A stretch of 48,686 bases of DNA from NCBI RefSeq assembly GCF_008274215.1, contig NZ_VTPS01000019.1, positions 1 to 48,686 of the forward strand, in the 5' to 3' direction. Under the pieces are notes generated by a model. That model made no database searches. It was not told the origin of the DNA and saw only the letters and a list, made by a program, of their open reading frames with translations. This document shows positions 1-48,686 of this stretch, one piece after another (positions within the stretch are counted from its first letter, which is position 1; every line of letters starts with the position of its first letter). The position numbers and the translations under genes were made by a program. This stretch comes from Calorimonas adulescens (GTDB taxonomy: Bacteria; Bacillota; Thermoanaerobacteria; Thermoanaerobacterales; UBA4877).

Positions 1-69
1 AGAAGAACTTTCAGCCTCGGCAAGGATAGCAAGTTTTTCTTCAAGAGTAAAGTTTTTATGTGCTGCCAT
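1..69 (-). CDS. IS3-family transposase OrfA, N-terminal fragment
   Basis: The first 23 codons are visible, beginning MAAHKNFTLEEKLAIL. They match the usual start of the helix-turn-helix OrfA protein that binds IS3-family ends. The start ATG at 69 is preceded by an AAGGGAGGTC ribosome site at 79-86. The rest of the gene lies outside the window. OrfA normally works together with an OrfB integrase made by frameshifting, which cannot be seen here. Confidence 0.65.
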   Translation of the reverse strand, partial: MAAHKNFTLEEKLAILAEAESSS

Positions 70-141
70 TGATTTTGACCTCCCTTAAGAGAAATTTTAG
101 CATGTTGTGCGTTTTAGTCCAATTCTCTTAAGGGGCCAACA
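1..141 (-). mobile_element. IS3-family (IS150-like) element, 5' end, cut by window edge
   Basis: The right border is an inverted-repeat end that reads TGTTGGCCCCTTAAGAG on the minus strand at about 141 to 125. It matches in layout the IS end at 48589 (TGTACTGGCCCC, then a shared TTGGACT-TAAAC block). Inside lies the start of an OrfA-type transposase. The element continues to the left outside the window. The family assignment rests on the OrfA-like N-terminus, the TG..CA type end and the second, C-terminal half seen at the other edge. Confidence 0.7.
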
Positions 142-274
142 AGTGTGATACAATAAATGTAGCTAAAAATCCTAAAAGGATATTTATTATTACTATGAAA
201 AGATATATCTCCCAATTTAAGACTTGCGTGTTCCCATAAGCCTCACCTATAGTAATTTACCTGTTTATATGGGG
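142..274. other. Gap with possible truncated membrane-protein remnant
   Basis: The 133 bases between the permease stop and the IS end carry no complete gene. On the minus strand an open stretch running into the IS end reads WEIYLFIVIINILLGFLATF, a hydrophobic segment with no convincing start. It could be the beginning of a downstream membrane gene cut by the IS insertion. Low confidence. Confidence 0.25.
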
Positions 275-2842
275 TTATTGATCATTTTTGATCATATCAA
301 CTACTGCTATCTTTCTTATATTCATAGATGATAGATATGTTGTTGCGATTGTTACTATAAAATTTACAGCTATAACGATCAAATATTCTCTGTATTGTAT
401 CCTGAAGATAGGATTTATATATATATCTAAATATTTATTATATAAAATATATTGAACCAATACTCCGAAGATAATTACCACTACGCTTGATATAGCTCCA
501 TATAAGAATCCTTCTGTCAAAAACATTTCTTTCAGGCTTTTGTCTGTAGTGCCGACAGCTCTTAACATACCAAATTCTTTCATTCGGGATGCTATATTGT
601 ATTTAATGTTATTCGCTATATTAAATACACCCATAATGAACAGTATCATTACAATCGCATTTATAAATCTGTGCTTATTTTCATTCAGTACATTAAAATT
701 TTCTATTTCTTCATCTAAATCTCTTAAAATTACTCCAGGTTTCTTATCAATTATTGATTTAATCTTTTTATATAAGACATTATGATTTACTCCTCTTTCT
801 TTGTTGATGCTTACAATCTTATACTGAGTTATCCCCGTATCCCTTTTAAATATATCCGAAGATAGGACAACATCAACGCTGTTATTCACAGTATAATAAT
901 TATCATAATCCAACAGATTGTTTACTATTGCCGCCACAGTATATTCCTTATATTCATAGCTATCGTCATTATAATTAATTTTCCAGCTTTCCTCAGAATT
1001 TGTGCCTTTGTTTGAAAAAGCAACTCTTATTTTATCTCCCACTTTGAAATTTGCAACGTAAGGCTTTTTATTTTCTGTATTTATGGGATTGGGTATCCTT
1101 ATAACGGCAAGATTTTCTTTTTTCATCCTGTCAATATCAATTTTGCCTTTTACCAAATATTTCCTCAACTTGGCAAGAGATTTATCATCATAACCGTACA
1201 TATTATCTTTTAAAATATATTCTTCCGATTTATCTGCCGCCTTTAAATTCTTGACTAACATTCCGTTCATCACATCTTTTATATATGGGGTGCTGTTTAA
1301 ATTTTCAAAGTACATAGGTTCGGATATATGTTCACCGCTTAACATGAGTCTTGAATATATTAACTGTATAGCTGATAAATCCCTTACTCCGTTTAATGAC
1401 CTTATTCTCTCTAGTTCTTTGCTGCTTAGCCCGTCGGTTTTTTTCGCACCGGGTACAAGATTTATTTTATAGTCGGAATTATACCCTATGCTATCTGCTA
1501 TATTGTCTACTTGCCTTTCTTCTAAAAAACTTAAGTAGCTTGCATTTATAAAAAGTATGCCTGCAATACTTATTGATAGTATAATCATTATAAAGCTTCT
1601 GCTGTTAGAAAGAATATTCCTTATAGTTACAATTGAATATATGGACAGGTTTTTCCCTGAGGTTACTTTTTTATATATTTTTTTATTGTATTTTTCTCTG
1701 AGTCCTAAATTTTTTCTTATAGCTTCTATAGGTGATATCTTTGATATGGTTATATAGACTGCAATAACAATCAAAAGTATGACGGCTGCTGTAACAATTA
1801 CAGGTATAATAAAGGCTTCCTTAATTATAACAAGCCGGCTTATATTGACAGCTCCTTCAGTAAATACATTTCCAACTAAACCGCTTAACAGCTTTGAACT
1901 GATCAAGCCTAATATAATACCTATAGGGACACCCATGGCACTCAATATAAGCAATTCACATAATGTTATTCCAATCAATTGCTTTCTACTGCTACTTATA
2001 GCTAATAAAATTCCGTATTCTGATATTCTTTGAAGAATTGATATGCTGTATATTCCGTATATAACTATAAAAGAAGCTGCCAATATTACAAGTAATGAAA
2101 AAATATTGTTTTTATATATATTATTTAATTTTCCATATGCCTCTATTAGCGTCGTATTTTTAACTATGCCATCGCTCTTCACATTCAGTTTCTTTGCCAA
2201 TAAAGATGTCAATTTATTTATATTGTTTTCATCTTTAAATGTCACCATAGAAATGTTTCTGTTTCCTTTAAAATCATCACTAATAGGCAAAAATGCCTGT
2301 AAGGTCATACTTCTTTTAAATTCTGGTCTGTCTTCCAATATTCCCACCAATTTATACGTTTTTGTTTCCTTTCTGTCTTCCAGTTTAAGTTGCAGGTCAC
2401 TGCCAATTTTAGATTCTTTCCCAAGAACATTTAAAACCCACTCTTCAGCGGCGATTTCATTGTCATTTTTCGGATATCTTCCTTCTTTGATAAATGAATT
2501 ACCACTGAAAGAGCTTCCTAATTTTATGTATTCTTTATCTGCCCTTAGAATATTCAAATAAAAATCCTCGCTTAAGGCAACCGAATCATAATACGCTGCA
2601 AATCCTCTGTCTTTTATCGATTTATCCATTTTTATTTTCTTTATCTGATCATTGTTTAATTTTGTAAAAACAACATGGTAGCTACCTTCATCATATTTTA
2701 TACTATCAATATTTGCCTGGTTGGCACTTTGGCTCAATATTATTATACTTGCAATAACGGCAACACTCAGGATTATAGCCACCAACACAGAAAGGGTCCT
2801 TTTTTTATAATATTTGATATATTGTAATGATAATTTAAACAT
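275..2842 (-). CDS. FtsX-like ABC transporter permease
   Basis: This is an 855-residue membrane permease with a transmembrane segment near residues 16-37 and two FtsX-type membrane blocks, around 245-370 and in the last 130 residues. A large extracellular loop separates them. Proteins of this architecture pair with a separate ATPase to export or sense peptides and antimicrobials, or to extract lipids. Here no ATPase gene is adjacent: the upstream DNA is an IS3 remnant and the downstream DNA an IS end. The start at 2842 has an AGGAGG site 11 bases upstream. Codon use is very AT-rich and rich in Lys/Asn/Ile codons, unlike the genes from 3.3 kb onward, which suggests acquisition. The exact substrate is unknown, and the gene may be silent after loss of its ATPase and promoter. 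Confidence 0.8.
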   Translation of the reverse strand: MFKLSLQYIKYYKKRTLSVLVAIILSVAVIASIIILSQSANQANIDSIKYDEGSYHVVFTKLNNDQIKKIKMDKSIKDRGFAAYYDSVALSEDFYLNILRADKEYIKLGSSFSGNSFIKEGRYPKNDNEIAAEEWVLNVLGKESKIGSDLQLKLEDRKETKTYKLVGILEDRPEFKRSMTLQAFLPISDDFKGNRNISMVTFKDENNINKLTSLLAKKLNVKSDGIVKNTTLIEAYGKLNNIYKNNIFSLLVILAASFIVIYGIYSISILQRISEYGILLAISSSRKQLIGITLCELLILSAMGVPIGIILGLISSKLLSGLVGNVFTEGAVNISRLVIIKEAFIIPVIVTAAVILLIVIAVYITISKISPIEAIRKNLGLREKYNKKIYKKVTSGKNLSIYSIVTIRNILSNSRSFIMIILSISIAGILFINASYLSFLEERQVDNIADSIGYNSDYKINLVPGAKKTDGLSSKELERIRSLNGVRDLSAIQLIYSRLMLSGEHISEPMYFENLNSTPYIKDVMNGMLVKNLKAADKSEEYILKDNMYGYDDKSLAKLRKYLVKGKIDIDRMKKENLAVIRIPNPINTENKKPYVANFKVGDKIRVAFSNKGTNSEESWKINYNDDSYEYKEYTVAAIVNNLLDYDNYYTVNNSVDVVLSSDIFKRDTGITQYKIVSINKERGVNHNVLYKKIKSIIDKKPGVILRDLDEEIENFNVLNENKHRFINAIVMILFIMGVFNIANNIKYNIASRMKEFGMLRAVGTTDKSLKEMFLTEGFLYGAISSVVVIIFGVLVQYILYNKYLDIYINPIFRIQYREYLIVIAVNFIVTIATTYLSSMNIRKIAVVDMIKNDQ

Positions 2843-2869
2843 GTATTATATGCCTCCTAACTCCGGAGA

Positions 2870-3210
2870 TTATGCACTAAAAGGTTCAATTTTTGCAGTG
2901 TTACTCATGAATGCTTCATAAAACTTATTTGGAGCCATGAAATTTATACTCCCATGTCTTCTACGCTGGTTATAGTATTCCATATACTCTGTTATGATGG
3001 AATAAGCCTCCATAAAGGGGTAGCCATCGCCGCATGCTAATTCACAAAGCCGTTCTTTTATTTGGTCATCGGATATTTTCTCACCCTTGTTGGTTAAGGA
3101 ATATCCCGGAATTGGCCTGCCACCAGCATTGCTGTTAGTAACAGATACGTTAGTTTCTGATTTTTCCTCATTAGCGTTATTTTGTCTTGAGATATTTTCA
3201 TAAGGGTGTT
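2870..3210 (-). pseudogene. IS3-family OrfB transposase remnant with internal deletion
   Basis: On the minus strand an open frame without a start reads GRPIPGYSLTNKGEKISDDQ, then ELACGDGYPF, then jumps directly to ITEYMEYYNQRRRHGSINFM and ends MSNTAKIEPFSA at a TAA at 2870-2872. The first block is the region before the DDE catalytic core of IS150-like OrfB; the last is its extreme C-terminus. The whole integrase core between them is missing, so this is an inactive deletion derivative. About 120 bases on its upstream side, to the hairpin at 3334, show nothing further. It supplies the DNA immediately upstream of the ABC permease gene. Confidence 0.75.
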
Positions 3211-3333
3211 ATTTTCTCTCGCAACATCATCTAATTTTTTTGTATTTTAAAGATGTGTTTTTTGTCATTTATAGGCAACGGCTTAACTAACCCCTTTTTT
3301 CTGAAGCTTCGCATCCATCTATTACCATCTGAA

Positions 3334-3359
3334 AGCAGGATTCATTCCTGCTTTTTTTT
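3334..3359. terminator. Hairpin overlapping the DUF4349 stop codon
   Basis: AGCAGGA and TCCTGCT form a 7-bp stem with a 5-base loop, followed on the plus strand by a run of T. The minus-strand stop codon of the DUF4349 gene lies in the loop. For the minus strand the U-tract is weak (TTTC), so it works best as a barrier to plus-strand transcription. Confidence 0.5.
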
Positions 3360-4268
3360 ATTCCTTCTTGTAAGGTGAGGCAGTTTAAAAGGCCTATACT
3401 TCCTTATCAGGAATATTATGAGTATTATGATGAGAATGGCTGGTAGTGCCGATATTATAAAAATCACTAAGTATAGCGCTAAGTTGACAATGAAATTCAG
3501 GGTGGATACAAACCCGTTCCTTATACGGACGGCTATCTCATTGCCTGAGAGTATATTCCAGTCTACATACTTAGACACCGCCACAGTCTCCCTGCTGGGC
3601 TGAAGCTCAATATTTACAAGGGACATGGCTGTAAGCTGGTCCCAGAGCTTGAGCTGGCCTTTTAGCTGCTCTATCCTCTCCTGCACAGAATCCATTTGCT
3701 GCTTTACCTTCAGGGTCTCATCAACTGTTTTAGCCTGCTTCATGATGTCCTTAAGCTGTGCTTCTTGTATTAGGGCATTATCCAGCCTGGCCTGGGCGTC
3801 ATAATACTGTTCTGTGATATCCTCTGTGTTTATATTTTGATGGACGATTCTTCCAAGACCCTCTAAATAGTCCAGAAATTCCTGGAGTTTCTCTGCAGGT
3901 ACCCTCACGCTCAGGTTATAAAACTTCCTGCCGTCATAGTCGGATATGTTTGAGGACACCAGATATCCACCCATGGCCTCGGCCTGCTTCAGTATGGAGT
4001 CATAGGATGCCTTTGTATCCTCCACCTGGATAGTGGTGTCGACGTTTTTAACCAGTTTCCTTATGCTTATATCCGAAGAGGTAGGATCACCACCTGCAGT
4101 CTGGTTTGCTTCAGGTTGGCCTTTGTCTGGTGAAGGCGCTTTTTCCTGTGAGTAGGTCACAGCCTGCTGGGTCTGCTGAGGTCTACCGCCTTGGCTGGCA
4201 CAGGCAGCAATCACCAGGGCAAGAGTCAGGACCATTATCATAAGCATGACATATTTTTTAATTCCCAT
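3342..4268 (-). CDS. DUF4349 domain lipoprotein
   Basis: This is a 308-residue exported lipoprotein. A hydrophobic signal is followed by the lipobox VIAAC with the lipidated Cys at residue 23. A Pro/Gln-rich linker to about residue 65 leads to the DUF4349 domain (about 70-245), which includes a coiled-coil stretch around 150-205. A long transmembrane segment (about 258-289) and a basic tail follow. The architecture is typical of DUF4349 proteins, whose function is not known; a role at the cell envelope is likely. A sigma-A-like promoter lies upstream at 4339-4367. The start ATG has a GGGGGAG site. The frame ends inside a hairpin. Confidence 0.85.
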   Translation of the reverse strand: MGIKKYVMLMIMVLTLALVIAACASQGGRPQQTQQAVTYSQEKAPSPDKGQPEANQTAGGDPTSSDISIRKLVKNVDTTIQVEDTKASYDSILKQAEAMGGYLVSSNISDYDGRKFYNLSVRVPAEKLQEFLDYLEGLGRIVHQNINTEDITEQYYDAQARLDNALIQEAQLKDIMKQAKTVDETLKVKQQMDSVQERIEQLKGQLKLWDQLTAMSLVNIELQPSRETVAVSKYVDWNILSGNEIAVRIRNGFVSTLNFIVNLALYLVIFIISALPAILIIILIIFLIRKYRPFKLPHLTRRNKKKQE

Positions 4269-4338
4269 TGCTGCTCCCCCTTATTCCTTTTACTATTTAG
4301 ATGCACAAAAAACAAAAAAGTTCCATATCCTATAAAAT

Positions 4339-4367
4339 ATTATAACAGTTTATAGCGACAATGGAAA
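4339..4367 (-). promoter_or_regulatory. Sigma-A-type promoter for the DUF4349 gene
   Basis: On the minus strand TTTCCA (4367-4362) and TATAAT (4344-4339) are separated by 17 bases. The start codon is about 70 bases downstream. Confidence 0.45.
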
Positions 4368-4373
4368 TAAAAT

Positions 4374-4757
4374 TTAGAATATATTCACCAAGCTGAACCT
4401 CTGGTTTTCAGGTATATGCTTTACGAGCATCTTTAATGTATTGTACTCGGCCATTGCCTCTTCAGTATCGTTATACTGAACGAAACTTCTAAGCCTTACT
4501 AAACTCATATCAATCTTATCAATCTCATCATGATTTATAAGCACTGCCCATATCCCTTTTACGGACGACCATCTGTTAGATGCTTTGTTTAAATCATCAG
4601 TGGCCGTATCCCATTTTTCGTTTTCAATTTTTTCCGGCAGGGCTTCGATGCTTTGCGATATCGACATGGCCGTATCCTTAAGATAATAGTATGACCCTAA
4701 GTCCAGGACAAATATAAACGCCAGGAGTATTACAGTGATTACTATTGCCGTCTTCAC
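4374..4757 (-). CDS. DUF4363 family small membrane-anchored protein
   Basis: This 127-residue protein has one N-terminal transmembrane helix (about 5-23) and a mostly helical soluble part. It fits the DUF4363 family, which is commonly encoded directly after DUF421 genes in spore-forming Firmicutes. Its ATG overlaps the stop of the DUF421 gene by 4 bases, so the two are translationally coupled and probably act together at the membrane. Molecular function is unknown. No strong terminator follows before the DUF4349 promoter. Confidence 0.75.
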   Translation of the reverse strand: MKTAIVITVILLAFIFVLDLGSYYYLKDTAMSISQSIEALPEKIENEKWDTATDDLNKASNRWSSVKGIWAVLINHDEIDKIDMSLVRLRSFVQYNDTEEAMAEYNTLKMLVKHIPENQRFSLVNIF

Positions 4758-5434
4758 TTTATGACCTCCTTTGCCTGTACGAATAGATTTCCGCTGCTGT
4801 CAATAGAGGCTAATAGGACCTCTGACACATCACTTATGCCGAATGCTTTTAGCTGACCTTTAAGCCATGCAAAGTCCTTGTTGGCCGCCTTTAACGTCTT
4901 AAAGTCTACTGTGCCGTCTATGACGACAGGAAGCGGCAGACCCTCATATGGAGGATTTAGGTTCAAGTCTTGCGGGGTTACGGGTCTTTTTTCCACCTTT
5001 GGTATTACGCTCAGGGTGCCATTTGTCTCAAGGATGGCATATTCTACATCGGCAATATTGTAGTATCCCTGGTTTCTCAGTGCCTCAAGAAGGTCATTTA
5101 TGTTGTACCTCTCTTTTCTCATCTGGGCCTCTAATAGTCTCCCTTTCTCTATGAGGATGGTTGGTGTGCCGCATATTAATTCCCTGCCGCGTATGCTCTT
5201 CATGGATATGTATGACAGTGCAAGCTGGGATATAAGCAGGGTGAGGATTGGTATTATCCCGGCTAAAAGAGGTATGCCGGTATTCTGCATTGGCACAGCA
5301 CCTAAGTCTGCTATCATTACAGCTACCACGAGCTCGTAAGGTTGGAGCTCGCCTATCTGCTGCTTACCCATTATCCTCATGACAATAACCACTAGGAAAT
5401 ACAGTATCAAGGCTCTTGTAAAAATTACGAGCAT
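4754..5434 (-). CDS. DUF421 (YetF/YcaP-type) membrane protein
   Basis: This 226-residue protein has three N-terminal membrane segments within about residues 1-80 and the conserved GKQQIGELQPYELVVAVMIA block. A cytoplasmic DUF421 domain follows, with the family pattern RKERYNINDLLEALRNQGY. Related proteins in Bacillus are found in the spore membrane, and a relative called 2Duf raises spore heat resistance (established for the family, not shown here). The start ATG at 5434 has a GGGAGG site that lies inside a potential hairpin (5442-5476), so its translation may be structure-controlled. It forms a coupled pair with the DUF4363 gene downstream. Confidence 0.85.
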   Translation of the reverse strand: MLVIFTRALILYFLVVIVMRIMGKQQIGELQPYELVVAVMIADLGAVPMQNTGIPLLAGIIPILTLLISQLALSYISMKSIRGRELICGTPTILIEKGRLLEAQMRKERYNINDLLEALRNQGYYNIADVEYAILETNGTLSVIPKVEKRPVTPQDLNLNPPYEGLPLPVVIDGTVDFKTLKAANKDFAWLKGQLKAFGISDVSEVLLASIDSSGNLFVQAKEVIK

Positions 5435-5441
5435 AAAAACA

Positions 5442-5476
5442 CCTCCCTGACGTTATTATTCAAAAAGTCAAGGAGG
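5442..5476 (-). terminator. Hairpin overlapping the DUF421 ribosome-binding site
   Basis: On the minus strand CCTCCTTGAC and GTCAGGGAGG pair over 10 positions with one U-G, around a 15-base loop, and are followed by TGTTTTTATG. The right arm contains the ribosome site of the DUF421 gene, and the T run makes it terminator-like. It may end transcription from the SHOCT gene and also hide the DUF421 ribosome site in read-through RNA. Confidence 0.45.
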
Positions 5477-5490
5477 TTTATACCTTGAAT

Positions 5491-5742
5491 CTATTCCATG
5501 AGTTTTCTCTTTTTTTCCTCAAACTCCTCGTCGCTTATTTCACCTCTGGCATAGCGCTCTTTGAGGATTTCCAGAAGATCATTCATTTTATGCTGTCTTT
5601 TCGAGCTGTTGTTTATTAAGTAAATAACAAGATATATGACAGCGATTACAATAGCCGCCTGCATTATCAATGAGACGAGTCCCCATATAAAGCCGTTGGC
5701 CAACCATCTGCCATTCCATCCATTCATCATCCACCACATCAT
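5491..5742 (-). CDS. SHOCT-domain small membrane protein (copy 1)
   Basis: The protein starts MMWWMMNGWNG, has one transmembrane helix (about 20-43) and ends in a SHOCT domain with the pattern LEILKERYARGEISDEEFEE. I chose the ATG at 5742 over the upstream ATG at 5772 because AGGAG sits 7-8 bases before it and because the paralog at 8792-9046 begins with the same residues. SHOCT domains are short oligomerisation helices found at the C-terminus of many membrane proteins; the specific role is unknown. Its upstream region (5771-5826) is nearly the same as that of the paralog, pointing to co-regulation or a recent duplication. Confidence 0.8.
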   Translation of the reverse strand: MMWWMMNGWNGRWLANGFIWGLVSLIMQAAIVIAVIYLVIYLINNSSKRQHKMNDLLEILKERYARGEISDEEFEEKKRKLME

Positions 5743-5770
5743 CTTTACTCTCCTTTTTTTTATTTTCATC

Positions 5771-5826
5771 ATAATACTAACATAATCTTTTGATATAATT
5801 GTTAAAAATATGTGATGAAATTATGA
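5771..5826 (-). promoter_or_regulatory. Promoter with 11-bp-spaced repeats upstream of SHOCT copy 1
   Basis: On the minus strand TCACA, TAACA and TCAAA occur at exact 11-bp steps. Twenty bases after TAACA comes TAGTAT as a possible -10 box (5779-5774). Over 56 bases this matches the region at 9075-9130 with about 6 differences by eye. Direct repeats at helical period upstream of a -10 without a clear -35 are typical of OmpR/PhoP-family response regulator sites. The regulator is not identified in the window. Confidence 0.45.
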
Positions 5827-5830
5827 TAAT

Positions 5831-6886
5831 TTATGATAATATATGCGGCAGTGCATACCTGACGTTGCCATCCCTGCCTGTTACGGTCTCTGCTGTATAG
5901 AGGGAGTCTATGACAGCCTCCTCGGTAGCCTCTACTACTGCCTTAAAGAGACTGCTCATGGCCTCACTGTTTTGATTTATTACTTCTATCGTATATACAG
6001 GGTTTTCCGGCGAATGTTCAATGATATTCTTTGTGGAAAAGGCCACGGCTATATCGCCACTGCCATTACTCATATATGAACCTGTCCTGGCCAGGCCAAG
6101 TGGCACTCTTCTTGCCAGCCTCTTTAAGCTATGAGGGCCTAAAGGGGCGTCAGTTGCCACAATGACTATACATGAGCCGTCATCACTATATCCATCAGGG
6201 TAGTCTTTTAACATCTCTCCTACTGGTATGCCCTTTATCATCAGGTCTTTCCTGCGGCCAAAATTGGTTAGGGTAAGCACACCCACTGTGTATCCTTCGG
6301 GTGTTATGCGTGAGGAGGTACCTATGCCCCCCTTGAACTCGAAGCACGACATCCCCTTGCCTGCACCAATATCCCCTGTCTCTATCTCTCCACCCTTAGC
6401 ATTCTCTATGGCAGAAAAGACGTGCTCTTTTTTGACGTGCCTACCCTGTATGTCATTTAAGTAGCCGTCATTGCACTCTAAGACTACCGGGTTTACTGTG
6501 CCTGTGGTTATTCCTATCTCGGGGTTTTTGGTTATCATGTATTCTACAAGGGCGTCAGAGGCCAGGCCGACGTTTAGCGTATTTGTGAGTAATATTGGCG
6601 TCTCAATATAACCCAGCTCATCTATCTGGATAAGCCCAACTGACTTGCCAAATCCATTTCCTACATAGCAGGCTGCAGGGACCTTTTTTTTAAAGAGATT
6701 GCCTCCATGGGGCAGGACTGCTGTCACACCGGTCCTGGCTGGGCCCTTACCAGGGACGAGCTTACCCTCCCCAAAGCAGACGGTGGTATGCCCCACCAGT
6801 ACGCCTTCCACATCGGTTATGGAGTTGTATTGTCCTGTATTCATACTGCCAATAGCGATTCCGTATTCCCTTATTCTTTTTCTCAA
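5831..6886 (-). CDS. P1 (DmpA/S58) family peptidase
   Basis: This 351-residue cytoplasmic enzyme belongs to the L-aminopeptidase/D-esterase group. The family's self-cleaving Gly-Ser pair is visible as G237-S238 in DDGSCIVIVATDAPLG, where the new N-terminal Ser acts as nucleophile. The GIGTSSR block (about 188-193) and the SNGSGD block (273-278) are also conserved. The start is TTG at 6886, preceded by GGGGGTG; no better start is present. It is divergent from the chloride transporter gene, and no partner gene is evident. Members cleave N-terminal residues from small peptides or amides; the natural substrate is usually unknown. Confidence 0.88.
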   Translation of the reverse strand: MRKRIREYGIAIGSMNTGQYNSITDVEGVLVGHTTVCFGEGKLVPGKGPARTGVTAVLPHGGNLFKKKVPAACYVGNGFGKSVGLIQIDELGYIETPILLTNTLNVGLASDALVEYMITKNPEIGITTGTVNPVVLECNDGYLNDIQGRHVKKEHVFSAIENAKGGEIETGDIGAGKGMSCFEFKGGIGTSSRITPEGYTVGVLTLTNFGRRKDLMIKGIPVGEMLKDYPDGYSDDGSCIVIVATDAPLGPHSLKRLARRVPLGLARTGSYMSNGSGDIAVAFSTKNIIEHSPENPVYTIEVINQNSEAMSSLFKAVVEATEEAVIDSLYTAETVTGRDGNVRYALPHILS

Positions 6887-7002
6887 TTTTTCACCCCCAT
6901 ATAAGACCCATTATATCAAACAGATGAAATTTTTCTCATTAATATTCCTGCTTTTATTTTATCTTGCGGTGACTGAATTCACAACCAGTATTTACAATAG
7001 AT

Positions 7003-7031
7003 TTGATAAAAGTTTATTAAAGTGCTATTCT
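7003..7031 (+). promoter_or_regulatory. Sigma-A promoter for the ClC gene
   Basis: TTGATA and TATTCT are separated by 17 bases, about 44 bases before the start codon at 7075. The GGGGGACAG ribosome site follows. No fluoride-riboswitch-like sequence was recognised in the leader. Confidence 0.55.
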
Positions 7032-7074
7032 ATTAATTAATGAGAAAATACCTGAACAAGGGGGACAGAGTCCG

Positions 7075-8766
7075 ATGTATCATTTATATCTTTTAGAACG
7101 GCAGTACGGTAAATTTTTAATGATAGGTCTTGCATTGGTTATAGGACTTGGAGCTGGATTTGGAGCCGTTCTATTTAGATATCTGATTGATTTCATTACA
7201 AGGGTTTCATTTGTTGATGGAAAAGTTATATTTTCCTCATTCAATTTCTTATATATTTTACTTATACCAGCCATAGGCGGATTGATTGTAGGGCCGCTTA
7301 CATATTTTCTGGCAAGGGAAGCCAAGGGACATGGTGTACCTGAGGTTATGGCCGCAGTTACATTTAACAAGGGCAGGATAAGGCCCAGGGTCATATTTGT
7401 GAAGTCGTTGGCATCAGCTATTACTATTGGTACTGGTGGTTCTGCTGGTAGAGAAGGGCCGATAGTACAGATTGGCTCGGGTATCGGTTCTGCTTTGGGA
7501 CAGCTTTTAAAACTATCTGCGGAGAATATACGGCTTCTGGTGGCCTGCGGTGCCGCTGGTGGCATTTCAGCTACATTTAATGCACCCATTGCGGGCACTA
7601 TGTTTGGGCTGGAGATAATTTTGGGCAAATACAATTCTTCATACTTTATACCTACCATTGTTTCTTCTGTTACTGCTGCATCTGTCTCCAGGTCAATATT
7701 GGGAGACAGTCCGGCATTCAGGATTCCACCGTTGGCTTTAAATTCATATTATGAACTTGTCCTGTTTGCAGTTTTAGGGGTTGTGGGAGGGCTTTTTGCT
7801 ATCCTTTACATAAAGACCCTATATGGTATAGAGGATGTATTTGATAAAGTAACTATACCACCATATGTGAAACCAGCTTTGGGAGGCCTTATTGTCGGAC
7901 TCATAGGAGTATTTTACCCGCAGGTCATGGGTACAGGGTATGAGTTTATAGAGAGTGCCATAGCAGGGAAAATGGGTATTGCTCTTCTTGCAGTCTTATG
8001 CATTTTAAAACTTTTAGCTACATCATTTTCAATAGGGTCCGGCGGTTCGGGTGGGGTTTTTGCACCCGGCCTGTTCATGGGGGCCATGCTGGGTGGAACT
8101 TTTGGATATGTTTTTCACAGCATTTTCGGTGGAGGCATTACACCAATAGGAGCCTATGCCTTAGCAGGTATGGGAGCTATATTTGCGGCTACAGCTCATG
8201 CTCCTTTGACAGCGATCATTATGCTTTTTGAATTAACCGATGGCTACCATCTCATACTACCAATAATGATAACGTGCGGTATAGCTACGCTTGTATCTAC
8301 ACACCTCCATAAGGAGTCAATCTATACCGTAAAGCTAAAGAGGAGGGGCTTAGATATATTATCAATCAGGGAGAGTGAGCTGAATACAGTAAGAATAAAG
8401 GATATTATGACTGAGGATGTGGTATTTGTTGAAAAACAATACACCATTAGTCAGACTGTAGATAAGATGAGGCATACCGGTCATTTCACAATGCCTGTCA
8501 TGGACAACGGAAACATGGTTGGTATTATAGCCTATAAGGATATTGTAAATGCAATAATAAACGGTAATGAGGATGATACTATAGGTAAGTATATGACTAA
8601 AAATGTAGTAACAATATGGCCTGAGGCTACATTAAGGGAAGCCCTGCTCATAATGGGCGATGATGATATAAGTAAACTGCCGGTCATGGAGGATGGAAAG
8701 CTGGTGGGTATCGTCTCGAGGAATGATATCTTAAAAGCATCACATACCATTGTAAAAGCAGCATAA
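7075..8766 (+). CDS. ClC-type chloride channel/antiporter with CBS pair
   Basis: This 563-residue protein carries a full ClC membrane domain (about 1-420) and two cytoplasmic CBS domains (about 440-560). ClC hallmarks are GHGVP at 85-89, GREGP at 125-129 with the gating Glu E127, GSGGSGGVFAPG, and the conserved Tyr in ELTDGYHLILP. The position equivalent to the proton-pathway Glu203 of E. coli ClC appears to be Ile181 (in FGLEII), as in some channel-type members; this is alignment by eye. CBS domains usually bind adenine nucleotides and gate the transporter. It is transcribed alone from a sigma-A-like promoter and ends at a hairpin shared with the convergent SHOCT gene. Confidence 0.92.
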   Translation: MYHLYLLERQYGKFLMIGLALVIGLGAGFGAVLFRYLIDFITRVSFVDGKVIFSSFNFLYILLIPAIGGLIVGPLTYFLAREAKGHGVPEVMAAVTFNKGRIRPRVIFVKSLASAITIGTGGSAGREGPIVQIGSGIGSALGQLLKLSAENIRLLVACGAAGGISATFNAPIAGTMFGLEIILGKYNSSYFIPTIVSSVTAASVSRSILGDSPAFRIPPLALNSYYELVLFAVLGVVGGLFAILYIKTLYGIEDVFDKVTIPPYVKPALGGLIVGLIGVFYPQVMGTGYEFIESAIAGKMGIALLAVLCILKLLATSFSIGSGGSGGVFAPGLFMGAMLGGTFGYVFHSIFGGGITPIGAYALAGMGAIFAATAHAPLTAIIMLFELTDGYHLILPIMITCGIATLVSTHLHKESIYTVKLKRRGLDILSIRESELNTVRIKDIMTEDVVFVEKQYTISQTVDKMRHTGHFTMPVMDNGNMVGIIAYKDIVNAIINGNEDDTIGKYMTKNVVTIWPEATLREALLIMGDDDISKLPVMEDGKLVGIVSRNDILKASHTIVKAA

Positions 8767-8773
8767 TAAAGAG

Positions 8774-8799
8774 GACGGTCATATTGGCCGTCTACTTTT
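8774..8799. terminator. Bidirectional hairpin between ClC and SHOCT copy 2
   Basis: GACGG and CCGTC (with flanking partial pairing) form a stem around TCATATTGG, followed by TACTTTTC. It lies between two convergent genes and overlaps the SHOCT stop codon. Confidence 0.5.
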
Positions 8800-9046
8800 C
8801 TTCCAACCTTTTCTTTTTCTCCTCATATTCCTCTTCGCTTATCTCACCTCTGGCATAGCGCTCCTTTAATATTTCCAGAGCATCATTTCCCTTGCGATGT
8901 CCATTTCCATTTATGTTGATTAGATGAATGACAAGATAAATAACCCCAATTATGACAGCTATCTGTATTATCATTGAGAAGAGTCCCCAGATAAAGGTAC
9001 CGGTTCCCCATCCACCATTCCATCCATTCAGCATCCACCACATCAT
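8792..9046 (-). CDS. SHOCT-domain small membrane protein (copy 2)
   Basis: This 84-residue paralog of the protein at 5491-5742 has the same MMWW..NGWNG start, one membrane helix and a C-terminal SHOCT domain (LEILKERYARGEISEEEYEE). The start at 9046 has an AAAGGAG site. The two copies are clearly similar end to end, and their promoters are also conserved. Both copies flank the block with the P1 peptidase and ClC genes, which suggests duplication. Function unknown; one membrane helix plus SHOCT suggests a small oligomeric membrane factor. Confidence 0.8.
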   Translation of the reverse strand: MMWWMLNGWNGGWGTGTFIWGLFSMIIQIAVIIGVIYLVIHLININGNGHRKGNDALEILKERYARGEISEEEYEEKKKRLEEK

Positions 9047-9074
9047 TTTTTATTCTCCTTTCTCTTTTACTAAT

Positions 9075-9130
9075 ATAATACTAACATAATTTTTTGATAG
9101 AAGTGTTAAGAATATGTGAGGAATTTATGA
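9075..9130 (-). promoter_or_regulatory. Promoter with 11-bp-spaced repeats upstream of SHOCT copy 2
   Basis: The minus strand shows the same series TCACA-N6-TAACA-N6-TCAAA and the same downstream TTATGTTAGTATTAT as at 5771-5826. The spacer bases differ between the two copies (CTTCTA versus ATTATA), while the repeat cores are unchanged. This favours selection on the cores as a binding site. Confidence 0.45.
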
Positions 9131-9142
9131 TTTGATGTGGGT

Positions 9143-9170
9143 TTTACATTGAGTGAATTTATACTATAAT
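9143..9170 (+). promoter_or_regulatory. Sigma-A promoter for the GNAT gene
   Basis: TTTACA (9143-9148) and TATAAT (9165-9170) are separated by 16 bases. Transcription from here would start near 9177. This rules out the GTG at 9182 and favours the ATG at 9203, whose AGGGAG site (9191-9196) lies within the transcript. Confidence 0.6.
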
Positions 9171-9202
9171 GGGAGTAGTAAGTGTTTATGAGGGAGAATA
9201 GT

Positions 9203-9913
9203 ATGGTAAAGGGGATAGAGGAACTTCTTGGACTGCACCCGTATTTTAACGTGTGGTTTTATAGTGCCATGGTCAAGCCGCTGCCATACGGGGAGTTTGG
9301 ACTGTATCCTGACGGTGAGGGCGAGATACGCGGCCTGGCCATGAGATACTTCAACAAGCTCATTGTGGTTGGAGAAAATACAGGACAGTTCTCAGGCATT
9401 ATAAACGGCATATCCTCTATAAATGGTGAGCTTGAGGCTGTGTCAGAGATGGCTGATGAAATGGGTAGGACTGTAAGGGTACTGGACTATTGCCTTTTAG
9501 AGGATATAAAATCGGCTGAGGTAAGCCATAGGGTAAGGCAGGCATCAACAGGAGATGCAGGGGGGATAGTTAAATTTTATGATGGGGGCAGTTTCCCACA
9601 GAGCCTTTCTGAGGTGGAGTATACTATTGTGAATAACCGATGGTATCTGGTGGAAGATAGGGGAGAGATTGTATCTGCTGCCTGCACCTTCGCTGAGACT
9701 GATGACTATGCCATAATAGGGGTTGTTTATACCCCAGAGAAATTTAGGGGTCGTGGATATGCTACGTCCCTCATGTCAAAGCTTTCTTCAGACCTTTTGC
9801 ATGAGGGGAAAAGACCGCTTCTATATTATGACAATCCTGTAGGAGGGAAGATATACCTTAAGCTGGGGTTTAAGCCCATAGCAAAATGGGGCATGATAAA
9901 ACTGGAGGGATAG
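9203..9913 (+). CDS. GNAT family N-acetyltransferase
   Basis: A protein of about 236 residues whose C-terminal half is a GNAT fold. The acetyl-CoA binding motif appears as EKFRGRGYATSLM, followed by the late YYDNPVGGKIYLKLGF strand-helix typical of the family. The N-terminal half is a less conserved extension of the kind seen in larger GNAT proteins. The substrate is unknown. The ATG at 9203 is chosen because of the promoter position and the AGGGAG site; a GTG at 9182 would add seven residues. The HAD phosphatase starts 3 bases after its stop, so they form an operon. Confidence 0.85.
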   Translation: MVKGIEELLGLHPYFNVWFYSAMVKPLPYGEFGLYPDGEGEIRGLAMRYFNKLIVVGENTGQFSGIINGISSINGELEAVSEMADEMGRTVRVLDYCLLEDIKSAEVSHRVRQASTGDAGGIVKFYDGGSFPQSLSEVEYTIVNNRWYLVEDRGEIVSAACTFAETDDYAIIGVVYTPEKFRGRGYATSLMSKLSSDLLHEGKRPLLYYDNPVGGKIYLKLGFKPIAKWGMIKLEG

Positions 9914-9916
9914 CAT

Positions 9917-10705
9917 TTGAAATACGAGTTAGTGGTGACCGATATAGATGGCACCCTTGTGGATGACGATAAACAGGTTTCTGAGGTTACATTAAGGTAT
10001 ATAGATAAGTTCAGGGAAAAGGGTGGGCTTTTTACTATTGCCACAGGTAGAGGTGAGAAGGCGGCCAGGCCGTTTATAGAAAAACTTCATATAGACATAC
10101 CCGCCATAATATTTAATGGTGGGGAATTGTATCATTCTGAGACAGGTCCACTGTATGTGCACTATCTGGATAAAAATATCTTTAATCTGGTGATAGACTG
10201 CTTTCTTGGTACAGACCTTGGGATAGTAACATATCATAGGGATAGGATATTCATATCCGATTATAAGCCACCCCATGACCTGTATATGGCTCAGGAGAGG
10301 GTAGACGTGGAGAGGGTACCCGACATAAAAGAAGTGGATGAGGTGAACAAGATTCTTCTGGTGGGTGACGTTGGCAAGGCAAAACAGCTGATAAGAAATC
10401 TGGAGGTAAAGAACGGGATAAAGATAAACCATGTCCAGACAGAGGATGTTTATTTAGAGGTGATCCCCGATGGGGTGTCCAAGGGAGAGGGTTTAAAGGA
10501 GCTCTGTTCCTACCTTGGGGTGCCCATTGAAAAGACTGTTGCTATAGGCGACCATATGAATGACATTGACATGATAATGGCGGCGGGCTGCGGCATAGCT
10601 GTGGAAAATGCCATGGATGAGGTAAAGAAGATAGCCAAGTTTGTTACAAAGAGGAATACAGAAGATGGTGTGGCGCATGTGCTGAAAAAGGTCTTAAATT
10701 TATAA
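9917..10705 (+). CDS. Cof-type HAD family phosphatase
   Basis: This 262-residue HAD-superfamily hydrolase is of the Cof/type IIB group. The nucleophile motif is DIDGTLVDDD near the N-terminus, with the Lys in GVSKGEGL and the final motif GDHMNDIDMI before the C-terminus. Such enzymes dephosphorylate sugar phosphates, nucleotides or cofactors; the substrate cannot be told from the sequence. It begins with TTG, preceded by GGAGGG, 3 bases after the GNAT gene, so the two are co-transcribed. A GGCCAGGCC site is embedded in its Ala-Arg-Pro codons. Confidence 0.88.
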   Translation: MKYELVVTDIDGTLVDDDKQVSEVTLRYIDKFREKGGLFTIATGRGEKAARPFIEKLHIDIPAIIFNGGELYHSETGPLYVHYLDKNIFNLVIDCFLGTDLGIVTYHRDRIFISDYKPPHDLYMAQERVDVERVPDIKEVDEVNKILLVGDVGKAKQLIRNLEVKNGIKINHVQTEDVYLEVIPDGVSKGEGLKELCSYLGVPIEKTVAIGDHMNDIDMIMAAGCGIAVENAMDEVKKIAKFVTKRNTEDGVAHVLKKVLNL

Positions 10706-10722
10706 AATTGCAGTATATTTTA

Positions 10723-10731
10723 TGGTATAAT
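10723..10731 (+). promoter_or_regulatory. Extended -10 promoter element
   Basis: TGGTATAAT fits an extended -10 box about 40 bases before the next start codon. No good -35 box is visible. The same TGGTATAAT string recurs at 25771 and 30133. Confidence 0.45.
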
Positions 10732-10769
10732 GATAATACAGGATATGTGAAACAAGGGGAGGGGTTGAT

Positions 10770-11291
10770 ATGGCCAGGCCGCTATTGGTTATCTATATGA
10801 TTGCAGTAATGGTAATAGTGGTCGAGGAGCTCTGCAGGCAGGACAGGGTCCTTGGTGCAACATTTTATAACAAAAATAAGCTCCTTTTTGACCTGAGATA
10901 CAGGAATATAAGCGAAGACAGAAACCTCTTGATGATATATACTGCTGGTACCGTCCTCTTTGCCATGTTTATGTATCTCATGGGATACGGCCTGTCGGAT
11001 TTTTTGCTTCTATTTGTCTCATATGCGGTGATACTCCTCTACCTTGCGTACAAGAGGGATATAATACTGGTGTACAGGGAGAGGCTTATACACCTTGGTA
11101 GTACAGTCCAGATGTTTGACTTTGATATATATAACACATACAGGATATCCTATGATGAAAAGGCACTGTACCTGTATACAGAGGATCCACTGGAAAAACC
11201 TGTAAGGATACCTGTTGACGTAAAGACAGAGGTGCTGGTTGAGCTCAATGATATACTATCTCCATATATAAGGCAGATGGTAAAGAAATAA
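10770..11291 (+). CDS. Hypothetical membrane protein
   Basis: This 173-residue protein has an N-terminal membrane segment (about 4-20), two more around 54-72 and 77-93, and a soluble C-terminal half of about 75 residues. I do not recognise a family. The C-terminal part has alternating hydrophobic strands and could be a PH-like fold, but that is a guess. The ATG follows a GGGGAGGGG ribosome site and overlaps a GGCCAGGCC repeat in codons 2-4. It lies directly upstream of glgB and may be co-transcribed with it. Confidence 0.7.
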   Translation: MARPLLVIYMIAVMVIVVEELCRQDRVLGATFYNKNKLLFDLRYRNISEDRNLLMIYTAGTVLFAMFMYLMGYGLSDFLLLFVSYAVILLYLAYKRDIILVYRERLIHLGSTVQMFDFDIYNTYRISYDEKALYLYTEDPLEKPVRIPVDVKTEVLVELNDILSPYIRQMVKK

Positions 11292-11342
11292 TAATAATAA
11301 TCCATTTCATAAGGGATAATTTCTGATATATGGGGTGAAAAC

Positions 11343-12863
11343 ATGAAGAAACCAATGACAGGTGAAATGCCCCGCAACATCACATCGCATAAAGACACAC
11401 TTATCTCAGAGAATGATATAACTATGTTTCATGAGGGCAGACACTATGAATGTTATAGGTTTATGGGGGCGCACGTCACGGTGGAGGGTGGCACCTCTGG
11501 GGTGCGGTTTACTACCTGGGCACCCAATGCGCTTACCGTCAGGGTAGCGGGTGATTTTAACAACTGGACACCTGATGACAGGTATGCCTTAAGGCGCATA
11601 TCTTCTAAGGGACTCTGGAGTGCCTTTATACCGGGCCTGGCCGAAAATGAACTCTACAAATATGAAATTATCACATCTGAGGGAAGAGTGGTCTTAAAGG
11701 CTGACCCCTACGCATTCTATTCTGAAAAAAGGCCAAATACAGCATCTGTTGTGATAAACCCCAGGCCTTTTGAATGGAGGGATGATGAGTGGATTAAAAA
11801 GAAGATGGAGTCAAACATTTATGAGAGCCCTGTAAATATATATGAGGTGCACCTCGGCTCGTGGAAAAGAAACGAAAAAGGCGAGTTTCTGACGTACAGG
11901 GAAATGGCAAGTGTTCTCCCTGAATACGTCAAGGATATGGACTATACACATATAGAGATTATGCCCATCATGGAGCATCCATTGGATGACTCATGGGGGT
12001 ACCAGGTGACCGGCTATTACTCCGTGACAAGCCGATATGGCGCCATAGACGACTTCAAATATCTTGTGGATGAATGCCACAGGCATGGTATAGGAGTGAT
12101 CTTGGACTGGGTGCCAGGCCATTTTTGCAAGAACGACTATGGTCTTTTCAGATACGACGGTACACCCCTGTATGAGTATCAAGACCCGAGAAAGGCTGAG
12201 AACAAGGGATGGGGCACGGCCAACTTTGACCTTGGAAGGCCCGAGGTTAAGTGCTTTTTGATATCCAATGCCTTTTATTGGCTCAAGGAGTTTCATATAG
12301 ATGGTTTCAGGGTAGATGCGGTAGCCAACATGCTTTATTTAGATTACAACAGGAAACCTGGCGAATGGACCCCCAACAGGCATGGTGGCAGAGAAAACTT
12401 AGAGGCTATAGATTTCTTACGTGAGCTAAATATAGCCCTGTTTGAAAAATACCCGCAGCTTTTGATGATAGCGGAGGAATCCACATCATGGCCTCTCGTG
12501 ACACGTCCCGCCTATCTCGGTGGACTCGGTTTTAACTTTAAGTGGAACATGGGCTGGATGAACGATGTCCTAAAATACATATCTATGGACCCCATATTCA
12601 GGAAATATCATCACATTCTCATCACATTTTCCATGATGTATCACTACTCAGAGAACTTTATCTTACCCATTTCCCATGATGAAGTTGTTCATGGCAAAAA
12701 GTCTTTAGTTGACAGGATGTGGGGAGACTACTGGAACAAGTTTGCCGGTCTCAGGGTCTTTGCCGTATATATGTATACTCACCCAGGGAAAAAGACGCTC
12801 TTTATGGGTTGTGAATTTGCCCAGTTTTTTATGACTTATAATTTAATAAAAAATTTAACATAA
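11343..12863 (+). CDS. glgB: 1,4-alpha-glucan branching enzyme, truncated at the C-terminus
   Basis: GlgB makes the alpha-1,6 branch points of glycogen. The CBM48 domain (about 45-135) and the catalytic barrel are present, with DWVPGHF, the nucleophile Asp in GFRVDAV, the acid/base Glu in MIAEES and PISHDEVVHGK. The family sequence stops after FMGCEFAQF (codon about 495). It is replaced by FMTYNLIKNLT and a stop, so the normal C-terminal beta domain (roughly 120-130 residues) is missing. Downstream DNA is mobile-element and foreign remnants. The start at 11343 has GGGGTG. The protein is probably inactive or unstable, since the C-terminal domain is usually needed for folding. Confidence 0.9.
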   Translation: MKKPMTGEMPRNITSHKDTLISENDITMFHEGRHYECYRFMGAHVTVEGGTSGVRFTTWAPNALTVRVAGDFNNWTPDDRYALRRISSKGLWSAFIPGLAENELYKYEIITSEGRVVLKADPYAFYSEKRPNTASVVINPRPFEWRDDEWIKKKMESNIYESPVNIYEVHLGSWKRNEKGEFLTYREMASVLPEYVKDMDYTHIEIMPIMEHPLDDSWGYQVTGYYSVTSRYGAIDDFKYLVDECHRHGIGVILDWVPGHFCKNDYGLFRYDGTPLYEYQDPRKAENKGWGTANFDLGRPEVKCFLISNAFYWLKEFHIDGFRVDAVANMLYLDYNRKPGEWTPNRHGGRENLEAIDFLRELNIALFEKYPQLLMIAEESTSWPLVTRPAYLGGLGFNFKWNMGWMNDVLKYISMDPIFRKYHHILITFSMMYHYSENFILPISHDEVVHGKKSLVDRMWGDYWNKFAGLRVFAVYMYTHPGKKTLFMGCEFAQFFMTYNLIKNLT

Positions 12864-12879
12864 GCATTTTCGTGTTAAT

Positions 12880-13062
12880 TGTTAGCATAGTAAAAGCATT
12901 AAAGGGTGTTTCTACCCAGTTTTTATTCAAAAGTCATCCGGAGTTAAAAATCAGCTCTGGGACGGGCACCTTTGGAATTCTTCATATTACGTTGGAACAA
13001 TAGGTCATATTTCTGAAGAAACGGTCAGAAAATATATTGAAAGTCAGAAAGCTGGTGATTAA
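12880..13062 (+). pseudogene. IS200/IS605 TnpA C-terminal remnant
   Basis: A frame without a start reads IVKALKGVSTQFLFKSHPEL, then LWDGHLWNSSYYVGTIGHIS and EETVRKYIESQ, ending at TAA 13060-13062. This is the C-terminal third of the Y1 HUH transposase TnpA, including the catalytic-Tyr helix (ETVRKYI). The HUH half is gone. It begins just after the point where glgB is broken, so this element or a deletion it caused probably ended glgB. Confidence 0.7.
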
Positions 13063-13069
13063 TCATGCT

Positions 13070-13458
13070 ACATCTTTATGGATTTACAAAAACCAACAAG
13101 TATAGTATTCTAATGTCCAACGATATTGCACAGCAGCTCGAATACACCACCATACAATATCGTATTATCTCAGGGTGTTCCGGGAACATTTGAGTCTTTT
13201 GAAAGAAGGCCCATGGTTGAAAACTATACAGCCCACCTTTAATGGCAAATGAAATGCTTGACCTGTTAACTTTGAAAATTTGGGCAGATAAAAACATTAA
13301 GTTTTTAGATCCTTGCTGCCAGATAAAACCTTTTTAAGAAAAATCACTAAACGTCTTATTGAAGGGCTTAAAAATGAAATACCAGATTTGGAGGAACGGA
13401 TAAATCATATTTCCATCGAACACGTATTTGATATCGGTATAATTGAACTTACGGTTTG
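13070..13458 (+). pseudogene. Decayed adenine-specific DNA methylase fragment
   Basis: With frameshifts and stops the plus strand encodes MANEMLDLLTLKIWADKNIK followed by FLDPCCQIKPF and then, in another frame, FLRKITKRLIEGL...EIPDLEERINHI...VFDIGIIELT. This resembles the N6-adenine methylase core of large restriction-modification proteins (motif I region FLDPACKSGVFLREI). At least one frameshift lies around 13315-13330. Clearly inactive; recognised by memory of the family pattern, so medium confidence. Confidence 0.5.
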
Positions 13459-13467
13459 ATGAAGGGA

Positions 13468-14358
13468 TTACTTTATGAACGTTTTGTAGATTTGCTTCGT
13501 AATTGCAACGAACTCTTTTATTTCATTCCGTTTATCGTCCTTATGCCATGCAATTCCGTAAGAAATCAAATCGCTTACATCCAAGGGAATGATGGATAGT
13601 TCGGAATCTTCTGGACATACAAAATTCGGCATCACTGCTATACCAATTCTCCCTTTGATCATTGTATAAGCTATGAGGGCCGTATCACTAAAATAAACGG
13701 TAGAGTCAGGACATTGTATCTGAATATTGTTTTGTACACGTGCCATTTCGGGTGGACATTTTAAAGGGTTTAATACAATAAGGGGCTGATGTCGCAATTC
13801 AGTTATTTTAATGATGGTTTTGCAAGATAATGGATGCTCTTTAGGTAAGACACATACAAATCTTCCAGTAAAAAGTTCTGCGTAACCAACCCCTGATAAA
13901 TCTTCAATACTTTCTCTAACAGCAAAAATCAAATCCAATGCATTATTGTTAAATAGATTTCTTTTTTCTTCATAATCAGCCATTTTTAAGTAAAGATGTA
14001 CATGAGGCAATTTTTTTTTGTAGGCACTTAATATATTTGGAAGATATTTTACTTCTACGTTTCCGTCATAACCAATCGATAAATTAGACTCAAATGCTTG
14101 AGAGTAGTTCTTTGCCTTTGTTACTGCGATATTTATTCTTGTAAGAATATCTTTTATATCATTATAAAATGAAACACCAGCTGGGGTAAGTTCTACTTTT
14201 TTCTTTGTTCTAATAAATAATTTTAATCCAAGCTCGTCTTCTAGTGTATTAATTTGATGAGTAACAGCAGGTTGAGTTATATATAAAAGTTGTGCAGTTC
14301 TAGAAAAACTCAGGGTTTCAGATAGATGAACGAAACATTCGAGCTGCTTAATATACAT
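13468..14358 (-). CDS. LysR family transcriptional regulator
   Basis: This 296-residue regulator has an N-terminal winged helix-turn-helix (FSRTAQLLYITQPAVTHQIN, about 19-38) and a C-terminal periplasmic-binding-like effector domain. It diverges from the NmrA-type gene at 15096. LysR regulators usually control the divergent neighbour, but here about 740 bases and two MITE-like insertions now separate the pair. The start at 14358 has a GGGGGA site. The AT-rich codon use matches the NmrA gene and differs from the core genes, suggesting the pair was acquired together. Confidence 0.88.
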   Translation of the reverse strand: MYIKQLECFVHLSETLSFSRTAQLLYITQPAVTHQINTLEDELGLKLFIRTKKKVELTPAGVSFYNDIKDILTRINIAVTKAKNYSQAFESNLSIGYDGNVEVKYLPNILSAYKKKLPHVHLYLKMADYEEKRNLFNNNALDLIFAVRESIEDLSGVGYAELFTGRFVCVLPKEHPLSCKTIIKITELRHQPLIVLNPLKCPPEMARVQNNIQIQCPDSTVYFSDTALIAYTMIKGRIGIAVMPNFVCPEDSELSIIPLDVSDLISYGIAWHKDDKRNEIKEFVAITKQIYKTFIK

Positions 14359-14523
14359 TTTGATTATCCCCCTGTATTTATAAAAGTTATTTATTAATTA
14401 TAACATATTTCAATTGGAGTTCCAAACAGAAAAATGATAGAATTTGCATAAAGGATAACGTGAAAATTCTAACAAAGGGGCAGATATTAATTGCTAACTG
14501 ATTGCATTATTCTTTCAATCCTT

Positions 14524-14774
14524 GATTCTGGTGTAAAAAGTGACTTTTCTGCCGGAGATGGCACGGCGCCTCCGCTTATTTTGCTGCTTCTTGCGTTTAG
14601 TCCTGCGCTTCGTGAAGATTCGCCGGTAATTCGGCCTGCTGCCTCAGATGCCCGCTGCCTCCGCCGGGTACCCATCGAATGGGGGTGTTGCCCTAAACTC
14701 AAGAGCGGCGATGGCTTCGCTAAATGGTCCTCTTGGCAATCTCCGGCAACGGACGTAGTTTCTACACCAGAATC
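14524..14774 (-). mobile_element. MITE-like 251-bp element, copy A
   Basis: The element has perfect 12-bp terminal inverted repeats, GATTCTGGTGTA and TACACCAGAATC. It is flanked by a 6-bp direct repeat, ATCCTT (14518-14523 and 14775-14780), a target-site duplication. It is much more G+C rich than its surroundings. It is 251 bp long, exactly as copy B at 16095-16345, and lies in the opposite orientation with about 21 mismatches (about 92% identity by eye). No transposase is encoded; open frames in it look accidental. Confidence 0.7.
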
Positions 14775-14799
14775 ATCCTTTAATTAAAAATAAATTTAA

Positions 14800-15072
14800 G
14801 GTAGTGCAAAAAGTTATATGAAGAACGTATATTGAGATGAATGATTTTCGTCCTCTGGTAAATTGTAATCTGCATCATTGAATTTTTGTCAAGGGTGAAA
14901 TGAACGGGCTTTCAACCGGCCTTGGCAAAAATTCAGAAGCAGATTAAAGAAATTCTCAAGAGGATGAAAGTAAAAATCTGACAAAATCAAGGTAGATGGC
15001 AAGGTTAGGACACCTAAGCCTTGATAACAAAGCATTCGAACCATTTTAAGAGTAAAAACTTTTGACACTACC
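14800..15072. mobile_element. Second MITE-like element, 273 bp
   Basis: The ends GGTAGTGCAAAAAGTT and AACTTTTGACACTACC are inverted repeats (14 of 16). They are flanked by AATTTAA on both sides (14793-14799 and 15073-15079), a likely 7-bp target duplication. The interior has no credible gene. The sequence family differs from the 251-bp elements. Its right end stops about 10 bases before the ribosome site of the NmrA gene, so it has displaced that gene's native promoter. Confidence 0.6.
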
Positions 15073-15095
15073 AATTTAAACTAGGAGGGGAAAAT

Positions 15096-16064
15096 ATGCG
15101 TTATGTTGTTACAGGAGTAGATGGGCAATTAGGTGGAAGAGTAGCAGAGAACATGCTACATGAGGTATCAGGAGAACAATTAATTTTTACATGTCCAGAT
15201 TTAAAACGTTTACCAAAAGAAAAGGTACAGGCTTGGAAAAAACAAGGCGTTACAATCAGGGAAGCAAATTATGATAACAAGGAACAAATGACAGAAGCCT
15301 TCAGAGGCGGAGATCGTATTTTTTTGGTGTCCAGTATTATAAATGGACCAAAACGTGTTCAACAACATAAAAATGCAATTGATGCTGCTATTGCAGCTGG
15401 TGTAAAACATATTACGTACACTTCATTCCTAGGTGCTAATCGTGAAGAATATAATCAATATGTATTACCAGACCACACAGCAACAGAAAAATATTTACGT
15501 GAGAGTGGCGTAGATTATAACATTATGAGGAATAACCTTTATATGGAAAACTACTTAATTAATTCTGTTATACTAGCTAATATAAGCGACAACAAATGGA
15601 TTACTCCAGCAGGTGATGGAAAAGCAACATTTGTGGCAAAAGATGATAGTGGTCGTGTTGCTACTGCATTGTTATTAGGTAAAGGAGAGCATAATAAGGA
15701 TTATGATGTCACAGGTGGAGAATTGATCAGCGAGGGTGAAATCTGTGCTATGATTGCTGAAGCATCAGGTATTAATTATGAATATGTGCCAGTTAATCCT
15801 GATGAATTTTTTAAATATTTAGATTCAATACATGTTCCTCGTACTACAGATGGTGACTATTCTCAATCACCAGTTCCATTTTGTGGTAATGACATGGTAA
15901 CTAACGAATTTAGCATTAGAGATGGTTTAATGGCAATTGAAACAGATACAATTGAAAAATTGACTGGCAGAAAACCATTGCGTGTTCGTGACTTGATAGA
16001 TAAATACAGCTTTGTATGGAAAGAAAGAGTAAGTAGCTATTGGGATTTAGGTAAATACCTATAA
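15096..16064 (+). CDS. NmrA-like NAD(P)-binding oxidoreductase (QorB type)
   Basis: This 322-residue short-chain-dehydrogenase-like protein has an N-terminal Rossmann glycine motif, TGVDGQLGGRV, and the NmrA/QorB pattern (YTSFLGANRE, RNNLYMENYL). Relatives are NAD(P)H-quinone oxidoreductases or redox sensors without the classic catalytic Tyr-Lys pair. The start ATG has a strong AGGAGGGG. It is flanked on both sides by copies of the 251-bp MITE in inverted orientation, and its promoter region has been replaced by another MITE. Its likely regulator is the divergent LysR protein at 13468-14358. Confidence 0.85.
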   Translation: MRYVVTGVDGQLGGRVAENMLHEVSGEQLIFTCPDLKRLPKEKVQAWKKQGVTIREANYDNKEQMTEAFRGGDRIFLVSSIINGPKRVQQHKNAIDAAIAAGVKHITYTSFLGANREEYNQYVLPDHTATEKYLRESGVDYNIMRNNLYMENYLINSVILANISDNKWITPAGDGKATFVAKDDSGRVATALLLGKGEHNKDYDVTGGELISEGEICAMIAEASGINYEYVPVNPDEFFKYLDSIHVPRTTDGDYSQSPVPFCGNDMVTNEFSIRDGLMAIETDTIEKLTGRKPLRVRDLIDKYSFVWKERVSSYWDLGKYL

Positions 16065-16094
16065 TATTAGCGATTTAAAGTAAATGAGAAAGTT

Positions 16095-16345
16095 GATTCT
16101 GGTGTAGAAACTAAGTCCGTTGCTAGAGGTGGCCAAGAGCACCGTTTAGCAAAGCTGTCGCCGCTTTTGAGTTTAGGACAACACCCATATTCGGTGGGTA
16201 CCCGGCGGAGGCAGTGGGCATCTGAGGCAGCAGGCCGAATTACCGGCGAATCTTCACGAAGCGCAGGACTAAACGCAAGAGGCAGCAGAATAAGCGGAGG
16301 CGCCGTACCACCTCCGGCAGAAAAGTCACTTTTTACACAAGAATC
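16095..16345 (+). mobile_element. MITE-like 251-bp element, copy B
   Basis: This copy has the same length and the same GATTCTGGTGTA terminal repeat as copy A; the right end has one change (TACACAAGAATC). It lies in inverted orientation to copy A. No clean target duplication is visible (AAAGTT on the left, AAAATC on the right), so it is older, or the pair arose by rearrangement. Together the two copies bracket the NmrA gene like the arms of a composite unit. Confidence 0.7.
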
Positions 16346-16398
16346 AAAATCAAAAGTTTATCTGAAAAAATGTAATAAATTTAGAAAGGAACTTCTCA

Positions 16399-16842
16399 AT
16401 GATTAACAAGAAATACTTCGAGCTTGTAATGAGTACATGGATTATGCTTGCCCTTGGAATGACTATGTCCATAGTAGTTCAGCTTTTGAACACTGGAAAG
16501 GTGGCTCTTATAACATTTTTTATAATGACATTAGAATCATTTGTCATTAACTTTATTACTGCCCTTATAATACCAGCTAACAAATTTGGTAATATGTTTG
16601 CAAAAAAGTGTGGTGCTAAGGAAAATACTTTGGGGTTTGCAGCATTAAGCAATTTGATAATTAATGGAATTTATGTTACTGTTATCAGTTTTACCATGAC
16701 ACTGATTAATGTGGGTTTTGTGCCTGGGCTATTTGTTGCATGGTGTCATGTATATCCAATTGTATTTGTTATTGGATATATTGTTTCTCTAGCCATTACT
16801 CCTTTGGCTTTTAAGCTTACAATAAAAATAGTAGCCAAATAA
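16399..16842 (+). CDS. DUF2798 family membrane protein
   Basis: This 147-residue protein has four hydrophobic helices arranged as two similar halves, each with a pattern like MSTWIMLALGMTM or LSNLIINGIYVTV. This fits the duplicated form of DUF2798. Its function is unknown. It starts 54 bases after MITE copy B with an AAAGGA site. The codon use is AT-rich and it belongs to the acquired segment between the broken glg genes. Confidence 0.7.
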   Translation: MINKKYFELVMSTWIMLALGMTMSIVVQLLNTGKVALITFFIMTLESFVINFITALIIPANKFGNMFAKKCGAKENTLGFAALSNLIINGIYVTVISFTMTLINVGFVPGLFVAWCHVYPIVFVIGYIVSLAITPLAFKLTIKIVAK

Positions 16843-16954
16843 TAGTCTCAAGGAGCGTATGGATGCATCTGCATCCTTTAGTTCAAACAGAGCATCAAGG
16901 GAGTAAAACCAGTTTACGTCAAGCTGGTCTCCCCCTCTATTAACCGCCTCAGAG

Positions 16955-17633
16955 GGCATGGCACGTCATGGATGTGGCACAAGGAGCAGGCCTCTCCTTT
17001 AAATGGTTTAGGGACAATTTCTGTGCATTGGAAATAGAGATTGCATCTTCAATGGAAGTAAGCCCCTATTACCTTATCGACAAGTAAGTCCAGAACTCAA
17101 GTATAGGAACAAACAGGCTGATATATCTCCCCTACCTTATAGGCGAAAGGACACCCCATATAGACCCAGACGCTCGTGGGGTGTTCTTTGGCCTTTCTGC
17201 GATACACGAAAAGAGGGATCTAATACGAGCGATAATGGAAGGCGTGGCCTTTTCGCTCCTTGACGCTTTGAATTTAATCAAGACTACAAGCGTAGGCATC
17301 GATGAAATGTTCCTCTGTGGAGGTGGAGGAACAAGCCCCTTATGGAGGAAAATCATATGCGATATATTCGACTGCCCTGTAAAGACCATTATATCAAAGG
17401 AGGGATCGGCCATAGGCGTCGCCCTCCTTTCAGCAGTGGTCTCCGGCATATATAAGAGTGTACAGGAAGCAGCCGCCATAGCTATAAAGACCGATACCGT
17501 CTGCTATCCCAAAATAAAAAACACTAAAGAACACATGATGAAGTATTACAAGATTTACCGGAACCTATATCCTACACTCAAGGAAGTATTTAAGAAACTG
17601 TCGAAGATAAGTGGAGCGACCCACACTTTTTGA
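16955..17633 (+). pseudogene. Xylulokinase-type FGGY kinase remnant
   Basis: The plus strand reads WHVMDVAQGAGLSFKWFRDN, then an in-frame TAA at 17085-17087, then RLIYLPYLIGERTPHIDPDA, GVFFGLSAIHEKRDLIRAIM, EGVAFSLLDALNLI and LCGGGGTSPLWRKIICDIF. This is the C-terminal FGGY domain of xylulokinase (ATP-binding GGGG loop present). The N-terminal half is missing, and a stop plus a short deletion interrupt the rest. About 110 bases on its upstream side (16843-16954) hold only degraded sequence. Inactive. Confidence 0.75.
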
Positions 17634-17704
17634 CACATTCTGAACAAATTGAACCTCGAAAATTTGATTCACATTATTTAACAATAAATCTGAACATTGA
17701 AAAT

Positions 17705-18445
17705 ATGATATGCAACATAGACTTTAGGGAGGCCATGGAGTACCATACCGACTCTGGCAATGATATAACTGTAATCTATAAGAGGGTTGATGATGCAGAT
17801 GGACACTATTTATTAGCTGAGACACTCGGCATTGACAGGCATGGCAGGGTTGTAAGTGTCGGCAGAAATATAGGGGACAGTAAAGATGCCAGCATCTGCA
17901 TGGAAATGTATATAATGAAGAGGGACTTGCTTATAGATATCATCAGGGGATGTATAACCACCGGAAAGTTCAGGAAGGTAAAGAATGCCATATATAATTC
18001 ACTGGAAGAGTATCGGGTGGGTGCTTTTGAATATAAGGGCTACTTGAGGTGTATAAACTCCTTAGAGTCATATTATAAGACAAGCATGGAACTGTTAGAT
18101 CACAACATATACAGGCTGCTCTTTTTAAGCAACAGGCCAATATTTACCAAGACAGGAGATGAGGCGCCTGCCAGATACTTAAAAGGGAGCAGTGTGAAGA
18201 ACTCTATAATAGGTAATGGAAGCCTTATAGAGGGCTCTGTGGAAAACAGCATTATATTCAGAAAGGTACACGTAGGAAAGGGTGCGGCTATAAAAAACAG
18301 CATAATACTCCAGGGTAGCATTATAGGAGAGGGCTCCAAGTTGACCAACATAATAACCGACAAGTACACTGAGATAGCACCTGATAAAGAACTGAAAGGT
18401 GATGAAGAGATACCTCTTGTGGTTGAAAAAAGGAGAAGTTTTTAG
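17705..18445 (+). pseudogene. glgD: GlgD-type glucose-1-phosphate adenylyltransferase subunit, 5' end lost
   Basis: About 246 residues from MICNIDFREAMEYHTDSGND to the normal C-terminus are present, including the left-handed beta-helix repeats (KNSIIGNGSLIEGSVENSII). Full GlgD is about 370 residues, so the N-terminal nucleotide-binding third is gone. The frame can be extended upstream to a TTG at 17630, but those 25 residues are unlike GlgD. GlgD is the regulatory partner of GlgC in Firmicutes glycogen synthesis. With glgC absent and glgB truncated, glycogen synthesis from this locus is broken. Confidence 0.85.
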
Positions 18446-18470
18446 CAAAAAAGGCCAGGCCGTTTTTTAC
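18446..18470 (+). terminator. Terminator after glgD
   Basis: AAAAAAGG and CCGTTTTTT pair around the loop CCAGG. The GGCCAGGCC repeat at 18453-18461, the only copy outside a gene, forms the core. Between it and the azlD stop (18604) about 135 bases hold nothing recognisable. Confidence 0.45.
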
Positions 18471-18604
18471 CTGGTCTTCTCTTATGAAGTGGATTGAGCT
18501 ATTTTAGGGCAGCAGGCAAAGGCCTATTTTCTTAATTTAAAGACGCACCTGGTTGGGTGTATGGTACGGGCATGGTACAAAAAGGACGGATGCTGTGGAT
18601 TTAA

Positions 18605-18946
18605 TTAATCCAGGAGGAATAGACCCAGTCCTAAAAATGTAAATGCCACGTAGCTTATTATACCCACGATGACCGGTATAAAGAGGTTTCGTGAGAAGTA
18701 AGCTGATATCACCGTAGGTATTGATGCTATAAGGTAGGGGTTTGTAATAGATATGTTAAGCCTGCCGTTTGGCATCATTATGCTTGGGAACAGCAGGGCA
18801 GACAGCACCGCTACAGGTATATAATCTAAAAACTTCAGACACCAGCCGGGGAGGTTGACTCTGTAAAGGCCCATGGCAGGTAACATCCTGGGTATATAGG
18901 TTACAAGGGTCATTCCCACAAGCACAGATATAAACCTCATATCCAT
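18605..18946 (-). CDS. azlD: AzlD family branched-chain amino acid exporter subunit
   Basis: This 113-residue protein has four membrane helices and the AzlD pattern (TYIPRMLPAMGL, FLDYIPVAVLSALLFPSI). With AzlC it forms a two-component exporter of branched-chain amino acids and their analogues. It overlaps the end of azlC by 10 bases, so translation is coupled. The pair is convergent with the glgD remnant and divergent from the LytS gene. Confidence 0.88.
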   Translation of the reverse strand: MDMRFISVLVGMTLVTYIPRMLPAMGLYRVNLPGWCLKFLDYIPVAVLSALLFPSIMMPNGRLNISITNPYLIASIPTVISAYFSRNLFIPVIVGIISYVAFTFLGLGLFLLD

Positions 18947-19632
18947 TTTTCTAACATCACCCCCATAAAAGCACCGGACAGTGCGGCAATGATGACATTG
19001 AAGTTTCCTGGTATCAGATATATAAGTGCAATGGACAGTGCTCCCGAAAATGCTGCTACGATGAACTTCTTTATACCGACAAGCTGCATAAAAAGCAGTG
19101 CTATATACATGGCCGGAAGGGCATAATCAAGTCCCCAGTTAAGCCCCGAGGTCATTAGAAGTCTTTCTGAAAGGGCGCCTGCCAGCGAGGATATTACCCA
19201 GGCGGTATAGGATGTCAGGAACAGCTGATAAAAGTATGCTGAGTCTGGTTTTCTGCCATTCTGAAAGTCCGTGACGGACACGGCGTAGGTCTCGTCTGTT
19301 ATAAAAAAGGAGAGCAGCGGGATGTGATGATGCTCGATTTTTTTCATGTAGCTGGAAAGAGACGTACTGTAGAGAAGATGCCTCAGGTTTACTATGAATA
19401 TGGTGGAGACTATGGTGACTATGTCTACGCCAGTGGACAGCAGGTTTATCGCAATGAACTGGGCACTCCCTGCATAAACAAAGAGAGACAAAGAGACAAC
19501 CTCCATGACAGTGAGGCCGTTGGCTGCCCCAAGCACGCCATATGCGAACCCTATGGGTATGTATCCTATAACTACTGGTATGGCCGACCTCATACCTCCA
19601 TAGTCTCTTTTAAGTTCCATCTGTTTTAACAT
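18937..19632 (-). CDS. azlC: AzlC family branched-chain amino acid exporter
   Basis: This 231-residue membrane protein shows AzlC landmarks: GYIPIGFAYGVLGAANGLTV near the N-terminus, LFVYAGSAQF and NLRHLLYSTSLS. It is the large subunit of the AzlCD exporter. The start ATG at 19632 has a run of six G as ribosome site. No leucine-responsive regulator gene (azlB) is adjacent, so regulation is not clear. Confidence 0.9.
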   Translation of the reverse strand: MLKQMELKRDYGGMRSAIPVVIGYIPIGFAYGVLGAANGLTVMEVVSLSLFVYAGSAQFIAINLLSTGVDIVTIVSTIFIVNLRHLLYSTSLSSYMKKIEHHHIPLLSFFITDETYAVSVTDFQNGRKPDSAYFYQLFLTSYTAWVISSLAGALSERLLMTSGLNWGLDYALPAMYIALLFMQLVGIKKFIVAAFSGALSIALIYLIPGNFNVIIAALSGAFMGVMLEKWI

Positions 19633-19697
19633 TTGATACCCCCCTGTAGTCGTTTTTACCTATTATATCACATCTTAATGGATTTACCTTATTTTTG

Positions 19698-19729
19698 TTG
19701 ACGACATCCGTTTTGAATGGATGTATAAT
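19698..19729 (+). promoter_or_regulatory. LytS gene promoter with internal inverted repeat
   Basis: TTGACG (19698-19703) and TATAAT (19724-19729) are 20 bases apart, longer than usual. An inverted repeat, ACATCC-N9-GGATGT (19704-19724), fills the spacer. A spacer of 20 is typical of promoters that need an activator to twist or bridge the DNA; the repeat is a candidate operator. Confidence 0.4.
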
Positions 19730-19792
19730 AAATCTTAGGAAAAAGATGTGGTCACTATGAAATTATCAGTGAAGGCGCATGAGGTGGTTCAT

Positions 19793-21490
19793 ATGAACGT
19801 CATATTTATAGAGATGGTGAACAGGTTAGGAACAATAGTAACCGTCGCCTTTATACTTTCCAGGCTGGATTTGTTTAAAAGGATTATACTTGGCCGTGAT
19901 ATAAACAGGGTCTCAAAGATTTTAATGACGGTAATTTTTGGGGCATTTGGAATACTTGGGACATATACCGGTGTACCGATAAATGGTGCTCTGGCCAACT
20001 CCAGGGCTGTGGGTGTTATTATTGCCGGGCTCTTAGGGGGACCATGGGTGGGCCTTGGTGCCGGTGTCATTTCCGGATTGCATCGGTGGGCCATAGATAT
20101 TGGAGGTTTTACAGCCTTTGCCTGTGCAGTGTCTACAATTGCAGAAGGTTTTGTCTCAGGTATGTTGTCTAAGGGATATGCAAACGCTAAAAATAGTTTT
20201 GTATCTGCTTTTTTGATTGGGGCTTTGTGCGAGACGATGCAGATGGGGATAATACTCCTGCTGGCCAGGCCTTTTTCTGAGGCTCTTGGGCTGGTACGCA
20301 TCATATGGATCCCCATGAGCATGATTAACGCTGCCGGAATAGCCATATTTATGATGATACTGGACATTATATATAAGGAACAGGAAAGACTGAAGGCTGG
20401 CCAGGCCCAGCTTGCTATGGATATAGCCGAAAAGACGCTCCCCTACTTCAGAGGCGAGTTTGATTCAGATAGCGCCTATAATGTGGCAAAAATCATCTAT
20501 GAGATGACTGACCTTGATGCGGTGGCTTTTACAGACAGGGATAAGATTCTGGCTCATGTTGGCTGTGGGAGTGACCATCACGTAGCCGGGGACCCCGTAC
20601 GCACCAGCCTTACCAGAGAGGTGCTAAGGACAGGAGAAATAAAGGTGGCTGTGCATAAAGAAGGAATAGAGTGCTCCCATGGGGGCTGTCCGTTAAGGTC
20701 AGCGGTCGTGTCACCTTTATATAAAAAGGACCAGATGATAGGGGTTCTCAAACTGTACAGGAAAAGGGAAAATGCCATTACAGAGACTGATATCAACCTG
20801 GCGAAAGGCCTGGCCGGCCTCATATCCACCCAACTGGAGCTTACAGAACTGGAGCTGCAGAATAAACTCCTGGAGGAAGCGAGGTTCAAGGCACTTCAGG
20901 CCCAGATAAACCCTCATTTTCTTTTCAACTCCATAAACACAATTATATCCGTATCGCGCATGGACCCTGAAAAGTCCAGGAAACTCCTTTTGGACCTGGC
21001 CACATTTTTCAGACGCAATCTGGAGATTGATAAGGCAAAAATACCACTGTCTAAGGAACTGGAACATGTGAGAGCCTTTGTAGCCATAGAAGAGGCGAGG
21101 TTTGGAGACAGGATAAAAGTGGAAATAAATGCTGACGATGTAGATGGCATCTTTTTGCCGCCATTGACCCTTCAGCCGCTGGTGGAGAATGCCATCAAGC
21201 ATGGCCTCCTGCCAAAGGATGATGGAGGCAGGGTAAGGATAGACGTGATAAGAAGGGGCATGTATGCCGAGATAAAGGTTGAGGACAACGGCATGGGAAT
21301 GGATGAAACCTTTGATACGAGGACACCGAATCCTGAACATGTTGGTCTCTATAATGTAGACTCGAGGCTTAGGAGTATGTTTGGAGATGGGTGCGGCATT
21401 CATATAGCAAGCACAAAAGGAAAGGGCACCACCATAAGTTTTGAGGTACCTTGTCAGGAGGTGGTTCAGTTTGAAAGCATTGCTGGTTGA
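19793..21490 (+). CDS. LytS/BtsS-type sensor histidine kinase
   Basis: A sensor kinase with a 5TMR-LYT membrane domain (about residues 1-195), a GAF-like domain (about 205-350) and a His-kinase module. The phospho-acceptor is His375 in QAQINPHFLFNSINTI, and the ATPase N-box is LQPLVENAIKHGL. Starts at GTG 19748 and ATG 19757 are possible, but the ATG at 19793 has GAGGTGG at 5 bases and matches the usual LytS N-terminus. It overlaps the response regulator gene and precedes a CstA-type transporter, the same gene association as the pyruvate-sensing BtsSR-BtsT system of E. coli. The ligand is therefore plausibly pyruvate or a related acid (inference). Confidence 0.88.
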   Translation: MNVIFIEMVNRLGTIVTVAFILSRLDLFKRIILGRDINRVSKILMTVIFGAFGILGTYTGVPINGALANSRAVGVIIAGLLGGPWVGLGAGVISGLHRWAIDIGGFTAFACAVSTIAEGFVSGMLSKGYANAKNSFVSAFLIGALCETMQMGIILLLARPFSEALGLVRIIWIPMSMINAAGIAIFMMILDIIYKEQERLKAGQAQLAMDIAEKTLPYFRGEFDSDSAYNVAKIIYEMTDLDAVAFTDRDKILAHVGCGSDHHVAGDPVRTSLTREVLRTGEIKVAVHKEGIECSHGGCPLRSAVVSPLYKKDQMIGVLKLYRKRENAITETDINLAKGLAGLISTQLELTELELQNKLLEEARFKALQAQINPHFLFNSINTIISVSRMDPEKSRKLLLDLATFFRRNLEIDKAKIPLSKELEHVRAFVAIEEARFGDRIKVEINADDVDGIFLPPLTLQPLVENAIKHGLLPKDDGGRVRIDVIRRGMYAEIKVEDNGMGMDETFDTRTPNPEHVGLYNVDSRLRSMFGDGCGIHIASTKGKGTTISFEVPCQEVVQFESIAG

Positions 21491-22163
21491 TGATGAAAAG
21501 CCTGCCAGGGATGAGCTCAAATATCTTTTGGAGGAGAGGCACGTGCATGTAGTAGGGGAGGCAGCCAACTATAATGAAGCTGTCAAAAAGATTTGTGAGC
21601 TAAGGCCCGATGTGGTATTCCTTGATATAGAGCTAGGAGGCAAGAGCGGGATGGATATAGCGAATAGGATCCGGCAAAACGCAAACCAGCCGTATATTGT
21701 ATTTGTTACTGCCTATGACGAGTATGCTGTCAAAGCATTTGAGGTAGAAGCCACAGACTATATTTTAAAACCATTTTCTGAAGAAAGGTTAGACACGGCA
21801 TTGAGCCGGATACGTGAAAGACTCCAGGTACACGATGTCGGCAAGATTTCTGTGCAGCAGAATAAACGGTTTCATCTCATAGACATAGATGATATATACT
21901 ATATATATGCAGAAGGCCGTGATGTAATCATCAAAACAGGCGGAGGAGAGTACAGGACGTCAGCCACCCTTAAGGAGTTTGAGCAGAGGTTTGGCAGGCA
22001 GCTTTTAAGGACGCATAAGGCATATCTTGTGAATGTGGACAGGATAAAGGAGATTATACCCTGGTTTAACGGCACCTATATGCTTCATCTGAAAGATATT
22101 CCCGATGAAATACCGGTCAGCCGCAGCTATGTGAAAGACATGAAGGAGCGCTTTTATATGTAG
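21471..22163 (+). CDS. LytR/AlgR (LytTR) family response regulator
   Basis: The 230-residue regulator has a receiver domain (phospho-acceptor D52 in VVFLDIELGG, acidic pair D7-D8, Lys in YILKPF). A C-terminal LytTR DNA-binding domain follows (IYYIYAEGRDVIIKTGGGEY, LLRTHKAYLVNVDRI). The start is TTG at 21471, inside the kinase gene, with AGGAGGTGG 6 bases before it; the in-frame ATG at 21441 would add ten residues unlike the family. Its target is probably the cstA-type gene, where 9-bp direct repeats lie at 22175-22213. Confidence 0.9.
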   Translation: MKALLVDDEKPARDELKYLLEERHVHVVGEAANYNEAVKKICELRPDVVFLDIELGGKSGMDIANRIRQNANQPYIVFVTAYDEYAVKAFEVEATDYILKPFSEERLDTALSRIRERLQVHDVGKISVQQNKRFHLIDIDDIYYIYAEGRDVIIKTGGGEYRTSATLKEFEQRFGRQLLRTHKAYLVNVDRIKEIIPWFNGTYMLHLKDIPDEIPVSRSYVKDMKERFYM

Positions 22164-22174
22164 CTTATACCGAG

Positions 22175-22213
22175 TTTATGCATCTTATACAGCTCATGTT
22201 GCATTTTATGCAG
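22175..22213 (+). promoter_or_regulatory. Candidate LytTR regulator binding repeats upstream of cstA
   Basis: CTTATACAG (22184-22192) and TTTATGCAG (22205-22213) are 21 bp apart, two helical turns. A further TTTATGCA lies at 22175-22182. LytTR-domain regulators bind paired 9-bp direct repeats at about this spacing upstream of the promoter they activate. No clear -35 box follows, as expected for an activated promoter. Confidence 0.45.
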
Positions 22214-22282
22214 AAAACCTTCCCTTTAATATGCCGTTGTATGTAGAATCAGAGATGAACTACAGAGGGGAGGGTTAAGCTT

Positions 22283-23701
22283 ATGATAACGTTTTTTGTA
22301 TCAATAGTAATACTTATCTTAGGATACTTCACATACGGCGCATTTGTGGAAAGGGTTTTCGGAGCTGACGAGGATAGAAAGACACCAGCATACTTGAGAC
22401 AGGATGGCATCGATTACGTTCCTATGGACTGGAAGAACAACAGCCTGATCCAGTTATTGAACATTGCAGGGCTTGGTCCAATTTACGGGGCAATACAGGG
22501 GGCTCTCTGGGGACCGTGGGCTTTCATATGGATTGTACTCGGTGGAATATTTGCTGGTGCGGTCCATGATTACCTTTCCGGGATGCTTTCTATAAGGAAT
22601 GATGGGGCTAACGTCCCTGCTATGGTTGGGAAGTATTTGGGGAAAGGTATGCAGTCTTTTGTAAACATATTTTCCATTTTACTTTTAATACTAGTTGGGG
22701 CCACATTTACCACGGGGCCAGCAGGTCTGCTGGCATCCATGACACCATTGTCGCTGAAGGTATGGGTCATGATAATAATAGCCTATTATTTTATAGCAAC
22801 AGTATTGCCCATTGATAAGATTATAGGCAGGATTTATCCTTTTTTTGGTGCCCTTTTGATAATAATGGCGCTGGGTGTTGGTGTAATGATGGTATATAAC
22901 GGTGCTCCCATCCCTGAGCTCACTCTTGCCAATCTCCATCCCAAAGGAGCACCTGTATGGCCGCTGCTCTTTGTAACTATTGCCTGTGGCGCCATATCAG
23001 GCTTTCATGCAACCCAATCGCCCCTTGTGGCACGCTGCACGAAAAATGAGAAAGAGGGAAGGTTTATATTTTACGGAATGATGATTGCCGAGTCCATAAT
23101 AGCCCTTATCTGGGCTGCAGCCGCTATGTCTTTCTATGACGGTACGGCAGGACTGGGTGCTGCATTGGCAAACCCTGCAGGGCCATCGGGTGTGGTTAAA
23201 GAAGTGTCAATGAAGCTCTTAGGACCTATTGGAGGGACACTGGCTGTGCTTGGTGTCGTTGTCCTTCCTATCACATCGGGAGATACAGCATTTAGAGGGG
23301 CCAGGCTTACCATAGCAGAGATCCTGAATATGGACCAGATAAAGCCGCTTAAAAGGTACCTCATAGCAGTACCGCTATTTATAATCGGTTTTGTACTCAC
23401 CCAGATAGATTTCTCTATAATATGGAGATATTTCGCATGGTCAAACCAGACCCTTGCCATGATAATGCTCTGGACAGGGGCCGCCTATCTGGCAAGAGAA
23501 AGGAAATTCCACTGGATCGCCACAATACCTGCCACATTTATGACAGCGGTCAGCATCACATATATTCTTATGGCACCAGAGGGTTTCAAGCTTTCAACAA
23601 CGATTGCCTATCCTGTTGGCCTGGCCGCAGCCCTTATAGCCTTCATAGCTTTTATGATCAGTGCATACAGATGGGCCGGGCAGCCGGTATATGAAGAATA
23701 G
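22283..23701 (+). CDS. cstA: CstA family carbon starvation protein / pyruvate or peptide carrier
   Basis: This 472-residue membrane protein has the CstA signature YVPMDWKNNSLIQLLNIAGL, GAIQGALWGPWAF, GAVHDYLSGMLS, and GFHATQSPLVARC. It is the shorter form common in Clostridia. Family members take up pyruvate (BtsT, CstA in E. coli) or have been linked to peptide use. Its position after a LytS/LytTR pair supports sensor-controlled uptake of a small nutrient. RBS GAGGGG precedes the ATG, and a strong terminator follows at once. Confidence 0.92.
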   Translation: MITFFVSIVILILGYFTYGAFVERVFGADEDRKTPAYLRQDGIDYVPMDWKNNSLIQLLNIAGLGPIYGAIQGALWGPWAFIWIVLGGIFAGAVHDYLSGMLSIRNDGANVPAMVGKYLGKGMQSFVNIFSILLLILVGATFTTGPAGLLASMTPLSLKVWVMIIIAYYFIATVLPIDKIIGRIYPFFGALLIIMALGVGVMMVYNGAPIPELTLANLHPKGAPVWPLLFVTIACGAISGFHATQSPLVARCTKNEKEGRFIFYGMMIAESIIALIWAAAAMSFYDGTAGLGAALANPAGPSGVVKEVSMKLLGPIGGTLAVLGVVVLPITSGDTAFRGARLTIAEILNMDQIKPLKRYLIAVPLFIIGFVLTQIDFSIIWRYFAWSNQTLAMIMLWTGAAYLARERKFHWIATIPATFMTAVSITYILMAPEGFKLSTTIAYPVGLAAALIAFIAFMISAYRWAGQPVYEE

Positions 23702-23702
23702 A

Positions 23703-23734
23703 CAAAAAGGGCCGTTCACCAACGGCCCTTTTTG
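23703..23734 (+). terminator. Strong Rho-independent terminator after cstA
   Basis: A 14-bp perfect stem (CAAAAAGGGCCGTT / AACGGCCCTTTTTG) with a CACC loop ends in a T run. Confidence 0.85.
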
Positions 23735-23761
23735 TGCAAAAAATGTAAATTCTTGAAAACA

Positions 23762-23790
23762 TTGAAATCAATATTACATTAAACTATAAT
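23762..23790 (+). promoter_or_regulatory. Sigma-A promoter for the dipeptidase gene
   Basis: TTGAAA and TATAAT are separated by 17 bases; the start codon is 31 bases downstream of the -10, with AGGAGGGG before it. Confidence 0.7.
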
Positions 23791-23820
23791 ATAGGTGAGT
23801 CTACATAGAGGAGGGGTATA

Positions 23821-25233
23821 ATGGACAACGCAAAAGAGCTTATCAGCAAAAAGATTGACGAGCTGAGGGATAGGCTTGTAGAAGCTACACAGGAGATAGT
23901 AAGGGTAAAAAGTGTGCTGGGTCCTGCAGAGCCTGGAAAACCGTTTGGGGAAGGGCCTGCTAAAGCTATAGAGACTGCTCTTAAAATTTCAGAGGAGTTG
24001 GGATTCAAGACAAAGAATGTGGACAACTATGTTGGCTATGCTGAGTATGGCGAGGGCAAAGAGATGGTAGGGGTACTGGGCCATTTAGACGTGGTGCCGG
24101 AGGGAGATGGATGGACATATCCACCATATGGTGCTGAGATACATGATGACAGGATATACGGCAGGGGCACCATTGATGACAAGGGTCCGACCATGGCAGC
24201 GTTGTTTGGCCTGAAGGCCATAAAGGAACTTGGGTTACCGATCTCAAAAAGGGTAAGGATACTTTTTGGTTCCAATGAGGAGTCTGGCTCCAATGAGATA
24301 GAGTATTATCTTGAACATGATGAGGCTCCAACCATTGGGTTTACTCCTGATGCCAACTTCACGGTCATATATGCTGAAAAGGGCATCACCCTCTTTGATG
24401 TGGTTATGAGGTTTGACAAAAAGCCAACATCCGGAATAAAAATAGTAAAAATAACCGGTGGAGAGGTTAAAAATATGGTTCCGAGGTTGGCCAGGGCTGT
24501 TTTGCATGTTGATGATGAAAGCCTCAAGAAAAGTGTCATTGAGGCTGTAGAGGACTATAGAAAAGAGAAAAATGTTGACCTGAGCTGTGAAGATAATGGC
24601 GACGGACTTACCATTGTGTCGACAGGGGTGGCTGCTCACGGTGCTACACCTGAACAGGGTAAAAATGCCATAATGCAGCTTTTCATGTTTTTAGATACCC
24701 TGGACCTTGGAGATACCGATGTAAAGAAGTTTATCCATTTCTTTGCGGAGAATGTAGGTATGGAGACCAATGGTAAAAAGTTTGGAGTATACCTTAAAGA
24801 TGAGACTGGCGAGCTTACCTTCAACATAGGTACGGTGAGTGTTGATGAAAACGAGGGAAGGCTTGGCCTGAATATCCGCTATCCAGTGACATATACCTAT
24901 GATGACTTTATAAAGCCATTCAATAAGAAACTTGAGGGAACAGGCATAGTGATTGAAAACATGGTTGCACAAAACCCCCTGTACTTTCCAAAAGACCATC
25001 CACTGATTCAGACCCTGTCAAAGGTATATCATGAGGTCACAGGAAATGAGCCGGTCTTATTGGCCATTGGAGGCGGCACGTATGCCAAGGAGATGAAGAA
25101 TATGGTGGCCTTTGGCCCGAACTTCCCAGGTCAACCGGAACTTGACCATCAGACCGATGAGTATATTGCCATAGACCATCTTGTACAGCTTGCAAAGATA
25201 TACGGAAGTGCAATATATGAGCTTGCCAAATAA
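23821..25233 (+). CDS. pepV: PepV-type M20 family dipeptidase
   Basis: This 470-residue di-zinc peptidase hydrolyses dipeptides, including beta-Ala-His type substrates. Metal and catalytic motifs are all present: GHLDVVPEGDGW (H88, D90), RGTIDDKGP (D119-D120), SNEESGS (Glu base at 153-154) and the late GGGTYAKEMKN. Length and order match PepV/Sapep proteins. It stands alone with its own promoter and terminator. Being next to a nutrient sensor and carrier, it may join in peptide use under carbon limitation (inference). Confidence 0.92.
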   Translation: MDNAKELISKKIDELRDRLVEATQEIVRVKSVLGPAEPGKPFGEGPAKAIETALKISEELGFKTKNVDNYVGYAEYGEGKEMVGVLGHLDVVPEGDGWTYPPYGAEIHDDRIYGRGTIDDKGPTMAALFGLKAIKELGLPISKRVRILFGSNEESGSNEIEYYLEHDEAPTIGFTPDANFTVIYAEKGITLFDVVMRFDKKPTSGIKIVKITGGEVKNMVPRLARAVLHVDDESLKKSVIEAVEDYRKEKNVDLSCEDNGDGLTIVSTGVAAHGATPEQGKNAIMQLFMFLDTLDLGDTDVKKFIHFFAENVGMETNGKKFGVYLKDETGELTFNIGTVSVDENEGRLGLNIRYPVTYTYDDFIKPFNKKLEGTGIVIENMVAQNPLYFPKDHPLIQTLSKVYHEVTGNEPVLLAIGGGTYAKEMKNMVAFGPNFPGQPELDHQTDEYIAIDHLVQLAKIYGSAIYELAK

Positions 25234-25276
25234 TAAAACCCGGATATAAAGGTGAGTTGGCTTTATCTGTCCGGCT

Positions 25277-25315
25277 AAGGTACGGGATATGGTGTATTCC
25301 GTACCTTTTATATTT
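25277..25315 (+). terminator. Terminator after pepV
   Basis: AAGGTACGG and CCGTACCTT form a 9-bp stem with a 13-base loop, followed by TTATATTTTG. Confidence 0.75.
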
Positions 25316-25337
25316 TGTCCTCAGTATAACTAACCAC

Positions 25338-25568
25338 TTAGTCAAATCTGCCGGGCCCAAAGCCTATTAACCCTATGATTATAAATAAAATCCACCATAA
25401 AAGGAAAAGTCCTAAAAATATGCCGCCTGCTACAAAGAGCTTTCTATACTGCTTGCCTTTATGCTTTAAGGCAATACCCCAGATAAACAGGAAAGCTGCG
25501 GCGGCAATAGAAAACACTGGCAGCCACGAGAAAATATTAAACAACATTATTTCTGTTTTAGTAAGCAT
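25338..25568 (-). CDS. Small two-helix membrane protein
   Basis: This 76-residue protein has two hydrophobic helices (about 13-33 and 43-69) joined by a short basic loop (KHKGKQYRK). It ends in GFGPGRFD. The start at 25568 has GGGAGG at 7 bases. I do not recognise a family. It is divergent from the SLH protein gene. The 250 bases between them hold the extended -10 at 25771 and AT-rich sequence; no RNA gene is recognised. Confidence 0.6.
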   Translation of the reverse strand: MLTKTEIMLFNIFSWLPVFSIAAAAFLFIWGIALKHKGKQYRKLFVAGGIFLGLFLLWWILFIIIGLIGFGPGRFD

Positions 25569-25770
25569 AATCTTGCCTCCCTCAAGAGTGATTTCTGCTG
25601 TTTTGATTTATAATAAATAGTTTCTTTACAATAATATGATAGCTATTTGTTCCATTAGCATTTGCCTTCGACCAATTTAATGGGCTGTTAATTATTATAG
25701 CACAAATTATTGCAAATTTTTTACATAAACATTAAATTTAGTTAACAAATGAATCATATACGTATATTGA

Positions 25771-25779
25771 TGGTATAAT
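25771..25779 (+). promoter_or_regulatory. Extended -10 promoter of the SLH-protein gene
   Basis: TGGTATAAT lies 43 bases before the start codon, with no good -35 box. A GGGGGG run precedes the ATG. Confidence 0.45.
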
Positions 25780-25821
25780 TGAAGCAGGTAGATTGAAAAA
25801 AGAAAAGGGGGGCTTTGTGAA

Positions 25822-27924
25822 ATGAAAAAACTATTGTCTTTTATCCTTTCATTAGCAATGCTGCTCAGCATTGCGGTCATGCCGGCCTTTGCTGAGGAAG
25901 TGCCTGCGTATTCGTCAGACCAGGCAAAGAAACTGATTTCCAAGATTTCAGGCGTTGATGCCAGCAAGATCAGCGCCAACCTAGGCCAGAGATACGATGC
26001 GCCTGGCCAGGCCTGGAACCTATATTTCTATGACAACCTTGTAAATGTAAGTGCTACAGTGGATGCCACCACAGGCGAACTTGTAAACTACGGATATTAT
26101 CTAAACTACTACCCAGGAGATAAAAATGACAATGTGCCTAACTATACAAGGGATGAACTCATAGATACTGCCCTTGACTTTATAAAAGAATATGCACCTG
26201 ATAAATACGACAAGATAGACAAAAAAACCGATTATCAGTATGGCAGTTTCAACTATAAGAGCGGGCAAACAGTTTACTTTTACCACTTCAAGAGGAATTT
26301 AGACCAGTTTAAGGATCTAAATCAGGGTATAGACATAAGCGTTGACGCCACAACCGGTAAGGTGTGTAGCTTTAACCTCAACTGGACGGACATTGACAAG
26401 ATTGACATGACTGGTGTCCTGAGTGAGGAGGAGGCATCAAAGAGGCTGGATGAGGTGATGGGCACCTACCTTGTACAGGCTCAGATATGGAGAGATGGAA
26501 AGGGATCGGAGAACAGGCTCCTCTATGAGCCAGCAAACAATGCAGGCATTTATCCTCTTCCCATGGGTATAGACGCAAAGACAGGTGCACCTGTAAGCTA
26601 TAACGGGGATAGTTTTGAGGCTGGTAAGAGGGAAGAATACAGCGTAAACAATGCCGTGGTACTGGAGTCTCTGGGCAAAATGGACGAGAAGAAGGCTAAA
26701 GATTTCGCAGAGCAATATCTCAAGGATATTGGCAGGGACCCATCTAAAGCGCAGTTAGGTGTCAGCATAAATGACGGTTATCTCTATAATGGGGAAAATT
26801 TAAAGGTATATAATATATATGGCAATTACGGGGATGAAAAAGGCAGCTTCAATTTCAGTGCTGTCATCGACTCTGAGACTGGCAGGATATTAAACCTCAG
26901 CTATGGGGAGTGGCCCAACATGCCAGGAAGCCCTCAGGCGGATGGCAAAGGAGTTGGAATGGATAAAGCTGTAGAAATTGCCAAGGATTATATATCCAGG
27001 TTTAAACTCCCGTTTAAGAATGCCCTTGTTGTGTCGGGTAAAGACTACAACTATACGGTAAACTTCATTATGTACGAGGATGGGGTCCTTTACCCGATGA
27101 ATAGTGTAAATGTAAACATTAATAATGAGGGCAATATAGTAGGGTTTAACATGAACTTTAGTGCTGTCGATAAACCAGATACCTCAGGGGTTATAACGCT
27201 TGAAAAGGCAAAGGAGGTACTTTCCAAATATCAAAAACTTCAGCTCTCTTTTGTGATACCAAGGGATAACTACACAGGCAACCCCAAGGGAGACCCAATC
27301 CCTGTGTATCAGTTATCATATATCAATGGGTATGGCATAGACGCTAAGACAGGGGAGTTTGTAGGATATGATAATTCTGCAAAGCCTGTACCTGAGGATG
27401 AAAAATTTGACCCGTATGGAACGGTAAGGGGAGATAAGAATGAGAGGGTTCTAAAGATATTCATTGATACAGGCATCATGCCGCAACCCATACCCGCACC
27501 GACTGAAAAGGCAACAGCAGGCCAGGCTGCACAGGTTCTTTTCAAGGCGTTTACTCCGGGCTACTATGCAAAGCCGATGATGGAGGGTGCAGCAGACGCC
27601 AGTCCCGAGGGTAACGCCCTGGAGGCCCTGAAGGACTATGGTGTAATAAAGGAGGATGTAAAACCATCGGATACAGTAACAAGAGCCCAGCTTGCACTGT
27701 GGCTTGCCAGGGCAACAGGTTATGATAAGCTGACAAACTCGGATGTGGCTTTTTCAACCACTGTGAAGGATATAGATGGCCTGGGCAAAGAGATAAAGAA
27801 CAGCATAGCTATTGTAACGTCATTGAAGGTTATGGACGCAGAGAATGGGAAGTTTAAGCCAGATGACCCGGTGACCTTTTCAGATTTCTGTGCTGCAGTT
27901 TATAACGCCATGAAGAATATGTAA
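25822..27924 (+). CDS. Secreted YcdB/PepSY-like repeat protein with C-terminal SLH region
   Basis: This 700-residue exported protein has a signal peptide with likely cleavage after MPAFA (about residue 24). Repeated YcdB/PepSY-type units of about 100-140 residues follow, each with the pattern of Asp-Ala-x-Thr-Gly (SATVDATTGELV, SVDATTGKVCSF, VIDSETGRILNLS, GIDAKTGAPV). The last about 150 residues resemble S-layer homology repeats (DTVTRAQLALWLARATG, KFKPDDPVTFSDFCAAVYNA), which anchor proteins to secondary wall polymers. PepSY-like units often inhibit or chaperone proteases, so a cell-surface inhibitor or scaffold role is possible. It is monocistronic. Confidence 0.85.
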   Translation: MKKLLSFILSLAMLLSIAVMPAFAEEVPAYSSDQAKKLISKISGVDASKISANLGQRYDAPGQAWNLYFYDNLVNVSATVDATTGELVNYGYYLNYYPGDKNDNVPNYTRDELIDTALDFIKEYAPDKYDKIDKKTDYQYGSFNYKSGQTVYFYHFKRNLDQFKDLNQGIDISVDATTGKVCSFNLNWTDIDKIDMTGVLSEEEASKRLDEVMGTYLVQAQIWRDGKGSENRLLYEPANNAGIYPLPMGIDAKTGAPVSYNGDSFEAGKREEYSVNNAVVLESLGKMDEKKAKDFAEQYLKDIGRDPSKAQLGVSINDGYLYNGENLKVYNIYGNYGDEKGSFNFSAVIDSETGRILNLSYGEWPNMPGSPQADGKGVGMDKAVEIAKDYISRFKLPFKNALVVSGKDYNYTVNFIMYEDGVLYPMNSVNVNINNEGNIVGFNMNFSAVDKPDTSGVITLEKAKEVLSKYQKLQLSFVIPRDNYTGNPKGDPIPVYQLSYINGYGIDAKTGEFVGYDNSAKPVPEDEKFDPYGTVRGDKNERVLKIFIDTGIMPQPIPAPTEKATAGQAAQVLFKAFTPGYYAKPMMEGAADASPEGNALEALKDYGVIKEDVKPSDTVTRAQLALWLARATGYDKLTNSDVAFSTTVKDIDGLGKEIKNSIAIVTSLKVMDAENGKFKPDDPVTFSDFCAAVYNAMKNM

Positions 27925-27951
27925 ATAAAATACTGTCTTTTTATAGATTCT

Positions 27952-27985
27952 AAACCGCTGCCTTTACCTGCAGCGGTTTTTTATT
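27952..27985 (+). terminator. Terminator after the SLH-protein gene
   Basis: AAACCGCTGC and GCAGCGGTTT form a 10-bp stem with an 8-base loop, followed by TTTTATTTAA. Confidence 0.85.
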
Positions 27986-28037
27986 TAATGTTTAATACCA
28001 TCCCGTATGGTGAAAAATATTACGGGGTGGTGCCTTC

Positions 28038-28631
28038 ATGGACTTTATATATGACATGGTCATCAGGTATGGCTACTATGGACTTTTTTTATGGACACTG
28101 GTAGATGGTACGGGTATACCAAACCCTGTACAGCTTGCCTTTATTGCTTCGGGATATCTCATCATGCACGGTGTCATGAGCCCTTATATTACCATAACAG
28201 TTGCAACACTGGGAAATCTCACAGGTAATATTATAGCGTACTATGCGGGATTTTATGAAGGCAGGTCTGCCATTGAGAGATATGGCAGGTATCTTCACAT
28301 AGATGACGAGGATATAAGGAAGGTGGACCAGTGGTTTAGCAGATATGGAGGACTTACCAATATGGTGAGCCGCTGGATAGGTATAACAAGGACCCCCGCC
28401 ATATGGGCCGCAGGGATCACCAGGATGAGCGTACGTACATTTGCCGTTTATTCCTTTGTGGGTGACCTGATTTGGGCAGTATTTTTGACCTACTTTTCAT
28501 ATGTGTTTTCTATGAACATTAATGTGTTTTTGACACTTCCGCTTGGCATAAAGATTACTGTCTCAGGTCTGGTAGCCTGTATAGTCATACTGTCGTGGGT
28601 TGTGTTTTTGAGGTATTATAAAAAGAAATGA
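28038..28631 (+). CDS. DedA/VTT family membrane protein
   Basis: This 197-residue member of the DedA family has the re-entrant loop motif at residues 20-40 (VDGTGIPNPVQLAFIASGYL). The family's usual Glu is replaced by Asp. The second motif with the conserved Arg is SRWIGITRTPAIWAAGITRM. DedA proteins move lipid carriers such as undecaprenyl phosphate across the membrane or support the proton gradient. The ATG follows GGGGTGGT. After it about 100 bases hold a weak hairpin (ATCGAG/CTCGAT) before the next promoter. Confidence 0.85.
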   Translation: MDFIYDMVIRYGYYGLFLWTLVDGTGIPNPVQLAFIASGYLIMHGVMSPYITITVATLGNLTGNIIAYYAGFYEGRSAIERYGRYLHIDDEDIRKVDQWFSRYGGLTNMVSRWIGITRTPAIWAAGITRMSVRTFAVYSFVGDLIWAVFLTYFSYVFSMNINVFLTLPLGIKITVSGLVACIVILSWVVFLRYYKKK

Positions 28632-28739
28632 GCAGGCTGCATCTGCCGCTTATCGAGAATATCATAGACTCGATTTAAGGTTGCGCTTGATGCTGCATAT
28701 CATTCTCCAGCGGGTTTTTACACTGAAATCAATGATATT

Positions 28740-28767
28740 TTGCATTTGGCTCATCCTGTGTTATACT
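28740..28767 (+). promoter_or_regulatory. Sigma-A promoter for ccdA-tlpA
   Basis: TTGCAT and TATACT are separated by 16 bases, about 33 bases before the ATG at 28801. This supports 28801 over the upstream in-frame ATG at 28681, which would lie before the promoter. Confidence 0.6.
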
Positions 28768-28800
28768 AAAAATAGAAACCCCATAGGGGAGGGGGTATTT

Positions 28801-29466
28801 ATGAGAGAGGTTTCAGTTATAGCTTCATTTACAGCAGGGCTATTTTCTTTTTTTTCACCATGCATTGTACCGCTCCTGCCGGGCTACGTGTCCTATGTGG
28901 CATGTGGAGAGAAAAAGAGGAGGCTCTGGGGGCTTGTAAGTTTTGTACTGGGCTTCTCCATGGTCTTTGTACTGTTCGGGGCCTCGGCCACGCTGATAGG
29001 CGGATTTTTAAGGGGCAATATGTTCCTTTTCAGGAAGATAGGCGGGGCTGTGGTTATACTCTTTGGCATATACCAGACCGGCCTTGTACAGTCGTATTTC
29101 TTATCTCGTGAATATAAGGCCTTTAAACCGGGAGAGAACACAGGTCTTGTATCATCATTCCTTTTAGGTATATCCTTTGCGGCTGGCTGGACACCCTGTA
29201 TGAGTCCGATACTGGGCTCAATACTGGTATATGCAGGGATGAGTGATACTGCGTGGACGGGCATGTGGCTCTTGGGCATATATTCCCTCGGCCTGGCCAT
29301 GCCGTTTATTTCCCTTGGCCTGGCCGTAGACAGGTTTTTTGAATTCTCCAAGAGTATTAACAGATATCTCCCTTACATAAAGATTACCGGTGGGGTCATC
29401 TTAATCATATTTGGCACCCTCATATATACCGGTCTTATCACAAGGGTGAGCAGCTATTTTCTATAA
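28801..29466 (+). CDS. ccdA: CcdA/DsbD-type thiol-disulfide membrane transporter
   Basis: The protein has 221 residues from the ATG at 28801, which has GGGAGGGGG and a fitting promoter. It has six membrane helices with one redox Cys in each half: C21 in FSPCIVPLLPGY and C133 in WTPCMSPILG. CcdA carries electrons from cytoplasmic thioredoxin to extracellular thiol proteins, for example in cytochrome c or spore-cortex assembly. The thioredoxin-fold lipoprotein gene starts 12 bases later and is its evident partner. Confidence 0.9.
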   Translation: MREVSVIASFTAGLFSFFSPCIVPLLPGYVSYVACGEKKRRLWGLVSFVLGFSMVFVLFGASATLIGGFLRGNMFLFRKIGGAVVILFGIYQTGLVQSYFLSREYKAFKPGENTGLVSSFLLGISFAAGWTPCMSPILGSILVYAGMSDTAWTGMWLLGIYSLGLAMPFISLGLAVDRFFEFSKSINRYLPYIKITGGVILIIFGTLIYTGLITRVSSYFL

Positions 29467-29478
29467 TGGAGGTGTCTT

Positions 29479-30093
29479 ATGAAAAAGAATATTTTACTGG
29501 TTTTTCTTATAGTATTTGCCATGATGTTAGCTTCAGCATGTGGCTTTGCAAACAGTAAAGACAACACTGCTCCGCCGAAGGGGGAACAGGCAGCAGAGGC
29601 AGGACAGGACAACAGCGAGACACCTGAGGTAACGCCGGAGGGGAGTGGCTCAGTTGCCCATGAGGTGGGGGTTAATGTAGGGAATATTGCTCCGGATTTT
29701 ACACTCAAGGATTTGAAAGGCAACGAGGTAACATTAAGCAAGCTTAAGGGCAAAAAGGTATTTTTAAACTTCTGGACCACAGAGTGCCCATACTGCCGTA
29801 TGGAGATGCCTGAGATAAACAGGTTTTACAGGGAGTATGGAGATAAGATATCAATATATGGAATCAATTTAGGAGAGAACACCGAAAGAGTAGAACGGTT
29901 TATCTCAGATAATAAACTGGGTTTTCCCATACTCATGGATGATACCTTGGATGTGGGATATGCTTATAATATTTACTTTATACCTGAGAGTGTATTTATA
30001 GATGAAGATGGCGTAGTTAAGGCCGTTATAAACTCAGCAATGAACTATGATCAAATGGTGTCGATCTTTGAGGGCATGGATAAGCCGGAGTAA
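29479..30093 (+). CDS. TlpA/ResA-like thioredoxin-fold lipoprotein
   Basis: This 204-residue lipoprotein has lipobox LASAC with C21. A Glu/Pro-rich linker to about residue 65 leads to a TlpA/ResA domain. The active site is ECPYC (C103-C106), so the CxxC dipeptide is Pro-Tyr rather than the Glu-Pro typical of ResA; this will shift its redox potential. It is encoded directly after ccdA and should receive electrons from it, reducing disulfides outside the membrane. The stop codon lies inside a terminator hairpin. Confidence 0.9.
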   Translation: MKKNILLVFLIVFAMMLASACGFANSKDNTAPPKGEQAAEAGQDNSETPEVTPEGSGSVAHEVGVNVGNIAPDFTLKDLKGNEVTLSKLKGKKVFLNFWTTECPYCRMEMPEINRFYREYGDKISIYGINLGENTERVERFISDNKLGFPILMDDTLDVGYAYNIYFIPESVFIDEDGVVKAVINSAMNYDQMVSIFEGMDKPE

Positions 30094-30105
30094 TCCGGCT
30101 TCTTT
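30082..30105 (+). terminator. Terminator overlapping the tlpA stop
   Basis: AAGCCGGA and TCCGGCTT form an 8-bp stem with a 4-base loop, followed by CTTTGTATATTT. The hairpin includes the last codons of the gene. Confidence 0.7.
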
Positions 30106-30111
30106 GTATAT

Positions 30112-30141
30112 TTGACACTGGCAATATCTGTATGGTATAAT
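30112..30141 (+). promoter_or_regulatory. Promoter of the metal ABC operon
   Basis: TTGACA and TATAAT are separated by 18 bases, with TG before the -10 (TGGTATAAT). This is the best consensus promoter in the window, as expected for an operon controlled by repression. Confidence 0.75.
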
Positions 30142-30153
30142 GTTCTTTGTAGA

Positions 30154-30168
30154 TGCAAATAATTTGCA
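30154..30168 (+). promoter_or_regulatory. Fur/Zur-type operator (7-1-7 palindrome)
   Basis: TGCAAAT-A-ATTTGCA is a perfect 7-1-7 inverted repeat, the layout used by Fur, Zur and PerR in Firmicutes. It lies just downstream of the predicted transcription start (about 30148) and overlaps no coding sequence, an ideal roadblock position. The operon's last gene encodes a Fur-family protein, so autoregulation is likely. The half-site differs from the known B. subtilis Fur, Zur and PerR boxes. Confidence 0.65.
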
Positions 30169-30183
30169 ACTGGAGGTGAATAT

Positions 30184-31068
30184 ATGAGCCGTGCTTTTAT
30201 CATATTGCTTGCTGTACTGTTTGCTGCGTCCATACTTATGACAGGATGTACGGCTGTCAGACCAGAGGCAGAAAATGGGAAACTCAATGTCTATATTACC
30301 ACATATCCACTTTATGACTTTACAATGAAGATAGCGGGGGACAGGATAAATGCCACACAGATTATCCCTACCGGTGTTGATGCCCACGAGTTTGAGCCGT
30401 CTCCTAAGCTTATGGCAGATCTGGAACGAAGCGATGTCTTCATATTCAACGGCGGCGGACTGGAAGCCTGGGCAGAGAGGGTAGAGGACTCATTGAATAG
30501 GAAAGGTGTAATTGTGGTAAACACAGGGAAAGGTATTGCAAAAGACAACGACCCCCACATATGGCTCAGCCCAATAAGGGCCAAACAACAGGCTGAGAGG
30601 ATTTATGATGCCCTGATAAAGGCTGACCCCGGTAATGCTGACTATTATACTAAAAACTTTAAGTTGCTGGAGGCAAAGTTTGACGATCTTGATAAAAAAT
30701 ACAGGGATACACTCTCTAAAGCAACATCCCGCAATATTATAACCACCCATGCAGCCTTTGCATACCTCTGTGAGGACTATGGCCTTAATCAGGTGCCAAT
30801 AACTGGTGTTTCTCCTGGCTCGGAACCGTCACCCAGGAGGATGGCGGAGATAATTAAATTCATTAAAGAGAACAATATAAAATATGTATTCTTTGAGCCC
30901 CTGACCAGTCCAAAACTGGCAGATTCCATAGCCAGAGAGACGGGCATAGAAAAGCTGGTCTTAGACCCTGTAGAAGGGCTTACGGAGGAACAGAAGGCCA
31001 GAAATGACGATTATTTCTCCATTATGGAAAGAAACCTTATGAGTTTAAAGAAAGCGTTGGTGGAGTAA
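30184..31068 (+). CDS. znuA: Zinc/manganese ABC transporter substrate-binding lipoprotein
   Basis: This 294-residue cluster A-I metal-binding protein has lipobox LMTGC with C22. The metal ligands of the family are visible as H68 (GVDAHEFEPSP), H125 (DPHIWLSP) and H189 (TTHAAFAYL), with an acidic ligand near LDPVEGL. The His-rich loop typical of many zinc binders is absent, so Mn cannot be excluded. The Zur-like operator and the Fur-type regulator with Zn-binding Cys pairs favour zinc. GGAGGTG precedes the ATG. Confidence 0.88.
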   Translation: MSRAFIILLAVLFAASILMTGCTAVRPEAENGKLNVYITTYPLYDFTMKIAGDRINATQIIPTGVDAHEFEPSPKLMADLERSDVFIFNGGGLEAWAERVEDSLNRKGVIVVNTGKGIAKDNDPHIWLSPIRAKQQAERIYDALIKADPGNADYYTKNFKLLEAKFDDLDKKYRDTLSKATSRNIITTHAAFAYLCEDYGLNQVPITGVSPGSEPSPRRMAEIIKFIKENNIKYVFFEPLTSPKLADSIARETGIEKLVLDPVEGLTEEQKARNDDYFSIMERNLMSLKKALVE

Positions 31069-31069
31069 T

Positions 31070-31798
31070 ATGGAAAAGCTCTTGGAGTTAAATGATATAA
31101 CCTTTGGCTATACCAGCGTTCCTGTCTTGGAAGATGTAAATTTTGAAGTGTACAGAGGAGACTACATGGCTATAATAGGGCCAAACGGTGCTGCAAAGTC
31201 TACACTGATGAAGTTGGCTTTAGGAGAGCTAACGCCGTGGAAGGGTACAGTAAAGCTTTTTGGTGTGGACATAAAAAGATTTAATGAATGGGGCAGGGTG
31301 GGTTACCTGTCGCAGTATGCTACCCATATAAATACAGCTTTTCCTGCCACAGTGGAGGAGATAGTGATGACGGGCATGAGGGAGTGGCTAAGGCCCATAG
31401 GGGGCGGTAACCTCCGCCACAGGGCTGAAAATGTGCTGGATATGGTGGGCATGGGAACTCTAAAACACAAGCTCATTGGGGAGCTTTCTGGTGGACAGAG
31501 GCAGAGGGTTTTTCTGGCAAGGCTTCTTGCAGGTTCACCTGAGATAATCTTCATGGACGAACCTACCACAGGCGTGGATGCTATAGCTGAGGCAGAGTTT
31601 TACGAGCTTTTAGACGACATGCAGAAGGTATATAACCTGACTATTGTAATAGTGAGCCACGATATAAATGCTGTTCTAAAGAGGGCTACCAAGGTAACCT
31701 GTGTAGGTGGCGGAAAGGTGCATGTCCATAATACACCCGATCTTACGCAGGACCATCTGGCGGAAGTGTTTGGATACAGGATCTATGAAGAGGAGTGA
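31070..31798 (+). CDS. znuC: Zinc/manganese ABC transporter ATPase
   Basis: This 242-residue ATPase drives the uptake system. Walker A reads GPNGAAKST (37-45), the Ala variant common in ZnuC-type proteins. The signature LSGGQRQR and Walker B IIFMDEPTTGVD are intact, and the switch His is in IVSHDIN. The ATG follows the znuA stop by one base, with GGAG inside the znuA end, so it is translationally coupled. Confidence 0.92.
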   Translation: MEKLLELNDITFGYTSVPVLEDVNFEVYRGDYMAIIGPNGAAKSTLMKLALGELTPWKGTVKLFGVDIKRFNEWGRVGYLSQYATHINTAFPATVEEIVMTGMREWLRPIGGGNLRHRAENVLDMVGMGTLKHKLIGELSGGQRQRVFLARLLAGSPEIIFMDEPTTGVDAIAEAEFYELLDDMQKVYNLTIVIVSHDINAVLKRATKVTCVGGGKVHVHNTPDLTQDHLAEVFGYRIYEEE

Positions 31799-31804
31799 GG
31801 CAGA

Positions 31805-32605
31805 GTGGATATATTGAGTTATGCCTTTATGCAGAGGGCTTTTGCAGCCGGTATTATGATTGCCATAATATGTCCTGTAATAGGCACCTTTATAGTTTTA
31901 AGAAGGATGTCCATGATAGGTGATGCCCTGTCGCATGTGTCGCTCTCCGGTGTAGCGGCAGGTATGCTGTTTGGATTTTATCCATTTACTGGGGCGCTTA
32001 TCATGTCAGCCCTGGCCGCACTGTTTATAGAATTTTTGAGGAACTATTTTAAAAAGTATGCTGAGGTATCCCTGGCGGTGGTTATGTCTGGAGGGATAGG
32101 CCTGGCTACAATTTTGATAAGTCTTGGGAGGTCCTTCAATGTGGACCTTTTCAGCTACCTCTTTGGATCTATTGTAGCTGTTACACCGGCTGACCTCTGG
32201 CTTATACTGGTCATTGGGATATTTATATGCCTCTCTATGGTTTATATATACAGAAGGCTGTTTTATATGACCTTTGATGAGGATGCAGCAAAGTTTTCTG
32301 GGATTGATACCAGGGCAATCAACATATTCTTTACGATGCTTACTGCACTTACAGTGGCGCTCTCCATCAGGGTGGTGGGTACACTTTTAGTATCTTCACT
32401 CATGGTGATACCGGCGGCCGTGAGCATACAGGTATCTAAGAGCTTTAAGGCCACCATGGCCATCTCGATTGTTGTGGCTTTGGTATCTGTAATAGTAGGG
32501 CTTATAGCCTCCTTTGTCTGGGATTTAGCCCCTGGAGGTACCATAGTTATAACATCTGTGCTAATCCTAGTAGTTGTACTGCTTTGGAAGAGGGGCAAGG
32601 AATAA
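31805..32605 (+). CDS. znuB: Zinc/manganese ABC transporter permease
   Basis: This 266-residue ABC-3 family permease has about eight membrane helices. Family blocks are present: FIVLRRMSMIGDALSHVSLS near residue 40, and VRVVGTLLVSSLMVIPAAV-like sequence (RVVGTLLVSSLMVIPAAVS). The start is GTG at 31805, with GAGG upstream and 6 bases after the znuC stop. Its stop overlaps the start of the fur-type gene by one base. Confidence 0.92.
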   Translation: MDILSYAFMQRAFAAGIMIAIICPVIGTFIVLRRMSMIGDALSHVSLSGVAAGMLFGFYPFTGALIMSALAALFIEFLRNYFKKYAEVSLAVVMSGGIGLATILISLGRSFNVDLFSYLFGSIVAVTPADLWLILVIGIFICLSMVYIYRRLFYMTFDEDAAKFSGIDTRAINIFFTMLTALTVALSIRVVGTLLVSSLMVIPAAVSIQVSKSFKATMAISIVVALVSVIVGLIASFVWDLAPGGTIVITSVLILVVVLLWKRGKE

Positions 32606-33024
32606 TGGATATTGAGAAGAGTTTCAGAGAAAAAGGCGTAAGGCTGACACATCAGAGGAGGGTACTCATAGATACATTGAGAGATGCACATAGGGCCATG
32701 ACAGCCCAGGAGCTTTACAGGGAGGCCAGGATGGCCTGGCCTCACATCAACTTTTCCACAATATACAGGAATATTGAGACGCTAAAGTCCGTAGGGCTTA
32801 TATGCGAGATGACGGATGGGATAGGTAACACCCTCTTTGCATACAGGGATGAGGAGGAGCACCACCACCACTTAGTATGCAAAGGCTGTGGCAAGACCAT
32901 ATCCTTTGACTCCTGCCCCCTGATTGAACTAAAGCAGGTGCTTGATGAAACAGGTTTTATGCCTACAGGTCACCGGTTTGAGGTATATGGGTACTGTAAG
33001 GAGTGCCGGAAAGACAGGGTATAG
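32605..33024 (+). CDS. Fur family transcriptional regulator (Zur-like)
   Basis: This 139-residue regulator has the winged helix GVRLTHQRRVLIDTL and the recognition region FSTIYRNIETLKSVG. The structural zinc site comes from C92-x2-C95 and C131-x2-C134, and a regulatory site is likely near the HHHH cluster at 86-89. The start at 32605 (ATG overlapping the znuB stop) is preferred over 32584, which lies inside znuB without a ribosome site. Encoded last in the metal-uptake operon, it probably represses the operon through the palindrome at 30154-30168. Confidence 0.9.
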   Translation: MDIEKSFREKGVRLTHQRRVLIDTLRDAHRAMTAQELYREARMAWPHINFSTIYRNIETLKSVGLICEMTDGIGNTLFAYRDEEEHHHHLVCKGCGKTISFDSCPLIELKQVLDETGFMPTGHRFEVYGYCKECRKDRV

Positions 33025-33101
33025 TGAATTATTTTTGATTCCTCACTTTAAGGTGCCTCCACCCTTTACATGCCGACTTTGCCTGCTTTGGACAGTTCAC
33101 C

Positions 33102-35246
33102 TCACTCAACCTCTGAGGGCGGTATCTCCGACTTCTTGTCGCTTATGAGTGCCTTTTCCCAGTCAGGCATTGCAGGGGCCTGGCCGTTTTTTAAGAGCTC
33201 CTGCCACTTTTCGTCGGTTAGGCGGTCATTTATTGGCCATGTAAACTCGTAGTATGCGAATGTTGACCCTCTGGTGAGGTATATCTTGCCCATTATGGGC
33301 ACAGCAACATATATCTCATTGGCCAGGCCGACCCCTTCCTCCAGACATTCATTATAGGAGGTATGGACATCAGCCACACATGCCATGTTTCTGTCTGTCT
33401 CTGAGGTTATCTCAAACCAGCGTACAGGCAGGTCCCCTTCGCCCTCTATGGTCGAGGAGGCTAAAGCCTCCAAGATGGCACCGTAGTTATATATGAAGTA
33501 CCACTCGTCCTGGGTAAGCTCTTTACCTTCCAGCTCTTTTATGGATATATCCCGCAGGCTCTTCAGTGTGTCGCCCATCTGATTGAGGCCTTCTGATAGC
33601 CTTTGAATCCTATTGTTTTCTCCGCTATTTCCGATATATTCAACATATGCCTTCAGGGTGTCGTTAACCCAGAGCAGCCTGTTGTAGAATTCAGGCACGG
33701 GTTCCACATACCCTGTAGGAGTATATCCGCTGTAGCCATCGCCTCTCTCTGCACCAGACGGTTTACCATAGAGGATGGTGTCATGCCTTAGCTCGGCCCA
33801 GCTTGATAAGCCCGTTATAAGCTGCTTGCTGTTCCAGCTTTCCTTCTTCATGAATGAAGGGCTGGAGTCACTTTTTTCAAACAGTGCCTTTAATGACCAC
33901 AGCCAGCCAGAGTATATGTTATCACGCCATTCCTCATCGCTGAGTGAATTAAATTCGGCGTTGATTTTATCGTAGTTTTCCGCATATTTACCCCATTTTT
34001 CATCCTCATTACAGTGATTAAAGAGGAGGTCGCGTGCTTTATTTGAACCCAGTATGCCCATCACATCCAGACCCTTGGGGAACGGCCTGTATTTAAAATG
34101 CGTGAGTTCCTGTAAAATCCGTGAGTCTGGTATATACCTCTGACCCATAAATCTAAACTGGATTCCGCCCGGGATATTCAAAAGGTCCTGCTGAATCATT
34201 GGAGGCGGCAATTTCTTTGCTTCTGCTGTTATGCTGTCCAGTATCGATGTGTCGCTGAGCCTCTCAACCCTCATATCATCCCCCATGGCTGCCTTTAAAA
34301 GCTTTTCGTAGTCGTAGATATTAAGGTCGTCGGTACGCCCCACCATAAAGCTGGTTATATCATACAGCTCTTTGTAGTCTTTATAGGCCTCAGGGTCATT
34401 TATTGTGCTTATGGCCATCATAGCGGCCTGGCGTATGGAATCATATGCCGGTGCCTCGTTTATTTCAAAGGGGAATGGTACGGTCCCATACCACATAAAT
34501 GCCTTAAAATACCTCTGCAGTTTGTCAGAGCGGGTATAGTGGCCACGGGGTTTAAACTGGGTATAGTCCAGGTCGAAGTTGAATATGTCGGACGGGCCCC
34601 TACCCTCTGCGGCATTCACCTTTTCCAGCTCTTTTTCCACCATTGTCTGAATTTCCTTTGGAAGGACTATATCCTTATCTGGGGCCAACAGGTTCATGGC
34701 CACGGCAAAATAGGCTATATTCTTACCGGCAGCCATCTTTAACTTCTTGTCTTTAACATCACCATATAACCTTACTGAATCCTGATACATCCTGGATGTC
34801 ATGTCTTCCAGCAGGGCGGCAAGGTGCTCGCTCTCCAGTGTCCTCAGGGTGTAGTCATAAAACATATGGAAGGAATGCAGGATGCTGTCGGAGGTTATAA
34901 AGCTGGGGATATTGTTATAGCTGTTAAGCTCATAGGTATAAAAAAGCTGTTCCTTGTCAGATGGTGCTATAAAGAAATAGTCATTAAGAAGCCTCTTTTT
35001 CTGGTTCTCCGTAAAATCACCGAACTGGGAAAGGTTTACAATGTCATCCAGTTTCTTAATCGTATAATCCTGATTTACCGGGTTTACAGCAACAGGAGCA
35101 TATGTCCTATCGACAGTAAATGCAGGTGTTTCTGGTTTGACATCAACCTGCTCCTGCTTTTTGGCACTATCTGAAGTTTTACCTCCAAAGGTGCAGGCTG
35201 TAAGCAATAGAGCAAGCAGAAGTGTTAATGATATGAGTCTTTTCAT
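33102..35246 (-). CDS. DUF3160 family lipoprotein
   Basis: This large 714-residue lipoprotein has lipobox LLTAC (C18). The rest is the DUF3160 region, mainly helical, with landmarks such as NYDFFIAPSDK-like (NDYFFIAPSDKEQLFYTYEL), FITSDSILHSFHMFYDYTLR and QRYIPDSRILQELT. DUF3160 proteins occur in clostridia and archaea; their function is unknown, and the conserved His/Glu/Tyr residues suggest an enzyme or carbohydrate binder. Its start overlaps the stop of the gene at 35243-35875 by 4 bases, so they are an operon. It is convergent with the fur-type gene 77 bases away. Confidence 0.85.
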   Translation of the reverse strand: MKRLISLTLLLALLLTACTFGGKTSDSAKKQEQVDVKPETPAFTVDRTYAPVAVNPVNQDYTIKKLDDIVNLSQFGDFTENQKKRLLNDYFFIAPSDKEQLFYTYELNSYNNIPSFITSDSILHSFHMFYDYTLRTLESEHLAALLEDMTSRMYQDSVRLYGDVKDKKLKMAAGKNIAYFAVAMNLLAPDKDIVLPKEIQTMVEKELEKVNAAEGRGPSDIFNFDLDYTQFKPRGHYTRSDKLQRYFKAFMWYGTVPFPFEINEAPAYDSIRQAAMMAISTINDPEAYKDYKELYDITSFMVGRTDDLNIYDYEKLLKAAMGDDMRVERLSDTSILDSITAEAKKLPPPMIQQDLLNIPGGIQFRFMGQRYIPDSRILQELTHFKYRPFPKGLDVMGILGSNKARDLLFNHCNEDEKWGKYAENYDKINAEFNSLSDEEWRDNIYSGWLWSLKALFEKSDSSPSFMKKESWNSKQLITGLSSWAELRHDTILYGKPSGAERGDGYSGYTPTGYVEPVPEFYNRLLWVNDTLKAYVEYIGNSGENNRIQRLSEGLNQMGDTLKSLRDISIKELEGKELTQDEWYFIYNYGAILEALASSTIEGEGDLPVRWFEITSETDRNMACVADVHTSYNECLEEGVGLANEIYVAVPIMGKIYLTRGSTFAYYEFTWPINDRLTDEKWQELLKNGQAPAMPDWEKALISDKKSEIPPSEVE

Positions 35247-35875
35247 TTAAAATACCCCATTTCTTTAACATTTTTCATAACGAACCCGAAGGAATCCCAC
35301 TCATATATACCTCTTATTTTTTTCCCGTCCCTGCCGTATTCCAGCGAAACCAGTTCATCTACACTATCGCCATCCACGTCCTTAAAGTGGGCATCCAGTA
35401 TGGGATGAGAAAGCCTGGAGCCAAGCCATTTGGCGTAAAGGTGGCCATCGAAGGTATACACAAATGGCCTGTTGTCCAGGACCGGGTCGAAGAGCGTCTT
35501 TTTATACATGAGCACTAAAATATCGGTCTTTCCATCCCCGTCTACATCGCCGCTGTCTATTTTCCAGGGCATCCTGTCAGGCATATACACCTCCTTGATT
35601 TTTCTCCCTGCACTGAGATTAAAAATATACAGCTTGTCTCCGTATTTACCCTTTTTTTCACCAGTTATGTAGTAGATATAATCCCCATCCGTCGTTATGT
35701 CCTTCATAAGCCCATCGGAAACATATTCTTGAATATTTGTACCCTTTGCCCAAAATCCGTGTCCCCACATAAAGACGGCAACGTCATCCTTATACAGGTA
35801 TTTAAAAGGTGCAGCACGGAGATAAAACAATATAAAGGTGATCACTAAAATAGCAATTGACAGTATTTTCTTCAT
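35243..35875 (-). CDS. Membrane-anchored FG-GAP/VCBS-like protein
   Basis: This 210-residue protein has one N-terminal membrane anchor (about 2-20) and an extracellular beta-rich domain with two calcium-loop motifs, SGDVDGDGKTDILVL and FKDVDGDSVDELVSL. These are typical of FG-GAP propeller repeats, though only two are clear. The ATG at 35875 has AGGTGG; the GTG at 35884 is less likely. It is coupled to the DUF3160 lipoprotein gene downstream, so both products likely work together on the outer face of the membrane. Function unknown. Confidence 0.7.
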   Translation of the reverse strand: MKKILSIAILVITFILFYLRAAPFKYLYKDDVAVFMWGHGFWAKGTNIQEYVSDGLMKDITTDGDYIYYITGEKKGKYGDKLYIFNLSAGRKIKEVYMPDRMPWKIDSGDVDGDGKTDILVLMYKKTLFDPVLDNRPFVYTFDGHLYAKWLGSRLSHPILDAHFKDVDGDSVDELVSLEYGRDGKKIRGIYEWDSFGFVMKNVKEMGYFK

Positions 35876-35892
35876 AATTACCACCTGTATAC

Positions 35893-35940
35893 ATTATAGC
35901 ACCTGATGTTGAAAAAAAGGTTAAAAATTGGTTAAAAATT
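35893..35940 (-). promoter_or_regulatory. Promoter with tandem 11-bp repeats upstream of the FG-GAP gene
   Basis: On the minus strand AATTTTTAACC occurs twice in tandem (35940-35919), and a TATAAT (35898-35893) follows 20 bases after. This is the same repeat period and the same 20-base gap to the -10 as in the SHOCT promoters, and TTTTTAAC is also present at SHOCT copy 1. A shared OmpR-type regulator is possible. Confidence 0.4.
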
Positions 35941-36017
35941 TAGCGAATGGCTGAACGATGATACCTATATGCAATTTATCACATTTGTATTAAAATTAAG
36001 ATTGGAGGTGGAGATTT

Positions 36018-39014
36018 TTGAAAGAAAGATTAATAGAACTTATTGAAAATGAAGACAAGAAAAATCCATATACAGATGGTCAGATTGCCAAGATTTTAGG
36101 TTTGTCAAGAGGACAAGTTACTACGCTGCGTATGGAGATAGACATACCTAACTCTAGGGAGAGGCTTAAATCCGTTTTAGTTAAAGAAATAAATGACATA
36201 CTATCAAAAAATGGGAACATGTCAGATAGAAAGTTAACAGCTATATTAAAAGGGCGTGGCTTTGATATATCGAGATACAGTGTAGCCCAAATTAGAAAAG
36301 AGCTTGGGATTGTAACTGAAAATTGTAGTACAGGATATATGAGTACTTATGATTGTGTTTCAAAAGAGAATGTTAATGCTAAAAGGCCTGTTGAAGGCGT
36401 ATGTTCTGAAGCAAAAATAGCTGGTGAGGAAACGTTTGAAGAGCTGATAGGTTATAATGGTAGCCTAAAATTACAGATTCAACAAGCTAAAGCTGCTGTT
36501 CTCTATCCACCTCACGGGTTGCACACACTTATCATTGGCCCTACAGGTACAGGTAAGAGTATGCTTGCAGAGGCGATGTACAGATTTGCCATAAAGTGTG
36601 GTAAATTATCTGAATCTGCACCATTTGTTGTGTTTAATTGTGCTGATTATGCAGAAAATCCACAATTGCTTATATCTCAACTTTTTGGACATGTAAAAGG
36701 GGCATTTACAGGTGCACATACTGATAAAGAAGGGCTTGTGGAAAAAGCAAATGGAGGAATACTTTTCTTGGATGAGGTCCACAGGCTTCCATCAGAGGGT
36801 CAAGAACTGTTATATTATCTACTTGATAAGGGCAAATTTAGAAGACTAGGAGAGACTGGGAGTACAAGGAAGGCCAATGTCATGATCATTGCTGCAACCA
36901 CAGAGGATATCCAATCGTCATTACTTTTGACATTCAGACGGAGGATTCCAATGGTCATTGAACTGCCTCTGCTTTCATCGAGACCTCTTATAGAGAGATA
37001 CATGATTATCAATAATTTTTTTAACAAAGAGGCAACTAAAATAGGTGTCAGTATTGAAATATCTGGTGAAGCATTAAGACTTCTTCTGCTGTATGACTGT
37101 CCTGGCAATATAGGACAGCTCCAGAGTGATATTCAGGTTATATGTGCCAGAGGCTTTTTAGCATATATGAGCATTCCACACAGAAATAACAAAACCATTA
37201 AAATTGATTTAGATGATCTTCCACCACATATAAGGCAAGGTATTCTCAACGTACAGAAACGGCTACCAGAAATAGAGGAAATGGTTGAAAGCCACCTTCT
37301 TATAAATCCCGGTGAGGATAAAGAAGAGATTTTTGATTATAACAATCCATATGTGTTATCGGGTGAGATATATAGATACATAGAAAAAAAATACAGTGAG
37401 CTTAGAAATAGGGGTATGGGGGAAAGTGAGATTAAACGCCAGATAGGTGGCCAACTGGAGATCAGATTTAAACGGGTTATGCGGCGATTTGAAAATAATT
37501 TTCCTATTATGAGCCGTGAGGAGCTTGCGGAGATAGTTGGCCAGGATATAATTGACATGGTTGACAAAATGAGGTTTATTGCAGAAAAAGGGTTAAACAA
37601 AAGGATGAACAATCATATTTTTGCGTGTATTTCTATTCACCTGAATGCAGCTATAGATAGGATAAGAAACAATAAAACGATAATCAATCCAAGGCTTGAT
37701 AAGATTAAATCTGATTACAAGCGGGAATATTATATAGCACGGGATATGATACAGATATTGGAGGATAATACAGGAATTAAGTTCCCTGATGATGAGGTCG
37801 GTTTTATCGCTATGTATCTCCGGATGCTAACAAGCCCAGAAGAGGTGGCGGTAGGAAAGGTAGGTGTGGTGGTGATAACTCATGGACATGTTGCTAAGGG
37901 GATGGCAGAGGTTGCAAATCGGTTATTAGGCGTTAATCACGCGATTGGTATAGAGATGTCTCTTGATGAAAAACCGGAATCCGCCCTGCTAAGAGCCACT
38001 GAAGCTGTCAAGATAGCTAATGAGGGGAAGGGTGTAATATTGCTGGTAGATATGGGCTCACTTGTGACCTTTGGGGAGATTATAACTCAAAGGACAGGCA
38101 TACCGACCAGGACAATCAGCAGAGTAGATACAGTTATGGTTCTTGAGACCGTTAGAAGAGCTATACTCCCTGATGCAGAGATTGACGATATTGTAGAAGA
38201 CATAGGAGGGGACATGGTTGGTATAAGCAGGCTTATGCCTGTAAATTCACAGGTGGTAAAGGACAGCGCTATCATCACCATATGTATTACCGGTGAAGGA
38301 ACGGCGATGAGGATTAAAAATCTTTTGATGAAAATGATACCAGGTATAAATGATAGGGTAGACATCATCCCGTTAGGGGTACTAGATAGTGAGGATATAA
38401 ATCTTGCTATAGATAGGATAAAAGCAGAAAAAGACGTTATAGCAATAGTTGGAACACTAAACCCTGGCAGGAAGGATATACCTTTTATATCTATAGAGGA
38501 TGTTATAAATGGTAAGGCAGCTTCAAAACTTGGTAGTATTCTGGATATTGATTTAAAAGTTTTACCTGAGAGTTTTATTAAATTGTCACCTCTTTCCAGT
38601 GTAATATATCCAGAGCTCATAAGGATTCATCCTGAATATCATTCAAAGGATGAAGTACTTCAAGATTTGGTCCAACTTTTAATAGATAATGGTTTTGTTA
38701 ATGAAAAATTTCTATTGGATGTGTATAGGCGTGAGATAATCGTGCCTACACTGATAGAGAATGGTATTGCCATACCCCATGGTACTCCTGAAAACGTATA
38801 CAAATCAGGTGTTGCAATTGCAATCTTGAAAGAACCTATTAAATGGATGGAAAAAAATGTGGTAGATATTGTTTTTATGTTTGCAGTGAAGGAAGATGAC
38901 AGAGAAATACCTGCCTATCTTTACAGGTTTATCAAAAACAAGGAATTTGTCAGGTACTTAAAACAACTCAAAACACCTGAGTATGTGAAAAATGCCTTTA
39001 TTGATTTAAACTAA
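36018..39014 (+). CDS. LevR-type sigma-54-dependent PTS operon activator
   Basis: A 998-residue regulator. An N-terminal HTH region (about 1-100) leads to an AAA+ sigma-54 activator domain with Walker A GPTGTGKS (174-181), the sigma-54 contact loop GAFTGA (228-233) and Walker B GGILFLDE. Next come a PRD (about 490-610), an EIIA-Man-like domain (THGHVAKGMAEVANRLLG), an EIIB-like domain with Cys in CITGEGTA and, unusually, a C-terminal EIIA-Fru-like domain with His in GIAIPHGTPENV. PTS phosphorylation of these sites sets its activity. The start is TTG at 36018 after GGAGGTGG. It almost surely activates the promoter at 39125-39139. Confidence 0.92.
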   Translation: MKERLIELIENEDKKNPYTDGQIAKILGLSRGQVTTLRMEIDIPNSRERLKSVLVKEINDILSKNGNMSDRKLTAILKGRGFDISRYSVAQIRKELGIVTENCSTGYMSTYDCVSKENVNAKRPVEGVCSEAKIAGEETFEELIGYNGSLKLQIQQAKAAVLYPPHGLHTLIIGPTGTGKSMLAEAMYRFAIKCGKLSESAPFVVFNCADYAENPQLLISQLFGHVKGAFTGAHTDKEGLVEKANGGILFLDEVHRLPSEGQELLYYLLDKGKFRRLGETGSTRKANVMIIAATTEDIQSSLLLTFRRRIPMVIELPLLSSRPLIERYMIINNFFNKEATKIGVSIEISGEALRLLLLYDCPGNIGQLQSDIQVICARGFLAYMSIPHRNNKTIKIDLDDLPPHIRQGILNVQKRLPEIEEMVESHLLINPGEDKEEIFDYNNPYVLSGEIYRYIEKKYSELRNRGMGESEIKRQIGGQLEIRFKRVMRRFENNFPIMSREELAEIVGQDIIDMVDKMRFIAEKGLNKRMNNHIFACISIHLNAAIDRIRNNKTIINPRLDKIKSDYKREYYIARDMIQILEDNTGIKFPDDEVGFIAMYLRMLTSPEEVAVGKVGVVVITHGHVAKGMAEVANRLLGVNHAIGIEMSLDEKPESALLRATEAVKIANEGKGVILLVDMGSLVTFGEIITQRTGIPTRTISRVDTVMVLETVRRAILPDAEIDDIVEDIGGDMVGISRLMPVNSQVVKDSAIITICITGEGTAMRIKNLLMKMIPGINDRVDIIPLGVLDSEDINLAIDRIKAEKDVIAIVGTLNPGRKDIPFISIEDVINGKAASKLGSILDIDLKVLPESFIKLSPLSSVIYPELIRIHPEYHSKDEVLQDLVQLLIDNGFVNEKFLLDVYRREIIVPTLIENGIAIPHGTPENVYKSGVAIAILKEPIKWMEKNVVDIVFMFAVKEDDREIPAYLYRFIKNKEFVRYLKQLKTPEYVKNAFIDLN

Positions 39015-39042
39015 ATTAAGAGACATTAGATTTACTGAAACT

Positions 39043-39075
39043 AAATGTGCAGAGTCACCCTCTGCACATTTTTTT
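39043..39075 (+). terminator. Terminator after the LevR-type gene
   Basis: AAATGTGCAGAG and CTCTGCACATTT form a near-perfect 12-bp stem around a short loop, followed by TTTTTT. It isolates the regulator gene from the PTS operon. Confidence 0.85.
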
Positions 39076-39111
39076 AAGTGGTTAGTCATCATATTAAAAA
39101 TAAAAACCAAT

Positions 39112-39155
39112 TCTGCCATTATGTTGGCACGAAAATTGCTTCATATAATGGCAGA
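39112..39155 (+). promoter_or_regulatory. Sigma-54 promoter framed by an 11-bp inverted repeat
   Basis: TGGCAC (39125-39130), five bases, then TTGC (39136-39139) is a consensus -24/-12 sigma-54 promoter. It is centred inside a perfect inverted repeat, TCTGCCATTAT (39112-39122) and ATAATGGCAGA (39145-39155). The right arm covers the expected transcription start. No further activator site was recognised upstream, although the 35 bases before the repeat are very A-rich. Confidence 0.8.
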
Positions 39156-39180
39156 CATGACGAAGGAGTGATTGTAGAAA

Positions 39181-39633
39181 ATGTTGGATGAAGATTTAAT
39201 TTTAATAAACTTTGTTGCAAAGGATAAAGAGGAATTGCTGGAGAAAATGGCAAGCATTATGACACAAAAGGGGCTAGTAAAAAAGACATATATACGTTCA
39301 ATACTGGAAAGGGAAAAAACCTTTCCTACAGGTCTACCTGCTGATGGATTTGGTATTGCTATTCCACATACTTATCCTGATCATGTTGAGGAAACTGCCA
39401 TGGTTGTTGCCACGCTCAAAGATCCGATAAGATTTCATGTCATGGGTAGCCCTGATAATGAAATAGATGTAAAAATAGTATTTATGCTGGCTGTTAAAGA
39501 TCCAAACAAGCAGATACAACTGCTAAAAAACCTTATGAATATTTTTCAAGATAGGGAGGCATTGCAAAATTTGATTGATTCAAATGATAAAAAGGAGGTG
39601 TTAAACTTATTGAGCAAATATCTGAACATATAA
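39181..39633 (+). CDS. PTS EIIA component, galactitol/fructose type
   Basis: This 150-residue phosphocarrier accepts phosphate from HPr on H63 (FGIAIPHTYPDHV) and passes it to EIIB. The sequence fits the GatA-type EIIA of the fructose-mannitol superfamily. It is the first gene after the sigma-54 promoter, with AAGGAG about 10 bases before the ATG. Together with the next two genes it forms a complete EIIA-EIIB-EIIC permease. Confidence 0.9.
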   Translation: MLDEDLILINFVAKDKEELLEKMASIMTQKGLVKKTYIRSILEREKTFPTGLPADGFGIAIPHTYPDHVEETAMVVATLKDPIRFHVMGSPDNEIDVKIVFMLAVKDPNKQIQLLKNLMNIFQDREALQNLIDSNDKKEVLNLLSKYLNI

Positions 39634-39678
39634 AAGAAATTTTCAGTACAATATCTGACAGAAAATGGAGGGGTAAAA

Positions 39679-39984
39679 ATGACGAAAGATAGGGTATTCA
39701 ATGTATTGTCAATCTGCGGCTCAGGAACTGTAAGTTCATCAATGGTGGCTGAAAAACTCAAGGAGAGGCTTTCTGAAAAAGGAGTGAGGATTAACACCAT
39801 AGAGGCCAGGCCAACTGAGGTAGCTAACTATGTCTCGAGAGGGGGAATAGATTTTATTGTAACCACGAGCCCGCTGCCAGGGGAATATGACATACCGGTA
39901 ATAAATGCAGTGGGATTTTTGACAGGATTTGACGAGGAAGGATTTATGGACGAGGTCATAAATGTCATCAGCAAAATGCAATAG
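39679..39984 (+). CDS. PTS EIIB component, galactitol type
   Basis: This 101-residue EIIB has the phospho-Cys C13 in the loop SICGSGTVSSSM, typical of GatB. It receives phosphate from EIIA and gives it to the sugar alcohol bound to EIIC. RBS GGAGGGG lies 5 bases before the ATG. The gene contains a GGCCAGGCC site in Glu-Ala-Arg-Pro codons, the only copy of this repeat inside the PTS region. Confidence 0.9.
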   Translation: MTKDRVFNVLSICGSGTVSSSMVAEKLKERLSEKGVRINTIEARPTEVANYVSRGGIDFIVTTSPLPGEYDIPVINAVGFLTGFDEEGFMDEVINVISKMQ

Positions 39985-40008
39985 AAATTAATTTAAGGAG
40001 GGAATAAA

Positions 40009-41430
40009 GTGCTTGAAATTTTAAATAATATTTTCAATACCTTCAGTGCCCCGGTATTTGTACCTGTAATACTATTCTTTATAGCGCTGATTTTACGTGT
40101 AGATACTAAGAAAGCGTTTTTCTCAGCGCTATATGCAGGTATAGGACTTGAGGGTTTTACACTCCTTTTAAACTCCTATGTTCCTATTGTTGTACCAGTA
40201 GTGCAGAAAATGGTTACAAATACAGGCGTTAATCTTCCAATATTTGATATTGGATGGCAGGCAGCATCAGTTGTGGCTTATTCAACAACTGTGGGAATGA
40301 TATTCCTGGGTCTTGGTATAGTGCTTCAATTGGCCCTATTCCTGGTTAGATGGACAGACATATTTCAACCCAGTGATCTATGGAATAACTACTCATATAT
40401 GGCATGGGGCTCTATGATATACCTTATAACAAAAAACATGATGCTCTCGATATTATGTATGGTGGTATTAAATCTTTACAGCCTCCTGTTTTCTGAAATA
40501 GTAGCTAAGAGATGGTCTAAATATTATAATTATCCAAACTGCACCATCATTCAGCTTCACCATGTTGAGACAGTTCCTTTTGCAATATTAATGAACTGGA
40601 TACTCAGTAAACTTGGAGCTGACAAGATAAAATTGGATCCTCCAACTCTGCAGAAAAAACTTGGATTTATAGGAGAACCCATAACCCTGGGTTTACTTTT
40701 AGGGTTACTCATTGGGATACTTGGCAATTTAAGTTCTCTTGGCACACTTGCAGCATGGGGACAGATAGCCATATGTGGTATATCAACAAGTGCTGTTATG
40801 GCAATATTCCCAAGGATAGCAGGTCTTTTTGCACAGGCTTTCCTACCTTTGACGGAAGCTACAAAGAAGAGTGTAAAGGGAGCTACTAAGGCTCGTGAAT
40901 GGTATCTTGGTGTAAATGATGCAACAGGTTATGGTGAAACAGCTACGCTGACAACAGGAATAATATTGATTCCTATTATGGTACTACTGGCTATCATACT
41001 TCCAGGTAACAGGACTTTGCCACTTGTTGATCTCATAGCACTCCCATATATGGTTGAGGTATTTGTAGCAATGTCCAATGGAAATATGTTTAAGTCCATC
41101 ATTTCAGGAGCTATATGGTTTAGCATCGGACTTTATATCACAACCTTTACAGCACCATTCTTTACACAGGTGGCAGCACAGGTCGGTGTGAGTATACCAG
41201 AAACAGCACTTATGATAACAAGCTTTGGAATACTTGCAAAACCGCTTGTTTCGCTGATATTCCTTGCTTTTTTGAGCCAGTCATGGCTTCTAATTGGGAT
41301 TGTGCTGGCAATTTATTTTGTAATATTTTTCTACTTCAAGAGGAACAAGTCTGTTATATACAATTATATTGAAAGAAGTGCAGTCGGCAATGATGAGTCT
41401 GAAGGTGATTTAAATACAGCGAATTCTTAA
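40009..41430 (+). CDS. PTS EIIC component, galactitol type
   Basis: This 473-residue membrane transporter is of the GatC family, with about 10-12 hydrophobic segments. Family-like blocks include AGIGLEGFTLLLNSYV near residue 45 and DATGYGETATLTTGIILI near residue 305. It carries the substrate in while EIIB phosphorylates it. The start is GTG at 40009 after GGAGGG. Specificity for galactitol, arabitol, ribitol or another polyol cannot be told from the sequence. Confidence 0.9.
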   Translation: MLEILNNIFNTFSAPVFVPVILFFIALILRVDTKKAFFSALYAGIGLEGFTLLLNSYVPIVVPVVQKMVTNTGVNLPIFDIGWQAASVVAYSTTVGMIFLGLGIVLQLALFLVRWTDIFQPSDLWNNYSYMAWGSMIYLITKNMMLSILCMVVLNLYSLLFSEIVAKRWSKYYNYPNCTIIQLHHVETVPFAILMNWILSKLGADKIKLDPPTLQKKLGFIGEPITLGLLLGLLIGILGNLSSLGTLAAWGQIAICGISTSAVMAIFPRIAGLFAQAFLPLTEATKKSVKGATKAREWYLGVNDATGYGETATLTTGIILIPIMVLLAIILPGNRTLPLVDLIALPYMVEVFVAMSNGNMFKSIISGAIWFSIGLYITTFTAPFFTQVAAQVGVSIPETALMITSFGILAKPLVSLIFLAFLSQSWLLIGIVLAIYFVIFFYFKRNKSVIYNYIERSAVGNDESEGDLNTANS

Positions 41431-41450
41431 CGTGAGTGTAGTTGTTTTAA

Positions 41451-41484
41451 TATAATGGACACCTTCTAGAAGGTGTCCATTATA
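41451..41484 (+). other. 34-bp perfect palindrome between EIIC and the dehydrogenase
   Basis: Both halves of TATAATGGACACCTTCT / AGAAGGTGTCCATTATA match perfectly without a spacer. In RNA it would form a very stable hairpin. No T run follows, so it is not a standard terminator. It may be an mRNA processing or stability element that separates transporter from enzyme expression. Confidence 0.6.
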
Positions 41485-41518
41485 AATCTGTGGTTTCCAT
41501 AGAATGAAGCTGTATTTC

Positions 41519-41536
41519 TGCCATACTATAATGACA
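41519..41536 (+). promoter_or_regulatory. Possible second promoter/operator in the PTS operon
   Basis: TGCCAT-ACTATA-ATGACA is an imperfect inverted repeat containing a -10-like TATAAT. TTCTGCCAT here repeats the left arm of the inverted repeat at the sigma-54 promoter (39111-39119), hinting at a common DNA-binding protein. Confidence 0.3.
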
Positions 41537-41582
41537 ACTTTAATAGATTTAAAAATTTGAATATAGAAGGATGTGATGTAAT

Positions 41583-42650
41583 ATGTCTACCAAAATTGTA
41601 GTGGTGGGAGACATATTTGTAAGTCCTGATAACCTGGAAAGGGCAGCAGAAAAATTAAATCTACCGGATAAAAAAATCGTTAAACTGGAATGGAAGACAA
41701 AAGACAAAGACAAATTTCAAGAAAAGGCCTTGAATATCGAAAAGAATGGTCCAGAGTCGGAAGATACAGCAGAAGGTTTATTAGGTGAGATAAAGGATGC
41801 CGATGTACTCTTAGTACACTTTGCACCGATACCCAGAAGGATAATTGAGGCGGCGGAAAAACTGAGATTTATAGGCTGCTGCCGTGGTGGGTTTGAAAAT
41901 ATCGACATTGAGGCGGCCACTGAGATGGGTATACCTGTACTGCATGTAATCAGAAATGCTGAGCCAGTAGCAGAATACACTGTTGGGCTTATACTAAGTG
42001 AGATAAGAAACATTGCCAGAAGTCATGAGGCCATTAAGAGGGGAATATGGAGAAAAGAGTTTTCAAACAGTAATATCCTCTCCACAATTAAAGGTAAAAA
42101 TATAGGAATTGTGGGCCTTGGGCATATAGGCAAATTGGTCGCAAAAAAGTTGTCGGCTTTTAATGTCAATCTTTTAGGTCATGATCCCTATGTCATTGAA
42201 TCAGATCTTAAAGAGCATGGGATTGACATACAGATGCTCCCCATAGAGGAGTTGTTTAAAGAAAGTGATATAATTACAATACACGTAAGGTTAACAGAGG
42301 AAACAGAAGGTATTATAAACCATAGGCTGATTTCATTAATGAAACCTACTGCATACCTGATTAATACTGCGAGAGCAGGGCTTATAAATGAGGCAGATAT
42401 ATGCAGGGCTTTAGAAGAGAAACGGATTGCAGGGGCAGCACTGGATGTGTTTTGGCAAGAACCGATACCTGAAGACCATATACTGCTTAGATTAGATAAT
42501 GTCACGCTTACATCGCATCTTGCCGGTGATACGGTAGATGCCATACCTCAGTCGCCAAATCTACTCGTTGAAGTAGTTAATGACTATATTGAAAAGGGCA
42601 AAAGTGATATGATAGTAAATCAGATTGCATTACAAAAAAAGAGGAGGTAA
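41583..42650 (+). CDS. D-isomer-specific 2-hydroxyacid dehydrogenase
   Basis: This 355-residue NAD-dependent enzyme has the Rossmann motif GLGHIG (178-183) and the catalytic set R264 (NTARAGLINE), E293 (VFWQEP) and H312 (TSHLAG). It resembles phosphoglycerate dehydrogenase without the regulatory ACT domain. In this operon it probably handles a 2-hydroxyacid or 2-ketoacid made from the sugar alcohol, for example after aldol cleavage gives glycolaldehyde or lactaldehyde (inference). It is followed by the aldolase gene after 6 bases. Confidence 0.88.
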   Translation: MSTKIVVVGDIFVSPDNLERAAEKLNLPDKKIVKLEWKTKDKDKFQEKALNIEKNGPESEDTAEGLLGEIKDADVLLVHFAPIPRRIIEAAEKLRFIGCCRGGFENIDIEAATEMGIPVLHVIRNAEPVAEYTVGLILSEIRNIARSHEAIKRGIWRKEFSNSNILSTIKGKNIGIVGLGHIGKLVAKKLSAFNVNLLGHDPYVIESDLKEHGIDIQMLPIEELFKESDIITIHVRLTEETEGIINHRLISLMKPTAYLINTARAGLINEADICRALEEKRIAGAALDVFWQEPIPEDHILLRLDNVTLTSHLAGDTVDAIPQSPNLLVEVVNDYIEKGKSDMIVNQIALQKKRR

Positions 42651-42656
42651 TAAACT

Positions 42657-43301
42657 ATGCTACTTGAAGAAGAGAGGAATTTAATTGTTGCGTATGGAAA
42701 GAACCTTATAACACATAATCTTACAACCGGCACAGGCGGCAATCTCAGTATCTTTAATAAGAAAGAGGGCCTTATGGCGATAAGCCCAAGCGGGATTGAC
42801 TACTTTGAGACAAAGCCGGAGGACGTTGTCATAATGGACCTTGAGGGAAAGATAGTAGACGGAACAAGAAAGCCATCCAGTGAGTATGAGATGCACAGGA
42901 TATTTTACAGAAAGAGGGAAGACGTTGGAGCTGTGGTTCATACACACTCTACTTATTCTACAGTTATTTCCTGTCTCAGATGGACAATCCCAGCGGTACA
43001 TTATCTGGTAGCCTTCGCAGGTAAGGACGTGAGATGCGCAGAGTATGCCACATTTGGTACAAGAGAGATTGCTGAAAATGCCTTTGAAGGAATGAAGGAT
43101 AGAAACGCCGTCCTGCTTGCCAACCATGGTCTTTTAGCAGTTGGCCCCGATTTACCCTCGGCCTTTAATACTGCAGAAGAGGTTGAGTTTTGTGCAGAGA
43201 TCTATTACAGGACAAAGTGTATCGGCGAGCCTGTGGTCCTTCCGGACGACGAGATGGAGCTGATGATGGAAAAGTTTAAGACTTACGGCCAGAAGAGGTG
43301 A
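42657..43301 (+). CDS. Class II (FucA/AraD-type) sugar-phosphate aldolase
   Basis: This 214-residue zinc aldolase of the fuculose-phosphate aldolase family has all key residues: N29 in GTGGNLS, SPSG at 43-46, the catalytic acid E76 (SSEYEMH), and zinc ligands H95, H97 (VVHTHSTYS) and H157 (LANHGLL). It would cleave a ketose-1-phosphate into DHAP and an aldehyde. RBS GGAGG is close. Its last 150 bases (43149-43298) are duplicated with 6 mismatches at 45140-45289. Confidence 0.9.
   Translation: MLLEEERNLIVAYGKNLITHNLTTGTGGNLSIFNKKEGLMAISPSGIDYFETKPEDVVIMDLEGKIVDGTRKPSSEYEMHRIFYRKREDVGAVVHTHSTYSTVISCLRWTIPAVHYLVAFAGKDVRCAEYATFGTREIAENAFEGMKDRNAVLLANHGLLAVGPDLPSAFNTAEEVEFCAEIYYRTKCIGEPVVLPDDEMELMMEKFKTYGQKR
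43149..43298 (+). repeat. Duplicated aldolase 3' segment, partner at 45140-45289
   Basis: The 150 bases of the aldolase 3' end recur at 45140-45289 with 6 mismatches (about 96% identity by eye). One mismatch turns an in-frame GAG into TAG in the second copy. The second copy leads directly into a terminator hairpin and the LysM gene, without the alcohol dehydrogenase. Confidence 0.85.
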
Positions 43302-43305
43302 TAGT

Positions 43306-44334
43306 ATGAAAGTAGCACTCTATTATGGTCCGGAGACGATTAAGATAGAGGATAGACCCATACCTGAACCAGGGCCCGGAGAGATAGTTATAAAAAACAA
43401 GATTGCATTTACATGTGGTACTGACGTTAAGACCTTCTTTAGAGGATATCCACTATGGGACCCGCCATATCCCTTTGGACATGAGGCTGCCGGAGATATC
43501 TATGCAGTAGGTGAGGGAGTAGAAGGATTTGCTATAGGAGATAGGGTTATAGCCCATAATTCTGCCCCGTGCAACAGGTGCTATTACTGTAAGAAGGGCC
43601 AACATTCCATGTGTGAAAATCTACTCTTTAATCTGGGGGCTTTTTCAGAGTATCAACTTATTCCTAAAGAGATTGTGGAGCAGAATACTTTTAAAATACC
43701 AGATGGTATCGACTATAAGGATGCTGCGCTTACAGAGCCATTTGCCTGTGCAGTCCATGGGATTGAGGAAGCAGGGATATCACTGGGAGACACAGTCATT
43801 ATAAATGGGGCAGGTCCTCTTGGTCTTATGATGACGAGGTTGGCATATCTAAAAGGTGCCAGGGTAATAACTGTAGATCTATCTCAAAAAAGATTGGAGA
43901 TGGCAAAAAAGCTTGGGGCTTCAATTGTTATGAATGTCAGGGACATTGAAGATCAGGTGGCTGCAGTCAGGCAATTTACTGAGGATAACAGAGGGGCTGA
44001 TGTGGCAATAGAGGCTGTGGGGTCACCAGAGTTATGGGAGAAAACTGTAAGGATGGTCAGAAAGGGTGGGACATCCATACTGTTTGGGGGACCCAAAGCA
44101 GGTACAACAATAACACTGGATACAAACTTCATGCATTATTCACAGATAACAATCAAGGGTATTTTTCATACAACACCGAGGTTTGTCCAGGCCGCATTTA
44201 ATCTTATCTGCCAGGGAGTTATCCATGGCAATGACTTTGTCGGCAGTGAGTATCCGTTGGAGAAATTGGAGGAAGCTATAAGGAGCCACAAAGAAGGAAG
44301 GGTAATAAAAAATGCCATTGTGTTTGAAGATTGA
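43306..44334 (+). CDS. Zinc-dependent medium-chain polyol dehydrogenase
   Basis: This 342-residue MDR-family dehydrogenase has catalytic zinc ligands C37 (CGTD) and H59-E60 (GHE). The structural zinc Cys are C89, C92, C95 and C103, and the NAD motif is GAGPLG (168-173). It resembles sorbitol, galactitol-1-phosphate and threonine dehydrogenases. Likely role: oxidise the imported polyol phosphate to a ketose phosphate, the aldolase substrate. The ATG is 4 bases after the aldolase stop, with AGAAGAGGTG upstream. A strong hairpin terminates the operon. Confidence 0.9.
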   Translation: MKVALYYGPETIKIEDRPIPEPGPGEIVIKNKIAFTCGTDVKTFFRGYPLWDPPYPFGHEAAGDIYAVGEGVEGFAIGDRVIAHNSAPCNRCYYCKKGQHSMCENLLFNLGAFSEYQLIPKEIVEQNTFKIPDGIDYKDAALTEPFACAVHGIEEAGISLGDTVIINGAGPLGLMMTRLAYLKGARVITVDLSQKRLEMAKKLGASIVMNVRDIEDQVAAVRQFTEDNRGADVAIEAVGSPELWEKTVRMVRKGGTSILFGGPKAGTTITLDTNFMHYSQITIKGIFHTTPRFVQAAFNLICQGVIHGNDFVGSEYPLEKLEEAIRSHKEGRVIKNAIVFED

Positions 44335-44340
44335 ATAACA

Positions 44341-44370
44341 AAAACCCGGGGATTATTGCCCGGGTTTTAT
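44341..44370 (+). terminator. Terminator of the PTS operon
   Basis: AAAACCCGGG and CCCGGGTTTT form a 10-bp stem with an 8-base loop. Its right half and the next 62 bases are an exact copy of 45313-45390. Confidence 0.8.
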
Positions 44371-44432
44371 GCATACTTTCTTATGAGCTTATTTAATACA
44401 TCGATATGAAGCAGTTCCTCATCCCTTATATG
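44355..44432 (+). repeat. 78-bp exact duplication, partner at 45313-45390
   Basis: The stretch with the terminator right arm and the last about 20 codons (minus strand) of the LysM/ferritin-like gene is present twice without a mismatch. The copy here is a dead gene end; the copy at 45313-45390 belongs to the intact gene. Confidence 0.9.
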
Positions 44433-44439
44433 AAACTGG

Positions 44440-44754
44440 TTATTTTGTTTTAAACAAGGCTGAATACTCCTTTGAGCCATGGACGATGTGATAGACATAA
44501 ACCGTATTGCCAATCAGCTTATAAATGCAAACATATTTGTCACATACAAGCATCCGGTATTCCTGCATCCTTAATTCTTCATCGGGGACATAGGGACATG
44601 ACAGTGGATACTGCTTAAGTCGTTCAAGGGCTGAGATAATATTATCGGTAACTTTTTTTGCGGAATTAATACCAACGGTGTGGAGATGATACTCCGCAAT
44701 TTCATCAAGCTCTATCCACGCTGGTGGCAGGATTTCAACACTATACTTCTGCAT
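44440..44754 (-). CDS. RelE/ParE family toxin
   Basis: This 104-residue protein has the RelE/ParE pattern: SVEILPPAWIELDEIAEYHL at the N-terminus, ISALERLKQYPLSCPYVPDE, and a C-terminal core EYRMLVCDKYVCIYKL...VYVYHIVHGSKEY. Toxins of this fold cut mRNA on the ribosome or poison gyrase. The ATG at 44754 overlaps the antitoxin gene by 14 bases and has GAGGAG upstream; the TTG at 44772 begins on that ribosome site and is unlikely. It belongs to a toxin-antitoxin pair inserted between duplicated segments. Confidence 0.85.
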   Translation of the reverse strand: MQKYSVEILPPAWIELDEIAEYHLHTVGINSAKKVTDNIISALERLKQYPLSCPYVPDEELRMQEYRMLVCDKYVCIYKLIGNTVYVYHIVHGSKEYSALFKTK

Positions 44755-45013
44755 TGTTGTATTTCTCCTCAAGCCGTCTCTTTGCCTCGTCTAAAGAAAC
44801 TGTTGGTTCGCCGGATAGTCGAGACTGTTCTGCAGCCATCAGTTTGGAACGAAGTCGAATTAACTGCTCCCTTTTCTCAAATGCCTCAATGCTCATTACC
44901 ACAAGGTCACCCTCCCCATTTTTAGTAATGTAAATCGGCTCATCCACCTCATGTGCGAGGGAAGAAATTAAACCGTAATTATTTCTAAGGGTTGTAGAAG
45001 ACTTAATAATCAT
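44741..45013 (-). CDS. Phd/YefM family antitoxin
   Basis: This 90-residue antitoxin has an N-terminal Phd/YefM DNA-binding domain (SSTTLRNNYGLISSLAHE, PIYITKNGEGDLVVMSIEAF). A C-terminal helix (LDEAKRRLEEKY) should wrap the toxin. The ATG at 45013 with GAGGTG is chosen over the GTG at 45022. Antitoxin-first order and gene overlap are typical. It probably represses its own promoter, where an 8-bp direct repeat is seen (45038-45067). Confidence 0.85.
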   Translation of the reverse strand: MIIKSSTTLRNNYGLISSLAHEVDEPIYITKNGEGDLVVMSIEAFEKREQLIRLRSKLMAAEQSRLSGEPTVSLDEAKRRLEEKYNNAEV

Positions 45014-45037
45014 AGTAATCACCTCAAAAAATAAATT

Positions 45038-45067
45038 ATTCTTGTATTATTATATTATAATTCTTGT
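45038..45067 (-). promoter_or_regulatory. Direct repeats in the toxin-antitoxin promoter region
   Basis: On the minus strand ACAAGAAT occurs twice, 22 bp apart, around an AT-rich core with TATAAT-like sequence; TTGCAC lies just upstream. This is a candidate autoregulatory operator for the Phd/YefM antitoxin. From here to 45139 nothing else is recognised. Confidence 0.35.
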
Positions 45068-45139
45068 GCAATATCAATTATATGTGGTCCGTATTTTATA
45101 GATTGATGTGAGTGGCAAGATAAACTGACATGGAAATTA

Positions 45140-45289
45140 GATTTACCCTCGGCCTTTAATACTGCAGAAGAGGTTGAGTTTTGTGCATAGATCTATTACA
45201 GGACAAAGTGTATCGGCGAGCCTGCAGTTCTTCCGGACGACGAGGTGGAGCTGATGATGGAAAAGTTTAAGACTTACGGGCAGAAGAGG
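45140..45289 (+). pseudogene. Aldolase 3'-end copy
   Basis: This is the second copy of the aldolase C-terminal codons, without a start, with a TAG replacing a Glu codon and no stop at the normal place. The next 36 bases hold a CCCGGG hairpin that also ends the LysM gene on the other strand. It marks an older gene order in which the aldolase was the last gene of its operon. Confidence 0.8.
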
Positions 45290-45300
45290 CAAAAGAGGAT

Positions 45301-45326
45301 AAAAGCCCGGGTATTGCCCGGGTTTT
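45301..45326. terminator. Bidirectional hairpin at the LysM gene end
   Basis: Two CCCGGG blocks pair around TATTG, flanked by AAAA on the left and TTTT on the right, so it can act on both strands. Confidence 0.65.
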
Positions 45327-46044
45327 ATGCATACTTTCTTATGAGCTTATTTAATACATCGATATGAAGCAGTTCCTCATCCCTTATATGGATTATTACA
45401 TCCCGTATTGACTGTTCTGGGTTCATGGCCAAAATTTTGTTATACGCATCCACACCCGCCCTTTTAATTTCTATATCGGACTGCAGTCTGTCTCTCAGGC
45501 CGGTACCAACATATACATGGTCAGAACTCCAGTATTTCCAGCCGGAATCACAGGGGTATTCATAAGGAATCTCATAGCCCATCTTTAATATTATCTGACC
45601 CAGCTCATGCATATGGTGCATATCTGTATCACCTATTGCTTCAAGGTAAGGGCCTACCTCCTTGGGCTCAAAGACCATATAGTGCATGTGATGGTTGTGC
45701 TCCTGCAGTGTTAGTGTGAGCTCGCTCTTAGGCCCGGCAAAAAGGTCAAAAAGCATGGGAAGGAGCCTGTTATCCGGCCTTGTTACGTTGATTGGGCCAT
45801 GGTTTGGCAGTACAATACGTGGGGATGGTGAACTGGACATGTGATATTCCCTCACAGCCTCGCTCTGTTCTGGTATGCATATAATCTGGCCGGGATATAT
45901 TACATCAGGGTCATCCACCTGTGGATTGGACCTTATGAGGGTGCGCAGGTCCACCCCGAATTTTTTGGCAATGTCATACATTGTGTCGCCAGGCATTACT
46001 TCATATAAGAAACCGCTGCAGGTTTCAGGTAATGGAAAGCTCAT
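45325..46044 (-). CDS. LysM domain protein with C-terminal ferritin-like domain
   Basis: The protein has 239 residues from the ATG at 46044, which has GGAGGTG; the ATG at 46059 contains that site. A LysM domain (about 13-58: YEVMPGDTMYDIAKKFGVDL, PDVIYPGQIICIPE) is followed by a linker. A His- and Glu-rich helical region (EHNHHMHYM, DMHHMHELGQIILKMGYEIP, HIRDEELLHIDVLNKL) resembles the CotF/ferritin-like coat fold. LysM binds peptidoglycan or cortex. With cotJABC close by, a spore-coat or cortex-attached protein is likely. Confidence 0.8.
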   Translation of the reverse strand: MSFPLPETCSGFLYEVMPGDTMYDIAKKFGVDLRTLIRSNPQVDDPDVIYPGQIICIPEQSEAVREYHMSSSPSPRIVLPNHGPINVTRPDNRLLPMLFDLFAGPKSELTLTLQEHNHHMHYMVFEPKEVGPYLEAIGDTDMHHMHELGQIILKMGYEIPYEYPCDSGWKYWSSDHVYVGTGLRDRLQSDIEIKRAGVDAYNKILAMNPEQSIRDVIIHIRDEELLHIDVLNKLIRKYA

Positions 46045-46096
46045 ATATATCACCTCCATATATTCTATGAGAGTATATATGGGGGTGACACCTGAA

Positions 46097-47008
46097 TTAT
46101 TTTTTTTGTTTTTCTTCCAACGCTTTTATGTCTTCTAATACGATCTTTGACTTAATTTTTATTAGGTTCTTATTTTTCTCGTCTAAGGAGTTTTTGAGTT
46201 CATCTATGGATGTCTCCAGTTTATTTGTCTCATTTTCACTGCCTTTTTTGAGCTGCGGTTTTACAGACTTCCATTCGTCCGTTATCATAGATATATCACT
46301 GACTGCTGTTTTTAGCTCTCCGCTGAAGGTGGAGTACAGTATGTCTCTGGTGTAGTATGTGAGTCTTTTTAGGCCTGGAACGGTCTGAGACTTTACCTTT
46401 TCTTCTATGTCTGGCATGAACCTGTAGAACTCATTGATTGCTTTGAGGAAGGCCAGGCCATCCTTGGTATCCATTACAGTGGTGGCCTTGTTCAATGTTT
46501 CAGAGGTACTGCCAATGGTTGTTTTGTCTACTCCCCTTTTTAGAAGTTCAGGTTGAAGACCGTTCCATGTCTTGTGTATGTTCTGTATTTCTCTTTCAAG
46601 TTCTGGGAGCATTTTGGATATATCATTCGGATTCTGCTGGGAGGTGGCCTGGCCGCTTTCTTGCTGGCTTCCCCCGCCATCACCTTGCTGATCTGATTTA
46701 CCTGCCTTTCCGCTGCCCTGTTGCGATTGTCCACCTTGTCCGCCGCCTGACTGTTTGCCCTGTTGCTGCCCTTGATCTTGCTGCAGAGGTTGCTCTTCTG
46801 GGGTTTTTAATACCTGCTCCTCTACCTTAGTCATCATCTTGTCCAGATCTTTTTCCAGGTTTAATAAAGCCGGAGGGGGACCGTTATCAAGGTTCTGCGT
46901 CTGCTCCTTGCTCTTCTCACCACCGCTTATACGCTTTAATGTAGAACAGGATGTCAAAGACAATATGAGTATGGATATCATCAAAAAAGCCGCTATTTTT
47001 CTCTTCAC
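46097..47008 (-). CDS. Gln/Gly-rich lipoprotein
   Basis: This 303-residue lipoprotein has lipobox LTSC (C21). Residues about 70-125 are a low-complexity Gln/Gly/Ser stretch, and the rest is a helical domain with coiled-coil character at the C-terminus. I recognise no named family. The start is GTG at 47008, whose GGGGTGA site is inside a hairpin (47018-47040). It follows cotJC in the same direction, so it may be sporulation-expressed. Two GGCCWGGCC sites lie inside it. Confidence 0.7.
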   Translation of the reverse strand: MKRKIAAFLMISILILSLTSCSTLKRISGGEKSKEQTQNLDNGPPPALLNLEKDLDKMMTKVEEQVLKTPEEQPLQQDQGQQQGKQSGGGQGGQSQQGSGKAGKSDQQGDGGGSQQESGQATSQQNPNDISKMLPELEREIQNIHKTWNGLQPELLKRGVDKTTIGSTSETLNKATTVMDTKDGLAFLKAINEFYRFMPDIEEKVKSQTVPGLKRLTYYTRDILYSTFSGELKTAVSDISMITDEWKSVKPQLKKGSENETNKLETSIDELKNSLDEKNKNLIKIKSKIVLEDIKALEEKQKK

Positions 47009-47017
47009 ACTAAATCA

Positions 47018-47040
47018 CCCCGGGTTTATTATTCCCGGGG
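47018..47040 (-). promoter_or_regulatory. Hairpin covering the lipoprotein ribosome site
   Basis: CCCCGGG and CCCGGGG form a perfect 7-bp G+C stem with a 9-base loop. On the minus strand the right arm contains the GGGGTGA ribosome site of the lipoprotein gene and is not followed by a T run. It may lower translation or protect the 3' end of the cotJ mRNA. Confidence 0.5.
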
Positions 47041-47047
47041 AGCTTAT

Positions 47048-47620
47048 TTAAAATACTTTTTTACATTTTAATTCGTCCTGTATTTTATCCAGGGCCTCTC
47101 CGAATCTCTGGAAATGTATGACCTCCCTTTCTCTTAAGAATGCCAAGGTATTCCACACCTTTTTATCATCGGTAAGGTCCATAAGGTGCTCATAGGTTGC
47201 TCTGGCCTTTTGCTCTGCTGCCAGGTCTTCATGAAGGTCTGCCACCGGGTCGCCATGGGCCTGGATGTATGCGGCAGTCCATGGATTTCCTGTAGGGTCT
47301 GTGTAGAATATGGCTTTATCCCTTATGGCATAAAAGTCGTCAAATCCATATTTTTTAAGCTCTTCCATGGAAGCACCATCTGTCAGCTTATATACCAGAG
47401 CCGCAATAATCTCCAGATGAGCCAGTTCCTCTGTGCCTATGTCTGTCAAAAGAGCCTTGCCGTAATTGGACGGCATGGTGAATCGCTGAGTTAGGTACCG
47501 CAGTGATGCACCTAACTCACCATCAGGGCCTCCATACTGCGCTATAATTTCTTTTGCAAGCCTTGGGTTTATCCTTTCAACGTCTGCCGGGTATTCCAGT
47601 TTCTTTTCATAGACCCACAC
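47048..47620 (-). CDS. cotJC: Spore coat protein CotJC, manganese catalase family
   Basis: This 190-residue protein has the di-manganese ligands in place: E35 (DGELGASL), the E64-E65/H68 cluster (GTEELAHLE), a Glu in the HEDLAAEQKARATYEHL helix and Glu/His in LREREVIHFQRF. CotJC is an inner-coat protein with a catalase fold that may remove peroxide. The start is GTG at 47620 with AGGAGG. It is the last gene of the cotJABC operon. Confidence 0.93.
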   Translation of the reverse strand: MWVYEKKLEYPADVERINPRLAKEIIAQYGGPDGELGASLRYLTQRFTMPSNYGKALLTDIGTEELAHLEIIAALVYKLTDGASMEELKKYGFDDFYAIRDKAIFYTDPTGNPWTAAYIQAHGDPVADLHEDLAAEQKARATYEHLMDLTDDKKVWNTLAFLREREVIHFQRFGEALDKIQDELKCKKVF

Positions 47621-47632
47621 TTCCCATCCCTC

Positions 47633-47887
47633 CTAATACTTTATTTCCCAGGGCCACGGGTCATTTATCCACTGCCATGGATAGCAGCTCTGGGTGCTGT
47701 TATTTCTTAAAGGGCCATACATTCTTTCATAGTTCATCATAATATTTTGCTGCTGTGTCACCAGGTTGTTATATGCTGCGAGGGCGTTCATATCATCAGG
47801 ATGGGTATCCAAATAGAGCTCAAGCTCTATCACGGCAAAACCTACCTCTTGCAATGACTTTAATATATTTATTCTGCTCTCTTCCAT
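47633..47887 (-). CDS. cotJB: Spore coat protein CotJB
   Basis: This 84-residue protein fits CotJB: a helical N-terminus (LKSLQEVGFAVIELELYLDT), then DDMNALAAYNNL and an aromatic C-terminus (SCYPWQWINDPWPWE). GGGGGG precedes the ATG. Its start overlaps cotJA by 19 bases. CotJB is a coat component of unknown chemistry made under sigma-E in Bacillus. Confidence 0.9.
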   Translation of the reverse strand: MEESRINILKSLQEVGFAVIELELYLDTHPDDMNALAAYNNLVTQQQNIMMNYERMYGPLRNNSTQSCYPWQWINDPWPWEIKY

Positions 47888-48060
47888 ATGGGTCCCCCCT
47901 TCTTATATGGCCTGTTGAGTTCGGGGAAGATTGTACCTTCTCTCAGGCCCTCTTCAAGACTATACATTTGGCAGAATATCTGCGGAAGAACATAGGCCTC
48001 GGTGAGTTCCGGCCTACCGAATTTATCTTCATAGGGGTATCCGGGGTAATAGTTCGTCAT
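47869..48060 (-). CDS. cotJA: Spore coat associated protein CotJA
   Basis: This 63-residue protein has the CotJA core AYVLPQIFCQMYSLEEGLRE followed by GTIFPELNRPYKK. A Tyr/Pro-rich start (MTNYYPGYPYEDKFG) is typical of coat proteins. It is the first gene of cotJABC with GAGGTGATG upstream. A sigma-E promoter is expected in the next 60 bases, but I could not assign -35/-10 boxes with confidence. Confidence 0.9.
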   Translation of the reverse strand: MTNYYPGYPYEDKFGRPELTEAYVLPQIFCQMYSLEEGLREGTIFPELNRPYKKGGPIWKRAE

Positions 48061-48120
48061 TAAACATCACCTCTTATCATACTTCTATTACATACTATTC
48101 ATAAATACTGTTTAGGTTAC

Positions 48121-48588
48121 AGGTTATGAAGGGGTCGCTTTACCTGAAGCTTAGCAGAAAGCCCCGTTACTTGTGACGGGGATGAATACGCAATATAAAA
48201 CAACAAGACATGCTAAGTTTTTAATCAACTATCATTTTGTTTGGATACCAAAATACAGGAGAAAAATATTAGATGATCCTAAAGTTGTTGATTTAATAAA
48301 AAATACAATAATAGAATTAAGCGAAAAATACAATTATGATATACTTGCGATGGAAATAATGCCAGATCACATGCACTTGCAAATTAGTGCAATTCCACAA
48401 TATAGCCCTGCTGAATTGATGAATAAAATAAAAGGTGTAACAGGATTTAGAATATCAAAGCAGTTTCCTGAATTAAAGGCAAGGGGCAAGATATGGACTA
48501 ATTCATATTTTTGTGCAACAACAGGTAATGTGAGTACAGAAACAATAAAGAAATACATAGAAGAACAGTGGTCAAAGATAGAATGAGG
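48121..48588 (+). mobile_element. IS200/IS605-type insertion sequence
   Basis: A Y1 transposase gene is preceded by a small imperfect hairpin (CCCCGTTAC / GTGACGGGG, 48163-48181), as at IS200/IS605 left ends. The exact left boundary is not clear. On the right the element is cut short: an IS3-type end begins 3 bases after the transposase stop, so the right-end hairpin is missing or displaced. Confidence 0.6.
48182..48586 (+). CDS. tnpA: IS200/IS605 family transposase TnpA
   Basis: This 134-residue HUH transposase has the metal-binding HxH in IMPDHMHLQIS. The catalytic Tyr is in the C-terminal helix TETIKKYIEEQ. The fold start FLINYHFVWIPKYRRKIL is typical. It cuts and joins single-stranded ends. 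The ATG at 48182 is chosen over the GTG at 48173 because family proteins begin just before the YKTTRHAKF segment. The gene itself is intact. Confidence 0.9.
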   Translation: MNTQYKTTRHAKFLINYHFVWIPKYRRKILDDPKVVDLIKNTIIELSEKYNYDILAMEIMPDHMHLQISAIPQYSPAELMNKIKGVTGFRISKQFPELKARGKIWTNSYFCATTGNVSTETIKKYIEEQWSKIE

Positions 48589-48686
48589 TGTACTGGCCCC
48601 CGATTATTTGGACTTAAACGACTAACACTCCTCGACTCACATTATTTCTTAAAATTTCTTCATAAAATTTGCTTGGCGTCATATAG
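48589..48686 (-). mobile_element. IS3-family element, 3' end, cut by window edge
   Basis: The boundary TGTACTGGCCCC at 48589 is an IS3-type inverted-repeat end. It shares the block TTGGACT-TAAAC with the IS end at 111-141. The element continues beyond the window. Confidence 0.7.
48614..48686 (-). CDS. IS3-family transposase OrfB, C-terminal fragment
   Basis: The last 23 codons are visible, YMTPSKFYEEILRNN and a short tail to TAA at 48614-48616. They match the C-terminus of IS150-like OrfB proteins (compare MAPNKFYEAFMSN in the remnant at 2870). The rest lies outside the window. Confidence 0.65.
   Translation of the reverse strand, partial: YMTPSKFYEEILRNNVSRGVLVV

Follow-up and report, generated by a model that had tools for sequence, protein, structure and literature searches.

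Gene order and the sigma-54 promoter

The window, by which we mean the whole stretch of 48,686 nucleotides that was analysed, carries a gene for a LevR-like sigma-54 activator of 998 amino acids (36018–39014, + strand; identified by Pfam scan), the intrinsic terminator of that gene (39043–39071, + strand; a 12-pair stem followed by a T run) and, behind a sigma-54 promoter, the target operon on the same strand. The first genes of the operon encode PTS EIIA, EIIB and EIIC proteins of the galactitol type (39181–41430, + strand). Genes for a 2-hydroxyacid dehydrogenase, a class II (fuculose-phosphate type) aldolase and a zinc dehydrogenase follow at 41583–44334 (+ strand), and their order and strand suggest that they form the rest of this putative operon. 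The gap between the EIIC and dehydrogenase genes contains a perfect inverted repeat without spacer (41451–41484; TATAATGGACACCTTCT/AGAAGGTGTCCATTATA), at which our terminator scan gave no call and which is possibly a processing or attenuation site inside the operon. Elsewhere in the window, at 20000–21000, the Pfam scan found a LytS-like protein with 5TM-5TMR_LYT, GAF and histidine kinase domains.

The sigma-54 core TGGCACGAAAATTGCT (TGGCAC-N5-TTGCT; 39125–39140, + strand) fits the consensus TGGCAY-N5-TTGCW exactly and lies between the two arms of an inverted repeat, 39112–39122 and 39145–39155 (both given on the + strand), which are 11 nt each, 100% complementary and separated by a spacer of 22 nt. 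We take the C of the -12 GC (39139) to be position -12, by convention, which puts +1 at 39151 and the arms at -39 to -29 and -6 to +5. The earlier note had described a perfect repeat framing the core with its arms over the flank and the start site, and both observations were confirmed. Shuffling of the flanks produced a matching 11-bp repeat in the same slot in 2 of 40,000 cases, in a test that was post hoc. In total, the window contains six perfect inverted repeats of at least 11 bp with a spacer of at most 60: three have loops of 0–5 nt, the terminator at 39043–39071 among them, and three have spacers of 22–32 nt, including the one at 39112–39155. Counted unmerged, repeats number 18 in the real window versus a mean of 1.15 in block-shuffled windows. 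The exact repeat of 39112–39155 occurs once in its own genome and is absent from the 36 other genomes of the class. As single-strand DNA it is predicted to fold with -10.4 kcal/mol (z -3.1).

A conserved element precedes the -24 box

The upstream arm contains the TCTGCCA part of a conserved 13-bp element, whose end it forms (ACnAAAnnTGCCA / ACCAATTCTGCCA; 39106–39118, + strand, -45 to -33). A matrix of 48 sites from which the window had been left out (consensus ACAAAATATGCCA) gives the element 15.2 bits, the second best match in the window; with a motif derived from distal regions only, it scores 15.3 bits and ranks third among ~97,000 window positions. The ACnAAA preceding TGCCA, overlooked in the earlier note, is conserved too. 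For the comparison we used the best 80 of 120 loci on named contigs, together with 18 matches from 24 genomes of the order, and a profile of the N-terminus identified 95 regulators among the loci. The sigma-54 sites beside these regulators gave 54 rows for promoters downstream of a regulator and 67 for the promoters of the regulators' own genes; because the rows are related sequences, such counts are not fully independent. At many of these promoters, those of related PTS operons as well as of their regulators' own genes, the scoring copies end 4–7 bp short of the -24 box, the offsets -21 and -16 being unused. Leave-one-out scoring of the slot in front of the -24 box, with three spacings allowed, placed 41 of 76 non-redundant promoters above the 99% shuffle level, which the other 35 did not reach. 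The distal-only motif exceeded the same level in the proximal slot at 21 of 32 PTS promoters and 24 of 44 own-gene promoters, and a proximal copy was present in three of five promoters that had not been used before.

Together, TGCCA (39114–39118) and the TGGCA of the -24 box (39125–39129) make up a conserved inverted repeat in which the upstream half-site is paired with the -24 box. The two are 9–12 bp apart from centre to centre, 11 bp in the window, or about one helical turn. The spacing of the proximal copy varies over 4 bp, which makes rigid contact with sigma-54 improbable. Nor is the proximal copy obligatory, since 11 of 77 promoters have no copy at all, proximal or distal, and 13 own-gene and five PTS promoters have distal copies only; the own promoter of the nearest paralogue in the same genome (L025) is without a proximal copy as well (-4.6). 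Judged by these alignments, what is conserved is TGCCA-N4-7-TGGCA, the latter being the -24 box; the 11-bp two-arm repeat is real, but it is not the functional unit.

Of the two arms, the upstream one is conserved, in its TGCCA part only, and the downstream arm (39145–39155) is not. By the conservation test that the earlier note had set, the framing of the core by two arms fails: in 117 promoter rows, some of them redundant, the next-longest repeat measures 8 bp, and none of the 116 other rows has a longer one across the core; both arms together, as a repressor operator would have them, were not found conserved at these promoters. The site in the downstream arm scores at background, with 0.5 bits by the matrix trained without the window, 2.1 bits by the distal-only motif and ranks in the hundreds within the window, and on these scores we rejected it as a full second activator site. 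No true orthologue of the operon was found, and the most similar EIIC proteins (60% and 58%) are encoded out of reach of any sigma-54 site. On this comparison, the downstream arm is probably accidental and without a general role.

The partial copy of the repeat reported at 41516, the 9-mer TTCTGCCAT, is indeed present, but the site that includes it (41511–41523) scores at background and was rejected as a functional site. The 9-mer has four occurrences in the window against 0.77 expected, a number reached by one of 100 shuffles. A fair inverted copy of the motif overlaps the start of the EIIA gene (39172–39184; 10.6 bits with the distal motif and 5.7 with the other matrix).

Distal copies of the same motif

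A motif search was run on the distal part of own-gene promoters only and was thus blind to the proximal element. From the distal regions of 50 such promoters it returned, de novo, the motif ACAAATTATGCCA with 182 bits, versus 47–53 in three shuffled sets, and this motif is nearly identical to the proximal consensus. Distal copies of at least 12 bits number 33 at 44 own-gene promoters and 19 at 33 PTS promoters, where dinucleotide shuffles lead one to expect 1.1 and 0.6, respectively. For the operon in the window, a distal copy lies at 38860–38872 on the - strand (TGGTAGATATTGT as read on the + strand), within the 3'-terminal part of the regulator gene. It scores 15.6 bits with the distal-only motif (rank 2 of ~97,000) and 14.4 bits with the other matrix, and a weak tandem copy is found 12 bp upstream of it (38848–38860; 7.5 bits, rank 53).

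As 35 of the 54 downstream rows start no more than 25 nt from the regulator's stop codon, distal copies at these promoters must fall within the regulator gene. Across 61 regulator genes, 49 copies fall in the last 300 nt, some of them proximal copies overlapping the gene end, versus 22.4 under synonymous shuffling; the middle of the genes holds 80 versus 69.7. We rejected pure coding constraint as the source of the gene-internal copies, since it explains only part of them, but that part makes the coding copies weaker evidence than those lying before regulator genes. The position of the distal copies, and the UAS of Bacillus subtilis LevR that passages of PMC10864463 place at -125 at the lev operon, suggest that these copies may act as an enhancer.

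Several arrangements were seen in addition. Tandem distal copies exactly 12 bp apart lie ~80–100 bp before the -24 box at the own promoters of L064, L067, L071, L153 and L161. In Brevibacillus massiliensis (L078, ~6260–6353), four copies in alternating orientation, 25–29 bp apart, precede the proximal copy and are possibly a hexamer-scale enhancer. At the own promoters of L059–L062, L064, L067, L069 and L071, TTGCATAAAATGTG or close variants form an inverted motif overlapping the -12 box and extending to about -3, an arrangement of one clade that looks like autorepression. The best motif match of the window, at 23522–23534 (17.7 and 18.0 bits), is ~15 kb from the operon and probably a chance occurrence.

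The regulator carries two RpoN-like domains

The regulator consists, in order, of tandem RpoN-like DNA-binding domains (residues ~1–50 and ~51–105), an AAA+ domain with GAFTGA, a PRD, an EIIA-Man domain and an EIIA type 2 domain. The AAA+ domain matches Sigma54_activat with 142.9 bits, the GAFTGA being present in the translation, and the domains C-terminal to it score 75.6 (PRD), 53.7 (EIIA-Man) and 102.1 bits (EIIA type 2). The second, truncated C-terminal PRD of B. subtilis LevR was not found; the protein has one PRD match and an EIIA type 2 domain at residues 864–992, and for this reason we call it LevR-like and not LevR. Passages of PMC10864463 report such replacement of the second PRD by EIIA type 2 for some Clostridiales LevR-like proteins.

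Residues 1–111 match the Pfam family PF04552 (Sigma54_DBD) with 44.0 bits against a cut-off of 22.8, and each half passes that cut-off by itself (residues 1–52 and 46–102; 25.8 and 23.0 bits). All 56 of the 56 aligned N-termini of the group match the family (E <= 0.01), and a profile of the N-terminus retrieved RpoN structures of sigma-54 first (2o8k and 2ahq, E ~2e-11). The top Foldseek match of the regulator model (pLDDT 89) was 2o8k, the RpoN domain on -24 DNA, with 40% identity, 1.5 Å and a probability of 1.00, at an E of only 9.1e-3, over one domain. The arginine pair of the RpoN box is incomplete (ReevtklR versus RrtvakyR): the invariant R31 is kept and the second R is replaced, so the domain is a relative of the sigma-54 domain and an identical reading of the -24 box is not implied. 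According to passages of PMC7175178, binding to the -24 region is lost when R456 or R455 of RpoN is changed to alanine; of the corresponding pair, as assigned by alignment, the activator domain retains the first.

In the window's own genome, PF04552 is matched at three places, namely the sigma-54 gene, the window's regulator and one paralogue. There are nine long LevR-type matches in this genome, and only the window's regulator and the paralogue (49% identity) match over the full length, the others aligning from about residue 68–140. The TGCCA of the element mirrors the TGGCA of the -24 box, as expected for RpoN-like domains, and co-occurrence and homology together suggest that the N-terminus of the regulator binds the motif.

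The motif follows one group of regulators

We rejected the view that the motif is a general feature of sigma-54 promoters. Among the 25 perfect sigma-54 sites of the window's own genome, only the window's site (15.2) and that of the paralogue's target (11.4, a value not independent of the matrix training) score above 6, and at LevR-type regulators without the RpoN-like domain one of 10 sites reaches 6 (6.2) and one has a distal copy; the latter comparison covered 13 loci, of which L134 and L136–L138 yielded no site. The combined pattern TGCCA-N4-7-TGGCAY-N5-TTGCW has 10 sites in 24 genomes of the order, each of which adjoins a regulator of this group (L142–L149 by profile; L141, located behind the L044 regulator; and L150, which is the window), and the reversed pattern gave no site in the same 24 genomes. 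Of 398 sampled genomes of the phylum, 30 contain the regulator group, G045 with a partial match only. By its distribution across genomes, the motif is tied to one LevR-like group with two copies of the RpoN domain at the N-terminus.

Proposed mechanism and alternatives

We propose, with a probability of about 0.7, that the neighbouring LevR-like activator binds a 13-bp site whose promoter-facing half is the upstream arm, with distal copies as enhancer, a proximal copy for docking and no general part for the downstream arm. The activator would read DNA with its two tandem sigma-54-type RpoN domains, from which it follows that the half-site TGCCA is a mirror image of the -24 box. The distant copies (38860, within the activator's own gene) would serve as the enhancer. 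At the proximal copy, one helical turn from the -24 box, activator and sigma-54 would sit side by side on one face of the DNA, an arrangement favoured by the spacing of about one turn together with the end of the copies 4–7 bp before the box. The most likely effect of the proximal copy is to dock the activator at the closed complex or to position it there; that this copy aids activation rather than limiting it is the least certain part of the proposal. More tentatively, at somewhat less than even odds, this branch of activators may have taken over the -24-reading domain of sigma-54 in duplicate, so as to form a mixed head-to-head pair with sigma-54 on mirror half-sites and to hand over the AAA+ ring locally, not by a loop alone.

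The inverted copy over the -12 box at the own promoters of one clade makes a limiting role of the proximal copy the main rival. The copy might be a governor or autorepression site, bound by the activator when abundant or inactive, which would then obstruct the closed complex or hold the enhancer loop trapped. It stands before the regulator's own gene as well as before the target, repression alone seems likely where inverted copies cover -12, and the governor sites of NtrC provide a precedent. The 4 to 7 bp left free before the -24 box, with offsets -21 and -16 unused, nevertheless fit co-occupancy better than occlusion, and the copy is common at target operons, which require activation; we regard the limiting role as unlikely, though a serious contender. 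We find it improbable that the downstream arm is a genuine second activator half-site, which would place the promoter of this species between two sites turned towards it. The downstream arm does keep TGGCA, the mirror of TGCCA, and inverted copies lie downstream of the core or overlap it at some own promoters, but the arm has no ACnAA half, its scores and ranks are those of background, and the operon has no true orthologue among those found.

The readings offered in the earlier note fared less well. It had suggested a repressor that competes with the sigma-54 holoenzyme, for which the whole 11-bp repeat would be the operator, and the perfect symmetry exactly around the core, so rarely equalled in the shuffled flanks, speaks for this. 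The repeat is, however, unique to this genome among 37 of the class, the compared promoters reach 8 bp at most, and the upstream arm is accounted for by the activator motif. The conserved site tracks LevR-like activators, and it adjoins but spares the -24 box, which argues against simple competition with sigma-54, leaving a separate repressor very improbable. Extrusion of the repeat as a cruciform that controls promoter opening, the other suggestion, is hardly credible: the single-strand fold is stronger than chance, but the spacer is 22 nt long, the pairing is unconserved and a core promoter in the loop would be lost to sigma-54. Both were rejected as the main reading on the unconserved downstream arm, even though the fold exceeds chance. 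With the broader view that this promoter flank carries a regulator site outside the textbook LevR model we agree.

Comparison with known systems

In the usual picture, sigma-54 activators bind 100–150 bp upstream and reach the promoter by looping. The NtrC governor sites at glnAp2 are activator sites closer to the promoter than the enhancer, and the proximal motif copy resembles them in this respect; unlike the copy, they are not known to lie at a fixed distance abutting the -24 box, and they are read by a Fis-type domain. Like LevR as presented in passages of PMC10864463, the window's regulator is a PTS-controlled sigma-54 activator with an N-terminal DNA-binding part, AAA+ and PRD domains, an adjacent sigma-54 PTS operon and a distal site, which is putative here. 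Unlike B. subtilis LevR, it ends in an EIIA type 2 domain, and it differs from the other LevR-types examined in its own genome, which have unrelated N-termini and, with one marginal exception, promoters without the motif.

Passages of Nie et al. 2019 (PMC6615313) give most Clostridiales UAS as lying 100–250 bp upstream and name AtlR as the activator for pentitols. The AtlR group of these passages resembles ours in consisting of PRD-containing activators and in its genera, which overlap (Clostridioides, Clostridium and Geosporobacter), and its proteins are possibly members of the present group. The AtlR passages of that paper are silent on RpoN-like DNA-binding domains and on motif copies close to the promoter; the AtlR UAS motif, from a 2016 paper, could match the present one. 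The CD0040 promoter given in passages of PMC7438776 matches L098 of our set. The C. difficile arabitol/xylitol promoter of the same paper was sought at L114, L115 and L117, where no site of the pattern used was listed. A literature search confined to papers open without subscription, supplements excluded, returned no RpoN-like domains in activators, which, given that scope, is weak evidence.

Passages of PMC7057263 call the engagement of activator-bound DNA an open question. The regulators described here are a natural group of activators that combine a docking-like site, set at an almost constant spacing to the -24 box, with a DNA-binding part that shares homology with sigma-54 itself, and they lend themselves to structural work on activator, enhancer and closed complex in one assembly. 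The motif can also be used for assigning regulons. With the RpoN domain of sigma-54 (2o8k, 2ahq), the N-terminus of the activator shares a homologous fold, the recognition-helix motif and, as predicted, the half-site TGGCA; it differs from that domain in being duplicated, in standing at the N-terminus of an activator and in the replaced second arginine of the RpoN box, and it appears to be a sigma-factor domain that an activator has put to new use.
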